Source: Gracilinema caldarium DSM 7334 (GTDB taxonomy: Bacteria > Spirochaetota > Spirochaetia > Treponematales > Breznakiellaceae). Taken from it: DNA of 64,000 nucleotides. A program made the position numbers and the translations under genes. The notes beneath the pieces were generated by a model. It was not told the origin of the DNA, did not search any database, and worked only from the letters and a program-made list of their open reading frames with translations. Of this stretch, positions 1 to 64,000 are shown in pieces. The stretch lies in NCBI RefSeq assembly GCF_000219725.1, contig NC_015732.1, positions 2,108,001 through 2,172,000 on the forward strand. The letters run 5' to 3'. Positions within the stretch are counted from its first letter, which is position 1. Every line of letters starts with the position of its first letter.

Positions 1-453
1 GGCTCCCAAAGTAAGGATCACCGATTCACCCTGGAAGGGATGTTCTCCGGGGTACTTGTGTCCCGCATAGGACTCCAGGTGTATCTCATACTGAGTTCCT
101 TGCATTCCAGAGGGAGATAATCGAATCTCATCGTGAAAGGGATTGATGGCCCCAGTTGCTTTCCCATTAATAAACACTAGAGAATCGGCATTTGGGGTGG
201 CCTGCAAAAAAATCTCTTTGCCTCGAGCCGATTCAGGCACTGTAAAAAAAGTTCTAAACCAATAGGTGGTCCATTCCTTACCGTAGGGGTAGGGAAACTG
301 AATCGGTTTCCAGGTATCTACCACAGGGGGCTTTCGATAGACCTTTTCGGTTTCAAAAACCTCAAAAGCAGGCCGTTCTAACACTGTATACCGGAGCCCT
401 TTTAAAAAATGTATATACTGCCGTATTCGTAAATCAACCTTTCGTAGTAGCAT
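1..453 (-). CDS. GH38-type alpha-mannosidase, N-terminal part (cut by window start)
   Basis: An open frame of 151 codons runs from an ATG at 453 to the window edge without a stop. The visible part resembles the N-terminal domain of cytosolic-type GH38 alpha-mannosidases: a short helical start, a Trp-rich segment (TYWFRTFFTVPE) and a galactose-binding-like strand pattern with LVFINGKATGA and YEIHLESYAGH. The GH38 catalytic core would lie outside the window, so the assignment rests on this domain alone. It starts 32 bp after the stop of the sugar permease gene, with AAGGA about 10 nt upstream. It is therefore probably the last visible gene of the ABC transporter operon and would hydrolyse mannosides after import. 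Another family with this N-terminal fold is possible. Confidence 0.6.
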   Translation of the reverse strand, partial: MLLRKVDLRIRQYIHFLKGLRYTVLERPAFEVFETEKVYRKPPVVDTWKPIQFPYPYGKEWTTYWFRTFFTVPESARGKEIFLQATPNADSLVFINGKATGAINPFHDEIRLSPSGMQGTQYEIHLESYAGHKYPGEHPFQGESVILTLGA

Positions 454-484
454 TATGTGCCGTCCTTAATCCTTAAATGTATCA

Positions 485-1375
485 TTACCCTTTTACAGCT
501 CCCATGGTGATACCCTCTACAAAGAATCTTTGGAAACACAGAAAGAGTACAATCACAGGGATAACAACCATGGTAGACGCCGCCATAAGAAGACTGAAAG
601 CGACCGTATGTTCGGCCCTAAAAAATTGTAAACCAATAGAAAGGGGATACATCGCAGGGGTCTGTAGATAAATAAGAGGTGTTAAGAAATCATTCCATGC
701 ATTTACTGCAGTAAAAATAGCAACCACTGCTATGGCAGGTTTCATAAGAGGGATTATGACTTTAGAGAAAATTAAAAACTCATTAGCTCCGTCGATTCTT
801 GCCGCGTCAGATATTTCCTTAGGGACACCCATTAAGAACTGACGTATCAGAAACATATAAAAAGCCTGTCCAAAAAAAGCAGGGACAATTAAGGGAAGAT
901 ATGTATTGATCCAGCGTAATTTAGCAAAAATATCAAAAAGAGCGACCAGGGTAACCGGGAACGGAATGAACATGGTTGATATAGCTACATAAAAAAGCAC
1001 TTCTCGTCCTTTCCATTCAATCCTTGAAAAGCCATAAGCAATCAGGGAGTTAGAAATAACCGCACCGATGGTTGCTCCCGTGGTAAGGATAAGGGAATTG
1101 ATAAAATACCGTATAAAGGGAATGTATTCCAACGCATCAATATAATTTTTCCATACTAAGGTATGGGGGAAAATAGTTGGAGGAAAGGCAGTTAATTCTT
1201 GAGAGCCCTTAAGAGATGTAACTACCATCCAGTAGAGCGGAGTGATATACACCAGGCTCATGACTACTAAAATTACTCTTGGCAAAATCCTGGTAACAAA
1301 GACTTTTTTGATGGATATTCTACTTGGCCGAGATATGTTCTTTGTCCTTATTGCTGTATTATTCACCACAATCAT
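485..1375 (-). CDS. Sugar ABC transporter permease, MalG/UgpE type
   Basis: About 296 residues with six predicted membrane segments. The binding-protein-dependent transport signature EISDAARIDGANEF (the EAA loop that docks the ATPase) is followed by FSKVIIPLMKPAIAVVAIFTAVNAWNDF, typical of MalG-like inner-membrane permeases of the CUT1 sugar family. It lies 5 bp after the partner permease and should form the channel with it. No ATPase gene is visible, so a shared MsiK-like ATPase is likely; this is inference. The first ATG is only 2 nt from the AGGAG motif. The GTG two codons later (1369), 8 nt from AGGAG, may be the true start. Confidence 0.93.
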   Translation of the reverse strand: MIVVNNTAIRTKNISRPSRISIKKVFVTRILPRVILVVMSLVYITPLYWMVVTSLKGSQELTAFPPTIFPHTLVWKNYIDALEYIPFIRYFINSLILTTGATIGAVISNSLIAYGFSRIEWKGREVLFYVAISTMFIPFPVTLVALFDIFAKLRWINTYLPLIVPAFFGQAFYMFLIRQFLMGVPKEISDAARIDGANEFLIFSKVIIPLMKPAIAVVAIFTAVNAWNDFLTPLIYLQTPAMYPLSIGLQFFRAEHTVAFSLLMAASTMVVIPVIVLFLCFQRFFVEGITMGAVKG

Positions 1376-1380
1376 TTCTC

Positions 1381-2286
1381 CTATTCGACATCATAATTAA
1401 CCCAGGCCTTTGCCCATCGAAATACCATAAGGGCGATCCCCATACTAATGATAAAAAATATCCATACCAAGGCCGAAGCGTACCCCATTTGGGTATACTG
1501 GAAAGCAGATTTATACACATAGAAGACATAGAAAAGAAGCGAGTTATCAGGACCCGCAGTATTGGATCCACTACTACCTCCACCGGTTATAATATACGCT
1601 TGGGTAAATATCTGAAGCCCGTGACTTAAACCAAGAATGATATCGTATAAAATTATGGGTGTAATCAGGGGAAGGGTAATATTAAAAAATCGTTGAAACA
1701 CATTTGCTCCATCAATTTGTGCAGAATCAAAAAGCTCAGAAGGAATAGCCCTAATACCCGCTAAAAAAATAAGCGCTGGCCCCCCTGCTCCCAGCTGAGC
1801 AAGTAATACAAGTGATAATTTATTCCATCTGGCATCTCCAATCCAATCGATTATTGGTAGACCTATTTTTTGCCCAATCAAATTAAGAAGTCCAAAACGG
1901 GGATTTGAAAAGACAACCCAAACAAACGAAAGAGCAAAGATCGGTAATATGGAAGGGATATAAAGTATAGCACGATAAATTGCAACTTCTTTAATTTTTT
2001 GATTCATAGCGAGGGCAAGTACTATTGCCACAACTACTCCAATAGGAACCGCTAATATGGTATAATAAAGTGTATTATACGCGGATTTCCAGAAGAGAGG
2101 ATCTTTAAAAAGGTGATGAAAATTCTGAAAGCCAATAATGATAGGTTTCCCAAAGCCTGAGTAACGGGTAAAACTTAACCAAAGAGAATATACTATTGGA
2201 TAGATTTGAAACACTATAAAACCTAAGATCCATGGACTAACAAAAATCAGCCCATTCCGTATATTTCGGCGCGATGATTGGCTCAT
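1381..2286 (-). CDS. Sugar ABC transporter permease, MalF/UgpA type
   Basis: 301 residues with six predicted membrane segments. The start MSQSSRRNIRNGLIFVSPWI is typical of CUT1 permeases, as is the EAA-loop motif ELFDSAQIDGANVFQRFFNITLPLITP. It pairs with the following MalG-type permease; the two genes are 5 bp apart and certainly co-transcribed. A GGAG motif 8 nt before the ATG supports the start. A stable hairpin separates it from the upstream binding-protein gene, which would let the binding protein be made in excess over the membrane parts. The imported sugar is not evident from sequence; the neighbouring mannosidase hints at a mannoside or oligosaccharide. Confidence 0.93.
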   Translation of the reverse strand: MSQSSRRNIRNGLIFVSPWILGFIVFQIYPIVYSLWLSFTRYSGFGKPIIIGFQNFHHLFKDPLFWKSAYNTLYYTILAVPIGVVVAIVLALAMNQKIKEVAIYRAILYIPSILPIFALSFVWVVFSNPRFGLLNLIGQKIGLPIIDWIGDARWNKLSLVLLAQLGAGGPALIFLAGIRAIPSELFDSAQIDGANVFQRFFNITLPLITPIILYDIILGLSHGLQIFTQAYIITGGGSSGSNTAGPDNSLLFYVFYVYKSAFQYTQMGYASALVWIFFIISMGIALMVFRWAKAWVNYDVE

Positions 2287-2310
2287 CCCGATTTCTCCTT
2301 TTAATTTAAA

Positions 2311-2340
2311 GGCGATAAGGTCCCTGATATCCTTATCACC
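2311..2340 (-). promoter_or_regulatory. Intercistronic hairpin between binding protein and permease genes
   Basis: On the minus strand GGTGATAAGG pairs with CCTTATCGCC around a 10-nt loop. It sits in the 64-bp gap between the solute-binding protein stop and the MalF-type permease start. There is no long U-tract in the transcription direction, so it more likely stabilises the upstream mRNA or causes partial termination, as known for malE-malF type operons. The function is inferred. Confidence 0.6.
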
Positions 2341-2350
2341 TTTTTTATTT

Positions 2351-3682
2351 TTATTTTACCTGATCCAACTGGGGCTGTACTGTATCATAGGCTTGTTGTA
2401 AAACTTGTACTGGATCCGCTTGCTTCAAGGTTACCGCGTTCTGTGCTTGAGTCAAGGCATCCCAATACAATCCTCCTACAGGGAGGGGTGGCCGGCTATT
2501 AGAATTCGTTAAAAGCTGTTTAAAGAATTTATGATCACCCTCGTAAAGCGCATCATCATCTACCAGAGCCTTATATGTAGGCATGTGAGAAGTACCAATT
2601 ATATACATCTTCTGACCTTCGGGACCTGCCATCCAGGAAATAAAATCATAAGCCGCCGCCACATGTTTTGACCCCTTAGGAATTACAAACGACCAACCAC
2701 CTGACCATGTTTGAGGAGACGCACCTTTTTCTGGAATAGGTATATAGGTAACACCATAATTCAAGTTAGGAGCATATTGCTTAATTGAATTCAATACCCA
2801 ATCGCCAGAAACCATCATCGAAACTTTACCGATTAAAAAGGGATGCTGTTCCGGTGGAGGATTTGGAGGAGCATAGGTACTAATAAACGTCTGAACTTTC
2901 TGTGGTCCCATCATAGCTGCCCAGTCTTTCATAAACTGAAAAGCCTTTACCACACCAGGATTGGTGGGGGTAACTTTCATGGCATTAAGATCAGCAAATT
3001 TGCCGCCAAACACAAACCCCCAGGTATAATGCCACCCCTGCGAATAAGTAGTATCGTAGGGAATAAACCCAACCTGGGTATAGTTTCCGTTCGCGTCGGT
3101 CTTATCAATCTTCTGAGCAATCTGCTTAATTTGATCTATAGTGAGGGGGCCATTCTTTGGATTAAATATTTCTGGATCAAAGCCTGCTGCTTTGATCATG
3201 TCTTTATTATAATATAAGACCCTGGCATCCGTATCAAAGGGGAGGGCATAGGTACGACCTTTGTACTGAGTTTCGGCCCACGCAAAAGGAAGATACTTGG
3301 AAGAAAGATTAGCATCATTTTTCTGTACCATCGCCGTAAGATCTTCTAGAACCCCTGCCGCTGCCCGCTGTGCTACGGTGAATCTATCAAGCTGATACAC
3401 ATCCGGTCCAGTGCCACCCCGAACTGCGGTCATTAATTTTGAGATATCTGTTTCAGAACCAGGGACCTGAACAAATTCAACAATCACACCAGAATGAGTT
3501 TTATTATAGGTATCTACCATCTCTTTTAAAACTATTGATTCTGGCGGGGTCATAGAAGTCCAATATACAATCTTTTCGGGCTTTGTAGATTGTGTTCCGT
3601 CCCCAGTTTCCTTTTGACCACTGGCAAATACCAGTGCTCCGCCAACAATGAGTACCATGACGATAGAAATGATTCTTTTCAT
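2351..3682 (-). CDS. Extracellular sugar-binding protein (family 1 solute-binding protein)
   Basis: 443 residues. A Sec signal peptide (MKRIISIVMVLIVGGALVFA, then SGQKE) lacks a lipobox cysteine, so cleavage by signal peptidase I is expected and the protein should be periplasmic. The mature part has the hallmarks of CUT1 binding proteins: IVYWTSMTPPESIVLKEMV, the GTGPDVYQLD stretch, ALPFDTDARVLYYNKDMIKAAG, and the C-terminal AAYDFISWMAGPEGQK. The length is usual for the family. AGGAGG lies 5 nt before the ATG. It is the first gene of the ABC operon and is preceded by a promoter with candidate operators. The sugar specificity cannot be read from sequence. Confidence 0.93.
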   Translation of the reverse strand: MKRIISIVMVLIVGGALVFASGQKETGDGTQSTKPEKIVYWTSMTPPESIVLKEMVDTYNKTHSGVIVEFVQVPGSETDISKLMTAVRGGTGPDVYQLDRFTVAQRAAAGVLEDLTAMVQKNDANLSSKYLPFAWAETQYKGRTYALPFDTDARVLYYNKDMIKAAGFDPEIFNPKNGPLTIDQIKQIAQKIDKTDANGNYTQVGFIPYDTTYSQGWHYTWGFVFGGKFADLNAMKVTPTNPGVVKAFQFMKDWAAMMGPQKVQTFISTYAPPNPPPEQHPFLIGKVSMMVSGDWVLNSIKQYAPNLNYGVTYIPIPEKGASPQTWSGGWSFVIPKGSKHVAAAYDFISWMAGPEGQKMYIIGTSHMPTYKALVDDDALYEGDHKFFKQLLTNSNSRPPLPVGGLYWDALTQAQNAVTLKQADPVQVLQQAYDTVQPQLDQVK

Positions 3683-3876
3683 CCTTTCCTCCTATTTGTT
3701 CTGTTCCCCTCGGATTTTTAATTTTTAAGTGTCAGGGATCACCATTTAATTAAAAATTTGGAGGGGAACAAAAAATCTGAATACTTAGCCCAGGAAACTC
3801 CCGTGTAATAGTATTCAGACGGCGAATGAATTGGAAATCACAGGCATGTATATATTACATCATCAACCGTAGCTAC

Positions 3877-3944
3877 ATATTATCACATGTCATATCATCT
3901 GTCAATTAAATAATATTTAATAATACATATTATATCATGTTATA
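3877..3944 (-). promoter_or_regulatory. Promoter and candidate operators of the sugar ABC operon
   Basis: On the minus strand TTGACA (3900-3905) and TAATAT (3877-3882) are separated by exactly 17 bp, a near-consensus sigma-70 promoter about 195 bp before the binding-protein start. A 14-bp imperfect palindrome, TATCACATGTCATA (3881-3894), fills the spacer and touches the -10. A second copy of the pattern, TATATCATGTTATA (3931-3944), lies 50 bp upstream and overlaps the stop codon of the regulator gene. The shared pattern is TATnnCATGTnATA. The likely ligand is the adjacent GntR-LacI regulator. The region is AT-rich, so some chance similarity is possible. Confidence 0.6.
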
Positions 3945-5059
3945 CTAGCAGTTGAAAGCCCATATACCAGATCAAAGGGAAGAAGTATTTTTTCTACTGG
4001 TCCATTTTCGTTAATCTTTTTTACAATCATCTCCGCAGCGATAGAACCCATCCTATCTTCGTATTGCCGAATATGGGTATATAAAATTGGTCCTGGCGAA
4101 AAATAGGGATAATCGAAACAAAGAATCGAAAGATCCCCGGGGACGTCCAGCCCAATTCTTCGCGCAGCTTCATGAACTACCAATGCAACATTAAATTCGT
4201 CGGCAACCACTGCACTAATTTCTTTATGGGAAGATAAGAATTCTTGGACTCGGAGGATATCTTTCTCATGCTTTATTTTTACATAATCTAGACTCACAAT
4301 CATTTCCAAATCGGTCATTAAAATATCTCTATCGATCGCAATTCCATGTTCTGCATGACTCCGAACAAAGCCATCTAACCGCGCTTCGATTGTGGATGTA
4401 TGAGTACTTTTAGGTGATATAAATGAAATAGAACGGTGCCCTAATTCAAAGAGGTAATCTACACCCCGTTGTGCGGCAGCCACGCAATCGGTCCCTACAA
4501 ACGAAGCTTCAAGACCTTCTAGTTGTCGATCCACAAAAACAAGCGGAAATTTATCCAAAATCAAACGAAGTATAGTTTCGCTATAAAATTCTCCATGCAC
4601 TGGCATAATTATAATGCCCTTAACCCCTAAACGCAGCAATTCTTGGATCGATTGCTCTTCTAGACTCTTATCATCCTGAGATCTACGTAAAACAATTGAA
4701 TATCCTAACTCTCGACAACGGCTTTCAATCCAATACAGTAATCTGGTTCCAAAAGAATCTGCAAAGTCAGCTAAAATAACTCCTATCAAAGAATCCGTAC
4801 TCAAAGATGAACTGGAAGATTTTTTATCAGATAATTCTACATTCCTGACAAAAGATCCCTTGCCAGCCACCCGTTCTATAAGCCCCGCATCCTCTAACTT
4901 TTCTAACGCTTTTTTACTGGTTATTCTGCTCACTCCATATTGATCAGACAGCTCTTTTTCCGATGGTAACCTTGCTCCAGGGAGATATTTTCCAGATTTT
5001 ATATCGTTAACTAGTTGATTGTAAATTTTTTGGTACAAAGGCCATAATGTTTGATCCAT
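3935..5059 (-). CDS. GntR-type HTH / LacI-type sugar-binding transcriptional regulator
   Basis: 374 residues from the chosen ATG. Residues 1-75 are a GntR winged helix (LVNDIKSGKYLPGARLPSE, then ELSDQYGVSRITSKKALEKL). After a Ser-rich linker the rest is a periplasmic-binding-protein-like effector domain of the LacI/GalR type (IGVILADFADSFG, GVKGIIIMPVHGE, PLVFVDRQLEG, HRSISFISP, LSILCFDYP). This AraR-like hybrid usually represses sugar operons until a sugar is bound. An in-frame ATG 51 bp further upstream exists, but the chosen start has AGGTG 8 nt before it. The gene precedes the ABC operon on the same strand, and an operator-like palindrome lies at its own promoter. Confidence 0.9.
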   Translation of the reverse strand: MDQTLWPLYQKIYNQLVNDIKSGKYLPGARLPSEKELSDQYGVSRITSKKALEKLEDAGLIERVAGKGSFVRNVELSDKKSSSSSLSTDSLIGVILADFADSFGTRLLYWIESRCRELGYSIVLRRSQDDKSLEEQSIQELLRLGVKGIIIMPVHGEFYSETILRLILDKFPLVFVDRQLEGLEASFVGTDCVAAAQRGVDYLFELGHRSISFISPKSTHTSTIEARLDGFVRSHAEHGIAIDRDILMTDLEMIVSLDYVKIKHEKDILRVQEFLSSHKEISAVVADEFNVALVVHEAARRIGLDVPGDLSILCFDYPYFSPGPILYTHIRQYEDRMGSIAAEMIVKKINENGPVEKILLPFDLVYGLSTASIT

Positions 5060-5092
5060 ATATATGACACCTATTAATTTATTCCTTGTTGA

Positions 5093-5127
5093 TATATAAT
5101 GGTATATCATTCATAACAGCCTGTCAA
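5093..5127 (-). promoter_or_regulatory. Promoter and candidate autoregulatory operator of the first GntR-LacI gene
   Basis: TTGACA (5122-5127, minus strand) is followed after 17 bp by TACCAT (5099-5104). The palindromic TATATAATGGTATA (5093-5106), with GATATA/TATATC arms just outside, overlaps the -10. It matches the pattern seen twice at the ABC operon at 12 of 14 positions, by my alignment. This suggests the regulator represses its own gene. The -10 is weak and the region AT-rich. Confidence 0.45.
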
Positions 5128-5248
5128 GAAAACTTACATTTCGTATCATTGAACCTACTGCATAGATGGGATATCGACTTTATCCTAGAATAGTTGTCAC
5201 ACATTTCAGAACAGTATGAAGATGACAACATGCAACTTTCATTATTAA

Positions 5249-7276
5249 TTACTCTACTAGTATGCTTAGCCCTTTGGAGGTATAGAGAACGCGGCTTCGA
5301 GGATACCCCTCTACAACCGCTTCATCAAAATGACCAAGCAAGTTATCCGTAATAATCACGTTGAGTAGAGTACCTTGAGCAGGTGCCTTGCCTGTGAACT
5401 TTATACTGAGTTTTCCATTCGTTATGAAAACAGTTCCTTTAACAAGAAATTGGCCATTACCATGATCATCAAGATTAATTTTCAAAACACCCCCCGTTTG
5501 GACATAGGAGCCCAATATCTCTACTTCTGAAAAAGAAGTACCTTCGATCGTTCCTCCTTTCAAAAATACATCCCCAGAACCTAAAGCTTTTTGGTTGCAT
5601 ACACGCAGAACACCATCGATAACGACAGTCCCCCCTGTATAGCTGTTAGTTCCCCAGAGTTCCAGAATTCCAGTCCCCCGTTTTGTTAACTTACCCTTAC
5701 CGGTGATATTGTTACGCCAAGAATCTTTGGAATTAAATCCACCAAGGGAGGCATTCATTGTTACATCAACATCCCCATCGAAAGCTCCGTATCCATCGGC
5801 TGCAGAAAAAAGATTTATCCTTCCCCACCCTTCCGTATCATCCATAATAGGATAACCTGCAGGATAAGCAGTTGATTTAAGTACAGCCCTTCTCTGAGTA
5901 TCAGTAAGGTAAGGAAACCGTGTTGAAAGTAATACTTCAGCACCTTTCGGTACCGTAGCCGCTTTCTGTAAGATATTTATTCTAGTAAAACCTGGTGCAA
6001 AAAGCCGTTCACAGGTAATTTTATTTAGCCTACGATCTGCATAAGGATCCTTAGATAAATCCGTGGTATGGGCATACTCATACAACTGATTAAAATTTGA
6101 AGCCCCTACCTTTGTCATAAGCCATTTTTGAGTTTGCATATAGGCTTCAGCAGCTAAAGCCATATTCTCGCTTTTATTCATGTTGTAAGCTACTTGAGCA
6201 AGTGCTAAGATTCGACCGCCTATCACATCCAGGGGAGAGTGAACCCCTGCAAGCATTCTATTCTCACCCATTACATAAGCACGAGTTACCATTTCTTGAA
6301 ATCGCTGCGGAATAAGCCATGCAACAGTCAGGGCATCGCGCCAAGCTTCAGCAACATGACCACTTGGGAAGCCACCATCAGTGGAGGGGGAAGAACTTTG
6401 AGCAGGCACAAGGGAGGGAGCAACTATTACCTTTTTACTCCATCTATAAGGCCTTGCATATTTATAGTAGCGCTTAGCCGGCTCTGTTGAGGCATCTACA
6501 CTATTAATGTTTAAAAGATCTACTGCCTTACCAAGATCTGTATTGCCCTTATCGGAGCTTATCCCGCGATTTACACCTTTATCATCATATTTAACACTCT
6601 TTGCATCTGAAGGAATCCCTGTAATTGTCGTCCACTGCCGTGTTCCTTCAAGCCAAACCTTTGCGAGTGGTCCTAAAGCATCAGATATACTGATACTTTT
6701 GCCTCGCCTATCATCAAGGTAAGCGGCAAGCTCTTGTTCTGCAGTACGGGCTAACGTAATTTTCTCAACATAAGCGATATTGGCATCGTGTATTGCTCTA
6801 TCTAAAATTGTACCATCAGTTGAGTCCCCAGGAATACCACTCCAAACTGAGGGGGTAATTGCAGTGAAAGGCCCTTCGGCATTTGTAGTAACTCCCGCAT
6901 CCACATAAACCTTACCGTCTGCTGCTGGTCGCGGTGCCCAGATAGAAAGCATACCCGCAAGGACCCTGACTCCAGCATTAGTCTCTAGAGTTGCCATAGA
7001 TGCTAAGCCTCTTTGATTAGTGGCTCCATAATCTACATATGCAGGTATTCCCTCTGGTATAGGGACGGAATCTTCATAACCGACGCCTACGGGCTCAGGT
7101 GGGACAGTAAATTCAGAACGAAAATTGTTTGATGAGGTTATAGAAGGAATAACATTACTAGAGGAAGTGATTTCATTTTGCAGTTTGTACGTACTTATAC
7201 AGGTACTTAATAAAAACATCAGACCAGTACTAATTATTACACCAATTATCCTCTGTATACATTGCTTATTTAACAT
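5249..7276 (-). CDS. PAP2-family acid phosphatase lipoprotein with C-terminal autotransporter-type strand repeat
   Basis: 675 residues. The N-terminus is a lipoprotein signal with lipobox LSTC (Cys26). Residues 265-350 carry the full PAP2 / vanadium-haloperoxidase active site: K268 to R275-P276 (KRYYKYARP), PSGH at 304-307, and R340-x5-H346-x3-D350 (RMLAGVHSPLD). This predicts phosphate monoester hydrolysis at the cell surface or periplasm. Residues 520-560 match an autotransporter-associated beta-strand repeat (GTGILELWGTNSYTGGTVVI), normally found in passenger domains, and the tail to 675 looks beta-rich. No 12-strand translocator domain is present, so it is not itself an autotransporter. 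AAGGAG 7 nt before the ATG supports the start. No partner gene is evident. Confidence 0.85.
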   Translation of the reverse strand: MLNKQCIQRIIGVIISTGLMFLLSTCISTYKLQNEITSSSNVIPSITSSNNFRSEFTVPPEPVGVGYEDSVPIPEGIPAYVDYGATNQRGLASMATLETNAGVRVLAGMLSIWAPRPAADGKVYVDAGVTTNAEGPFTAITPSVWSGIPGDSTDGTILDRAIHDANIAYVEKITLARTAEQELAAYLDDRRGKSISISDALGPLAKVWLEGTRQWTTITGIPSDAKSVKYDDKGVNRGISSDKGNTDLGKAVDLLNINSVDASTEPAKRYYKYARPYRWSKKVIVAPSLVPAQSSSPSTDGGFPSGHVAEAWRDALTVAWLIPQRFQEMVTRAYVMGENRMLAGVHSPLDVIGGRILALAQVAYNMNKSENMALAAEAYMQTQKWLMTKVGASNFNQLYEYAHTTDLSKDPYADRRLNKITCERLFAPGFTRINILQKAATVPKGAEVLLSTRFPYLTDTQRRAVLKSTAYPAGYPIMDDTEGWGRINLFSAADGYGAFDGDVDVTMNASLGGFNSKDSWRNNITGKGKLTKRGTGILELWGTNSYTGGTVVIDGVLRVCNQKALGSGDVFLKGGTIEGTSFSEVEILGSYVQTGGVLKINLDDHGNGQFLVKGTVFITNGKLSIKFTGKAPAQGTLLNVIITDNLLGHFDEAVVEGYPRSRVLYTSKGLSILVE

Positions 7277-7740
7277 GACCCTACTCCTTTTACGAGCCTA
7301 TTAGTTTTTAAAGAATTCTAAAAAAAAAATAATTAAGAAATGCTATATTATAGTACTTAGCATGTATTAGGTATTAATTAAAATTAAGTGAGATATTATC
7401 AAATGTTGCATAACCTTAAATTATATCTTGTCGATGGCATAACCTTGCATGATCCAAGAAATAGGGAAGTAATACTTCTTATTTTGATTTGGTTATGCAG
7501 GTTGAGAGCTTATCAACGAGATAACTATAATGAGCCCGAAATACTGGTTAAAAAAGAAGAGTATCCGACTATAAGATGCTTTCTTTGGAAGAAACAGATT
7601 CTTGAAAGTGCTGACATGCTCGTAGTATCAATGCCGAAGCAATATTAACTACTGGGAATAAATTGAGTAAGTTACTACTACAAAACCAAAGAAAAGACAG
7701 AAGATAGTACTACAGATCCTCATACAAGAGTAGGCTTTCA
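7277..7740. other. Non-coding gap upstream of the PAP2 gene, possible transposon scar
   Basis: No convincing gene is seen. The first 100 bp are AT-rich and should contain the PAP2 promoter, though I cannot fix its boxes. An 86-codon plus-strand frame (7388-7648) has no ribosome-binding site or recognisable motif and is not called. On the minus strand around 7455-7500 about 45 bases resemble the IS66 remnant near 17110-17160 (shared AGAAG-ATTACTTCC and ATC-TGCAAG words). This may be a scrap of a second IS66 element. Confidence 0.35.
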
Positions 7741-7795
7741 TTGTTTCCTGGGTGGTTCCAACCTGGTTATTTCTAGGAGATCACCCAGGAAACAA
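7741..7795 (-). repeat. Perfect 14-bp inverted repeat 3' of the beta-galactosidase gene
   Basis: TTGTTTCCTGGGTG (7741-7754) is perfectly repeated in inverse at 7782-7795 around a 27-nt loop. It begins 9 bp after the beta-galactosidase stop codon, as expected for a transcription end, but no run of T follows it on either strand. It could be a rho-independent terminator of poor form, an mRNA-stabilising hairpin or a small mobile palindrome. Confidence 0.6.
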
Positions 7796-7804
7796 GGTTC
7801 AAGA

Positions 7805-12603
<4,799 letters not shown>

Positions 12604-12641
12604 GGCATCATAAATTGCAACTTTTACATTATACTATACTT

Positions 12642-12682
12642 CTTGTAATACAAGTATTATTGCATGTACTACATGTTGTCAA
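12642..12682 (-). promoter_or_regulatory. Promoter with two in-phase GntR-type operators
   Basis: On the minus strand TTGACA (12677-12682) and TAATAC (12654-12659) are 17 bp apart. Two 13-bp palindromes of the same design, perfect except for the central base, are present: CATGTACTACATG (12663-12675), lying wholly in the spacer, and CTTGTAATACAAG (12642-12654), lying at the -10 downstream edge. Their centres are 21 bp apart, two helical turns, so two dimers would sit on one DNA face. The nTGTAnTACAn core is typical of GntR-family operators. The bound protein is almost certainly the GntR-LacI regulator encoded just downstream. Confidence 0.75.
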
Positions 12683-12727
12683 GTACTAATACATCTCCAT
12701 CAAAAGGGTAAATAACTATGCTCTGCC

Positions 12728-13432
12728 TTAGGCTTTCCGCTGTAAGTGTATCTGCATTTTTTCGATCCAACCCTTTTGATATTTCAGAGAAATAAATCCG
12801 ATACTAGCAATAACAAAAGCGCCGATGGCATCAACAAAAAGGTCTTTCATGGTATCGGTCAATGCGGCATGACCAATGAGCAAGGTTCCATTCGGAAGTC
12901 TTGTCTTTTGCATATTCAAGTTTAAAAGGCCATCGAAAAGGTATTCATAGAGTTCCCAGAACACACCGAGACTCAACGCAAAACAGAAAGCAAAGAGAGC
13001 AACAAATAAGGGGCTGAGGTTAACCGGTACCCGATCTGAATTATTCAGTATTACCACAAAGGAAAAGCCGAGAGCGCCAAGCATAAAGCCACTAAAGGTA
13101 TGTAATATGGTGTCCCAATTAGGTACGGTATTATAAAAATCCCTCACTTCGCCAAGATAAATTGCACAATACAAAAATATAATAAACGCGATATGCATAA
13201 AATGGGGCACTTTAATGCTAACTCGATGTGCTAAAATACCTGGCAGTAACATCATAAAAATACCCAGCAGGCATTGCAGCAACATCAATACATAATCACT
13301 TTCTGGACGATCTTCAGGGAAAGAGCCGCCAATAGCGGTTACAATCATCCGAACGATTACATAAATTGATGAAACAACAAGAGAACTAAAGACTATCAAT
13401 GTTATGATTTTAGTAAGCCGCTCTGTTTTCAT
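12728..13432 (-). CDS. Polytopic membrane protein, YjdF/DUF2238-like
   Basis: 234 residues with about six predicted membrane helices. The most conserved-looking stretch is NWDTILHTFSGFMLGALGF near 118-136, followed by LSLGVFWELYEYLFDGLLN and LTDTMKDLFVDAIGAFVIAS. This His/Asp/Glu pattern within helices resembles the YjdF (DUF2238) family of unknown function. It is a stand-alone gene between the galactosidase regulator and a decayed nuclease gene, all on the minus strand. No function can be given beyond inner-membrane location. The family assignment is from memory of the pattern, not a search. Confidence 0.75.
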   Translation of the reverse strand: MKTERLTKIITLIVFSSLVVSSIYVIVRMIVTAIGGSFPEDRPESDYVLMLLQCLLGIFMMLLPGILAHRVSIKVPHFMHIAFIIFLYCAIYLGEVRDFYNTVPNWDTILHTFSGFMLGALGFSFVVILNNSDRVPVNLSPLFVALFAFCFALSLGVFWELYEYLFDGLLNLNMQKTRLPNGTLLIGHAALTDTMKDLFVDAIGAFVIASIGFISLKYQKGWIEKMQIHLQRKA

Positions 13433-13520
13433 ATGAGTATACTATTGACAAAGCACTTTCAATGCAATCGGTCAAGAAATTGTTACGGCGATTTTTTATA
13501 TGGGGCAGCCAGGATTCGTC

Positions 13521-14597
13521 TTATGTTTCTTTTTTGCTACTACAGGTTGATGAAAACCAGCGCCGTGCTGTGCCTCGCCCCGCGGCTTGTACCAGGCCTC
13601 GTTTGCGCAGGCTCTGGAGAGCCCGCTTAAGATGCGCATCGTCCACATCACCCAGGGTATCCCGGATGTCAGTAAAACCTGCGCCTTTCTACTGGGCCTC
13701 AGGATTATTGACAGCCTCCGAGGTCGTACCACTACCCCGCAGGAGCTCCAGGATTCGCTGTTCCAGCCGGAGATCCGCCACATAGGGCGCCACCGGCTCT
13801 GCGGCAAGCTCTACCCTTTCGTTCGCCTCTTCCTGAACAAACTTTTGATAAACTGCCCGGAAAAAACCGTAGGTCCAGAGGTTAGCTTCCTTTCAGGTTC
13901 GGGCAAAGATGATGGGAAGTTTTGGGTGCATAGCCTGCAGTTCCGCCAGAAGACGGTAACAGTAACTGGACTTATAGGAATGTTCGAGCTTTTCCGGGTT
14001 AAGAAAATCGCCATAATCAGCCTCGATTACCAGGGCCGGATGGGGCAGACTTTCCAGGTCCCGCAGAACCTGGTGGAGCATAGCAATACGGGAAAAATCA
14101 GTAAGCAAGTTCTGAAAGGTCTTTCGTTCCACCACCGAAAAGGGAGTCTTGGTCGGGTGCAGGGAGAGCCGGGAACGGGACTTATGTTCCCGTTGGGCGG
14201 TTTGGGTTTTAAAAAAGATTTGTTCGTAACTGCCGTATTTATTTTTATAGGGTTTATCCAGGATTAAAAACTCACAACGTTTTTTAAGGGCCGGTCCAGG
14301 GTAATCCGCAGGCTTTTCCCGAACTGATTAAAATTGATGACCGGTACCCGATCGATGGTGGTAAAGAGGTCCAATTCATCCACCGTTGTTCCATCGCGGA
14401 TACAAAACACATTCCCCCGCTGACCAGGCCAGGCATCCTGGGCCCGGACCGCGAAGAGCACCTTTCCATCCTGTTCAATGGTAATACGCACCGGAAAGCG
14501 GGGATTCCCTGTCGCCTGAACAACCCACACGAATCCCATGGGATCATTGTTACTGAGATGGAAGGTTTTGGCAAGGGTAGGTATAAAACGCAGTCAG
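13521..14597 (-). pseudogene. Decayed ERCC4-type nuclease gene
   Basis: Three minus-strand frame pieces join into one protein of about 350 residues. The first (14264-14597) has no clear start codon and ends in a frameshift at a run of six T (14280-14285 on the plus strand). Adding one base would continue LDRPLK into KRCEFLILDKPYK. The middle piece contains the ERCC4 nuclease signature VERKTFQNLLTDF and PALVIEADYGDFLNP, and ends at TGA (13893-13895), probably from CGA. The reading continues in frame to a TAG (13689-13691) and then to a natural TAA at 13521, through helix-hairpin or winged-helix-like text (LKRALQSLRKRGLVQAAGRG). Three independent lesions make it non-functional. The identity of the intact protein beyond the nuclease domain is unknown. 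Confidence 0.7.
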
Positions 14598-14606
14598 CCC
14601 TATCTA

Positions 14607-15374
14607 CTAACTATTTTTAATCATCTCATAAATGCCCAAGAGGGCGGTACTAGCCTTTTCATGAATAACGAGTTTGGCCCGAACATCAAATTCAGTGGGT
14701 GTCAGATTGATGATGATACATTGTTTCGCCAACTCTGGGAGATAGGCTACAGGATATACCGAGAGAGATGACCCTACTATAATGAGGAGCTCCGCCTTTT
14801 TTACCGCTGTCATGGCTTCCTGATAGACCCTAGGCATGGGATCTCCAAAAAGCACTACTGAGGGCCGAATGATACCTCCACATTTTTTACAGCGGGGTGG
14901 TATTGTACCTTCTGCAAGGCAAGATTCAAGCTCTTCTATAGGGAAAACGCGACCACAGCGGATGCAGTTGGCATCTCGAGTGTTACCATGGACTTCCCAA
15001 ACCTGTTTGGAGCCAGCTTTATGGTGCAGGTTATCAATATTCTGGGTAATGATTCCCTGAATGTACCCTTCCTCCTCCATTTTTGCTAATATGAGGTGGG
15101 CCTGATTAGGTTCTGCTGAGCGCATTTCCATGAGCAGACGAAAGCCTGTTTTATAAAACTGCTGAGGATGCGCCTCCAGCACCGGAAGAGATAAAACCTC
15201 CATGGGGTTCATCCTTTCCCATAATCCTGTGCCCGGACTTCGAAAATCAGGGATACCACTTTCAGTGGATATACCAGCCCCGGTTAACACAAGGATATTC
15301 CCCCCATCAGTATAGACCTGTTGTATGAAAGCCGCCGCTTTAGTAATGGTATCCATATTTCTTGTGAACCCCAT
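14607..15374 (-). CDS. NAD-dependent protein deacylase, Sir2 family
   Basis: 255 residues from the chosen start. All sirtuin elements are present: TGAGISTESGIPDFRS near the N-terminus, TQNIDNLHHKAGS, catalytic His in EVHGNTRD, two CxxC zinc pairs (NCIRCG and RCKKCGG) flanking a short insert, and IVGSSLSVYPVAYLP near the C-terminus. It should remove acyl groups from lysines in the cytoplasm using NAD. The length is normal for bacterial CobB-type enzymes, without any extra nuclease or sensor domain. An ATG 18 bp upstream is in frame, but the chosen ATG follows GAGGG by 4 nt; the start is uncertain by a few codons. It is transcribed toward the ERCC4 pseudogene. Confidence 0.93.
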   Translation of the reverse strand: MGFTRNMDTITKAAAFIQQVYTDGGNILVLTGAGISTESGIPDFRSPGTGLWERMNPMEVLSLPVLEAHPQQFYKTGFRLLMEMRSAEPNQAHLILAKMEEEGYIQGIITQNIDNLHHKAGSKQVWEVHGNTRDANCIRCGRVFPIEELESCLAEGTIPPRCKKCGGIIRPSVVLFGDPMPRVYQEAMTAVKKAELLIIVGSSLSVYPVAYLPELAKQCIIINLTPTEFDVRAKLVIHEKASTALLGIYEMIKNS

Positions 15375-15467
15375 ACTACCCTCTTTGTACATATTTTATA
15401 CCCTATAAAACTGAGAGGGTCTATAAAGAGCTTTACAGGCCGTATTCTATGTACCTATACTACACCT

Positions 15468-16076
15468 ATGGCTACCGACTGTATGTATTTTTTTGTACAT
15501 AAGGAACCGATACGTGACCCCTATGGGTGGCTACAAAACCTGAGTATGAGAACAGGTTGTGAACTTACCAGTAATGCAAAATGTAGGTATCCATCCTGGA
15601 TTATAGACATAGACATCATTAATGATGATTTAACAAAATCTATTAGAAAATACTACACTGATCAGGGGTATATTTCTTTAAAAAAAGTAGAATGGGGTAA
15701 AGCAACTATAGAACTCGTTATTCATCAATATATAGGGATTTTATACACGAATCATTTGGTATACTTTAATGATAGTTGGGATATATTCCTTGCCTATGCA
15801 CGAGGAGTCCTGGGAAATGAAGTTGTTCAGCAAATTCAAACTACTATTGTCGCTATAAAGGAATTGACTTTGGTTCTGGATGCTCTGGGCCTGTATATTT
15901 GTTCCGAGTACGTTTATGATGAAATCTTAGAATTAACAACAGACAATTTTGTTTTTCCAGAAAAAACTCCATCATTTATTTTTGTATCTCAAAAAGATCT
16001 CGAAAAAGGACAAGCACATGTTAAAACGATCCTAACCAAACAGCCGGATACAGAGCACAATATTTTCAGGGCCTGA
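15468..16076 (+). CDS. Hypothetical protein
   Basis: 202 residues from ATG 15468. An in-frame ATG at 15321 exists but lies inside the divergent Sir2 gene. I do not recognise the family. The sequence has mixed alpha/beta character, for example PYGWLQNLSMRTGCELTSNA, VEWGKATIELVIHQYIG and TIVAIKELTLVLDALGLY. No membrane segment or signal peptide is seen. No good Shine-Dalgarno precedes it. It is AT-rich relative to the Sir2 gene and sits at the edge of the transposon-remnant region, so recent transfer is possible. The frame is long and uninterrupted, which is the main support for it being a gene. Confidence 0.6.
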   Translation: MATDCMYFFVHKEPIRDPYGWLQNLSMRTGCELTSNAKCRYPSWIIDIDIINDDLTKSIRKYYTDQGYISLKKVEWGKATIELVIHQYIGILYTNHLVYFNDSWDIFLAYARGVLGNEVVQQIQTTIVAIKELTLVLDALGLYICSEYVYDEILELTTDNFVFPEKTPSFIFVSQKDLEKGQAHVKTILTKQPDTEHNIFRA

Positions 16077-16227
16077 GGATCTCGCGCAGACCAAACGGTT
16101 AGTTTCAAGATAGTTTTCAGCTTTGCTAGGGCCTTTTCTTTTTTAAATGCCAATCATTATAGGCAGAATCATGCTGCTCAACTATTGGCTATATCACTGC
16201 TTATGGTTAACTCTACTAGCTTTTATT

Positions 16228-16461
16228 TTATATAAGTATTTCGCCTTTATCATACTGTTCTCGGAACCACTGGGGAAGAGATTCATACCACTCTTTATCT
16301 GTATCCCACGGGACTCCTTCTGCAAGGGCTTGCCGAAGACGTTTTGCTACCAGCACAGGATCGTCAGGAGCAAACATGAGATTCGCAGGAAAATTAAACC
16401 GTTTTTCATGTTCATCCTCGAGCAAATTAATTTCTTCGGTTAAATGTTCTGGCTGGAACAT
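16228..16461 (-). CDS. Small acidic hypothetical protein
   Basis: 77 residues, rich in Glu/Asp and Trp (DDPVLVAKRLRQALAEGV, PWDTDKEWYESLPQWFREQY). It has a good Shine-Dalgarno, AGAGGTG 4 nt before the ATG, which supports translation. It has no membrane segment. I do not recognise it. Small acidic proteins like this can be antitoxins, but no adjacent toxin-like frame is visible, so no function is given. It lies between an unknown gene and a decayed transposase. Confidence 0.6.
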   Translation of the reverse strand: MFQPEHLTEEINLLEDEHEKRFNFPANLMFAPDDPVLVAKRLRQALAEGVPWDTDKEWYESLPQWFREQYDKGEILI

Positions 16462-16591
16462 ATTGCACCTCTTTTATTATGGAGTATAAAACCAACTAAA
16501 CAATTTGTCAAAGAAAGCTGCCAGACCAGAGTGTTTGGTATGTAAACAGACAAGGTACCCCCTGGCCTACGCAAATCCAACGGATTTTTTA

Positions 16592-16900
16592 AGAAGACCA
16601 GTATGAACTGCGGTTAAAGCTGGTTCAGGATGCACGAGCGCATGGGATAAAGCCTACCGCAAGGTTACGATTTTTACCCATGTGATGGAGCGGTGTGGTC
16701 AAGCACGACACCATCTGATTCCACCAGGAGCAAAGACGTACTAATATCAGCGTTACAATCACTACAAGGGGGGAACACCACTAGAGCTAGTACGGGAAAC
16801 TTATCCCGAGGTGCACTCTGAAGCATTGCACATGAAACCAGTGATTCTTGACAATTTGCTCGTTCAGTATAAAGCTGAATTAGCCCAACTCGTTGTTTAG
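16592..16900 (+). pseudogene. Remnant of an integrase-core (rve/IS481-like) transposase
   Basis: Pieces of a transposase survive in two frames. RLKLVQDARAHGIKPTAR matches the start of a helix-turn-helix domain. After a frameshift comes RCGQARHHLIPPGAKTY, then a stop, then YQRYNHYKGGTPLELVRETY, ending at TAG 16898-16900. The latter two resemble the late DDE region (IPPGSKT) and the C-terminal YxxYNxxKxxxTPLE motif of IS481-like transposases, with the middle of the catalytic domain missing. Stops, a frameshift and an internal deletion show that it is dead. The exact IS family is uncertain. Confidence 0.55.
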
Positions 16901-16953
16901 GCCAGGTAGGATGCCTTGTCTATTAAATTTCAAGTGCGATTTTGCAAGAAGTA

Positions 16954-17089
16954 TTGACACATGAGGAATTTTAGACGACTATTTAATCGGAATGAGCTGT
17001 GGGCTCATCCGTAGCCAGTAGACTCCCGGATTTGTCTTCGGGCAAGCCAATGCTGGCATGCCAGCGGAAATACGCCGCTGGCTTTTTTT
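16954..17089 (+). ncRNA. Candidate small structured RNA ending in a terminator
   Basis: A TTGACA box (16954-16959) precedes a stretch with successive hairpins: ATGAGC/GCTCAT (16992-17008), CCCG/CGGG (17025-17042), GCCA/TGGC (17046-17057) and a strong terminator stem (17060-17082). No open reading frame fits. A well-kept terminator with no gene upstream suggests a small RNA or the remains of a leader. The string AGCCAGTAGAC recalls the 3' part of cobalamin aptamers, but the rest of that consensus is not seen. The -10 is weak. Confidence 0.3.
17060..17089 (+). terminator. Rho-independent terminator
   Basis: GCCAGCGG (17060-17067) and CCGCTGGC (17075-17082) form a perfect 8-bp stem with a 7-nt loop, followed directly by seven T on the plus strand. 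It terminates plus-strand transcription, yet no intact plus-strand gene lies upstream; it is the best evidence for a small transcript here. Confidence 0.8.
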
Positions 17090-17197
17090 GTCTGATTGTA
17101 ATCGTCAATTACATCCCATTGATGGTGTAGTATAGCTTGCAAGATTAAAATGATAAGGAAGTAATGCTTCTCGTTCGGCTTCGGTTGTATAGGTTAT

Positions 17198-17532
17198 TTA
17201 TTTCGATGCTTCAAAGGCCTCACAGCGACAGGGGCCATATTTCTTTCTCACATGGACAATTTTCACTACATGGGCAGGTATTAGGTCGTATTCAGTGCTG
17301 CGCTCTTCACCAATCTCTGGCCGTTCACTACCACAGCAGGGACAGGTCCGGTCAGCTGCCGGAAGTTCGTGGAGTTCTTCTATCAGTAGTATACTTTTCT
17401 TTATTTGATCTAAAGGATCGACGCACAAGGGATCGTAGCTTTTCTTCTGTCCATAAGAATTTTGCATTAAGTTCCCGAATGATGTTCTTTAATGCTGCAA
17501 CATCATTGGGTAATTCTGCTACGACTCCCATG
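17198..17532 (-). pseudogene. IS66 TnpC transposase fragment (frameshifted)
   Basis: The first frame starts MGVVAELPNDVAALKNIIRE (ATG at 17532) and reads coiled-coil-like text to a TGA. A second frame carries the zinc-binding segment CPCCGSERPEIGEE followed by YDLIPAHVVKIVHVRKKYG, the classical N-terminal part of IS66 transposases. A frameshift between them and a stop at 17198 destroy the gene. The DDE domain is absent. Confidence 0.75.
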
Positions 17533-17573
17533 ACCGCAGTCTAGCATATCGACGAATTTGTGTCTAATGCTTT

Positions 17574-17869
17574 TTATCCTGCAATACGATAGGGTAATGC
17601 TTTGTGGACTTTCCAGATATCAGTTCCTTGGAGTAACAGTCTGATATGCTGCCGAGTGATTTCATCAAGTTCTTCGCCACTTCGAGGCCAGGGAAACTGT
17701 TCATTTTCAAGTCGTTTTTGCCATAGATAAAATCCCGTACAATCCCAATAAAGGATTTTCAGTACCCGCCTCGATTTCCCACAGAACACATAGTAGCTCC
17801 CGTCGAAGGGGCCTTCCGGCCGCAGTTGTTGCACCAGGGCCGCTAGTCCAATGAAATTGAGCTTACAGA
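17574..17869 (-). pseudogene. IS66 TnpB (Orf2) fragment
   Basis: About 97 codons of the small IS66 accessory protein TnpB: GLAALVQQL, YYVFCGKSRRVLKILYWDCTGFYLWQKRLE and FPWPRSGEE are characteristic. The upstream end runs straight into the first CRISPR repeat, so the natural N-terminus is missing. The apparent start in the repeat is accidental. It lies 41 bp before the TnpC fragment, the usual IS66 arrangement. Confidence 0.8.
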
Positions 17870-18678
17870 GTTTCAATCCACGCCCCCCGAGCGGGGAGCG
17901 ACTCAATCAATCATTGATAGATTGATTGATTGAGAAGTTTCAATCCACGCCCCCCGAGCGGGGAGCGACTAAAGTTTTATCGGCATGCAAGGACCGGTCC
18001 GATGTTTCAATCCACGCCCCCCGAGCGGGGAGCGACATACGTTATATGGACGACTTCATTGTCTTAAATGTTTCAATCCACGCCCCCCGAGCGGGGAGCG
18101 ACATTAACGACGAAGGAGTGTTATGGCTTATTGACGGTTTCAATCCACGCCCCCCGAGCGGGGAGCGACGAACAGTTGAGGTAATATCGGCTGATCTTGT
18201 TTATGTTTCAATCCACGCCCCCCGAGCGGGGAGCGACCGGTAGTATCGGCGGAGTATGACGGTACCGTATGGTTTCAATCCACGCCCCCCGAGCGGGGAG
18301 CGACTATACACCTTAATAATAAATGTTAAGATGTATGAAGTTTCAATCCACGCCCCCCGAGCGGGGAGCGACATGTAGACAGTATAAGGTAAAACCTAGG
18401 GAATTGTTGTTTCAATCCACGCCCCCCGAGCGGGGAGCGACAACCTTTATACCGCAACGACATAGCATAGGTGTATGTTTCAATCCACGCCCCCCGAGCG
18501 GGGAGCGACGGTTCAGCGCCTACATAGTAGGCGCTGAAAGGAGTGTTTCAATCCACGCCCCCCGAGCGGGGAGCGACCATCGATAGCTCAAGCTTATCAA
18601 CGGCGCATCCTGTTTCAATCCACGCCCCCCGAGCGGGGAGCGACGTCCCTACACTCCCTTAGCACTTTATCGGCAAGC

Positions 18679-19724
18679 GTTTCAATCCACGCCCCCCGAG
18701 CGGGGAGCGACTTGCTCCGGTTGTCGGTATGCACAAGCCTCGCTTGTTTCAATCCACGCCCCCCGAGCGGGGAGCGACACTTTATCGGCAAGCATTGCCT
18801 TGCTTGCCGATAGTTTCAATCCACGCCCCCCGAGCGGGGAGCGACAAGATATTCCTCATATTCCCGCAAGGCTTGTTTGCGGGTTTCAATCCACGCCCCC
18901 CGAGCGGGGAGCGACCGGCTATGCAAGCGGTATCGTATCAAACCTAGGGTTTCAATCCACGCCCCCCGAGCGGGGAGCGACGGTTCAGCGCCTACATAGT
19001 AGGCGCTGAAAGGAGTGTTTCAATCCACGCCCCCCCGAGCGGGGAGCGACCATCGATAGCTCAAGCTTATCAACGGCGCATCCTGTTTCAATCCACGCCC
19101 CCCGAGCGGGGAGCGACCTGTAATTCTTTGGGCTTCACTTTGTACTTTTTGCGTTTCAATCCACGCCCCCCGAGCGGGGAGCGACCTGACGAGCAAGCAG
19201 TATCAAAGCAGATCGATGCGTTTCAATCCACGCCCCCCGAGCGGGGAGCGACTGTAATTCTTTGGGCTTCACTTTGTACCTTTTGCGTTTCAATCCACGC
19301 CCCCCGAGCGGGGAGCGACCATAGCATGCTATACATACGTTAAGTATAGCTGATGTTTCAATCCACGCCCCCCGAGCGGGGAGCGACTTTTTATCAGAAA
19401 CGTGGTTTAGTAGTTTCGGACGTTTCAATCCACGCCCCCCGAGCGGGGAGCGACTAATATATAGTATCGGTATTACATAGTTGCCGATGTTTCAATCCAC
19501 GCCCCCCGAGCGGGGAGCGACAAGAATGGACTTTACAGGACTTGCTTTTCTACTTAGTTTCAATCCACGCCCCCCGAGCGGGGAGCGACCTGTAATTCTT
19601 TGGGCTTCACTTTGTACTTTTTGCGTTTCAATCCACGCCCCCCGAGCGGGGAGCGACCTGACGAGCAAGCAGTATCAAAGCAGATCGATGCGTTTCAATC
19701 CACGCCCCCCGAGCGGGGAGCGAC
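18679..19724 (-). repeat. CRISPR internal duplication, copy 1
   Basis: A block of 15 spacers with repeats on both sides, from the spacer starting TTGCTCCGG to the one starting CTGACGAGC, recurs in identical order at 19825-20869. Copy 1 is 1 bp longer because one repeat has an extra C. Within the block two further spacer pairs (starting GGTTCAGCG/CATCGATAG and CTGTAATTC/CTGACGAGC) also occur elsewhere, showing repeated rearrangement. Confidence 0.95.
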
Positions 19725-20869
19725 ATACGTTATATGGACGACTTCATTGTCTTAAATGTTTCAATCCACGCCCCCCGAGCGGGGAGCGACATTAACGACG
19801 AAGGAGTGTTATGGCTTATTGACGGTTTCAATCCACGCCCCCCGAGCGGGGAGCGACTTGCTCCGGTTGTCGGTATGCACAAGCCTCGCTTGTTTCAATC
19901 CACGCCCCCCGAGCGGGGAGCGACACTTTATCGGCAAGCATTGCCTTGCTTGCCGATAGTTTCAATCCACGCCCCCCGAGCGGGGAGCGACAAGATATTC
20001 CTCATATTCCCGCAAGGCTTGTTTGCGGGTTTCAATCCACGCCCCCCGAGCGGGGAGCGACCGGCTATGCAAGCGGTATCGTATCAAACCTAGGGTTTCA
20101 ATCCACGCCCCCCGAGCGGGGAGCGACGGTTCAGCGCCTACATAGTAGGCGCTGAAAGGAGTGTTTCAATCCACGCCCCCCGAGCGGGGAGCGACCATCG
20201 ATAGCTCAAGCTTATCAACGGCGCATCCTGTTTCAATCCACGCCCCCCGAGCGGGGAGCGACCTGTAATTCTTTGGGCTTCACTTTGTACTTTTTGCGTT
20301 TCAATCCACGCCCCCCGAGCGGGGAGCGACCTGACGAGCAAGCAGTATCAAAGCAGATCGATGCGTTTCAATCCACGCCCCCCGAGCGGGGAGCGACTGT
20401 AATTCTTTGGGCTTCACTTTGTACCTTTTGCGTTTCAATCCACGCCCCCCGAGCGGGGAGCGACCATAGCATGCTATACATACGTTAAGTATAGCTGATG
20501 TTTCAATCCACGCCCCCCGAGCGGGGAGCGACTTTTTATCAGAAACGTGGTTTAGTAGTTTCGGACGTTTCAATCCACGCCCCCCGAGCGGGGAGCGACT
20601 AATATATAGTATCGGTATTACATAGTTGCCGATGTTTCAATCCACGCCCCCCGAGCGGGGAGCGACAAGAATGGACTTTACAGGACTTGCTTTTCTACTT
20701 AGTTTCAATCCACGCCCCCCGAGCGGGGAGCGACCTGTAATTCTTTGGGCTTCACTTTGTACTTTTTGCGTTTCAATCCACGCCCCCCGAGCGGGGAGCG
20801 ACCTGACGAGCAAGCAGTATCAAAGCAGATCGATGCGTTTCAATCCACGCCCCCCGAGCGGGGAGCGAC
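19692..20869 (-). repeat. CRISPR internal duplication, copy 2 with joined ATACG/ATTAA spacers
   Basis: This copy begins with the two spacers ATACGTTAT and ATTAACGAC, also found at 18037-18136, and then continues with the 15-spacer block. Relative to the first copy it lacks 542 bp (18137-18678, eight spacers). It therefore arose by segmental duplication plus a repeat-repeat deletion, not by new acquisition. Confidence 0.93.
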
Positions 20870-21410
20870 AACCAAGCGGCATTCCACGGGGCAGAAAGAA
20901 TGTGTTTCAATCCACGCCCCCCGAGCGGGGAGCGACTGTAATTCTTTGGGCTTCACTTTGTACCTTTTGCGTTTCAATCCACGCCCCCCGAGCGGGGAGC
21001 GACGTAATTCTTTGGGCTTCACTTTGTACCTTTTGCGTTTCAATCCACGCCCCCCGAGCGGGGAGCGACGGCGCCATCTGGAGTTAACCGCGTCCGTAGT
21101 GTTGTTTCAATCCACGCCCCCCGAGCGGGGAGCGACGACAGGATAACGATTTAGCTTTTTGTAATTGCTTGAGTTTCAATCCACGCCCCCCGAGCGGGGA
21201 GCGACCATTGGTTGCATTGCAGGATTTATACGGAGTGTATGTTTCAATCCACGCCCCCCGAGCGGGGAGCGACCAAGGTCCGCCGCCGTTTTTCCAATCG
21301 ACGCAAGTTTCAATCCACGCCCCCCGAGCGGGGAGCGACACCATTCTTTGCCTTGAGCGCAGATACTTCACTAGGTTTCAATCCACGCCCCCCGAGCGGG
21401 GAGCGACGTC

Positions 21411-23059
21411 GGGCTTCCTGAAAAACAAACAACTCTTTACAAAAGAAGCAAATACAGAGATAATCTCAATAAGAAGTGCACGGAAGAAAGGGGTAAGGCC
21501 TTAAAAAGCGTGCACTTTACTATGGGGTAACGATGTATAAGGAAAAGGAACAGGTACCTGAGTTTGAAGACTTTTATGTACCCTTCGGAGGACATTTACG
21601 AGAAGATAATCGATGGGTACGATTAGCCGCAATTATTCCATGGGAAGAGATAGAAGCTGAATATAAAAAATGTTTTTCAAAACGAATTGGAAGAACAGCC
21701 AAGACCGTACGGCTCGCCTTGGGATCATTATTGATAAAAGAGAAATTACAATTAACAGATGAAGAAACGGTAGAAACAATACGAGAGAACCATTACCTGC
21801 AATATTTTTTAGGATATGAATCTTACAAAGATGAAAAACCCTTTGATCCAAGCATGATGGTTCATTTTCGAAAACGGCTTGGACCTGATGCAATAGCAAA
21901 GATAAATGAGTTGATAGCGAAACGGTATCAAGAACAGGTAGAAGCAGAATCTGAAAAAAAACAGAACAAAGAAAACCAAAAGGATGACCATGATCATGGA
22001 AATCGAGGGCAACTCATTATAGATGCCACGTGCGTCCCCCAGGATATCCGGCATCCCCATGATGTCACTTTATTGGATGAAGCGCGAAGGAAAACAGAAA
22101 AGATAATTGATACGTTATATGAAGCGAGTGAGCTCACCATAAAACCACGAACCTATAGAAAACAGGCCCGTATCAAATATCTCAATTTTATACGAGGGCG
22201 ACGAAGAACAAAAAAAGAAATACGCAGAGCGATTCGGACCCAACTCCAATACATACGACGTAATTTACGGACTATCAATGAATTACAAAACAAGGTTCCC
22301 AGTACAACGTTGAGTGCAAAACAGCGACGTGATCTTATCGTGATACATGAGGTTTACCGGCAACAGGTACAGATGTATAAGGGAAAGACCCATTCGATAT
22401 CGGGAAAAATCGTCAGTATCAGTCAACCCCATGTACGACCAATAGCCCGAGGTAAAGCAAAAGCGGCCTTTGAATTCGGAGCAAAACTATCAGCATCGAT
22501 GACCGAACACGGGATGATTTTTATAGATCGATTACAATGGGAACCCTATAACGAACAAGAAGATTTGCCAACACAAATAGAAAAATATAAGAGGCGATGT
22601 GGTCGATATCCGGAATCGGTGCATGCCGATAAAATATATCGGACACGAGCAAACCGAGCCTATTGTGAAGCTCGAGGAATACGATTGTCTGGACCACCCT
22701 TAGGCAGACCGATTAAAGAAACATTAGAGAATAAAAAGATAGTACGACAGCTACGAAAGATTCAAAGACTTGACGAAGCCATTCGACAAGCGATTGAAGG
22801 TGGCTTTGGATATATGAAACGAAAGTTTGGTCTTGGTACAATCTATGAAAAATTACGCGAAACTAGTGAAACAGCAATTATGGTATGTGTATTGCTGACC
22901 AACTGTGAAAAAATCCTGAGGGATCTTTTTATGCGCTTTTTATTTTTACTTGGTTTTAAACCTCATAAATCATATTTGAAAGTTTTAGTATACTAAATTA
23001 AACCCATTTTAACGTAAAAAAGTTTTGAAATATCATTTTTAGACATTTTCAGTAGGCCC
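21411..23059 (+). mobile_element. IS5-like insertion sequence inside a CRISPR spacer
   Basis: 1649 bp with imperfect terminal inverted repeats: GGGCTTCCTGAAAAACAAAC at the left, and GGGCCTACTGAAAATGTCTA as the reverse complement of the right end. The direct repeat GACGTC flanks it (21405-21410 and 23060-23065), a 6-bp target duplication. Removing the element and one GACGTC restores a repeat followed by a 34-nt spacer, exactly the usual size. It contains one transposase gene reading on the plus strand, opposite to the array. Confidence 0.93.
21533..22996 (+). CDS. IS5/IS1182-like DDE transposase
   Basis: 487 residues, apparently intact. The N-terminal DUF772-type domain is seen in LALGSLLIKEKLQLTDEETV and PFDPSMMVHFRKRLG. 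DDE-type residues are plausible in LIIDATCVPQDIRHPHD (Asp), SVHADKIYRTRANRAYC (Asp) and IRQAIEGGFGYMKRKFGLG (Glu). A basic linker separates the first and second catalytic blocks (about residues 195-270). GGGG lies 5 nt before the ATG. With good terminal repeats and a clean target duplication the element may be recent and active. The exact family name needs an ISfinder comparison. Confidence 0.9.
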   Translation: MYKEKEQVPEFEDFYVPFGGHLREDNRWVRLAAIIPWEEIEAEYKKCFSKRIGRTAKTVRLALGSLLIKEKLQLTDEETVETIRENHYLQYFLGYESYKDEKPFDPSMMVHFRKRLGPDAIAKINELIAKRYQEQVEAESEKKQNKENQKDDHDHGNRGQLIIDATCVPQDIRHPHDVTLLDEARRKTEKIIDTLYEASELTIKPRTYRKQARIKYLNFIRGRRRTKKEIRRAIRTQLQYIRRNLRTINELQNKVPSTTLSAKQRRDLIVIHEVYRQQVQMYKGKTHSISGKIVSISQPHVRPIARGKAKAAFEFGAKLSASMTEHGMIFIDRLQWEPYNEQEDLPTQIEKYKRRCGRYPESVHADKIYRTRANRAYCEARGIRLSGPPLGRPIKETLENKKIVRQLRKIQRLDEAIRQAIEGGFGYMKRKFGLGTIYEKLRETSETAIMVCVLLTNCEKILRDLFMRFLFLLGFKPHKSYLKVLVY

Positions 23060-23096
23060 GACGTCCTTTGCGATTTATTCTTGGGTCTCCTGGTCT

Positions 23097-25630
23097 GTTT
23101 CAATCCACGCCCCCCGAGCGGGGAGCGACAAGACAACGTCTGTCCTAACCTTTATGGCTTCGGCGTTTCAATCCACGCCCCCCGAGCGGGGAGCGACGTG
23201 CCTTGCTTTTTCCATTAACTGTTCATCAGTTAATGTTTCAATCCACGCCCCCCGAGCGGGGAGCGACCGACGAGATAGACGTAATAGTCCTTCCCAACCT
23301 CGTTTCAATCCACGCCCCCCGAGCGGGGAGCGACTAGCATACTCTTCTCCTCTCCTTACCCGAGTTGGGTTTCAATCCACGCCCCCCGAGCGGGGAGCGA
23401 CTTATATAAGTTTCCATCCATCGTACGGAGACGATGTTTCAATCCACGCCCCCCGAGCGGGGAGCGACCGTGGTTTCACTTTATATTGCCTACACAATCT
23501 ATGTTTCAATCCACGCCCCCCGAGCGGGGAGCGACATAAAACTAAATTATCGTCGCTATATACTGGATTGTTTCAATCCACGCCCCCCGAGCGGGGAGCG
23601 ACTCCCACACACGGGCCCACTGAACATCTTTTGGAAGTTTCAATCCACGCCCCCCGAGCGGGGAGCGACCCTTGCTTTTTCCATTAACTGTTCATCAGTT
23701 AATGTTTCAATCCACGCCCCCCGAGCGGGGAGCGACACTTTCCTCCTTGCAAATTATCCGTGTAGTGGTCGTGTTTCAATCCACGCCCCCCGAGCGGGGA
23801 GCGACAAGCAGTTGTTAGGCTTTTTCATTCAACAAAGGCGTTTCAATCCACGCCCCCCGAGCGGGGAGCGACGGAAATTTTAATGGTGCCCAGCTGCTCG
23901 CTGGGTGTTTCAATCCACGCCCCCCGAGCGGGGAGCGACATGCTGTGGTGGAAAACGCGCTGATAGATAAGGCCAGTTTCAATCCACGCCCCCCGAGCGG
24001 GGAGCGACAACCCTTCCGGGGCTCCAGGCGTGTTCATTGGGGCGTTTCAATCCACGCCCCCCGAGCGGGGAGCGACCTGCTGGGCGCCAGGCTCAGCCCA
24101 AGATACAGCCAGTTTCAATCCACGCCCCCCGAGCGGGGAGCGACTGATACTTATCTGTCGTCCATATCACGACACCGTCGTTTCAATCCACGCCCCCCGA
24201 GCGGGGAGCGACCCAGTTTTTTAGGAGGAGCAATCCCTCCGTTGCGTTTCAATCCACGCCCCCCGAGCGGGGAGCGACATTCGTTTTTGGGGTCCCAGTC
24301 ACCACCCCATTCGTTTCAATCCACGCCCCCCGAGCGGGGAGCGACCTGGATTACCGGCGCAGCGGCCGGCAATCCAAAAAGTTTCAATCCACGCCCCCCG
24401 AGCGGGGAGCGACGGCGGGATAACGATTTAGCTTTTTAGCATTGGTTGTTTCAATCCACGCCCCCCGAGCGGGGAGCGACCAGGTGTATAAAAAAGTATA
24501 CACCTACTGTATGAAGTTTCAATCCACGCCCCCCGAGCGGGGAGCGACAAAATCATATATTGCTAAACAATCAATTAACCGGCGTTTCAATCCACGCCCC
24601 CCGAGCGGGGAGCGACGGGCGTAGGAGGGCGTATGCCTAACGATAACAACGTTTCAATCCACGCCCCCCGAGCGGGGAGCGACGGGCGTAGGAGGGCGTA
24701 TGCCTAACGATAACAACGTTTCAATCCACGCCCCCCGAGCGGGGAGCGACGCCTTTATAATGCAACGACATAGCGCAGGTGTATGTTTCAATCCACGCCC
24801 CCCGAGCGGGGAGCGACATAGTATACTATACATATGTTAAGTACGGTTAATGTTTCAATCCACGCCCCCCGAGCGGGGAGCGACAATATTTGGCAACAGT
24901 TAACGTGACATTTTTTGTGTTTCAATCCACGCCCCCCGAGCGGGGAGCGACGTGCTATGTCGTTGCAGTATAAAGGTTTCCAGAGGGTTTCAATCCACGC
25001 CCCCCGAGCGGGGAGCGACGCTGGATTACCGGCGCAGCGGCCGGCAATCCAAAAGTTTCAATCCACGCCCCCCGAGCGGGGAGCGACGGGCAATGGAGGG
25101 CGTTATGAAAGGTACTATTCAGGTTTCAATCCACGCCCCCCGAGCGGGGAGCGACCTACCTCTATATCCTGCAATGATTTATTTTTTGGAGTTTCAATCC
25201 ACGCCCCCCGAGCGGGGAGCGACACCTTGAGGACTACGAGTGCGACTTGCGGCGTACGTTTCAATCCACGCCCCCCGAGCGGGGAGCGACAATATTTGGC
25301 AACAGTTAACGTGACATTTTTTGTTGTTTCAATCCACGCCCCCCGAGCGGGGAGCGACCGATTTAGATTTTTAGCATTAGTTGAAATCCAAAGTTTCAAT
25401 CCACGCCCCCCGAGCGGGGAGCGACCGGCACCACGGTCGGTTCCATAGCCGCCGGGATGCTGTTTCAATCCACGCCCCCCGAGCGGGGAGCGACGATCTT
25501 GTTCACTCGTGAAGGCCGCCTTGCTGATAGTTTCAATCCACGCCCCCCGAGCGGGGAGCGACGTCCAAGGGCTGGGCGAGCGGTAAAAAGGTTACGAGTT
25601 TCAATCCACGCCCCCCGAGCGGGGAGCGAC
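23097..25630 (-). CRISPR. Type I-C CRISPR array, leader-proximal part (38 repeats)
   Basis: By manual count there are 38 repeats of 33 nt identical to those in the other half, with 37 spacers of 33-37 nt. With the split spacer at the IS, the whole array had 91 repeats and 90 spacers. The leader and cas2 lie at the high-coordinate end, so the newest spacers are near 25600. Only one exact spacer duplicate is present (24617-24650 and the next, both starting GGGCGTAGG). Several spacers are shifted or diverged versions of one another or of spacers in the older half, so the same targets were sampled repeatedly. Confidence 0.98.
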
Positions 25631-25756
25631 AGCTAAATATAGTGGTATTTATATAATAATACGCTAAATATGTAAATATGCCTAATTTTTTACCTAAGAG
25701 TAATATTCATAACCTCTAAAAACTCTACAGCATTGTTTAAATAGTGTATCATAAAA
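25631..25756 (-). promoter_or_regulatory. CRISPR leader
   Basis: AT-rich, gene-free DNA between the first repeat and the cas terminator, on the side from which the minus-strand array must be transcribed. Candidate -10 boxes (TATTAT, TATATT on the minus strand) lie just before the first repeat, but no single promoter is compelling. No open reading frame is convincing. Leader status follows from repeat orientation and position next to cas2. Confidence 0.75.
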
Positions 25757-25799
25757 CTGCGAACCTATATATATTTTGATGTGAGCATAGGTTTCGCAG
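25757..25799 (-). terminator. Rho-independent terminator of the cas operon
   Basis: On the minus strand CTGCGAAACCTAT (25787-25799) pairs with ATAGGTTCGCAG (25757-25768), with one bulged base and an 18-nt loop, followed by TTTTAT. It lies 35 bp after the cas2 stop, so cas transcription should end before the leader. Confidence 0.7.
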
Positions 25800-25834
25800 A
25801 AAATCCTTCCCTCATCATGTCAAAGAACTACAGT

Positions 25835-26125
25835 TTAAAAAAGCAATGGTCCTTCTATATCAAAACTATGATTAACACCTATATGCTCGACTTTGTATTT
25901 ATAATTATCACCCAAATAATAATACCGTATGCTATCATTTTCTTTATCGATAATTTTTGCAAGTTGATGTTGTATTTTCTTTAACAACATAGTATCAATG
26001 ACACATTCAAAAACTGAATGTTGTACCCTTTGACCATAATTTTCACACACCTTTGCTACTTGTCGAAGCCGCCGACGGCCTTCAGGTGTTTCAGTATTAA
26101 CATCATAAGTAATTAGAACCATCAT
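25835..26125 (-). CDS. cas2: Cas2, type I-C
   Basis: 96 residues from the chosen ATG: MMVLITYDVNTETPEGRRRL has the conserved Asp of the ferredoxin-like fold, followed by YGQRVQHSVFECVID and a C-terminal NHSFDIEGPLLF. It forms the Cas1-Cas2 integrase complex that inserts new spacers. A longer frame to 26179 would overlap cas1; the chosen start has GGGAG about 10 nt upstream and gives the normal length. It lies 16 bp after cas1 and is the last gene of the operon, next to the leader. The base composition is AT-rich like cas1 and cas4. Confidence 0.95.
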   Translation of the reverse strand: MMVLITYDVNTETPEGRRRLRQVAKVCENYGQRVQHSVFECVIDTMLLKKIQHQLAKIIDKENDSIRYYYLGDNYKYKVEHIGVNHSFDIEGPLLF

Positions 26126-26141
26126 AATCAGAAAACTCCCA

Positions 26142-27173
26142 TCAGTTCCAGAAAAATGGCGGATATCCATCAATATCATTTCGTAAACTCTTTGCTAAAA
26201 GCATAGACTGAACGTAAGGTAGTAAACCATATGGTATTAACTCTTTTAAATAGGGATGTGTCAGTGTTTCCTGCTTTTTCTCCTGCCAGCTCTGTAACAC
26301 GGTTTTCCGTGTTTCCTCATCCATAAGAACTCCACCGCTTTCTTTTTTAATAAAACCAGAACCTGTTATTTGCTTTCTATTTACTAAAGACAGGGCCAGT
26401 CTATCTGCTAAAACAGGACGAAGTTCTTCCATAATATCCAAGGCAAGGGAAATTCTTCCTGGTCTATCTTGATGTAAAAAGCCTACATAAGGATCGAGCC
26501 CCACCGTTTCTAAAGCTGACGCAACCTCATAAGCAAGCAGTGTATATAGAAACGATAATAGCGCGTTCATATTATCCATTGGTGGTCTTCGTGATCGATC
26601 AGTAAACAAAAAATCTTCCTTTTGTTGTAGAATTAATTCATTAAATACTCCAAAATAAGCTCTGGCGGCACTGCCTTCAAAGGCAAATAAATCTGATAGA
26701 TTGTTACAATCAGGAATCATTCGCAACACTTCTTTTAAAAAATCTGATGCTTCTTTAATTTTCTTAGTATTTACAACCATTTCATGGTCCCGTAAAGCCC
26801 GCTCCAAAACTTTTCTACAGTTTCCAATCTTCCCTAAAAGAAAGGCTTTACAATAGGGCAGGCTTTCTTTTATAGCTTCTGAAACTGCGTATTGCTTTTT
26901 ACGCAATAGAACATTTCCATGCACAGGACCAATAATACGAGCCTGAAATTTGCCATAGGGTGTTAAAAAACAAAGCCCAATATTTTTATCAACACAGGCT
27001 TTCATTAATGCTGGACTTACCCCTATATAATTAAAACATACTATGTTTTCAATATTATGAAGGGGGATCTTGGTTCCTACAGTTTCTTCCTTTTTAATTA
27101 CAATCGTTTCGCCATCCAGAGCAACAAAAACATCAGGACTTGTAATGTAAATGGTGTTAAGAAGTTTTTTCAT
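26142..27173 (-). CDS. cas1: Cas1, type I-C integrase
   Basis: 343 residues, the usual length. The N-terminal beta domain begins MKKLLNTIYITSPDVFVALD. The catalytic domain has Glu in FAFEGSAARAYFGVF, His in YVGFLHQDRPGRISLALD and acidic residues in IMEELRPVLADRLALSLVN, matching the metal-binding Glu/His/Asp set. It carries out the transesterification that integrates spacers. The start overlaps the end of cas4 by 17 bp, so the two are translationally coupled. The gene appears intact, so adaptation should be possible. Confidence 0.97.
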   Translation of the reverse strand: MKKLLNTIYITSPDVFVALDGETIVIKKEETVGTKIPLHNIENIVCFNYIGVSPALMKACVDKNIGLCFLTPYGKFQARIIGPVHGNVLLRKKQYAVSEAIKESLPYCKAFLLGKIGNCRKVLERALRDHEMVVNTKKIKEASDFLKEVLRMIPDCNNLSDLFAFEGSAARAYFGVFNELILQQKEDFLFTDRSRRPPMDNMNALLSFLYTLLAYEVASALETVGLDPYVGFLHQDRPGRISLALDIMEELRPVLADRLALSLVNRKQITGSGFIKKESGGVLMDEETRKTVLQSWQEKKQETLTHPYLKELIPYGLLPYVQSMLLAKSLRNDIDGYPPFFWN

Positions 27174-27849
27174 TTTTTAAGTCCTCTATATAATTGTTGA
27201 TATAGGTACTTACAGACTCGCGCTTATTCAAAATATCGGGCAAACAAATATCCTGTAGAGAACATGACTTACAGGCTTTTGTTGGCTTTACCTTAGGTGT
27301 ATATTTTCGTTTGCAATAAGCATGCATCTCTTCTGCAAGATCTTTAACAAGAGATCTTAATTCTGCTGAAAACACTACTGGCTCTCGATGTCTGGTTTGT
27401 CCATAGTAGATAGACCCTTCAGAAATTGATGTCGAAAGCATTTCTTCAAGACACATGGCCTGTGCACAGAGTTGAACTTCATCAACCGGTTCTCGCTTGG
27501 GCTTACCTCTTTTATATTCTATAGGGTATGGTCTATAGGTTGTTCCCTTATCAGATATATAAACACCATCCTTATCTTGCATAAACTCGACCATATCACA
27601 AATGCCAGTTATACCTAATGTATAGGATGCCACTGGCACTGATCGACTAATAAAAACATTCTTTCGGCTTTCTGAAATATAAGGATCATCCACCCGTTCA
27701 TGTAATAAATGTCCTTCAAAAGTAAATTGGTTGTCTTGCCACTGGTTTTCAATATAAATAAGGGCCCACTGACGTCTGCAGAAGAGAAAGTGCTGGATCC
27801 CTGAAATATGTAATAAATCTTCGGCAGTATATTCAGTGGGCATAATCAA
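27157..27849 (-). CDS. cas4: Cas4 exonuclease, adaptation module
   Basis: 230 residues of the RecB-like Cas4 family. The first iron-sulfur Cys is in FLFCRRQWALIYIE. RecB-type catalytic residues are visible in GICDMVEF (Asp) and PIEYKRGKPKREP (Glu and Lys). The remaining three cysteines are CKSCSLQDIC near the C-terminus. Cas4 trims prespacers and selects the PAM, working with Cas1-Cas2. It starts 38 bp after cas7 and overlaps cas1. It is complete for the family. Confidence 0.95.
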   Translation of the reverse strand: MIMPTEYTAEDLLHISGIQHFLFCRRQWALIYIENQWQDNQFTFEGHLLHERVDDPYISESRKNVFISRSVPVASYTLGITGICDMVEFMQDKDGVYISDKGTTYRPYPIEYKRGKPKREPVDEVQLCAQAMCLEEMLSTSISEGSIYYGQTRHREPVVFSAELRSLVKDLAEEMHAYCKRKYTPKVKPTKACKSCSLQDICLPDILNKRESVSTYINNYIEDLKNEKTS

Positions 27850-27887
27850 TTCTCCTCATCCCCTTCCATAAAGAAAGGGGATTAAAA

Positions 27888-28757
27888 TTAAAGCATTTTT
27901 ATTAATGTAATTCCCTCGGGCACTTTAGTTTCATCAACTAAAATTTGGTAATCATTAAAACTTCTAGGAACAATCGAATTATTCTTTTTATTAGCAGTAA
28001 TTAAATCAAAAAGTACATGAGCAGGCGCGTTTCCTAATTCAGAATCATGCTTAAATACAAATAATTTTCGAGTAGCCATTTTTCCTCGTGCAGCAGACCT
28101 GTCATGCTCGAACATATTGATTAGGGCATCCCAGAATAGTTGTAAATCTTCTTCTGAAAATCCTGTTCCTTTGCTTGGATCATTGGCGAGTCTGGCAGAG
28201 ATATATCCTTCGGCTCGGTATAAACCATAGGGGACGATGTGTTTACGTCCCATGGTACGTTCTTTTTCTGCTTCTTCAATACGTGTGACAGTTTGTCGAG
28301 TAATTGTTACTTCTTGTTGTACAATCGGGTCGATACTACGAGAAAAGTTGATTTGAACTGGGCCACGAACCTGGCCACAGTTATCTCCGGTAGTCATCAC
28401 TGCCCCAAAGGTACGAACATCAAAAAAATTGGCGCAAATCCAAGCACGAGCACGTTGTATATCATCAATTTTAACATTTTTATCACCAGGGTTCAATTGC
28501 AATGCTAAATAAGCTTCTGCATGATTTTGGTTTAAAGGAATCCCTTCCTTTATGTAAATTCTATAACCTGGTGCATCACCTTTAACCATTTCCACATAGT
28601 TTCGAATTTTTCGTTTTAGACATACGTCAGTAACAATACCATACCCTGTTTCGGGGTCAATGCGCGGCATGTTACCCGCATCGGGGTCTCCATTCGGATT
28701 TCCATTTTCTACATCATAAAAAAGAACAAACTCGTAACGATTAGAAATACCAGCCAT
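27888..28757 (-). CDS. cas7: Cas7c (Csd2), Cascade backbone
   Basis: 289 residues from the chosen ATG. Diagnostic Csd2 text is present: NRYEFVLFYDVENGNPNGDP near the start, GYGIVTDVCLKRKIRNYVE, then FFDVRTFGAVMT and GQVRGPVQINFSRSIDP. Several copies coat the crRNA in the I-C interference complex. A longer frame begins 30 bp upstream, but the chosen ATG has GGAG 9 nt before it. It sits 97 bp after cas8c and 38 bp before cas4. The composition is markedly AT-rich compared with cas5c and the Cas3 part of the operon. Confidence 0.97.
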   Translation of the reverse strand: MAGISNRYEFVLFYDVENGNPNGDPDAGNMPRIDPETGYGIVTDVCLKRKIRNYVEMVKGDAPGYRIYIKEGIPLNQNHAEAYLALQLNPGDKNVKIDDIQRARAWICANFFDVRTFGAVMTTGDNCGQVRGPVQINFSRSIDPIVQQEVTITRQTVTRIEEAEKERTMGRKHIVPYGLYRAEGYISARLANDPSKGTGFSEEDLQLFWDALINMFEHDRSAARGKMATRKLFVFKHDSELGNAPAHVLFDLITANKKNNSIVPRSFNDYQILVDETKVPEGITLIKML

Positions 28758-28854
28758 AATTACTTCTCCTTCATTCATAATATTCATATTTCTATTACTC
28801 TAACAGAGTAATAAACAATTACAGATTGTTATCTTTATTAGATATCAATTCGCA

Positions 28855-30735
28855 TTATTCACCTCCATTACTATCCTTTTTTGGGTAAAACGCTGAGCGT
28901 TGATGGTAGTATCCCAGGATAAATACCCCCTGTTCTTCGAGTGTAAACCGTTGTGGAAATGGTTGTGCTTCTAATTTTCCCAATAGAGCCTGGATATTTT
29001 TATCAAGCGTTCCACCATACTCAGCTTTTCCTGTCCAGTGATTGGAAAGCCGTAACAATGTTGGGAAAACACTTGCTGGGGTTGCACAAGCAGAGGTAAA
29101 GTAGCGATCCTTTATTGTGGCATTTATGTTTTGTCCAATAGCTTCAGCCTGCGCTTTTTCTAGCCATGCGAATAATCGCCCCAACACATATGCGGGATGA
29201 TCATAACTTTCATTTAGTGACATCTGTAGAGCCTCCTTATAATTATTGTTATCGCCTTGTCGGCGAAACTTACGTATGAGATGCGCCTTTATGTAGGCAG
29301 CGCGAATGTAGTTAATTTTGACGCTGCGCCTTCTGCCCTCGTCGTTGGTTTCATCCGTGTCGTGGCGGATGCGGTTGATGAAGGCGGCGTACAAACCTTC
29401 GGGGTAGGGCGCACCCGTGAGAATTGCCCGCATGAACGCCCCGCCCAGCAGCGACCAAGACTGTTTAACTTCATCGTCCCGCCGTGTCACTTTGGGTGAA
29501 ACACACTCTGCAAGGATACGATAAGGGGAGATATAATCAGACTGATTGGCATATTCCTTCACGATTTTCAAATCTTCATAATGCTGCATGATGCGCTCGG
29601 CAAACACACCAAAGGGTTCGGTGAGAAAAAAGCGTATTGCCAGTCGCGATACATTGGAAGCCAATCCAAGCACATAGAAACGTGTGTCCTTATCCAACTC
29701 TTTGCTCAATGCGGCTAGGTCTATCGCTTTTCCATGTTGCACCGACTCAGCCACCTCACCCAGGGTCCTTTCGCCTTCTTTGTCGCGTTTTCGCTTCTCT
29801 TTTGTCTCTTCGGCGGCTACGTCTTCCACCTGCTGGTACTCTGGATTCAGAAGGGCGTAGAAGGCGTCTGAGTAGCGTTTATCGGCTGTGTCTGCCCAGT
29901 AAACAACGGTGGTGTCGCCAAGAAAAATGGGTCGATTGGGATTTTGTTCTGATAGGAGATAGTTAAGCGCTACACCGTAGCCTGAAGCCACACGCTGACT
30001 AACGGGTGAGTTTAACCCTTGTCCCTTCAAACGGTTATAAGACTCGTAAGCCCGTTCATTAAAACTGACCAACGACGCACCTGTCGGTTGAGCTCCACGC
30101 ACCCGTTTGATACTTGGATGCAGTCTGGCAATTGGTTCAATTTTGCCTGTCACTAAACATTGCATTTCGACGGCTTCCTGACCAAGTTTGTAATCTTCCC
30201 ATGCACGTCTGACTTCTGGATCCTGAATCACATCTTTACCTTGCAGCTGAAATATTAAACTACCGCCTTCAAGCAAACCTTCCAATTGTTGAGCAATTAC
30301 AGGGTGTTGTTGAGCTTTTTGGGGGTTATGTTTTTGTAAGAAAGCGACAACGGCGCGAGCAGCATCACTATTTGCATGGGACAAAATTTCAATGTTAAAA
30401 TCACGAAAAGCTTCAAACCGCTTTTCTGCGTATTTCGGGTCTTTGGCTTCTTTCTCTGAAATTCCTAGCACATACGGAACGGTATCGCAAAGAAAATTAG
30501 CCACAATCCCCGATGATTTCTTTACTTGTTCAGGCACAATCATACGGCGGAAGTTACGTTCCTTTTTACCATCGGGAGACTTGGTCGTAAGTGGTATGAT
30601 ATCCAGCAAATCGCCGTTTGAAGAAAGGTTAAGCGCAAAACTTACGTTTGCCGCACTGTAGCCAGGAGCCGCAATCTCGACTTCAGGGTCATCCAGCAAA
30701 ATCTTATAGTAATTATAAAGTGCCTGCAAAATCAT
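28855..30735 (-). CDS. cas8c: Cas8c (Csd1), large Cascade subunit
   Basis: 626 residues, normal for Csd1. The start MILQALYNYYKILLDDPE and central text YGVALNYLLSEQNPNRPIFL and TTVVYWADTADKRYSDAFY are typical, as is SYDHPAYVLGRLFAWLEKAQ toward the C-terminus. It recognises the PAM and recruits Cas3; I-C genes of this type also encode an internal Cas11-like small subunit from the 3' end. The ATG overlaps the cas5c stop by 4 bp. Composition changes inside the gene around 29235: the stretch upstream is richer in CGC/GCG words, and the last 375 bp and cas7 are AT-richer. Confidence 0.96.
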   Translation of the reverse strand: MILQALYNYYKILLDDPEVEIAAPGYSAANVSFALNLSSNGDLLDIIPLTTKSPDGKKERNFRRMIVPEQVKKSSGIVANFLCDTVPYVLGISEKEAKDPKYAEKRFEAFRDFNIEILSHANSDAARAVVAFLQKHNPQKAQQHPVIAQQLEGLLEGGSLIFQLQGKDVIQDPEVRRAWEDYKLGQEAVEMQCLVTGKIEPIARLHPSIKRVRGAQPTGASLVSFNERAYESYNRLKGQGLNSPVSQRVASGYGVALNYLLSEQNPNRPIFLGDTTVVYWADTADKRYSDAFYALLNPEYQQVEDVAAEETKEKRKRDKEGERTLGEVAESVQHGKAIDLAALSKELDKDTRFYVLGLASNVSRLAIRFFLTEPFGVFAERIMQHYEDLKIVKEYANQSDYISPYRILAECVSPKVTRRDDEVKQSWSLLGGAFMRAILTGAPYPEGLYAAFINRIRHDTDETNDEGRRRSVKINYIRAAYIKAHLIRKFRRQGDNNNYKEALQMSLNESYDHPAYVLGRLFAWLEKAQAEAIGQNINATIKDRYFTSACATPASVFPTLLRLSNHWTGKAEYGGTLDKNIQALLGKLEAQPFPQRFTLEEQGVFILGYYHQRSAFYPKKDSNGGE

Positions 30736-31400
30736 CGCCGCACCTCCTTGGCTAGTTCACGTACGTCTATAATCCCGTCTTGCATGATGGCGTGATAAAA
30801 CATCGGCTTGATGTCGCGCGGATTGGAAAAATCCAGATCATAGAGCATCCAGCCGAAATCGCGCTTGCCCTTCATCGGGCTTTTGGGGATGTTGTTCCTG
30901 TCCTCGATGGTGGTCACTGTGGCGGGGAACTCGCGGGTCCCCAGGCAGGGGGCGTGAAAGTGCTGTCCCTGCCGAAGACGACGTAAAATAATATTGTAAT
31001 GCTTTTCCTCTGTTTCACCAGAACCGATCTTTTCGGTTAACTCGAAGTGGGCTTCGATGACATAATCCACATTCTTCAAGACCATTGCGGCGCGCTGTTG
31101 GCGGGTTTCAGTGGTGGCGATGTAGAGCGGTTTGTTTGTGCCATTCATCACCTGTAAAACATTATCCACCGAAGCCTTATCGCTCACCTCGTTACGGCGA
31201 ATATTGGTAAACTCGATGTCGCGCAGGACGTGGATTGTATCTATCACCCAGCGGATAGCAGGTTTCCAATAGACTGCCTCGAGAATACCACGCGCCGCCG
31301 ACGGAGTGATGACGTCGTAACTGACACGCTCCACTTTCATTTCAGGACGGGTAAACAGGGCATATGGGCCCTGTACACGGATGGTTATGCCATATCCCAT
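30732..31400 (-). CDS. cas5c: Cas5c (Csd5) crRNA-processing endoribonuclease
   Basis: 222 residues. GYGITIRVQGPYALFTRPEM is the conserved Cas5 N-terminus, followed by SYDVITPSAARGILEAVYWK, where Cas5d-type catalytic residues (Tyr, Lys/His) are expected, and CLGTREFPATV. In type I-C this protein replaces Cas6 and cuts the repeat at the base of its hairpin. AGGAGG 8 nt before the chosen ATG fixes the start; a slightly longer frame exists. It follows cas3 after 60 bp and overlaps cas8c by 4 bp. It is GC-richer than cas7-cas2. Confidence 0.96.
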   Translation of the reverse strand: MGYGITIRVQGPYALFTRPEMKVERVSYDVITPSAARGILEAVYWKPAIRWVIDTIHVLRDIEFTNIRRNEVSDKASVDNVLQVMNGTNKPLYIATTETRQQRAAMVLKNVDYVIEAHFELTEKIGSGETEEKHYNIILRRLRQGQHFHAPCLGTREFPATVTTIEDRNNIPKSPMKGKRDFGWMLYDLDFSNPRDIKPMFYHAIMQDGIIDVRELAKEVRR

Positions 31401-31460
31401 TAATACAACCTCCTTATACAAGATTTTTTTAGGATTTGTTTCAGAGTCTCTTTTAAAATC

Positions 31461-34400
31461 TTAAAACAGTAAACCATCACCACCTCCATTTTCAGGTATT
31501 ATAAGTCCTTTATCAAAATCATAATATTCTTTCATGTAATCAGGGTTAAGAACGTAATACGTGTCGTCAATGGTCAAAATCACTCCTTTTGAACTGAGTT
31601 TGTCGAACTCGGTCGTGAAAATCGAAACCGTGTAGGGCTGAAGTTTCCGCAGGGTAAAAAATGGATAGTCAGTGCTTTTCAACTCTTCAATCAGACTTTG
31701 TGCTTCTTCATTGTAGGGGATAATCACCGTCTCGGTCGAATCTTCAATAATTTGGAATTCCCGCGCCGCGGTCTCGTACTTGAACCTGGCGTCTGCGCTG
31801 TCGAAACATTCCATAATGCGCTTGACATCGAACGAGATGTTCGGGTCTTGCAGATCATACAGCCGCTCAAAAAATGCACTGATTACAGGAATGGAAATCG
31901 GCTCTGCGGCGTGGTCGCGCAAGACCATGCGGGTGACTTCTGCCGATTGTTTCAGGAATGAGGGCGTTTTTTTGATAAACTCTGACTTCGGCTCGAAGAC
32001 GAACATCTCGCTCACGCCGCGCCGCATCTCACGGTTCACACGTCCCGCCGCCTGATTGATGGAATCCAGCCCCGAGAGAGCGCGGTAGCCAACGGGAAAG
32101 TCTAGGTCAATGCCCGCTTCCATCACCGTGGTCGAAACCACACGGCAGGGTTTTCCGCTTGATAGGCGTTCTTTGATTTCTTCCAGTTTGGTGCGGCGGT
32201 GGGCAGGACACATCAACGTCGAAAGGTGAAAATTCCCCTCGCCTTCCAAGCCACTGAAAAGTCCGCTGGCGTGGCGGCGGGTGTTGACGATGCACAGGGC
32301 TTGCTCGTGCGCGTTCAAGCGGGTGATCAGGTCCTCGTCGGGAAGCGTCCCCACATACTTTACTTCCACTCGCTTGTAGAAGTTGAACAACTCATGCGGG
32401 TTTGGTGCGAGTTCCCGCACTTCGGCATTTTCGGGTAAAAAGCGTTCCAGCCCAGGCTGGGTGGCGGTGCAAAAGACCGCGCTCGCACCGTAGTTCGTCA
32501 CCAGTTCCCATACAGCCGCCATCGCAGGGCGCATGTACTCCCGCGGCAGCATTTGGGCTTCGTCGAAGATAATCACGCTTTTGGCGATGTTGTGCAGTTT
32601 ACGGCAGCGGGATGACCTGTTGGCAAACAGCGACTCAAAGAACTGTACGTTGGTCGTGACTACAATGGGAATATCCCAGTTTTCCGCCGCCAGTTTGAGT
32701 TTGGCAAGCGCGCTGTTGGTGCGGTCATCGGGGTTGTCGCGCTTCTTGCCCTCCCAGTCAAAGTTGGAGTGATGCTCCAGCACCTGCCCTTCACCGAAGA
32801 TGGTTTTGAACACCTTGGCATTTTGCTCGATAATGGTGGTAAACGGGATGACGTAGATGACGCGCTTCAAGCCATGCTCGGCGGCGTGATGCAGTGCAAA
32901 TGCCATTGAAGCCAGCGTCTTGCCGCCGCCAGTGGGTACAGTGAGCGAGAAAAATCCAGGCTTTTCATTCATGCCTTTTGCGATACAGGCTTGCAGTATC
33001 TCATTGCGCTTGTGGTTGATGTCACTGCTTGGATTTTCAAACTGCTTCAGGTACGCGCCCATCTTATCTCGCAGGGTTGTGATGTCGTCATATCCGCCGC
33101 GCGGCTTTGAGCCTTTCATGTAGGTTTCGGTTTCCTGAAAGTCGGCGTCCACAAGTGCAGAGTAAATCATGCGCACCAGAAAAGAAAGCGAAAACCCAAA
33201 ATAATCTTTCGTAGGCTTATCGGGGAACACCCGCAGGCGCAGCGGCTGAATATTCAAGCGTTTCGGGAACGAAAGTGTGTACAAATCTACTTCGCTCTTG
33301 TACGCGCTGTAATCGGGCAGTTGGTTTTTCAAGCGCGCGCAAACAGTTCCGCCCTCCAGGTCGGTTTCATTGCCGTAATCGGGCAAGCCTGTGTGATGTC
33401 CCATAATGGGATACACCAGTAAGTGAGCGAATACTTCCTGCGGCGTCCCTTTGAGCAATGCCTTGAGTTCTTTTGCTCCAGCGGTTGAATGCTCCACCCG
33501 CGGACCTGTCCCTTCCAGCCGTTTTTGAAACGCGTCGGAATATTTACCCAGATCGTGAATCAGCCCCGCGATATACGCCAGTTCTGCGATATTGGCATCA
33601 GCGCAGAAATCGCGCGCCATTTCCGCTGTTTTTTTCAGATGTTCGATGAGGGGCTGCCAGTCTTCGCGGTCTTCACCCTCTCGACGATGGGCAAAAAAGG
33701 ATGACTTCGGTCCGCTAATATTCCCAATTCCATAAAGTTTTGCAAGCTTCCTCACTTCTCGTTCAAGGGTCTCCCGCAGGTACTTTGGCTCTAGTACTTC
33801 GCAGTCTGCACCCCAGCCCCGGATCCAGGGAAGCATTTCCTGTGGTTCTGCAATCTCAGCTTCCCATAAGAGCGAGCCATTATCCTGTTCTGTTATAATT
33901 TGGGTAGGATGCCACAGACTTTCTTTCACCCGATAGGCAACCCGTGGCGTAAAGCGCAGTAGTATCCTTTGGGGTTCTTCATCGGTGTACCAGATTCCCC
34001 AGGCTTCAGCTAAGAGGGAGCGAGGATCAAAATCCTTTGGAATAGTATAGGGTTCATTTGTTTTTTCTGCCCGTTCAATTCGTTCAACCTTATAGGTCCG
34101 TAGTGTTCCTGGCGGTTCGCTTAAACAGATGAGCTGGGTTGTTTGTCCAATTGCATAGGGTTCAATGAAGTAAGGGCTAACAAGATACATAAAGGTTTTA
34201 CCCATCTTTTCACTGCGGTGCCAGATTTTAACTTTTCGATGATTTGCCCAACCTTCTGTTAAGAGTTCCATGACGCGAACATAGTTGGGATCATCTTTCT
34301 GAGAATCGTCATCCATCATGTCAGCAGCAATACTCACATGATGACCTATTTGATCAGCCCATCGCCGCATCGATAGACTTAATTTTCTTAACGCCGATGC

Positions 34401-34703
34401 GGTATGGGGATTCTTACGATCCATACGGGTGGCCAGAAGCCTGCTTGCAAGATGCAAAGCCATTGCTTCATGCAGGGTTAAATTGAGATTGATAAGACTT
34501 GCACTTCTATCTATTTTTAGTTTACCACCATCAATATCATCAATATAAATAGAAGCTGGTAGATCCATGAGATCCCTATTAATCGTTGAACGATCCACCT
34601 GGAGTTTCCTTGCAATTTCTGCTTGGGTAAGTCCTTCTGGATGAGCTAAAAGAAGATTTTCAATTTGTAAGAGCCTTGTGGCCTTATTTTCTGCTCTATT
34701 CAT
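31461..34703 (-). CDS. cas3: WYL-domain regulator fused to Cas3 nuclease-helicase
   Basis: 1080 residues in one uninterrupted frame. Residues 4-60 are a DeoR-like winged helix (LTQAEIARKLQVDRSTINRD). Residues about 150-325 are a WYL plus WCX unit of the kind found in CRISPR-linked regulators (PYFIEPYAIGQTTQLICLS, AWGIWYTDEEPQRILLRF, SLWHPTQII, PWIRGWGADCEVLEPKYLRE). From about 332 a complete Cas3 follows: HD nuclease (FFAHRREG, HDLGK at 383-387, EHSTAG, MGHHTG), Walker A PTGGGKT at 590-596, DEAQ at 714-717, CTATQ, and QAAGRVNR at 884-891. Cas3 unwinds and degrades Cascade-bound DNA; the front half should bind DNA and perhaps a nucleic-acid ligand. Separate regulator and Cas3 genes are the usual state. 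The start used has GGGG 7 nt upstream. Confidence 0.93.
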   Translation of the reverse strand: MNRAENKATRLLQIENLLLAHPEGLTQAEIARKLQVDRSTINRDLMDLPASIYIDDIDGGKLKIDRSASLINLNLTLHEAMALHLASRLLATRMDRKNPHTASALRKLSLSMRRWADQIGHHVSIAADMMDDDSQKDDPNYVRVMELLTEGWANHRKVKIWHRSEKMGKTFMYLVSPYFIEPYAIGQTTQLICLSEPPGTLRTYKVERIERAEKTNEPYTIPKDFDPRSLLAEAWGIWYTDEEPQRILLRFTPRVAYRVKESLWHPTQIITEQDNGSLLWEAEIAEPQEMLPWIRGWGADCEVLEPKYLRETLEREVRKLAKLYGIGNISGPKSSFFAHRREGEDREDWQPLIEHLKKTAEMARDFCADANIAELAYIAGLIHDLGKYSDAFQKRLEGTGPRVEHSTAGAKELKALLKGTPQEVFAHLLVYPIMGHHTGLPDYGNETDLEGGTVCARLKNQLPDYSAYKSEVDLYTLSFPKRLNIQPLRLRVFPDKPTKDYFGFSLSFLVRMIYSALVDADFQETETYMKGSKPRGGYDDITTLRDKMGAYLKQFENPSSDINHKRNEILQACIAKGMNEKPGFFSLTVPTGGGKTLASMAFALHHAAEHGLKRVIYVIPFTTIIEQNAKVFKTIFGEGQVLEHHSNFDWEGKKRDNPDDRTNSALAKLKLAAENWDIPIVVTTNVQFFESLFANRSSRCRKLHNIAKSVIIFDEAQMLPREYMRPAMAAVWELVTNYGASAVFCTATQPGLERFLPENAEVRELAPNPHELFNFYKRVEVKYVGTLPDEDLITRLNAHEQALCIVNTRRHASGLFSGLEGEGNFHLSTLMCPAHRRTKLEEIKERLSSGKPCRVVSTTVMEAGIDLDFPVGYRALSGLDSINQAAGRVNREMRRGVSEMFVFEPKSEFIKKTPSFLKQSAEVTRMVLRDHAAEPISIPVISAFFERLYDLQDPNISFDVKRIMECFDSADARFKYETAAREFQIIEDSTETVIIPYNEEAQSLIEELKSTDYPFFTLRKLQPYTVSIFTTEFDKLSSKGVILTIDDTYYVLNPDYMKEYYDFDKGLIIPENGGGDGLLF

Positions 34704-34728
34704 CAATATACCCCAACATTCTTTTTTG

Positions 34729-35310
<582 letters not shown>

Positions 35311-35314
35311 GCTG

Positions 35315-36571
35315 CTAGCTGAGGACCACCCGGCAGTACCGCTTTTTGCCGGCCCGGAGGATAAGTTCATTATCCTTAATTCGATCTAGATTGATGAGAT
35401 CCGCTACGTCGGTAATCGCTTCCAGGTCTGCCCCGGAGCCATGGGGCAGACCTGCCGACACAAAAGCACCGCCCTGCTGGACGAGCCGCCGGGCCTCGCT
35501 TTTCGTCGGGGCCAGGCCGGCATCAAAAAAGAGGTCCACCACCGGGTAGCCTGCCTCGAATTTTGCCCGGGGTAGTTCTACACTGGGCATGGCACTTTTA
35601 TCGCCGCCGCCGCCAAAGGCGGCCCGGGCTCCAGCGAGGGCCTTATCTGCCTCTTCCTTGCCGTGGATCAGGGCGGTAACCTCGTAGGCAAGCCGTTCCT
35701 TGGCTTCGTTCGGGTTTTTCCCGGGAGCAACAAGGGAGCGGATTTCCGCTACAGGGAGGAAAGTAAACATTAAGAGGAACCGTTCTATATCCGCATCCTG
35801 AACATTCCGCCAGTACTGGAAGAAATCATAGGGACTCGTGATGGCCGGATCCAGGAAGAGAGCACCCTTTTCAGTTTTACCCATCTTCTTGCCATCCGCG
35901 GTGGTCACCAGGGGGAAGGTAAGGCCGAAACATTCAGCCCCTTCGACCCGGCGGATCAGCTCGATACCCGCCACAATATTACCCCACTGGTCGTCGCCTC
36001 CAATCTGGAGGCGGCAGTCGTGGCGGCGGTACAGCTCGAGAAAGTCATAGCTCTGGAGAAGCTGATAGTTAAACTCAATAAAGGAAAGGCCTGTTTCCAT
36101 CCGCATCCGGTAGGCTTCGAAACTGAGCATCCGGTTTACCGAAAAATGCCGTCCTATGTCCCGGAGAAAATCGATATAATTAAGGTCCGAAAGCCAGTGC
36201 TTGTTATTATCCGTAAGGGCATGTATACCGTCAAAGCCGCCCAGAAAGCGGTTCAGCTGGGCGCTGATCGATTCCGCATTGGCATCGAGCTGTTCATAGG
36301 ACAGCATTTTTCGCATTTCGGTTTTTCCCGAGGGGTCCCCGATACGAGCTGTACCGCCACCGATAAGTGCTATACCCCGGTGTCCGGCGGCGATCATGTG
36401 TTTAAAGGCAAAAAAGGGCACCATATGCCCGATATGCAGACTTGGCCCTGTGGGATCGGTTCCCACATAAAAGGTGATGGGCCCCTCATCCATAACTTTG
36501 GAAAGCCCCTCTACATCGGTACATTGCTGAAAAAAGCCCCGTTCTTTTAAGGTTTCAAGTGCTGCATTCAT
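35315..36571 (-). CDS. tyrS: Tyrosyl-tRNA synthetase
   Basis: 418 residues from the chosen ATG. The class Ic synthetase motifs are clear: YVGTDPTGPSLHIGHMVP (HIGH box), GGGTARIGDPSGKTEMR, FIEFNYQLLQSYDFLEL, GGDDQWGNIVAGIELIRR for tyrosine and ATP binding, and KKMGKTEKGA as the KMSKS loop. A C-terminal S4 RNA-binding domain ends VVDLFFDAGLAPTKSEARRL. It charges tRNA-Tyr in the cytoplasm. An upstream in-frame ATG at 36616 lacks support; AGGA lies about 10 nt before the chosen ATG. It is complete and a single gene. Confidence 0.96.
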   Translation of the reverse strand: MNAALETLKERGFFQQCTDVEGLSKVMDEGPITFYVGTDPTGPSLHIGHMVPFFAFKHMIAAGHRGIALIGGGTARIGDPSGKTEMRKMLSYEQLDANAESISAQLNRFLGGFDGIHALTDNNKHWLSDLNYIDFLRDIGRHFSVNRMLSFEAYRMRMETGLSFIEFNYQLLQSYDFLELYRRHDCRLQIGGDDQWGNIVAGIELIRRVEGAECFGLTFPLVTTADGKKMGKTEKGALFLDPAITSPYDFFQYWRNVQDADIERFLLMFTFLPVAEIRSLVAPGKNPNEAKERLAYEVTALIHGKEEADKALAGARAAFGGGGDKSAMPSVELPRAKFEAGYPVVDLFFDAGLAPTKSEARRLVQQGGAFVSAGLPHGSGADLEAITDVADLINLDRIKDNELILRAGKKRYCRVVLS

Positions 36572-36706
36572 CGGTATCCATCCTGAAAAGGTAGTAAAAA
36601 CGGCAGATCCCGCCATGTCAGAAAGAGCTACAACCGGGCTCTACCTCACAGAAAAGCAGTATACAGAAAGGACTCCTATGGGGCAAGGGATGGCAGCAAT
36701 TTCCTG

Positions 36707-37270
36707 TTAGGGACAGATCCAGGAAAATTCGGGAAAGACTGCGCTGGGAACCGCCTCCCCCCTGCGGTATTCCTTCAGGGGTCCAAAACGACCATTCTGC
36801 AGTACATATTGATACACCGCGCCGGTATCGGAATGAATAATCCAGTATTCCCGCACACCAACCTGTTCATAGAGATTCCGTTTTACCCCAAAATCCTTAT
36901 GGGCCGTTGTTTCCGAAAGGACCTCTGCCACAAAGTCGGGAGCACCATGAATCCCATCTTCATGAATTTTACTGGCATCGCAGAGGGCAAGCACATCGGG
37001 CTGCACCACCGTTTCTCCCGTATCGGAGTCATCCATTAAAAATACATCCAAGGGGGCAATAAAGACTTTACAGGGCTTGCCTTCCAGAAAATTTCCTAAC
37101 TGCCGAGCTAGATTAAGGACCTTGTCCTGATGGGGAACCCGGGGCGCGGGACTCATGGCATAAGCGACACCATCAATGAGTTCCCAGCGTTCATTGAGGG
37201 GCCATTTTTTCCAGTCTGCAATGGTAAACTTTTCCCCCTCTTTCAGGGCACTTGTTCCTTGGGTTTCCAT
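36707..37270 (-). CDS. Uma2-family (DUF820) putative endonuclease
   Basis: 187 residues with the restriction-endonuclease-like fold pattern of Uma2 proteins: RWELIDGVAYAMSPAP, a conserved QPDVLALCDASKI segment, APDFVAEVLSETTAHKD and YEQVGVREYWIIHSDT containing the presumed PD-(D/E)xK residues. These proteins are abundant in cyanobacteria, Chloroflexi and spirochaetes and their role is unresolved. AGGAGG 9 nt before the ATG supports the start. It stands alone between tyrS and the GH20 gene. A role in defence is possible but not shown by context. Confidence 0.88.
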   Translation of the reverse strand: METQGTSALKEGEKFTIADWKKWPLNERWELIDGVAYAMSPAPRVPHQDKVLNLARQLGNFLEGKPCKVFIAPLDVFLMDDSDTGETVVQPDVLALCDASKIHEDGIHGAPDFVAEVLSETTAHKDFGVKRNLYEQVGVREYWIIHSDTGAVYQYVLQNGRFGPLKEYRRGEAVPSAVFPEFSWICP

Positions 37271-37387
37271 AATGACGAACCTCCTCGCAAAGAGATTATT
37301 GGAAACTTCTAAAGGGTGCAGTTTTTAGAAGTTTACCATCACCATACCACCATTATACCCCAAAAAAGAGGTATACAAAAGGGGCGC

Positions 37388-39202
37388 TCAGTCTTTATAC
37401 AGGGGGCAAAAATTGATGCCCCGCTGGGCAAAAATTCCCCGGCTCGAACCGCAGTGCCCAGCCTCCAGCCGCCGAAGGAAGTCCTCATAGGAACTGCGGG
37501 TTCTGCCGTTCCAGGCGGTCTCTGCCAGAGCAAGGAGCCGGGGAAAGAGCATGTATTCAAGCCGCCGGCCATCCCGGATGTATTCGGTCCAGGCGTTAGC
37601 CTGTATGCCCAGGAAACGACCGCTTCGGTCCAGGGATGCATTTTCAAGCGCTCTCCCCTGGCCTGCATCTTGTTCCGGTACACCTTCCAGGTACGCTTCT
37701 CTTCCCGATGCACTGCACTGGGCCGTTTCCGTTCCCGATACAGACTCAGGGATATCCGGTTCAATTTCCTCAAAGGGGTCGTACTCATAGATGCGGCGGA
37801 GGCTCGCGGCATCGGGATTACGGTAGGCAAGCCCAGGGCTTATACTGCGATCATCGGTTTGCACAAAATCTAGGTAATAGGGAAAATAAGGACTGCGGAC
37901 AAGCCAGCGGCCTTGAGAAAGGGCCTTAGTCGACTGTTCTGGGATCCAGGCCCGCCAGTGAACCACATTGGCCAGGTTCGGGATTGATGAGTCGAGCACC
38001 TCATCCCATCCAAAGACTATTTTTCCCTTTTTGCTCAGGTGCTCTGCAATGGTTGCCACAAAATAACCATGCAGATCGATCCAGTCTGTAAGACCCAGCT
38101 CTGCTTTTTTTGCAGCGCATTTCGGACAGCTTTCCCACCGGGTGGTGGGCACTTCATCACCGCCGATATGGACATAGGGGCCCGGAAAGAGTTCGCAGAC
38201 CTCATCCCAGGCTTTCAGGGCAAAATTTAGGGCGGCGGGGTTTCCCATACAGAGTACATCCTCCGAAATGCCCCATTCGGTCCGAACATAATGGGGCCCC
38301 GGTGTACAGGCAAACTCCGGGTGTCCTGCCAGGATTGCCTGGACATGGCCGGGCAGGTCCAGTTCGGGAATCACCGTAATTCCCCGATCCCCTGCAAAGG
38401 CCACAATATCCCGGACCTCTTCCTGGGTATAATAGCCGTTCCGGTTCGGATCGCCGCCGGGTCTTGTGGAACCGGAACCAGTGGCTTCTGGCAGGGTTAC
38501 AAGCTCCAGTCGCCAGCCCTGGTCATCGGTAAGGTGCCAGTGAAAGCGGTTCAGCTTATAAAGCCAGGCCATGCTGAGGATTTTTTTAAGTTCAGGAACC
38601 GGCACAAAGTGACGGGCAGAATCTATCATGAGCCCCCGCCATGCAAGTGCTGGTCTGTCCACAATGGTACAGACCGGAAGCTTGAAACGCCAGCCGTCCC
38701 ATCCCAGGTGGAGCAGCTGCATCAGGGTCGCGAAGGCTGCAGCGGCGCTTTCTACCATGGTGTTGCGTCCTGCTGTGCGAGGAATTACCATTTCTATTCC
38801 AGAAGGGGAAATTGTAAGCAGATAGGCTCCCCAGACCACTGCTCCAACACCATCCGCGAGCTCTGAACCGTGCATGCGGGCCTGCTCCACCCAGCTTCGT
38901 TCATCAACCTGATGAATATGAAGGGCAATCGTAGGAGCGGCATCCCGTCTGAAATTGGCACCCCAGAGGGGAGTTTCGTCATGGGTCTGCTGTTCGAAGT
39001 AGGCGAATTCCTCAGCAGAACTTAAGGGACTCAGAACCGTCTCGCCAAAGGCTGTTATAATTTCATCCCGAAGAGCCCGGAGCTGGGGCAGAAAAAACGA
39101 ATCGCCGTCGAGGGTCAGGGTAGCGGCATACAGCCTGTCTCCGGTTTCCTGGTAAAACGCCGGCTTGGGGATTATTGCCGGCACAGATGCATAGGCAGCC
39201 AT
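37388..39202 (-). CDS. Beta-N-acetylhexosaminidase, GH20
   Basis: 604 residues. An N-terminal GH20b domain precedes the catalytic barrel: LAWRGLMIDSARHFVPVPEL, WHLTDDQGWRLE, GYYTQEEVRDIVAFAGDRGI, then the catalytic Asp-Glu pair in GPYVHIGGDEVPTTRW. The C-terminal FLGIQANAWTEYIRDGRRLE is also typical. It removes terminal N-acetylhexosamines from glycans or chitin fragments; no signal peptide is visible, so a cytoplasmic role is likely. A Ser/Gly/Glu-rich insertion of about 50 residues lies before the last conserved block (about 479-528). GGAGG 5 nt before the second ATG fixes the start over one 12 bp upstream. Confidence 0.95.
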   Translation of the reverse strand: MAAYASVPAIIPKPAFYQETGDRLYAATLTLDGDSFFLPQLRALRDEIITAFGETVLSPLSSAEEFAYFEQQTHDETPLWGANFRRDAAPTIALHIHQVDERSWVEQARMHGSELADGVGAVVWGAYLLTISPSGIEMVIPRTAGRNTMVESAAAAFATLMQLLHLGWDGWRFKLPVCTIVDRPALAWRGLMIDSARHFVPVPELKKILSMAWLYKLNRFHWHLTDDQGWRLELVTLPEATGSGSTRPGGDPNRNGYYTQEEVRDIVAFAGDRGITVIPELDLPGHVQAILAGHPEFACTPGPHYVRTEWGISEDVLCMGNPAALNFALKAWDEVCELFPGPYVHIGGDEVPTTRWESCPKCAAKKAELGLTDWIDLHGYFVATIAEHLSKKGKIVFGWDEVLDSSIPNLANVVHWRAWIPEQSTKALSQGRWLVRSPYFPYYLDFVQTDDRSISPGLAYRNPDAASLRRIYEYDPFEEIEPDIPESVSGTETAQCSASGREAYLEGVPEQDAGQGRALENASLDRSGRFLGIQANAWTEYIRDGRRLEYMLFPRLLALAETAWNGRTRSSYEDFLRRLEAGHCGSSRGIFAQRGINFCPLYKD

Positions 39203-39356
39203 AGGGACCTCCATCCATAATAAACCGAGATGAGTATTTAAAATTTAAATGCCCTAGGAGCCTGTCGGACTTGTAAGTTTTTAATAATCTCAGTCAAACT
39301 GGCCCCTTTGGAAGTTTCCTCTAACAAGGGTGGGAGCAGTGAGGAATCCTCTGGCA

Positions 39357-39686
39357 TTATTTAGAGCTTAAAAAATCTTGACGCTGGGGACTGAAAACAT
39401 CCAGAGCTTTAAACTCGGTAACTGCTACCACTCCGTGTATAACATTCGGGGCCACATATATTGAATCGCCCCGAGAAATGCGGCGTGTTTCATTCCCCAG
39501 GGTGAAATCAGCTTCCCCTTCCAGTACATAGACAATCTGTTCATGGGGATGACTGTGCAGAGCCCCTACCCCTCCGGGGGCAAAATGCATTTCTGAAGCC
39601 ATGAGATTGCCCCCATAAGCCTTGATTGTACGCTCAGACGTTGCATCAAGCTTAACTGATTTTAAATCCCTCTCAAAAAAGAACAT
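39357..39686 (-). CDS. Cupin-domain protein
   Basis: 109 residues forming a single cupin barrel: HFAPGGVGALHSHPHEQIVY carries the metal-binding His/Glu set of motif 1, and DSIYVAPNVIHGVVAVTE the His of motif 2. Small stand-alone cupins often bind a metal and act as isomerases, sugar-binding sensors or dioxygenase-like enzymes; nothing here decides between these. A strong AGGAGG lies 5 nt before the ATG. It follows the EamA transporter gene by 12 bp on the same strand and is probably its operon partner, perhaps handling the transported metabolite. Confidence 0.9.
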   Translation of the reverse strand: MFFFERDLKSVKLDATSERTIKAYGGNLMASEMHFAPGGVGALHSHPHEQIVYVLEGEADFTLGNETRRISRGDSIYVAPNVIHGVVAVTEFKALDVFSPQRQDFLSSK

Positions 39687-39698
39687 AAGTACCTCCTC

Positions 39699-40652
39699 TC
39701 AAAACACAAAAAGCAGAGCCAGTCCAGAAACGGCAATAAGTGCTCCCAGAACTTCCCGCAGGGTAAGTCGTTCTTTATAAAGTAAGACCGAGGGGAATAC
39801 GATGAGGATGGGAGTGAGTCCCATTAAGGTGGCGGCAATACCTGCAGGGGCTCGTTGCACAGCGAAAAGTCCCAGGCTTACTCCCAGGAAGGGACCAAAA
39901 AAAGCACCGATACTGAGGGACCTCAGGGCTCGACGATTTGCAAGGGCTTGTACCGGTTCCTTTAATCTGCCCAAGATGAGCGCCATAACAATAAAGCCAA
40001 TAAACCCTGCAATAACCCGGATTTCTGTAGCCCTCAGGGGATCATAGTGGGGGGCTCCGATTTTTGAAAGAATCAGTCCTCCACTTTGCCCCAGGGCACC
40101 CAAGAAGGCAAACACGATACCCCGAAGGCGGTGAGGATGGTTCCGCTGATATGCAAGTGGGTGATCATCCTGGGCACTCTGGGAACCCTTCCCAGCTTCA
40201 ATATGACCTTTCCCTACAATAACCCAGATAATAGCCCCAACTACAACAAACATCCCCAAGATACCAAGGGGACGTATCTGCTCTCCAAGCAATAGGAAAC
40301 CCAGCAGAGCTGTTATAAGCGGGGAGGAAACAAAAATTATTTGTGCGGTTCGTGCTCCAATATCGATATAGGATTGAAATAAAAAGATATCACCGAAGAC
40401 AAAACCCACCAGCCCCGACAAAGTGAGCCAAAACCAAACTTGCTCCCCCGCATCCAGAGGAACTGGCTGACCATGCAGCGCCAGATTGATAGTCATAAAA
40501 ATAAAAAGAGCCACCGCAAGGCGCAAAATATTCAAGGCTAAAGAGCCGATTCGTTTCGCTGCATTCTCAAAGGCAAGGGCTGTGACTGTCCAGCAGAGAG
40601 AGGTCCCCAATGCGGCAAACTCCCCGGGATGGTTTGTAAATATAGTGAACAT
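39699..40652 (-). CDS. EamA/DMT-family transporter
   Basis: 317 residues with ten predicted membrane helices in two EamA repeats. The first repeat contains GEFAALGTSLCWTVTALAFE and RTAQIIFVSSPLITALLGFL, the second GIVFAFLGALGQSGGLILSK and APAGIAATLMGLTPILIVFP with LTLREVLGALIAVSGLALLF at the end. A hydrophilic loop (GHIEAGKGSQSAQDDH) joins the repeats. Such inner-membrane carriers export or exchange small metabolites. The substrate is unknown. The gene is followed after 12 bp by a cupin gene. Confidence 0.92.
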   Translation of the reverse strand: MFTIFTNHPGEFAALGTSLCWTVTALAFENAAKRIGSLALNILRLAVALFIFMTINLALHGQPVPLDAGEQVWFWLTLSGLVGFVFGDIFLFQSYIDIGARTAQIIFVSSPLITALLGFLLLGEQIRPLGILGMFVVVGAIIWVIVGKGHIEAGKGSQSAQDDHPLAYQRNHPHRLRGIVFAFLGALGQSGGLILSKIGAPHYDPLRATEIRVIAGFIGFIVMALILGRLKEPVQALANRRALRSLSIGAFFGPFLGVSLGLFAVQRAPAGIAATLMGLTPILIVFPSVLLYKERLTLREVLGALIAVSGLALLFVF

Positions 40653-40691
40653 ACTTTCTTTGTATCACAATCGATTCCTCTGGTGCAAGGC

Positions 40692-41270
40692 CTATTTTTT
40701 AAATTGCTTTAGATATTCCCCTAACCCAGCTGCTTCCAGTTCCGATTTGGGAATAAAACGAAGAGAAGCAGAATTCATGCAATACCTGAGACCTGTTGGC
40801 TCTGGGCCATCGGTAAATACATGACCCAGGTGGGCTCCGGAAGATTTGGATCGAACTTCCACCCGGTGCATACCAAAGGAAGTATCTTCTATAAATACAA
40901 GAGCATTTTTATCCAAAGGTTCCCAGAAGCTTGGCCATCCCGTACCGGAATCGTATTTCGAGTTTGATGAAAAGAGGGGTGTTCTATCAATTACATCAAC
41001 ATAAATGCCTTCCTCATGATTATTCCAGTATGCATTGGCAAAGGGCCTCTCGGTTCCACCTTGAACAGCCACCGCATATTGTTCAGGGCTCAGGGTCTTC
41101 CGTAACACTTCGTCCGGCACTACACAAATATTTGCTTCGTCAGCTTTTTTTTGTATCATACAGGCCTCCTTCTCCTTAACAGCCATTCCGACAGCCATTT
41201 CTGCAGCCGTTTCGTGAGCCACGCAAGAACTGATTACAACACCAGCAATAATAATCACTATTATTTTCAT
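40692..41270 (-). CDS. msrB: Peptide methionine (R)-S-oxide reductase MsrB, predicted lipoprotein
   Basis: 192 residues. The N-terminus is a short hydrophobic signal ending in a lipobox-like ISSC, so the enzyme is probably anchored outside the inner membrane. The MsrB domain is complete: LRKTLSPEQYAVAVQGGTE, YDSGTGWPSFWEPL, HLGHVFTDGPEPTGLRYCMN with the catalytic Cys, and LRFIPKSELE. It reduces the R form of oxidised methionine in exported proteins. Zinc-binding CxxC pairs are absent, as in many MsrB proteins. No MsrA domain is fused. It is transcribed divergently from uvrB. Confidence 0.93.
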   Translation of the reverse strand: MKIIVIIIAGVVISSCVAHETAAEMAVGMAVKEKEACMIQKKADEANICVVPDEVLRKTLSPEQYAVAVQGGTERPFANAYWNNHEEGIYVDVIDRTPLFSSNSKYDSGTGWPSFWEPLDKNALVFIEDTSFGMHRVEVRSKSSGAHLGHVFTDGPEPTGLRYCMNSASLRFIPKSELEAAGLGEYLKQFKK

Positions 41271-41382
41271 AAAACTAATATACTATATACCTTACTATTT
41301 TAAAAATATTCATCTACAATCAGACCTAAACATTCGTATAGTACCCCTTGCAAAATTCTGCGTACAGGCCCATACTACATGC

Positions 41383-43404
41383 ATGCGACCATTCCACGTT
41401 GTAGCGCCCTATGAGCCCGCAGGAGATCAGCCAAAGGCTATTCAGACTCTGGCCCAGGGGGTTTTAGCCGGGGACCAGTACCAGACCCTGAAGGGAGTTA
41501 CCGGTTCTGGTAAAACCTTTACGATGGCAAAAATTATCGAACAGGTTCAAAAACCGACCCTGGTCATCAGCCATAACAAAACCCTGGCGGCCCAATTATA
41601 TCGGGAATTTAAGGGGTTTTTCCCCCATAACGCGGTCGAATATTTTGTATCCTACTACGATTACTATCAGCCCGAAGCCTATGTGGCAAGCCGGGACCTC
41701 TATATAGAAAAGGATGCTTCAATAAACGATGAGATTGAACGGATGCGGCTTTCGGCTACCCGAAGTCTCATGGAACGGCAGGACGTGATTATCGTGGCCA
41801 CCGTATCCTGCATTTACGGCCTTGCTACCCCCGAAGTGTACCGAAAAATGACCGCCACGGTAGCGGTAGGAGAAACCATCGATACCAATGCCCTCATGCG
41901 GCGCTTTGTAGAACTGCAATATGAACGGAACGATGCGGTGCTGGATCGGGGCCGCTTCCGCCGAAGGGGGGATACCCTGGAAATCTACCCCGCATATCTG
42001 GAAGAAGCCTACCGGATCGAGCTCGACTGGGACATGGTGAGCCGGATCCGCCGCTTCGATCCCATTTCCGGCCAGGTGCTGGAAGAACTGGACCGGGCAC
42101 TCATCTATCCGGCCAAGCAGTTTGTCATGCCCCAGGATATGATTGACCGGGCCCTGGAAAAAATTAAAGCTGAACTGGCAGAGCGCTATGAGTTTTTGCA
42201 AAGCACAGGCAAACTCCTGGAAGCAGAACGGCTCAAAACCCGGGTAGAATACGATATTGAGATGCTCACCGAAATGGGCTACTGCCCGGGGATAGAAAAC
42301 TATTCAGCCCCCCTGGCAGGCCGGGGCCCCGGCGAACCACCGGATACGCTTATCGATTATTTTCCCAAGGACCATCTTACCTTTATCGATGAAAGTCATG
42401 TAACCCTGCCACAGATCGGGGCAATGTATGCCGGCGACCGGTCCCGTAAACAGAGCCTTGTGGACTACGGTTTCCGCCTGCCTTCCGCCCTGGATAACCG
42501 GCCCCTCCGGTACGATGAATTTGTGGAGCGCCTTGGGGCTACCATCTTTGTCTCCGCAACACCGGGACCCACCGAACTGGAACAATCGACCCAAGTGGTA
42601 GAACAGGTAATACGACCCACAGGATTACTGGATCCGGAAATCGAAGTGCGGCCCAGCGATGGCCAGATGGAAGACATTTATGCCGAAATCCGTCAGCGTA
42701 TCAGTAACGGCGAACGGTCCCTGGTCTTAACCTTAACCAAGAAGATGGCCGAGGATTTAACAGACTACCTGAGCGGCCTGGGGCTCCGGGTCCGGTATAT
42801 TCACAGCGAAGTAGAAACCATCGAAAGGGTGGAAATACTCACCCAGTTGCGGCAGGGGGACTTTGATGTCCTGGTGGGCATCAACCTCCTTCGGGAAGGG
42901 ATTGACCTGCCTGAGGTTTCCTTTATTGCCATCCTGGACGCGGATAAAATTGGCTTTCTCAGGTCTGTTACCAGCCTCATTCAGATTATTGGCCGGGCAG
43001 CACGGAACGCAGCGGGAAAGGTCATTATGTATGCGGACCGGATGAGCGACGCTATGAAAGCGGCCATCGCAGAAACCGAACGGCGGCGAAGCATTCAAAT
43101 GGCCTACAACGAAGCCCACGGCATTACCCCCGCCACCGTAAAGAAGGCTATTGCGGATATTCTCGTGCGGCACCAGGAAGAAGAAAAGGCTGCGGCGGTT
43201 ACCTCGGTGGAAGTTCTGAAAAAATCCTACAATATACTCATCCCTGCCCAACGGCAGCAGTTAATGAAAGCCCTGGAAGCAGAGATGCTGGAACACGCGA
43301 AACGGCTTGAATTTGAACAGGCCGCGGCAATTCGGGATGAGATTTCACGGATTAAGAATTTGTCCCAGGGGGAAACACGGGGTCGTCAGGAAGCTGAATC
43401 GTAA
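41383..43404 (+). CDS. uvrB: Excinuclease ABC subunit UvrB
   Basis: 673 residues, full length. Walker A is GVTGSGKTFTMAK; the beta-hairpin that probes damage is YYDYYQPEAYVASRDLYIEK; the Walker B region is LTFIDESHVTLPQIGAMYAG; helicase motifs FVSATPGPTELEQS and VGINLLREGIDLPEVSFIAI follow, with QIIGRAARN as motif VI. The C-terminal UVR domain (EMLEHAKRLEFEQAAAIRDE) contacts UvrC. It verifies lesions in nucleotide excision repair. The ATG has no strong Shine-Dalgarno. Its last 53 bp overlap the convergent histidine kinase gene. Confidence 0.97.
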   Translation: MRPFHVVAPYEPAGDQPKAIQTLAQGVLAGDQYQTLKGVTGSGKTFTMAKIIEQVQKPTLVISHNKTLAAQLYREFKGFFPHNAVEYFVSYYDYYQPEAYVASRDLYIEKDASINDEIERMRLSATRSLMERQDVIIVATVSCIYGLATPEVYRKMTATVAVGETIDTNALMRRFVELQYERNDAVLDRGRFRRRGDTLEIYPAYLEEAYRIELDWDMVSRIRRFDPISGQVLEELDRALIYPAKQFVMPQDMIDRALEKIKAELAERYEFLQSTGKLLEAERLKTRVEYDIEMLTEMGYCPGIENYSAPLAGRGPGEPPDTLIDYFPKDHLTFIDESHVTLPQIGAMYAGDRSRKQSLVDYGFRLPSALDNRPLRYDEFVERLGATIFVSATPGPTELEQSTQVVEQVIRPTGLLDPEIEVRPSDGQMEDIYAEIRQRISNGERSLVLTLTKKMAEDLTDYLSGLGLRVRYIHSEVETIERVEILTQLRQGDFDVLVGINLLREGIDLPEVSFIAILDADKIGFLRSVTSLIQIIGRAARNAAGKVIMYADRMSDAMKAAIAETERRRSIQMAYNEAHGITPATVKKAIADILVRHQEEEKAAAVTSVEVLKKSYNILIPAQRQQLMKALEAEMLEHAKRLEFEQAAAIRDEISRIKNLSQGETRGRQEAES

Positions 43405-44518
43405 AGATGGTACCCTGTTCAGGGTTGCTTACATAACTAATGCGGCCCCCCAGATAGTCCTCAACAAAAAGACGGGCCGCATAGGTACCCCAGCCCCTTC
43501 CCTTTGCTTTCGTTGAATAGGCGCGCTTAAAGATATTTGCCTGGACTTCTTCGCTGATAACTGCGGGATTTTTTATTTGAATGATCACCGCATCAGACTT
43601 AGGAAAACAGCGCAGTTCAACCACATCCCCCGTCTTACAGGCTTCGATGGCATTTTTAACAAGGTTAGACACAACCCGTTTTAAGAGGACCTCATCACTG
43701 ATGATTTTTTTCTCCCCACAGGGAGTTATCACAACCTGAATTCCCCGTTCTTCCGCCATGTAATTATAGAGGGTCCCCACTTTTTGCAACAAAGAACTGA
43801 CCGATACAACCGATGCATTCACAGATAAACTGCCATGTTCCGCATCCCAAATGCTCCGGTGGGTCTGAATTTCTTCAGTAAGCTGTTCCGCCGCAATCTT
43901 AGCCAGATCCAGGTATTCCCGGACACCACTTTCTTTATCATCGATGAGGTATAACACCGACTGTATCGATGATGCGGTATTTAAAATATCATGCAGAAAA
44001 ATACGCTCAAAGGTGTCCCGCCGCTGTTCCGCAGAAATATCAATCAGAGCCGCAAGAATAAAGACCTGGTTATGGGTAATAAAGGGCTTGGTCCAGACCA
44101 ATAGGTCCAGCTGGTCATGGTGCTGAGAACGGGTACGGTCAATCTGGCACTGCTGAAGGTCTATGGCTCCGGAAAGGGCACTGGCTATTCCCTGAGCAGC
44201 ACCGCAGAAACGGCAGAATTTTGCCGTACCACAACCGCCCGCTGTTTCACGAGCGTGAATACACCCAAAGGCTTCGCCAGGTCTCAATCCAAAGGGATCT
44301 CCATGTGGATCTGCTAAAAAAGATTTTGCCTTGGCATTGATGTACACAATCTGGCGATGAACATTAAAAACCATCACTGCAACAGGGAATTCGTACAACA
44401 AATCCAAGCCACGGTAGTCTGCAACCCAGTGTTTTTGTTCTTCCAGCTCTGCCCCTGAAACCCGTTCGAAATCCCTGAATGGCAATACAATCGCCTCAGC
44501 TTCTAACATGCTATTCAC
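43352..44518 (-). CDS. PAS-domain sensor histidine kinase
   Basis: 388 residues, no membrane segments. Residues about 30-170 form a PAS-like sensor (YEFPVAVMVFNVHRQIVYIN) with several cysteines in the middle (GCIHARETAGGCG, CRFCGAAQG) that could bind a metal or cluster. The phospho-acceptor region reads FERIFLHDILNTASSIQSVL, and the ATPase domain has VVSNLVKNAIEACKTGD (N box) and GRGWGTYAARLFVEDYLGG (G2 box). It should be a soluble cytoplasmic kinase; no response regulator is adjacent. It starts 3 bp after the preceding unknown gene, so the two form an operon. Its 3' end overlaps uvrB. Confidence 0.9.
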   Translation of the reverse strand: MNSMLEAEAIVLPFRDFERVSGAELEEQKHWVADYRGLDLLYEFPVAVMVFNVHRQIVYINAKAKSFLADPHGDPFGLRPGEAFGCIHARETAGGCGTAKFCRFCGAAQGIASALSGAIDLQQCQIDRTRSQHHDQLDLLVWTKPFITHNQVFILAALIDISAEQRRDTFERIFLHDILNTASSIQSVLYLIDDKESGVREYLDLAKIAAEQLTEEIQTHRSIWDAEHGSLSVNASVVSVSSLLQKVGTLYNYMAEERGIQVVITPCGEKKIISDEVLLKRVVSNLVKNAIEACKTGDVVELRCFPKSDAVIIQIKNPAVISEEVQANIFKRAYSTKAKGRGWGTYAARLFVEDYLGGRISYVSNPEQGTIFTIQLPDDPVFPPGTNS

Positions 44519-44521
44519 TCC

Positions 44522-45208
44522 CTATGTGCCTGTAGCAATCTGAATGCTGGCCATCAACTTTTGAGAAAACGCTCCATCATCAAGAGTTCCATTAAGGTAC
44601 TCAGTGATGAGGGATCTGATAACCTGAGGGAAAGCTTCCCAGTACCGTTCCGGCCACGCTCCCAGTTCTGCTCTCAACTGCCGTTCTTCTTGAGCCGGCA
44701 TGGTTCCCGAAGAATAGGCTATAAATTGATGAACCATCGTGGCAAGCACATCAGGTGGCAGCAATTTTTGCCTGGAAGTTCCTGTTTTTCCCCGGCCCAT
44801 CGATTTTCCCCGTTTCCCTGATATTTCACCGCTGTCATAGGCTTCACCATGACCAGGGCTTCCGTCACTGCCATAGTCTTCGGTGCTGCCGGCGGCGGTG
44901 GTCCGCAGGGGCACCCAGGCATTCAAAAGTTCGTCTCGTTCGGTATCGCTTAATTCAGGGGCCTCCCGCTTGAGCATTTCCGCGACCATATTCCGTACGG
45001 TCTGGCGGATTCCCACAAGACTTGCATTGACATTTACCTCCGCAGCCACCTTGTGGGCCCAGGCCTTCGGGTCCGGGAGGCCCGCCGAGCCGAACATAGC
45101 CAGGTCCCGCTTTCTGCGGACCACCGCCGCCGCGACAGCTTCAATCGAATTTTCATCAGAACGATTTAAGATATAATCCAGGACTCGCACCAATTCTGCA
45201 TCAGCCAT
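44522..45208 (-). CDS. Hypothetical protein, helical with low-complexity centre
   Basis: 228 residues from ATG 45208. The N-terminal half is helical (MADAELVRVLDYILNRSDEN, SIEAVAAAVVRRKRDLAMFG). A Gly/Ser/Asp-rich linker follows at about 110-150 (STEDYGSDGSPGHGE, GKRGKSMGRGKTG), then another helical block (VLATMVHQFIAYSSGTMPAQ, RYWEAFPQVIRSLITEYLNG). I do not recognise the family; it looks lineage-specific. A longer frame to 45376 would overlap the divergent MBL gene and is not preferred, although no clear Shine-Dalgarno supports the chosen start. It is 3 bp upstream of the PAS kinase gene and may take part in the same signalling. Confidence 0.65.
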   Translation of the reverse strand: MADAELVRVLDYILNRSDENSIEAVAAAVVRRKRDLAMFGSAGLPDPKAWAHKVAAEVNVNASLVGIRQTVRNMVAEMLKREAPELSDTERDELLNAWVPLRTTAAGSTEDYGSDGSPGHGEAYDSGEISGKRGKSMGRGKTGTSRQKLLPPDVLATMVHQFIAYSSGTMPAQEERQLRAELGAWPERYWEAFPQVIRSLITEYLNGTLDDGAFSQKLMASIQIATGT

Positions 45209-45347
45209 GTAATAATAGTAACTAATAAAAGCAGGCTGCTCAAGGCTGTAATGGAGAGACCACTGTTTCAAGAAAACAATGGCCTGAGGGATCGCTGCAC
45301 TGCTTTTAGGTTGACGCTCTAGTCCAGGCCTGATACAACAAAGGCAT

Positions 45348-46238
45348 ATGATCATCGAATTTCTTGGAACCGGCACCAGTCATGGGGTTCCGGTTGTAGG
45401 CTGTACCTGCCCAGTCTGTACATCCAGTGATAAAAGGGATCAACGCTATCGAGCTTCTTTGTATATTCAAAGTACGACAGGCGAAACGGTTGTCATTGAT
45501 ACGGGACCGGAATTCCGGCTCCAGGCAATCCGTGCTCATATACAACGGCTCGATGCCATTCTATTAACCCATGCCCATGCGGACCATCTCCATGGCCTGG
45601 ATGACATCCGCCCCTTAAGCTGTCAGAGACCCTTGCCGGTCTATGGAAATAGGCCGACCATAACCGAAATGAAAGAACGCTTCAGTTATGTGTTCAGGGA
45701 AACCCAGATTGGTGGTGGTAAGCCGCAAATTATCCCCATCATTGTCAGCACTGAAAATAATGAAGAGAATAATAAGAGCTGTACCTCAGACTCACAAGAC
45801 TTAGCCCAACAAGATCCAGACTTAAATCTAAAAAGGGGCTTAGACCCAATACATCACATTACGCTGGGTAACCTTATCATATATCCTATACCAGTGTTTC
45901 ATGGCCGGCTTTCCATACTGGGTTGGCTTATTGAGGAACAGCACTATCGGATCGCTTACCTTACAGATGTGAGCTCAATACCCCCTGCATCATACGCGAT
46001 GCTTGATAACCTGGATATACTCATTATAGGAGCCCTTCGAAAACGACCACATCCAACCCATTTCAGTTTTGACGAAGCCTTCGAAATTATCCGGCAACTT
46101 AAGCCACAGCAAGTTTTTCTTACCCACCTGTGTCATGATTATTCCCATAGTGCTGTAGAGACATATATCCAAGAACAGGGGTTCGGGTTAGATAGGGTTG
46201 CACCAGCTTATGATGGGCTGAAGCTATCCCTTCCGTAA
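45348..46238 (+). CDS. Metallo-beta-lactamase-fold hydrolase, PhnP/RNase Z-like
   Basis: 296 residues. MIIEFLGTGTSHGVPVVGCT begins a PhnP-like MBL protein, with a CTCPVC metal-binding Cys cluster. The active-site motif is LLTHAHADHLHG (HxHxDH at 75-80), with Asp207 in LTDVSS, His185 in PVFHGRL and FLTHLCHDYSHS near the end. Such enzymes cleave cyclic phosphodiesters or act in RNA or nucleotide turnover. An Asn/Asp/Gln-rich insertion at about 134-168 is unusual and lies in a loop between the metal motifs. It is transcribed divergently from the unknown gene at 44.5 kb and followed by a bidirectional terminator. Confidence 0.9.
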   Translation: MIIEFLGTGTSHGVPVVGCTCPVCTSSDKRDQRYRASLYIQSTTGETVVIDTGPEFRLQAIRAHIQRLDAILLTHAHADHLHGLDDIRPLSCQRPLPVYGNRPTITEMKERFSYVFRETQIGGGKPQIIPIIVSTENNEENNKSCTSDSQDLAQQDPDLNLKRGLDPIHHITLGNLIIYPIPVFHGRLSILGWLIEEQHYRIAYLTDVSSIPPASYAMLDNLDILIIGALRKRPHPTHFSFDEAFEIIRQLKPQQVFLTHLCHDYSHSAVETYIQEQGFGLDRVAPAYDGLKLSLP

Positions 46239-46269
46239 CAAAATCTTTAAGGGCACGGTAATAGAAAAA

Positions 46270-46296
46270 AAGACCGCCTTTTCATGGCGGTCTTTT
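46270..46296 (+). terminator. Bidirectional rho-independent terminator
   Basis: AAGACCGCC (46270-46278) and GGCGGTCTT (46286-46294) form a perfect 9-bp stem with a 7-nt loop; A-runs precede it and T-runs follow it, so it can end transcription from both sides. It lies between the MBL hydrolase (plus) and rpmB (minus), which converge here. Confidence 0.85.
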
Positions 46297-46350
46297 CAGC
46301 TTTCAGCCAGACAATATGCAGACTGATGCTTTGTCCAAGTTATGGAAACC

Positions 46351-46542
46351 TTAGACCTTCTTGGTAACATAGTCACTCTTAAGGCAGCGGGTGCAGAGCT
46401 TAAGGGTTATAGTAGTACCCTGGATTTCAGTCTTTACCTTCACTAGGTTGGGTTTCCAGGTGCGGCGGCTATGATTTTTTGCATGGCTAACCTTGTTTCC
46501 AGTTACCGTGTGTTTTCCACAAATATCGCAAGTCCGTGACAT
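46351..46542 (-). CDS. rpmB: 50S ribosomal protein L28
   Basis: 63 residues from the chosen ATG. MSRTCDICGKHTVTGNKVSH begins with the L28 zinc Cys pair, and LKLCTRCLKSDYVTKKV carries the second pair, so this is the zinc-binding version. It belongs to the large ribosomal subunit. GGAAGGAAGG about 6 nt before this ATG supports it over an ATG 27 bp upstream. It converges on the MBL gene with a terminator between. Confidence 0.95.
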   Translation of the reverse strand: MSRTCDICGKHTVTGNKVSHAKNHSRRTWKPNLVKVKTEIQGTTITLKLCTRCLKSDYVTKKV

Positions 46543-46671
46543 AACAAACCTTCCTTCCGGAGTATCCATACATACAAAGTATGGGCTACTATATCCTAAG
46601 CAGAAAAAAAAGTAAAGCCCTTATGCTACTTATATGATACCTATAGGCTCATTTTATTATTCATAGGCTTG

Positions 46672-47418
46672 CTAAAGTCGAAACAGTTTTTTTAAAGAAG
46701 CTTTTTGCATAATCCGGTAATGAAGATAGAATAGAAGTCCTGCCATAGGAACACATGCAAAGGATACAATGACCGACCAGTCGAGGGTGAGCCGATGCAT
46801 CAGATTTACATCGATGATGGTTTCAAGCCCAAGACAAAACACCGTCACAGCTAGTAAAAGGATGGCAAACACATTAAGGCCCTTTCTCTGGGAGATACCG
46901 ATAAAGAGAGAAGCCAAGGTGATGCACAATTCCACAAGGAGCGTAATCGGTAATCCATAACACAGGTACCAGGTAATATGACCATCGAGTACATCAAGCA
47001 CAAAAATGAGGAGCGGCATACTGGGTCCCAATACAGCAAAAATAAGCCAGGGATATTTTCTAAGAATAAGGGGAATACAAATAACAAGCCACAGCATAAG
47101 AATTCCAATTCCTGCATACAGGGACCAGGAAACTTTATGTTCAGCAAAGAGATTGGCAAGAATTGTTACAACCAGGGCAATACCAGAAAAAACCGAGATA
47201 AGCTCTACCGCAATTTTACTGTTAATCCTCATATCAGAGGATTCTCTTTCTTCTGTATCACGTTGTTTACCGGACCTGAAGGTTGGATATTCTGCTGTTC
47301 CCGGAATATGCTGGGTTTCTAAACGCTGTAATTCTCCTTCCAGGGTTGGTTTTCCACAGAGCGGACACCGTTCATCGGTTTCCCGTACAATGACTAAACA
47401 AAAGGGACAATGTCTCAT
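46672..47418 (-). CDS. DUF6320-type membrane protein with zinc ribbon
   Basis: 248 residues. The N-terminus is a zinc ribbon, MRHCPFCLVIVRETDERCPL with CxxC twice (CPFC, CPLC), followed by a hydrophilic linker and six predicted membrane helices beginning near DMRINSKIAVELISVFSGIA. This matches the DUF6320 pattern, whose members are known to sit beside alcohol-acetyltransferase-like genes, as here. It overlaps the upstream acyltransferase gene by 4 bp (ATGA). Function unknown; it may anchor or serve the acyltransferase. The family name is recalled, not searched. Confidence 0.75.
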   Translation of the reverse strand: MRHCPFCLVIVRETDERCPLCGKPTLEGELQRLETQHIPGTAEYPTFRSGKQRDTEERESSDMRINSKIAVELISVFSGIALVVTILANLFAEHKVSWSLYAGIGILMLWLVICIPLILRKYPWLIFAVLGPSMPLLIFVLDVLDGHITWYLCYGLPITLLVELCITLASLFIGISQRKGLNVFAILLLAVTVFCLGLETIIDVNLMHRLTLDWSVIVSFACVPMAGLLFYLHYRIMQKASLKKLFRL

Positions 47419-48737
47419 AGGTTTACATCTCCTTCATCATGACTGCTAATAATAAAGACATCGATTCCAAAGGATGAAATTTTGGAGAAAAAGCGGCGTT
47501 CAAAATCTGTATTCCGAACCATACTGCCAATGTTGATATAGAGCCGGTTCTGCCAGGTAAGGACCCCCACATTGGCTCCAGTGGTTCGCGCCCTTGATGG
47601 GATAAAGCTATAGCGTATCACATGGGAACTAAAGGGCTCAGGCAGTTCAACAATCCCTACATTCGACAGGGAACCGGAATAGGCACCAACACCGATGGTG
47701 GCATTGATAATACGCAGAACCAAGGTTTTAATGGGCAGAAACACTATTTTACCAAAGGGATTCCGTTCTCCTCCCACATTCCGCTTTAATTGGCGAACCA
47801 ATTCCTTTTCTTCGAGCCCTAACTGCATCTGGTGATGCACCCGCCGCAGAATTTCCTCAAAGGTCCAGTGACCGAGCCGTACATCAATATGGGGAGCTAC
47901 AAAGAGAAAAAAATTTCGCAGGGATTTAGAAGGATATATTTTTCGTAAATTAACTGGAACCTGAACAGAGATGATTTTTTTTGCCCTTCTTTGTTCCCGC
48001 CGGGGCAGGGCTTCATACATATCCTGCAGGACATCTATATAAGCTGCGGTTAAAAACTCAGTAAGAGAAACCTTAAAGCTCTTCGCTACAGCCAGAATCT
48101 GCTGAACCTCCATGGAACCTAAGGTTTCCCGATAGGCAATGAACATACGGGAACCGGGAATAGTAAAGGCCTGACCGGTTTTATCAGGGACTGTCGCGGT
48201 GGGGCGGAAATATTTATTATAACCATCCTCTGCTTCTTCGCTCTCTACCGGTTCCCGGGGATGTTTTATTCCTGCTTCTGTAAGAATCAGGTCTTTAACA
48301 TCGGTGCCGATCCCAATTCTGCGCAGATATTCCACCGTAAGGGCCCGCATAAATGCAATCGCCCCGGCGCCATCGGTGATCACATGATGAAATTCCACCG
48401 CTATTCGTCTGCCATAGGCAAAAATACGGACCGCAGGCCGGTCAGCACCTGGCGGCATGGTGGCACAGGGGTACCGGAGTTCTTTTTCCACTCGGGGTGG
48501 TTTGGTAACCGGATCCAGGTAATGCCAGAATACGCCACTGCGCAGCCTCACAAAAAAATAGGGAAACCGGGGATAGAGCGCATCCACCGCATCCTGCAGG
48601 GCAGGAACAACAATGGGAGCATCCAGTTCCCCATAAAATCTGAATACAAAGGGGCCGGAGGCTCCAGCTATGGCGGCCATAAAGATAGCGCTATTATCCA
48701 GGGTGTAAAATGTATCGTCGTGTTTTTTATGGGGCAT
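47415..48737 (-). CDS. Condensation-superfamily acyltransferase (alcohol acetyltransferase-like)
   Basis: 440 residues of the CoA-dependent acyltransferase/condensation superfamily. The catalytic HHxxxDG motif is VEFHHVITDGAGAIAFM at about residue 130, with the second-half motif region around NVGIVELPEPFSSHVIRYSF and a late TGANVGVLTWQNRLYINIG strand. Relatives transfer acyl groups to alcohols or lipids. No carrier protein or synthetase genes are near, so this is not obviously a peptide-synthetase part. It is translationally coupled to the DUF6320 membrane protein, hinting at lipid-linked acceptors at the membrane; this is inference. Confidence 0.8.
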   Translation of the reverse strand: MPHKKHDDTFYTLDNSAIFMAAIAGASGPFVFRFYGELDAPIVVPALQDAVDALYPRFPYFFVRLRSGVFWHYLDPVTKPPRVEKELRYPCATMPPGADRPAVRIFAYGRRIAVEFHHVITDGAGAIAFMRALTVEYLRRIGIGTDVKDLILTEAGIKHPREPVESEEAEDGYNKYFRPTATVPDKTGQAFTIPGSRMFIAYRETLGSMEVQQILAVAKSFKVSLTEFLTAAYIDVLQDMYEALPRREQRRAKKIISVQVPVNLRKIYPSKSLRNFFLFVAPHIDVRLGHWTFEEILRRVHHQMQLGLEEKELVRQLKRNVGGERNPFGKIVFLPIKTLVLRIINATIGVGAYSGSLSNVGIVELPEPFSSHVIRYSFIPSRARTTGANVGVLTWQNRLYINIGSMVRNTDFERRFFSKISSFGIDVFIISSHDEGDVNL

Positions 48738-48856
48738 ACCTTATATTATAGACAATTTTTTGTATTTTTTGTTGCATTTTTCATTTGCCCCTCTTTTCAT
48801 CATGTACTCTGCATCGTATATTACTATTAAAGTCAGCTTTAACCAGGAGGTTATCT

Positions 48857-50155
48857 ATGGCAACAGCATCACAGTTAGGTCCTTATTTTGGTACCCAGGC
48901 GGTCCATGGGGGACAAAAACCGGACCCCACTACCCTTTCGCGGGCACCGGCGGTGTACCGAACCAGTTCCTTTGTGTTCAAGAATGCTGAACATGCAGCA
49001 AATCTATTCGCCTTAAAGGAATTCGGGAATATTTATTCTCGGCTCGGAAATCCCACCAATGACATGCTGGAAGCCATGGTAAGCGAACTGGAAGGTGGTG
49101 CCGCATCGGTATCGGTAGCATCGGGAACTGCGGCCATATTTAATACCATCATCACCATAGCCAGGGCTGGAGATGAAATCGTTTCGGCGAGCAACCTCTA
49201 TGGCGGCACCTACACCATGTTCGATGCCATTCTGCCTGACCTGGGGATCACCACCCGTTGGGCCGATATACGGAATCCTAAAAGTTTTGAAGAAGCTATT
49301 ACCGAAAAATCTCGACTGATCTATGTTGAGACCATCGGGAATCCGTCCCTGGATGTGGCTGATATTGCAGCCATTGCAAAGATTGCCCACCGGCACCATC
49401 TTCCCCTCGTGGTCGATGGGACCTTCACTACCCCCTATCTGCTCAGAACCATTGAGCATGGAGCAGATATCGTCATTAACTCCCTCACCAAATGGATGGG
49501 AGGACACGGAACAGCCATCGGCGGCATCGTAACTGATGGTGGAACCTTTGACTGGGCTGATCCAAAATTTGCCCTCTTTACCCAACCCGATAAAAACTAT
49601 CATGGCCTCCGCTGGGCTCTGGACCTGCCACCGGAACTGAAAAAGATTGCCTTTGCCCTGCGGTTCAGAACAGTACCCTTACGAAATCTGGGGGCCTGTC
49701 TTTCACCGGATAACGCATGGCTCTTTATCCAGGGAATTGAAACCCTTCACCTCAGAATGCCCCGCCATTGTGAAAATGCCCTGGAAGCAGCCCGTTTCCT
49801 GCAAAACCATAAACAGGTAGCCTGGGTACGTTATCCAGGCCTTGCGGAGGATCCCAGCTACCCGGTGGCTTCAAAATACTTGAGCAGGGGTTTTGGCGGT
49901 ATGGTGGTCTTCGGTGTTAAGGGAGGGAAGGCCGCAGGGGAACGGTTTATTGACCGGCTTAAGCTTTTTTCTCATCTTGCCAATGTGGGGGATGCCAAAT
50001 CTCTGGCACTGCACCCGGCCAGCACTTCCCATTCTCAGCTTTCTGAAGACCAGCAACGAGCTGCAGGCTTAAGTCCAGATCTCGTACGGCTTTCCATAGG
50101 ACTCGAAGACATTCGGGACATACTCGCCGATCTGGAACAGGCCTTGGAAGGGTAA
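48857..50155 (+). CDS. metY: O-acetylhomoserine sulfhydrylase, PLP-dependent
   Basis: 432 residues. Cys/Met-metabolism PLP enzyme family: PAVYRTSSFVFKNAEHAANL near the start, YSRLGNPTNDMLEAMVSELE, SVASGTAAIFNTI, NLYGGTYTMFDAILP, and the PLP lysine in ADIVINSLTKWMGGHGTAIG. Retention of the long NxHGLR-like insertion and the ending HPASTSHSQLSEDQQRAAGL, LVRLSIGLEDIRDI place it with O-acetylhomoserine aminocarboxypropyltransferases more than cystathionine synthases. It makes homocysteine from O-acetylhomoserine and sulfide. AGGAGG 6 nt before this ATG fixes the start; the frame extends 72 bp upstream without support. No SAM riboswitch is seen upstream. Confidence 0.93.
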   Translation: MATASQLGPYFGTQAVHGGQKPDPTTLSRAPAVYRTSSFVFKNAEHAANLFALKEFGNIYSRLGNPTNDMLEAMVSELEGGAASVSVASGTAAIFNTIITIARAGDEIVSASNLYGGTYTMFDAILPDLGITTRWADIRNPKSFEEAITEKSRLIYVETIGNPSLDVADIAAIAKIAHRHHLPLVVDGTFTTPYLLRTIEHGADIVINSLTKWMGGHGTAIGGIVTDGGTFDWADPKFALFTQPDKNYHGLRWALDLPPELKKIAFALRFRTVPLRNLGACLSPDNAWLFIQGIETLHLRMPRHCENALEAARFLQNHKQVAWVRYPGLAEDPSYPVASKYLSRGFGGMVVFGVKGGKAAGERFIDRLKLFSHLANVGDAKSLALHPASTSHSQLSEDQQRAAGLSPDLVRLSIGLEDIRDILADLEQALEG

Positions 50156-50163
50156 ACAATAAG

Positions 50164-50210
50164 GGCTGAGCTCCCATGATGATACCATGACGGCACTATG
50201 GAGCTCAGCC
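50164..50210 (+). repeat. Long inverted repeat after metY
   Basis: GGCTGAGCTCC (50164-50174) is perfectly inverted at 50200-50210 around a 25-nt loop, starting 8 bp after the metY stop. No T-run follows. It may act as a terminator or mRNA 3' protector. Its plan (long perfect arms, loop of about 25 nt, no T-run) resembles the repeat behind the beta-galactosidase gene, though the arms differ. Confidence 0.55.
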
Positions 50211-50293
50211 TACAACACAAATATAGGCGCTTTAAAAAGTTTAAAAACTTTAAAAGCTCAGCTAAATTTTTAGAGGACCCTGAGCAAATCCCT

Positions 50294-51898
50294 TTATTGC
50301 AACTCCCGGATTTTTTCATGAAGCTGTTCTGCATGGGCTTTGCTTTCTTCACTGAGCTCTGTAACATCATTCACTGAGCTTAGAATAGCCTCATCCTTCT
50401 CTTTAATAATCTGGGTATCCTTCTGCAGATCAGCAAGGGAGGCCCGGGTTTTTTCTTGTAGCTTTACAAGGTTTTCTTCTGCGGCCGCAATTTCTGTTCC
50501 ACCAGATTTTAACTGACTAGACATATCACTGAGCGTTTGTAATGCCTCAAGAATTTGGCGTCCTCCTTCCGCTAATTCTTCAGTAGCGGTCGTAATCTCA
50601 TTGAATGCATCAATAACACTACCTATTTCTTGACGTATTTCTTGGAATGCAGTTCTGGTAATATCGCTTTCCTCAGCGGCAGTCTTAATAATCTGGATGA
50701 CTTCTTTCAGCTGGCGGCCAATCTCTTTAGCATTTTTACCGGTTGTATCTGCTAGATTACGGATTTCATCAGCTACCACCGCAAATCCCCGGCCCGCATC
50801 ACCCGCATGGGCCGCTTCTATGGCTGCATTCATGGAAAGAAGATTAGTCGACCCAGCTATAGCATTGATAACTGCAACCATCTGTTGAATAGAACCTATA
50901 CTGCCTTCAATTTTTGCAATATACCCTAAAAGACTATTAAGCCGTTCCATGCCGTTATCGGTTGTTCCGGTGAGCTTTTCCATAGCGGTACGACGACGGG
51001 CTGCAGATTCTGCTACATTTTTTATAGAAGCGACCATTTCATTGATAGAAGCTGAGGATTCAATTTGGGCAGTAGATTCATTCTCGATACTTTGATTTAG
51101 ATCAGTAATACGATGGGCGATCACTTCTACAGCCACTGCAGATTCATTGGTATTTTGTTCCAAATTATGAATCTGGTTTTCTATCTTCGCAATAGCAGAA
51201 CTAGTATCAGAAACTAATCTTCGTATTTCATCCATACGAACCGAAAGATTACCAAAAGAATCAAAATTTTTTAAAGCTCCAGTAACAATATGGTTTAGCC
51301 TGTCCATTTTTTCCGTAAGTATTTTACGTTTTTCTTCAAGTTCAGTAGCGAATTTGTTAGAAATAGAAGCTGCCATAATAAGGAAATAACTTAGCAACCC
51401 ATATATAACTAAACTTAACACAAGCTGGTTCAGAATTACTCCGAGAGCTATACCTGCAGGGAGAAGTCGGACCAATGAAAACAGGATAAGACCAAGGGTT
51501 CCGATACTAACAATGATGTATGCTACAAGGTTAGAAAAATTAAAGAGCATAGTAAGTGCAAGTACCAGAGTATAATAGGCTACATTACGAAATAATTGAG
51601 CTGTACTTGGTGTTTCACTGATCACCATTGACATAAGGAATAATAAAACACCGGTAGCAACTATTGTTATTCGGCTCGCCCTTATATAGTTACCCTTATG
51701 CAAGGCAATAAAGGCAATAACCATGAAGAAAAACACCACCCCTTCAAATCCAGAATTAATCAAATCCCCAGCAAGAAAGTCAGTTATAAAAGCTATTGGA
51801 AGTATAATAAGCAATACTAATAAAACCCGACGTAACAGGCTCGTTTTTCTGGCAAGTTCTTCAGCAGAAACAGGTGTACTATTAAAAAAGCTCTTCAT
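50294..51898 (-). CDS. Methyl-accepting chemotaxis protein
   Basis: 534 residues. The N-terminal 190 residues hold about six closely spaced hydrophobic segments with no large periplasmic loop, so the sensor is membrane-embedded. The remainder is a long coiled coil with the highly conserved hairpin tip NLLSMNAAIEAAHAGDAGRG, followed by FAVVADEIRNLADTTGKNAK, which contacts CheW and CheA. There is no HAMP domain that I can see. It controls swimming through CheA. It is not adjacent to other chemotaxis genes and has no obvious Shine-Dalgarno. It may sense membrane state or a lipophilic signal; this is inference. Confidence 0.93.
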   Translation of the reverse strand: MKSFFNSTPVSAEELARKTSLLRRVLLVLLIILPIAFITDFLAGDLINSGFEGVVFFFMVIAFIALHKGNYIRASRITIVATGVLLFLMSMVISETPSTAQLFRNVAYYTLVLALTMLFNFSNLVAYIIVSIGTLGLILFSLVRLLPAGIALGVILNQLVLSLVIYGLLSYFLIMAASISNKFATELEEKRKILTEKMDRLNHIVTGALKNFDSFGNLSVRMDEIRRLVSDTSSAIAKIENQIHNLEQNTNESAVAVEVIAHRITDLNQSIENESTAQIESSASINEMVASIKNVAESAARRRTAMEKLTGTTDNGMERLNSLLGYIAKIEGSIGSIQQMVAVINAIAGSTNLLSMNAAIEAAHAGDAGRGFAVVADEIRNLADTTGKNAKEIGRQLKEVIQIIKTAAEESDITRTAFQEIRQEIGSVIDAFNEITTATEELAEGGRQILEALQTLSDMSSQLKSGGTEIAAAEENLVKLQEKTRASLADLQKDTQIIKEKDEAILSSVNDVTELSEESKAHAEQLHEKIRELQ

Positions 51899-51958
51899 AC
51901 TACTATTATGTAATAAGTTTCATTAATCTACAAGTAGTTGTTGATCGCAGATTCTTTT

Positions 51959-52360
51959 CTATGCAAAACCCAGAGAAAAATCCCCAATAATTTTAAACCT
52001 TTTACCATCCCTCACTACCCGCAGGTCCCGTTCAGGGAAATAACGGGGCAGGAGGCGCTTTACCATATCCGCTGCTTCCTGCATAAGGGCTTCATACTGA
52101 CCGCTGTCCAGTCGATCCAGGGTCGCTACCCGAAGATTGATTATATAGCCCCGTCCCATTTCCGAGCCAATGCCTGGAGTAAAATCGGGGGCTACCTCAA
52201 AAAGCCCATCCATTTCAGGGTCTGCGGTTTCACCCCGCCGGGGTCGATTCGGATGCACCGAGTACAGATTTCCCCAACGGTCTTCCAGCTGATGGTCCAC
52301 TTCATTAAAAAGGGCCTTGAGCTGATTCTCAAAGGCCCGGAGTTTTGCATGCTGATACAC
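51959..52360 (-). CDS. Hypothetical protein downstream of lon
   Basis: 133 residues, starting with GTG. The sequence is mostly helical with a charged middle (HPNRPRRGETADPEMDGLFE) and ends in strands (YFPERDLRVVRDGKRFKIIG). I do not recognise the family; it looks lineage-specific. It begins 11 bp after the lon stop on the same strand, with AGGG about 9 nt upstream, and is probably co-transcribed with lon. No function assigned. Confidence 0.7.
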   Translation of the reverse strand: MYQHAKLRAFENQLKALFNEVDHQLEDRWGNLYSVHPNRPRRGETADPEMDGLFEVAPDFTPGIGSEMGRGYIINLRVATLDRLDSGQYEALMQEAADMVKRLLPRYFPERDLRVVRDGKRFKIIGDFSLGFA

Positions 52361-52371
52361 CGGCTTGGACC

Positions 52372-54939
52372 CTATTTGTCCGGCAGTACCAGAGCGAGTA
52401 CCTCTTCGTACCGTTCGACGGGATGAAACTCGAGGCCTTTTTTGACATGTTCCGGAATTTCATCCAGATCCCGCAGATTCTTTTTAGGAATAATAATATG
52501 CTTAGCCTTATTACGCTGAGCTGCTATGGTTTTTTCTTTTAAGCCGCCAATGGGAAGAACCTGGCCGGTAAGGCTCAGTTCACCGGTCATCACAATCCGG
52601 TCCATTATGGTACGATTGGTTACCAGAGAAATAAGGGCGGTGGCCATGGTAATTCCTGCGGAGGGTCCATCCTTGGGGGTTGCCCCTTCGGGGATATGGA
52701 GATGAATATGGTTTTTCTCAAACCATTCCTGTCCAATACCATATTTCTCTGAAACCAGCTTCCTCGTATAAGTATACGCAATGGTGGCACTTTCCTTCAT
52801 CACCTCACCCATCTTGCCTGTCAGAGTAAGCCCTTCTTTACCAGGGGTAGCCACCGCTTCGATAATAAGGGTGTCCCCGCCCATGCTGGTCCAGGCAAGA
52901 CCTATGGCCATTCCAGGCCTATCTGCCCGCTTAATATCCTCATCGGCAAAAACAGGCTTACCAAGGTATTTTTCGACCGATGATTTATCGATGACAAATT
53001 TTTCTTCTTCCTTAAGCTTATATATAGACCGCTTTTTGGGTTTTTCAGGATTATTTTTATCCTCGAAGGTTGGATATTGGATATTCACCGTCATATCCCC
53101 CACCTGTCGTTCGGTGGGGAACAACTTGACTGGATGTTCTTCCTTATGTCTGAGCTCTTCCTCATCAACTTTCAGGACCTTGCTCATGTGCTTTAAGCGC
53201 TGATCATGCAGACGGTCCATATAATCAGGTATAGTATCCAGGATGTGTTTTGCCAGCTTTCGGTGAATCTTGTCGAGGTTCTTCTCAAAGTTACGAACCC
53301 CCGCTTCCCGGGCATAGCCGTTAGCGATATAGAGCAATGCATCCCTGGTATAACGAACTTGGTTCGGCTGGAGGCCGTTCTTTTCAAGGCTCTTAGGAAT
53401 AAGATATTGTTTTGCTATTTCAAGTTTTTCCAGGTCGATGTAACCTGGAATCTGTATTACTTCCATACGGTCCAGAAGCGGGCCGGGGATAGTATCCAGG
53501 GTATTGGCTGTAACAATAAAGAAAACTTGAGAAACATCAAAGGGGAGGTCCAGGTAGTGGTCCCGAAAGGCATAATTCTGTTCCGGATCCAATACTTCCA
53601 ACAGGGCACTGGAGGGATCCCCCTGGTAACTGGAGCCCATTTTATCGATCTCATCAATCATAAAAACCGGATCCTTGGTCTTTACCAGTTTGAGGCCCTG
53701 AATAATTTTCCCCGGCATGGCTCCCACATAGGTCCTCCGGTGGCCTTTAATTTCCGCTTCATCCCGCATACCGCCTACGGAGAAACGGAAAAACTGTTTA
53801 TTCAGCGCCCGGGCAATGGACCGGCCTACACTGGTTTTACCAACTCCAGGAGGCCCCACAAGGCAGAGAATAGTACCCTTGGTATCCTGCCTGAGTTTAC
53901 GAACCGCAAGGAATTCCATGATTCGATCCTTGACATCCTTAAGGCCATAATGATCTTCTTCAAGAACCTTTCGGGCATATTCCATATCCAGGGGTTTGCC
54001 GCTCACCGCATCCCAGGGAAGATTTAACACCGTGTCAAGATAATTTCGGGTGACGATAAATTCACTGGAGTTGGGGTCCATAAGGCTGAATTTTTCCAGT
54101 TCCTGGTCTATGACCTCCAAAATATCAGGTTCCAAATGGAGCTGGTAAAGCTTATCCCTGAATTTCTGGTATTCACTGCTCTTAGCATCGGTGGTCATTC
54201 CAAGCTCTTTTTTAATAGCCTTGAGCTCTTCCCGCAGAAAATATTCACGCTGACTTTTTTCTATTTTTTCATTTATTTCATTTTGTATTTTCTTTTGTAT
54301 TTTTAGAAGTTCCTGTTCCTTTTTTATAAAGACCAGCACCTGCTCCATCCGTTTGCGGACATTAAGAATTTCCAGAATACGCTGTTGTTCAATCTTATCA
54401 ATATTGAGGATGCTTGCGATAAAATCGGCGATTTTTCCCGGATGATCGATATTGATCATGTTAAGCCGCATTTCTTCAGAAAAGAGGGGGTTATTTTCCG
54501 AGACCTGTTTCATCTCGCTGATGAGCGCCCGGGTCAGAGCCTTAACTTCGCTGGTATCATCTTCTTCATCTTCCAGGTACTCGACTGCGGCTACTATGGG
54601 GTTTGCCTCATTCAGAGCCTTTTTTATTCTGAACCGTTTCATGGTGGAGATGAATATGTTCACTCCACCATCGGGAAGGTTAATCTTTTTAACAATTTTC
54701 GCTACCGTTCCAACCTTGTAGAGGTCGTCGATAGTTGGGCTTTCGGTCTCATTTTGTAACATGACAAGCCCAATGAGTCCGTCACCTACCATGGCTTCAT
54801 CCACTACTTTTACATCGGCGGGATTACCGATCATGATGGGTGTAAAAATACCGGGGAAAATAGGACGGCCCATGAGGGCTACCAGATATAGTTTATTTGG
54901 AAGTATTTGCTCAATAGGAACAATTCCCTGTTCTGACAT
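52372..54939 (-). CDS. lon: ATP-dependent protease Lon
   Basis: 855 residues in the normal domain order: N-terminal substrate-binding domain (YLVALMGRPIFPGIFTPIMI), a coiled-coil region rich in Lys/Glu (about 210-245), AAA+ module with GPPGVGKTSVGRSIARALNK and MIDEIDKMGSSYQGDPSSAL, and the C-terminal protease with catalytic Ser in PKDGPSAGITMA and Lys in GGLKEKTIAA. It degrades misfolded and regulatory proteins in the cytoplasm. A linker near 610-640 (DKNNPEKPKKRSIYKL) is charged. AGAGG about 5 nt before the ATG supports the start. It is followed by a small unknown gene. Confidence 0.97.
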   Translation of the reverse strand: MSEQGIVPIEQILPNKLYLVALMGRPIFPGIFTPIMIGNPADVKVVDEAMVGDGLIGLVMLQNETESPTIDDLYKVGTVAKIVKKINLPDGGVNIFISTMKRFRIKKALNEANPIVAAVEYLEDEEDDTSEVKALTRALISEMKQVSENNPLFSEEMRLNMINIDHPGKIADFIASILNIDKIEQQRILEILNVRKRMEQVLVFIKKEQELLKIQKKIQNEINEKIEKSQREYFLREELKAIKKELGMTTDAKSSEYQKFRDKLYQLHLEPDILEVIDQELEKFSLMDPNSSEFIVTRNYLDTVLNLPWDAVSGKPLDMEYARKVLEEDHYGLKDVKDRIMEFLAVRKLRQDTKGTILCLVGPPGVGKTSVGRSIARALNKQFFRFSVGGMRDEAEIKGHRRTYVGAMPGKIIQGLKLVKTKDPVFMIDEIDKMGSSYQGDPSSALLEVLDPEQNYAFRDHYLDLPFDVSQVFFIVTANTLDTIPGPLLDRMEVIQIPGYIDLEKLEIAKQYLIPKSLEKNGLQPNQVRYTRDALLYIANGYAREAGVRNFEKNLDKIHRKLAKHILDTIPDYMDRLHDQRLKHMSKVLKVDEEELRHKEEHPVKLFPTERQVGDMTVNIQYPTFEDKNNPEKPKKRSIYKLKEEEKFVIDKSSVEKYLGKPVFADEDIKRADRPGMAIGLAWTSMGGDTLIIEAVATPGKEGLTLTGKMGEVMKESATIAYTYTRKLVSEKYGIGQEWFEKNHIHLHIPEGATPKDGPSAGITMATALISLVTNRTIMDRIVMTGELSLTGQVLPIGGLKEKTIAAQRNKAKHIIIPKKNLRDLDEIPEHVKKGLEFHPVERYEEVLALVLPDK

Positions 54940-55052
54940 ATAAACCTCTTTAAAAGTAATTGCCTTGCCTAAAATATGATAAAATTTGCTTAAAAAGGCA
55001 AGAATTGGGGGTAAGATTGATGAAAACCTGGGAGAAACCTACAATTAAGCGG

Positions 55053-56903
55053 TCAAGATGATGAAAAAGGAAAATGAATCTTTACCGTAGTTCCACTAGG
55101 TCCTGTCTCAAGGCTCAGGGTTCCCCTAATCTGACTGGTCAATGCCTCTAGAATGATACTGCCGGTCCCTGTTCCATTCTGCGCCGTTCCAGTATGCTTT
55201 GGATGAAAGCCACAGCCATCATCCTGCACAGCAAGAATAAAAAAGTCATCTTGAACATGAAGACCTATGGTAATATGCCCCTCAGATTTTCCAGAAAAGG
55301 CATACTTAAAAGCATTTGTCACCAGTTCCACAATAATGAGCGCACAGGGAATAGCCCTTTCGAGCGGTAATTGTACATCATCTGCATCCACTGATATAAA
55401 AATAGGAATCAGCAACGAATGGTAAGATGCAAGATTTTCTGATAATCGGGAGAGATATGCGGCCATAGGGACTGTGCTCAAAGAGCCGGAAGTATAGACT
55501 GTTTCATGCACCATAGACATGGCGTAGACCTTTTCTTCCAGCTCAACAAGAATATTTCGTGTATGTTCATCCTCAAGACCATCTGCTTCCAGATGCAAGA
55601 GACTTACAATTACCTGCAGGTTATTTTTTACCCGATGATGGACCTCTTTAAGGAGAATATCCTTATCTGTGAGAGACTGTTTAAGAGAATGAAGGGTAGA
55701 CTCAAGTTGTAAAAACAGGTTTCGGAACGATCGAGCCAGAGAACCAAGCTCAGTTTTTCTTTGGGCAATTGAATTGAGTAACCTTTCCTCTTCTGGAGAG
55801 AAGTTGAGCGTTTGCTGAGATTCGAAACTGAGACGGCTTAACAACTCAGTAAATGTACGAATGGGTGTATTTACTGCGGTTACAATCCCATACACAATAA
55901 TAAAAAACACGATAAGAGCAACAATATAGACAACTAAAAGATTCGACAGCATTGTTACGAGCTGGGTTCTGAATGCTGTTTCCGGTAGGGCTACTGTTAC
56001 CAGCCAGGATGTTTTGATTCGACCTTGATACTCTAGGGTTATAAACCGATAGGGTTCACCCTGAATATAAAGTGTTCTGGTAGTATCTGCTACTTCAGGA
56101 AAAAAGGTATACAGTTCCGGTTTTCCCTGATTAGCATTAATGAGTACCTTTCCCTCTTTGTTCCGGATAATAACATATCCTGAAAATTCATGTGCAAGAA
56201 TATTCAATCGTTTCGTAATATCATCCAAGAGAATATCAACTGTTATTACCCCGCGAACTGTTCCATTATTCTTATAGAGGGGAAGGCTTGCAGCAATTAC
56301 TTGATTACCTGTTGAAACAAGATGATAGGGCTCTGAAAAAGTTATGTGCCCTGCAGCAATTGCATTCTGATACCAGGGCCGTTTTCGTGGATCGTAGTCA
56401 GGACGACGAGCGTGTTCCATTTCAGCACCGTCTTGGGTTGTATAAAACCAAAGGAGATCACCACCGGTCTCTTTTCCTGCCCTGCCATAGCGGATGCTAC
56501 CATCCTCCATTCGTTGAACCTCAGCATATTCGCCATCGTTAAAACCAGCGGCAATGATATGCAGTTCCCGAAAAGATTCAAGTTCTTTCTTAAAAAGGCG
56601 AAGGAGAGTTTCAGGGCCGAGGTCTGGATCAATCTCGAAAAGAATACGGTCTGTCTCAAGCAAGGTAATAGTATTTTCTAGATAAGCAGAAAATTGCTCA
56701 AACACAAGCCGGGAAGAACGTTCTGCAAGATCCTGAATACTCGCATCGGAAAAGGCCCGTAATCCCCGGGCTGAAATAAACCAGGATACGGCAAACACAA
56801 AAGCAAGTAATACACTAAAGGCTCCAAAAAGAGTCCGTTTTAGCTTTCCTCTGCTGAATAACCAGAAAAAAGTATCAGTAAGTCGTTGAAGTAAATTGTG
56901 CAT
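55053..56903 (-). CDS. Membrane sensor histidine kinase with Cache domain
   Basis: 616 residues. A membrane helix near 25-48 and a second near 322-345 enclose a double-Cache-type extracellular sensor (DPRKRPWYQNAIAAGHITFS, VRGVITVDILLDDITKRLNI). A HAMP-like segment follows, then a HisKA_2 phospho-acceptor box (KEVHHRVKNNLQVIVSLLHL) and an HATPase with IIVELVTNAFKYAFSGKSEG and DDGCGFHPKH. HisKA_2 kinases commonly signal to regulators outside the operon; none is adjacent. The ligand of the Cache domain, usually an organic acid or amino acid, is not evident. Confidence 0.92.
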   Translation of the reverse strand: MHNLLQRLTDTFFWLFSRGKLKRTLFGAFSVLLAFVFAVSWFISARGLRAFSDASIQDLAERSSRLVFEQFSAYLENTITLLETDRILFEIDPDLGPETLLRLFKKELESFRELHIIAAGFNDGEYAEVQRMEDGSIRYGRAGKETGGDLLWFYTTQDGAEMEHARRPDYDPRKRPWYQNAIAAGHITFSEPYHLVSTGNQVIAASLPLYKNNGTVRGVITVDILLDDITKRLNILAHEFSGYVIIRNKEGKVLINANQGKPELYTFFPEVADTTRTLYIQGEPYRFITLEYQGRIKTSWLVTVALPETAFRTQLVTMLSNLLVVYIVALIVFFIIVYGIVTAVNTPIRTFTELLSRLSFESQQTLNFSPEEERLLNSIAQRKTELGSLARSFRNLFLQLESTLHSLKQSLTDKDILLKEVHHRVKNNLQVIVSLLHLEADGLEDEHTRNILVELEEKVYAMSMVHETVYTSGSLSTVPMAAYLSRLSENLASYHSLLIPIFISVDADDVQLPLERAIPCALIIVELVTNAFKYAFSGKSEGHITIGLHVQDDFFILAVQDDGCGFHPKHTGTAQNGTGTGSIILEALTSQIRGTLSLETGPSGTTVKIHFPFSSS

Positions 56904-57035
56904 CGCCTTGTTTTTAATAATATACCATACTATTGATCGATTAATAGGGGGAGACTTTCTGTATTTTTGATTTTTTTAAGTTTTATTGTAATAATAATTC
57001 CTTTGCTTTACAATAGGAACTAGAAGGAGCATCTG

Positions 57036-58520
57036 ATGTATATAGCTTTGCTTCATTACCACCTGCTCCGGGGCGGTGTTTCCTTAGTACTCCATCATCA
57101 GGCAGAATTACTTTCGAAAGCGGGTTACCAGGTTCTTATCATTGTTGGTGAAGCCCCCGTTGAAACGTTACATATTCCTACGGCTGTGTTACCCCTTCTC
57201 GCCTATGATTCAGTGCGTACAGCGCCTGGTTCTGCCGAAGATACCCCTGAATCCCTCGCTCAGAATATACAAAACGCCATGCTGAACCATTGGGGAAGGC
57301 TCGCAGATGTGCTCCATGTGCATAATCCTCTCTTGCGTAAAAATCGATTGCTACTGCCTGCGTTAAGTCTGCTTCAGAAGCAGGGAGTGAACCTCCTGCT
57401 TCATAATCATGATTTTGCGGAAGATTTCAGACCTGATGTTTACAATACGGACCAGAATTATCCTGAAAACTGTCACTATGGAGTGATTAACCGCAGGGAT
57501 TATTCGTTCCTGCATCGAGCAGGCCTTAAAAAAGAGGGTCTTCATTTTTTACCCAACGCGGTGCTTCCTTTGCAGTACACCAAAGGACTTGCACGGCGGC
57601 GTTTTGTCTATCCTGTACGGGCTATACGGAGAAAAAATATTGGGGAAGCACTCCTCCTTTCGCTCTTTTTACCAAAGGGTACAAGCATCGCCATAACCCT
57701 ACCTCCCACAGCAACAAGCCCTGATCTTCCCTACTATGAATTCTGGAAGCGGGTCGCCCACGAATTAAATCTCCCGGTTGAATTTGAGGTGGGTCTTCAT
57801 GAAGGTATTGCCGATATTATGGGAAGTGCTCAGGCTGTTGTAACCACTTCGGTAAAAGAAGGCTTTGGTTTTTCCTTTCTCGAACCCTGGACTGCGGATC
57901 TGCCAGTTCTAGGACGACGGATTGGCCAAATCTGCTCAGACTTTGAGCGGGATGGTATCCAGTTCCCCCACATGTACGACGGGCTCCTTATTCCTATGGC
58001 TTATTTATCGCCGCCACTCCTCAGGAAAAAACTGGAACAGGTGTTAATAGAAACCTGTACAGCCTTTGGTCTTGAAATAGAATGTCATACCCTTAAAACA
58101 CTAACCGATGATATCTTCTCTCAGGAGGTCTTTGACTTTGGCAAGCTCGATGAGGAATTCCAGATGGACATTCTCGAAATGGTAGCATCCAATGCGATAG
58201 CCCGACAGGATATCATCGATATTAATCCCTTTTTGGCAACCCTGGCAAGCTGGGACATGAATACCCATGAGGATATCATTCAGGCTAATAAAGAACTGGT
58301 TTTACTTCATTATAGTATGGAACATGCACTCAATCAGCTTCAGATGGCCTATACAAAGATTACTGCAACCCCCGTTCAACATCGTCTTTCAAAAAGTGTA
58401 CTTCTGGATCTCTTTCTGGACCCTCTTAAGCTGTATCCTGTTGGTATTATCCACAAAGGAAGTCATTTGTCACTCCCCGGCTCTGATTCACAGGCCTTCT
58501 CAAAGGCAGAGCCCCAATGA
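57036..58520 (+). CDS. GT-B glycosyltransferase (GT4-like)
   Basis: 494 residues. The N-terminal Rossmann half begins MYIALLHYHLLRGGVSLVLH and continues with DVLHVHNPLLRKNR. The C-terminal half has RFVYPVRAIRRKNIGEALLL, a nucleotide-sugar site typical of GT4 enzymes, and the EX7E motif in KEGFGFSFLEPWTADLPVLG. The likely product is a glycoside or glycolipid made from an NDP-sugar, identity unknown. A C-terminal extension after about 400 is not typical. GAAGGAG 7 nt before the ATG is a strong start. It overlaps the HAD gene by 4 bp and heads a cluster of at least five plus-strand genes. Confidence 0.85.
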   Translation: MYIALLHYHLLRGGVSLVLHHQAELLSKAGYQVLIIVGEAPVETLHIPTAVLPLLAYDSVRTAPGSAEDTPESLAQNIQNAMLNHWGRLADVLHVHNPLLRKNRLLLPALSLLQKQGVNLLLHNHDFAEDFRPDVYNTDQNYPENCHYGVINRRDYSFLHRAGLKKEGLHFLPNAVLPLQYTKGLARRRFVYPVRAIRRKNIGEALLLSLFLPKGTSIAITLPPTATSPDLPYYEFWKRVAHELNLPVEFEVGLHEGIADIMGSAQAVVTTSVKEGFGFSFLEPWTADLPVLGRRIGQICSDFERDGIQFPHMYDGLLIPMAYLSPPLLRKKLEQVLIETCTAFGLEIECHTLKTLTDDIFSQEVFDFGKLDEEFQMDILEMVASNAIARQDIIDINPFLATLASWDMNTHEDIIQANKELVLLHYSMEHALNQLQMAYTKITATPVQHRLSKSVLLDLFLDPLKLYPVGIIHKGSHLSLPGSDSQAFSKAEPQ

Positions 58521-59476
58521 ATTTACATAGGTTAACCCCAATGGAAAAACTGCGTCAGGAAACTCATCTGGTGTCGTTAATTCAGAAATTATCCAAAGCA
58601 ACTGCGGTTGTTCCCCCACAATGCCTTCCCCTACAATTCGAGCCCTACCGTTCAAGCCGAATAATCAAGCACTCTCAGGGTGGTTCTAAGGTCAATATTC
58701 AGCTTAATGGCCCTCTCTCAGATATTAGGGTCATCCTCTTTGATATTTATGGTACCCTGTTTTCTTCCGCCGCGGGCGATATTGGTACCGAAGGCCCGCC
58801 ACTCTTTAAATGTCCAGAACCTGACTCAGTTTTGACCTGTTATGAACAGGAAGCGGCTTATTTCCGTAAAGCCGTGCTGGAGCGGCATCTTACTGCTTAT
58901 GCAGTAACACCCTATCCTGAAGTGCGGGTAGAAGAAATCTGGGAAGCCTATCAGGATAAACCAGAGAACCTATCTGGGGCTGAGTATGCACTCCGTTACG
59001 AATTGGAACATAATCCGGTTACACCTATGCCAGGAGCTCTGAACTGCATACGCACATTACTAGAAAAAGGATTCGAACTCGGTATTGTATCGAATGCCCA
59101 GTTTTATACGCCCCTCCTTTTCAAAGCTTTTTGGGGAGCAGACCCAATTGAGTTAGGTTTTACCGAAGCTTTTATTGCATATTCATATATCCATGGCAGG
59201 GCTAAACCGGATCCTGAATTATTCAAGATCGTACTGGATGAAGTAAGATCAAAAGGATATCAGGTTGATGAATGTCTCTATGTGGGCAACGATATGCTTA
59301 ATGATGTATTTGGTGCAAAAAATGTAGGCATGCGAGCAGCCCTCTTTGCAGGGGATAAGAAATCTTTACGACTCCGAGAAGATAATCCCCTCTGTAAAGA
59401 CCTCCTGCCTGACCTTGTGATAGATTCCCTCACAGATTTACCCCATTGTGTGGCCAAGGGTCCTAATTATGGATAA
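58517..59476 (+). CDS. HAD-superfamily hydrolase
   Basis: 319 residues. After an unusual N-terminal 70-residue extension the HAD core begins VILFDIYGTLFSSAAGD (motif I with Asp-x-Tyr-Gly-Thr, as in haloacid dehalogenase-like members). Motif II is GIVSNAQ, motif III RAKPDPELFKIVLD and motif IV YVGNDMLNDVFGAKNVGM. It probably hydrolyses a phosphate ester. Overlap with the glycosyltransferase (ATGA) suggests it acts on the same pathway, for instance as a phosphatase on a glycosylated product; this is inference. Its end overlaps the following Crp-type regulator by 8 bp. Confidence 0.88.
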   Translation: MNLHRLTPMEKLRQETHLVSLIQKLSKATAVVPPQCLPLQFEPYRSSRIIKHSQGGSKVNIQLNGPLSDIRVILFDIYGTLFSSAAGDIGTEGPPLFKCPEPDSVLTCYEQEAAYFRKAVLERHLTAYAVTPYPEVRVEEIWEAYQDKPENLSGAEYALRYELEHNPVTPMPGALNCIRTLLEKGFELGIVSNAQFYTPLLFKAFWGADPIELGFTEAFIAYSYIHGRAKPDPELFKIVLDEVRSKGYQVDECLYVGNDMLNDVFGAKNVGMRAALFAGDKKSLRLREDNPLCKDLLPDLVIDSLTDLPHCVAKGPNYG

Positions 59477-60143
59477 ACAGGATTTACTCCATTTTTCAGT
59501 ATCATCCCTTTGCCGTGGGATGGATGTCCTTACTCTTAAGGAACTTATGAAGGGGGTTCCCTGTCGAATTATCTTAAAGCCGAAAGGGTCCTTGGTTTTG
59601 GCCGCCGGGAGCCGTTATAACGAACTGCATCTTTTATTGGAAGGCTCGGTACAGGCGGTTATGGAACATGAAAATGGTAAATCTGTTGTCATAGAGACCA
59701 TAGAAGCTCCAGATCCGATTGCCCCTGCCATCCTCTTTGCTCCCTGTCAAGTTCTTCCGGTTACAGTGTTAGCTGAGTCAGACTGCAGAATGCTGGTTTT
59801 GCCTCTGGAAACCATACTTGACCTTTGCCAAAAAGACCGGCAGTTCCTCATCAATTTTCTCACTGAGATTGGCGGAAAACTGTCTCTTTTTGCAGAAAAA
59901 TTTAAACTCCTTGAATTTTCGAGCCTTCGCAAGCGGATTGCGGTTTTTCTTGCCCACAGGCTCGATGGTACAACCTATACACTACCTTTCCCTAAGGAAA
60001 AATTAGCGGAATATCTTTCGGTAGCCCGGCCCAGTCTTTCCCGGGAATTGTCTGAAATGGCTGCAGAGGGAATCTTGAAAATCGAAGGGCGAACCATTAC
60101 TGTATTGGATAAGAAACGATTTCATTTTCTTATAACGGAGTAA
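59469..60143 (+). CDS. Crp/Fnr-family transcriptional regulator
   Basis: 224 residues from the chosen ATG. An N-terminal cyclic-nucleotide-binding-like beta roll (LVLAAGSRYNELHLLLEGSV, ETIEAPDPIAPAILFAP) leads to a long helix and a winged helix whose recognition segment is EYLSVARPSLSRELSEMAAE. No iron-sulfur cysteine set as in Fnr is visible. AGGG 9 nt before this ATG supports it over one 21 bp upstream. It overlaps the HAD gene, so it is co-transcribed with the glycosyltransferase cluster and may control it. The ligand is unknown. Confidence 0.92.
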   Translation: MDKQDLLHFSVSSLCRGMDVLTLKELMKGVPCRIILKPKGSLVLAAGSRYNELHLLLEGSVQAVMEHENGKSVVIETIEAPDPIAPAILFAPCQVLPVTVLAESDCRMLVLPLETILDLCQKDRQFLINFLTEIGGKLSLFAEKFKLLEFSSLRKRIAVFLAHRLDGTTYTLPFPKEKLAEYLSVARPSLSRELSEMAAEGILKIEGRTITVLDKKRFHFLITE

Positions 60144-60148
60144 CCCTA

Positions 60149-60736
60149 ATGACTCAAAAACGCCCCAAGACCCGTCTTGAACGATTTTTGTCCCAACTTA
60201 TGCTTGTCTTTATTGTGATTCTTCTGATTATTGGCATCCTTGCCCTCATGCAGGCTACCTTGCATCCCTTTGATCCGGTGGTTTCGAAGGCAGAGCTAAC
60301 CCTCAGTACCCTGGATAAAACCTTAGACAGTTCCCTTTTCTCAGGGGTATCTCTGGGCACCATCGTGGTAATTCTTTCAATTCTCACCTTATCCATGGCT
60401 GGTCAGGGCGTACATAAACGGCAGTACATGGTATCCTATTGGCGGGGTATCCTTTCATCGCTTATCTTCTTTGTGTCCGATGCTTTTTATCGATATGTCA
60501 GATCCCAGGGAATGCTCTATTACTCCGCCTCCCTCGCACTCTTTATTGTCCTAATGCTTATATTAGTGGAAATTATTTCCCGATGGGGATCGGTTACCGA
60601 AGAACGGGAACGGCGGACCGAACTACTTGCTTCTATAGTGTCTGGTTTAAGTTTCGGACTTCTCATTCAGGCCTTTGAAGCTTTTATAGCTATAGCAAAA
60701 GCTAAAGTGCCGGAATTATTACATGTATTCATGTAG
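60149..60736 (+). CDS. Hypothetical integral membrane protein
   Basis: 195 residues with about four to five predicted membrane helices: FLSQLMLVFIVILLIIGILA, VSLGTIVVILSILTLSM, GILSSLIFFVSDAFYRYV and YYSASLALFIVLMLILVEII. I do not recognise the family. GGAG 8 nt before the ATG is a good signal, and the gene begins 5 bp after the Crp-type regulator, so it belongs to the same operon. No catalytic motif is visible. Confidence 0.75.
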   Translation: MTQKRPKTRLERFLSQLMLVFIVILLIIGILALMQATLHPFDPVVSKAELTLSTLDKTLDSSLFSGVSLGTIVVILSILTLSMAGQGVHKRQYMVSYWRGILSSLIFFVSDAFYRYVRSQGMLYYSASLALFIVLMLILVEIISRWGSVTEERERRTELLASIVSGLSFGLLIQAFEAFIAIAKAKVPELLHVFM

Positions 60737-60751
60737 CAAGTTAGGTACATC

Positions 60752-60970
60752 ATGAACCTGCAGGAACTGTTACAATTATTACCCAGGGTGCTCACTTCCT
60801 GGGAAGTGCTGGGCGTTACGGTTGTTCTTGTTATGTATTTCTTTCTGGTTTTTTATGTCGCCCGGCTCTACAGCCGCCCTAAGTCATTTTCCATGATGGC
60901 CTCACCAAAAAAGCCCGCTAAAACGAAGCCTGAAACCAAGGCTCCCGCTGAACCGGAAGTCGAAGATTGA
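60752..60970 (+). CDS. Small membrane protein
   Basis: 72 residues: one membrane helix (VLGVTVVLVMYFFLVFYVA) followed by a basic, Lys/Pro-rich tail (KSFSMMASPKKPAKTKPETK). It lies 15 bp after the preceding membrane gene on the same strand and is the last gene of the cluster. No family recognised. Its form suggests a membrane-tethered partner of the preceding protein; this is inference. Confidence 0.65.
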   Translation: MNLQELLQLLPRVLTSWEVLGVTVVLVMYFFLVFYVARLYSRPKSFSMMASPKKPAKTKPETKAPAEPEVED

Positions 60971-61065
60971 TGGGACTTATGGTTGAGTGCAACCGTGAGT
61001 CCCCAATGTTCGAGCCGCCAGGATATCCGATACACCGGCCACCATGGTCCCTGATATACCAGCTA

Positions 61066-62790
61066 TTAGGAACCTGTTGGACAAGTCCGACAAACTGCTA
61101 GGGTCCCCTTCCAGAGGGGATTTTTACTATATCGCAGGGTGCCTTTTTGTAAGAGCGCCAGGAAGGCCCGTCGAGCTTCTTCCCGGGAAAGATCAAGATG
61201 TTCTTGTTTCGATACCCAGTCTGCAGCTTCGTTCAGGGTAAAAAAACGGGGATTCCGGTGGATGAGCCGTACCAGGGCCTGTGCTTCCCGCCAGGTTTTT
61301 TGGGCTGTGCCGGAACAGATATCGCAGGAATGTTCATCCCCCGTACAGGTCGCCGGGCCTGAACCATACTCAGCGGTATGGGATGCCTCGTCCTGTACCG
61401 CAGTGCATTCAGGGCCGACTGAGACCTGTGAACCTTTGATCTCCCCCGGACCGATACCCGTGAGCTGGGCCAAGAGCTGTTCCCGCCTGCACTGTTCCAT
61501 ATTGTTACCGTATTCAGCCATAGGGCCGGTACGCATTGCATCTTCCGGTCCCCAGAGCAGAACTGCTGTTGAGGGCTTCCCGTCCCGGCCAGCCCGGCCC
61601 GCTTCCTGCAGGTAGGCTTCTACCAGGTCGGGGCAATCAAAATGTATCACCGTGCGGATGTTACTTTTATCTACTCCCATCCCATAGGCGCAGGTTGCAA
61701 CCAGAACCCCTATGCTGCTCGAGAAAAACCAATCTTCGACAGCCCGTTTTTCTTCCCGTTCAAGTCCCGCATGGTAGAAGTAGATATCTCTGCTCCCCAG
61801 GGTATGCCGAAGTGACCGGGCCAACTGTTCTGTCCGGGACCGGGAACTGCAGAATACAATAGCCGGCCGCTGAAGCACCCGTAAGAGGTGCCGCAGAGCC
61901 GCTTCTTTTGCCAGGGTCCGGATAATTCGATAGCTGATATTCGGACGGTCAGGGTTCCCCATGACCAGATGGGCTTCTCCATCATGAAAGATGTAGTGAC
62001 GGATCTTTTCGAGAATCTGGGGGCTTGCAGTGGCGGTAAAGGCTGTAAGAAGGGGTGCCTTGAGATCCGCCAGTATCTCCCCAAGTTCAAGATAGGCAGG
62101 CCGAAAACTCTCCCCCCACTGGCTCACACAGTGGGCTTCATCAATAACAATGTGAGCAATCTGGGCATCTTTAAGCATCCGCCTGACCGGAGCAATTTTC
62201 AGAACCTCCGGGTTTGCAATGATAAAGGTATTTGCAGGGCGTTGCAGGATCCTTGCAATCTCTGCCCGTTCTGCCTCTGTCTGGTTCCCCCGAAGCAGGA
62301 CCACCGGTGTCCCCTGACTGCGAAGGCGCCGTTCCTGATCCGCCATGAGTGCCAGAATGGGAAAAATAACGAGGGTAGGCCAGGCAAGGATCCGGGCGGG
62401 CAGCTGGAAACAGAGGGATTTCCCTGCACCGGTGGGCAGAATCACGATTTGCCGCCCATAACCTGACCAGGTTTCCTGGTCAGTATCAGCCGGCGTACCA
62501 GCAACCAGCGTCTCATCAGCCGACGCACCATCAATCTGAATTTCGTGGCCCCCTTCCTCGAGATCCACCAGGTGGGTTTGTTCCACTGCGTTCCGGCCAA
62601 TAAAAGGGATCCCCGCAGTACGGGCCGCCTCAAGGATATTGGCAATCACGAGGCGCTGGTAGGGAAAGAGATAGCTGAGTCCCGTTTCCGCCAGGCCCTG
62701 GTCAATCAGTGCTTCGATTGAATAATCGACTTGGCTCATCATCTGCTCGGTGATCGACTGCTCTCCGGCATCTTTTTGTTTGATGCCCAT
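61066..62790 (-). CDS. recQ: RecQ-type ATP-dependent DNA helicase
   Basis: 574 residues from the chosen ATG. Walker A is ILPTGAGKSLCFQLPA at about 117-132, motif II HIVIDEAHCVSQWGESFRPA, motif III AFTATASP, motif VI QEAGRAGRDGKPSTAVLLW, followed by a RecQ zinc region whose cysteines are seen in MEQCRRE and SCDICSG. Low-complexity insertions of about 40-50 residues lie directly before Walker A (about 62-112, rich in Asp/Glu/Thr) and inside the zinc region (about 455-505). No HRDC domain is evident. It unwinds DNA during repair. GGGGGAAAG before this ATG supports it over one 39 bp upstream. Confidence 0.9.
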   Translation of the reverse strand: MGIKQKDAGEQSITEQMMSQVDYSIEALIDQGLAETGLSYLFPYQRLVIANILEAARTAGIPFIGRNAVEQTHLVDLEEGGHEIQIDGASADETLVAGTPADTDQETWSGYGRQIVILPTGAGKSLCFQLPARILAWPTLVIFPILALMADQERRLRSQGTPVVLLRGNQTEAERAEIARILQRPANTFIIANPEVLKIAPVRRMLKDAQIAHIVIDEAHCVSQWGESFRPAYLELGEILADLKAPLLTAFTATASPQILEKIRHYIFHDGEAHLVMGNPDRPNISYRIIRTLAKEAALRHLLRVLQRPAIVFCSSRSRTEQLARSLRHTLGSRDIYFYHAGLEREEKRAVEDWFFSSSIGVLVATCAYGMGVDKSNIRTVIHFDCPDLVEAYLQEAGRAGRDGKPSTAVLLWGPEDAMRTGPMAEYGNNMEQCRREQLLAQLTGIGPGEIKGSQVSVGPECTAVQDEASHTAEYGSGPATCTGDEHSCDICSGTAQKTWREAQALVRLIHRNPRFFTLNEAADWVSKQEHLDLSREEARRAFLALLQKGTLRYSKNPLWKGTLAVCRTCPTGS

Positions 62791-63012
62791 TATGCTTTCC
62801 CCCTTGTTTTTTTGGTTTTCTGCACGCACTTCTGTATGCCATACTGCTTGGCCGTTACCTCAGCCCACTAGACATGAATAGGTTGCATATAGTACTATGG
62901 GTTATCATATTTTTGCGTTAAATCCCGCAGTAAGCGTTAATAGTCCTGTAATCCATCTACTTGTCTATTGGCCTACCCAGCGCTCCGTCGGGAATTTGCG
63001 CCAAGGACGTAC

Positions 63013-64000
63013 ATGACAACGACAAATACTCTCACCTTTGACGATTTCGGTTTATCCGAACGGGTGCTCTCTGCTGTAAAGGCAAAGGGTTTCATCGCTC
63101 CCAGCTCCATCCAGGCACTGGCTCTGCCCCGGCTTTTGGCCGATGAAGGGCACCTTATTGCCAAGGCCAGGACCGGCACCGGCAAGACCGCCGCCTTCGG
63201 TATCCCCCTGGTGGAACGGCTTACAACTCCATCCCAAAAACCCAAGGCCCTTATTCTTACCCCGACCCGGGAACTTGCCCTGCAGGTCGCCCAGGAAATT
63301 AAGTCCCTTGCTGGTGGGCCCTTCCCACGGATTGCCGCTGTCTATGGCGGTGCTTCCATCGGTCCCCAGCTCCGGGATCTAAACCATGGCGTGGAAATCG
63401 TCGTCGGCACCCCGGGCCGTGTTATGGACCATCTGGACCGGGGTTCTCTGGATCTTTCCGAGGTAGACTGGTTTATTCTTGATGAAGCGGACGAAATGCT
63501 CGATATGGGCTTTTTTGAGGATGTGGAAGCGATCCTTTCCAAGACAAAAAGCGACCGCCGGGTTGCCCTTTTTTCCGCTACCATGCCTGATGCGATACTG
63601 GCTCTGGTCAAACGCCATATCGGTGAGTTTGATATCGTAGAGGATAAGGCTTCTCTGGAAGAAAAACCCGCTGTCGACCAGTATTACCTTCTCCTCCGCA
63701 AAGAAGACCGGCTCGAAGCTCTGCGGCGCATTATCGATGGGGCGGACGATTTTTACGGTCTTGTCTTTTGCGCTACCAAGGCTGAAACCGATGAACTGGC
63801 CCGCCGGCTCGTGGAAAATGGCTATGGCGCCGAAGCCATTCACGGGGACCTGTCCCAGGAAGGCCGCGAACGGACTCTGCGCCGTTTCCGCTCCCGGATG
63901 ACCACAATTCTCGTGGCCACCGACGTTGCCGCCCGGGGTATCGATGTGGAACGGCTCACCCATGTGATCAACTGGGACCTCCCGAATGACCGGGAAACCT
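63013..64000 (+). CDS. DEAD-box ATP-dependent RNA helicase (cut by window end)
   Basis: The frame runs from ATG 63013 to the window end, 329 codons without a stop. The DEAD-box motifs appear in order: Q motif FDDFGLSERVLSAVKAKGF to PSSIQALALP, AKARTGTGKTAAF (I), PTRELA (Ia), TPGRV (Ib), DEADEMLD (II), SATMP (III), then ATDVAARGIDV (V). Motif VI and the C-terminal region lie outside the window. It remodels RNA in ribosome assembly or decay. AAGGA 7 nt before the ATG supports the start. It is transcribed divergently from the RecQ-type gene. Confidence 0.95.
   Translation, partial: MTTTNTLTFDDFGLSERVLSAVKAKGFIAPSSIQALALPRLLADEGHLIAKARTGTGKTAAFGIPLVERLTTPSQKPKALILTPTRELALQVAQEIKSLAGGPFPRIAAVYGGASIGPQLRDLNHGVEIVVGTPGRVMDHLDRGSLDLSEVDWFILDEADEMLDMGFFEDVEAILSKTKSDRRVALFSATMPDAILALVKRHIGEFDIVEDKASLEEKPAVDQYYLLLRKEDRLEALRRIIDGADDFYGLVFCATKAETDELARRLVENGYGAEAIHGDLSQEGRERTLRRFRSRMTTILVATDVAARGIDVERLTHVINWDLPNDRET

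Follow-up and report, generated by a model that had tools for sequence, protein, structure and literature searches.

A type I-C Cas3 of the thermophilic spirochaete Gracilinema caldarium fused to its own candidate transcription activator

Fusion of a WYL domain to Cas3 (HD plus helicase) in some type I CRISPR systems has been mentioned by Makarova et al. 2014 (PMC4012209), who have also suggested that effectors are at times regulated directly; the single sentence given there to the fusions speaks of neither operator, promoter, cassette exchange nor a relationship to DriD. DriD of Caulobacter is a stand-alone WYL regulator with a DNA-damage regulon, an activator switched on by single-stranded DNA (ssDNA) whose site, ATACGAC(N7)GTCGTAT, overlaps the -35 position at a fixed distance from the -10 element, and its own gene is not among its targets (PMC12340889). 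PafBC is also activated by ssDNA, through two WYL arginines, R211 and R214 of PafB being needed for ssDNA (PMC11804915). CapW and BrxR, which belong to CBASS and BREX defence operons, are wHTH-WYL repressors with an inverted repeat upstream and are not fused to an effector. A similarity network of myxobacterial WYL proteins has been found to bring together those of different CRISPR subtypes (PMC11237760).

We have analysed a window of 64,000 nucleotides, the whole stretch of DNA considered here, in the closed 3,239,340-bp genome of G. caldarium DSM 7334. The minus strand of the window carries a 1080-aa open frame (31461-34703, from the ATG at 34703), in which HTH_11, WYL, WCX, HD, cas3_HD and cas3_core were all matched (Pfam/NCBIfam). 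From the N-terminus, the protein is composed of a winged helix-turn-helix (wHTH; residues 1-66, 34506-34703; domain search, alignment and model), whose recognition-helix R38 is invariant across the I-C fusions, a WYL domain (residues about 144-213, 34065-34274; domain search and alignment), the match to which is weak (E 6e-4, just under the Pfam cut-off), a WCX domain (residues about 244-321, 33741-33974; E 2.5e-18), a linker defined by alignment (residues 326-338, 33690-33728), the Cas3 HD nuclease (residues 339-525, 33129-33689; cas3_HD E 3e-26) and the Cas3 helicase core with PTGGGKT, DEAQ, TAT and QAAGRVNR (31986-32945; cas3_core E 3.6e-35), the last two being supported by domain search and alignment. 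In the alignment of relatives, the nuclease residues H339, H383, D384, H405, H436 and H437 are invariant and the helicase motifs PTGGGKT, DEAQ, TAT and QAAGR are conserved. The Cas3 half matches the I-C-like Cas3 structures 8ZNS and 8G9U over its residues 2-663 (E 1e-111); these share the HD and helicase and differ in having no N-terminal regulator. A first-pass annotation, made from the letters alone, had claimed an intact WYL regulator joined to an intact Cas3 in one frame, and these domain matches and motifs bear it out. The junction that it had placed at residues 326-332 (33700-33730) is in the right boundary region but lies slightly downstream of there: the end of the WCX is near residue 325 (nt 33729), and conservation in Cas3 starts with H339 (33687-33689). 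The linker between them, about 13 residues in the G. caldarium protein, is variable in sequence among relatives and usually 10-15 residues long, being longer in two loci (L037 and L047). The AlphaFold model of the full-length fusion was poor (pLDDT 62, shallow alignment). With WYL and Cas3 in one unbroken frame of a type I system, the gene is a fusion of the kind noted by Makarova et al. 2014 (PMC4012209); the first-pass annotation had known of no described WYL-Cas3 protein.

The fusion is present in a related spirochaete of the same family (G017), whose homologue is 75% identical over its full length, has no stop and begins at the same ATG. Uninterrupted fusions at 52-76% identity have been found in many Anaerolineae, and one also in an Ignavibacteriales MAG, by a scan of genome contigs. 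The frame is open at an upstream TTG (34817) too, but this start was rejected on account of the G017 homologue, which begins at the ATG. An internal start yielding free Cas3, which had been foreseen as a possible objection, was also rejected: no usable start was found at the WCX/Cas3 boundary, the nearest in-frame codons being GTG 317, which has no well-placed Shine-Dalgarno sequence, and ATG 362, which is already past H339. Between G. caldarium and G017, dN/dS is low in both halves (about 0.06 and 0.10, with dS saturated), and both look to be under purifying selection as judged from these two sequences.

The fusion gene heads an operon cas3-cas5c-cas8c-cas7-cas4-cas1-cas2, which we regard as a complete type I-C operon because it is followed on the minus strand by genes for Cas5c (30732-31421), Cas8c/Csd1 (28855-30735), Cas7/Csd2 (27888-28787), Cas4 (27157-27849), Cas1c (26142-27173) and Cas2 (25835-26179), all assigned by profile matches; Cas5c, Cas8c, Cas7 and Cas1c are above the cut-off for the I-C models (NCBIfam). 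A CRISPR array with 90 identical 33-nt repeats, found by repeat search at 17870-25630, adjoins cas2; we take its repeat to be of the I-C type, and its minus strand was inferred from the I-C repeat end (GTGGATTGAAAC). An insertion with a transposase-like gene of 487 aa (21533-22996) interrupts the array at about 21443-23096, several spacers and blocks in the array are duplicated, and some spacers are near-copies offset by 1-3 nt, for example eight versions of TGTAATTCTTTGGGCTTCACTTTGTAC[TC]TTTTGC, for which a search gave no viral target. A search for the viral source of the most repeated spacer gave no exact match in viral contigs and, in phages, no more than a weak one. As to the origin of the locus, the Cas3 of the window nests with fused Anaerolineae I-C Cas3s in a nine-member group with 100% support (the trees were built by a quick method, with SH-aLRT support only), is up to 85% identical to this group and lies at a great distance from the I-C Cas3s of most spirochaetes. 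A transfer from Chloroflexota is suggested by this.

The model of the regulator half (pLDDT 90) has the wHTH-helical-WYL-WCX fold of the WCX-bearing regulators of DriD/PafBC type. Its best fold match is DriD (Foldseek E 1e-16; Z 16.8 spanning 193 residues with 9CU3; 8TP8 aligned over residues 5-327), above CapW and BrxR (Z 11-13), and DriD is also its best sequence match among solved structures. Over its whole length the regulator half corresponds to DriD (PDB 8TP8, 9CU3 and 9PFQ), from the wHTH through the helical linker and the WYL to the WCX. K205 and R208 of the present protein fall at the positions of the PafB R211/R214 motif by motif register, not by superposition; across 51 relatives, R208 is invariant and K205 nearly so.

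Comparison of upstream sequences points to a candidate operator at 34740-34766 on the minus strand, ATTTTGTTGCATTACCTGCAACAAAGT followed by TATAAT, which has 11-bp arms with one mismatch and a 5-bp spacer; its core, GTTGC-ATTACCT-GCAAC, occupies 34745-34761. The -10 element TATAAT (34729-34734, minus strand) lies exactly 10 nt past this core and is accompanied by no -35 match. GTTGC-N7-GCAAC was found within 500 nt upstream in 64 of 96 loci, as against none of the 96 for a scrambled palindrome and 0.065 loci for shuffles, and only three such sites occur in 419 kb of other sequence from the same loci; many of the 32 loci that have no full site retain a half-site in the same phase. Of the three operator matches in the home genome, only that at 34745-34761 is outside an open frame; a regulon beyond the cas operon was rejected, the two other matches being inside open frames. 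In eight other genomes, four of which were picked knowing that the site was present, each WYL-cas3 locus inspected had an operator upstream. The unbiased test was that of 396 Anaerolineae genomes, which gave 122 matches to the operator plus -10, 55 of them followed on the same strand, within 1.2 kb, by a WYL gene.

A -10-like hexamer with A at position 2 and T at position 6 lies exactly 10 nt downstream of each full site in the collected loci (65/65); the stretch in between is nearly free in sequence and carries little information, and TTGACA matches at the -35 position of these 65 sites occur only at chance level. This conserved spacing may partly reflect descent of the cassette described below, though the intervening bases have diverged. 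The layout, an N7 inverted repeat over the -35 position at a fixed distance from the -10, is that of DriD, with the half-site GTTGC in place of ACGAC. It is not that of CapW and BrxR, whose operators lie over the -10 or downstream of the promoter, whereas the core here ends 10 nt upstream of the -10. Anaerolineae also have a second class of promoter, in which just the upstream half-site is kept, at the same phase; of 29 such cases, chosen because they have a -10, 26 show a TGn extended -10. The full site is then about 340-390 nt upstream, ahead of a gene for a wHTH of 66-75 aa which is absent from the G. caldarium and G017 loci. In many cassettes of Anaerolineae (L033, L083, L085, L131 and others), the gene for this small single-domain wHTH stands between a full operator and the WYL gene; the protein often has the C-terminus SEDxxGGLWPF, and is possibly a partner or an antagonist of the WYL regulator. 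On a 3.1-kb contig of G017 (C61; L191:190-206), a perfect operator followed at 10 nt by a -10 has also been found within a mobilisation-like gene, where it may be due to chance.

With a confidence only a little above even, we read the whole as a Cas3 that carries its own transcription activator: a two-in-one protein consisting of an N-terminal DriD-type activator (wHTH, helical region, WYL and WCX) and the C-terminal I-C Cas3 nuclease-helicase. The regulator half very probably binds the operator at 34740-34766, its GTTGC-N7-GCAAC filling the -35 position of its own promoter; we think it reasonably probable that it activates rather than represses, in which case the bound protein would help RNA polymerase to start the whole cas3-5-8-7-4-1-2 operon. 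For the effector, analogy with DriD and PafBC tips the balance slightly towards ssDNA. The source of this ssDNA would be invading DNA and Cas3 itself, so that a feed-forward loop would arise in which interference leads to stronger expression of the operon, and through fusion there would be one regulator for every Cas3. We have favoured activation of its own operon over repression because the nearest solved relative is DriD, PafBC is likewise activated by ssDNA, and K205 and R208 are at the arginine motif. Points counted against it are that an operator over a promoter can also repress, that DriD does not regulate itself, that 32 of the 96 loci have no full site, and that the WYL match is just below the Pfam cut-off. 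The proposal in the first-pass annotation that the fusion couples control of cas expression to the enzyme is supported, at the level of sequence, by a conserved candidate operator-promoter that travels with the regulator.

It is unlikely, though to be taken seriously, that the WYL half represses from the same operator, blocking RNA polymerase so that little Cas3 is made until a ligand arising from infection lifts the block, as with CapW and BrxR. Defence-linked WYL regulators studied to date are mostly repressors, CapW, BrxR and Sll7009 among them, the 11-bp arms and 5-bp spacer match the layout of the BrxR operator, and the -10 of the window is a perfect TATAAT. However, the sites of CapW overlap the -10 and that of BrxR is between promoter and gene, whereas a site on the -35 position with an invariable 10 nt to the -10 and no -35 element of its own fits an activator better, as does the nearest fold, DriD.

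To see how the regulator is distributed, loci of this WYL family were gathered by similarity to the protein of the window, and are therefore not a random sample, and the neighbouring cas3 was classified. When Cas3 is of the HD-first type (I-C, divergent I-C and I-E), 54 loci are fused and 19 split (54/73, excluding one duplicate and one non-adjacent case), whereas the HD-last loci, which are I-G-like by best NCBIfam match under its cut-off, one neighbouring Cas7 resembling I-A, include no fused and 31 split cases (Fisher p about 1e-13; independent pairs on the WYL tree 9:0, sign test p about 0.004). WYL being fused only to HD-first Cas3, the WCX always abuts the HD nuclease. WYLs beside HD-last Cas3 (L049, L050, L060, L118, L171 and others) often end in a conserved tail STLDDFFGG, which is perhaps a docking peptide in place of covalent fusion. 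In other spirochaetes (L102, L103, L104, L109 and L183), a separate and more distant WYL gene, about 32-40% identical, is roughly 70-170 nt upstream of an I-C cas3 without the GTTGC-N7-GCAAC operator, and stand-alone WYL loci with no recognised adjoining Cas3 (e.g., L187, L123 and L161) have mixed neighbours.

When Cas3 type is placed on the WYL tree, 41 label changes are needed against a minimum of 5, and close WYLs are found on different Cas3s: L033 (I-C), L085 (divergent I-C) and L125 (I-E) make up one such set, and L131 (I-G-like) and L149 (I-E, contig-truncated) another. Between loci of different subtypes, DNA similarity extends from a variable distance upstream of the WYL gene (zero where a contig ends, otherwise up to about 400 nt) to the end of the WCX and ceases there, the Cas3 genes in such pairs having short DNA matches at most. 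Of paired loci within one genome, some have the cassette in common (G590 and G575) and others not (G375 and G512). Promoter and regulator thus move together as a cassette that is cut at the WCX/Cas3 junction and passes among I-C, I-E and I-G-like systems, and the clustering across subtypes in PMC11237760 agrees with this exchange.

These distributions bear on what the fusion itself does. In Anaerolineae, the two genes of most split I-C pairs share an overlap of 1-26 nt, which indicates that fusion is loss of the stop/start overlap, and the fusion state switches about 20 times on the WYL tree; both would be expected if the overlap was lost between translationally coupled genes without any new function, the halves acting as when separate. 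We give this neutral origin the same low probability as repression; it can be compatible with the activator reading, and it is opposed by the excess of fusions over splits in HD-first systems and by the absence of fusions in HD-last systems, where the genes abut as closely. Doubtful to a somewhat greater degree is a direct allosteric gate, in which the WYL half would sense a ligand such as ssDNA and switch the attached Cas3 nuclease or helicase. The restriction of fusion to HD-first Cas3 (54/19 versus 0/31), with the WCX against the HD nuclease, speaks for such a gate, as do the suggestion of direct effector regulation in Makarova et al. 2014 (PMC4012209) and, according to the account in PMC9122601, the PIF1 of Thermotoga elfii, where unwinding is coupled to ATPase by an ssDNA-binding WYL, and a WYL protein that affects Cas13d. 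The T. elfii protein resembles the present one in that WYL is joined to a helicase and differs in that this helicase is unrelated. We know of no DNA-binding HTH fused to it. Against a gate, HTH and operator have been retained, many I-C loci carry the same regulator as a separate gene, and close WYLs are on different Cas3 subtypes, which argues that no dedicated interface has co-evolved; control of Cas3 activity, the other coupling offered by the first-pass annotation, is not favoured because regulators that are closely akin occur on unrelated Cas3 subtypes or free beside cas3. An assembly error or a frameshift joining two genes at the junction, which that annotation had named as a danger and for which no evidence was found, is practically dismissed because the same unbroken architecture has been found in G017 and in many independent genomes, including many Anaerolineae.

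What is new here seems to be the wiring, namely the operator-promoter layout and the cassette exchange, and not the fusion itself; a matching promoter switch and its swapping among CRISPR systems appear to be undescribed in the literature. Tentatively, and with clearly less than even confidence, we propose that a mobile cassette, comprising the operator, an activator-type promoter, often the small wHTH gene and an ssDNA-sensing HTH-WYL-WCX activator, has been exchanged among unrelated CRISPR subtypes and repeatedly welded to HD-first Cas3s, so that Cas3 would sense its own ssDNA product and switch on its own operon, a self-amplifying response in one polypeptide. Except in a few well-studied bacteria, little is understood of what switches on type I CRISPR operons, and a nuclease that carries its own candidate activator, with a binding site that can be recognised, makes regulation predictable from sequence and directly testable. 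If ssDNA is sensed, CRISPR interference would be linked to its own expression, which would help to explain why WYL genes recur by CRISPR loci. That a single promoter-regulator cassette is exchanged among I-C, I-E and I-G-like systems points to regulation as a plug-in module that evolves independently of the effector.
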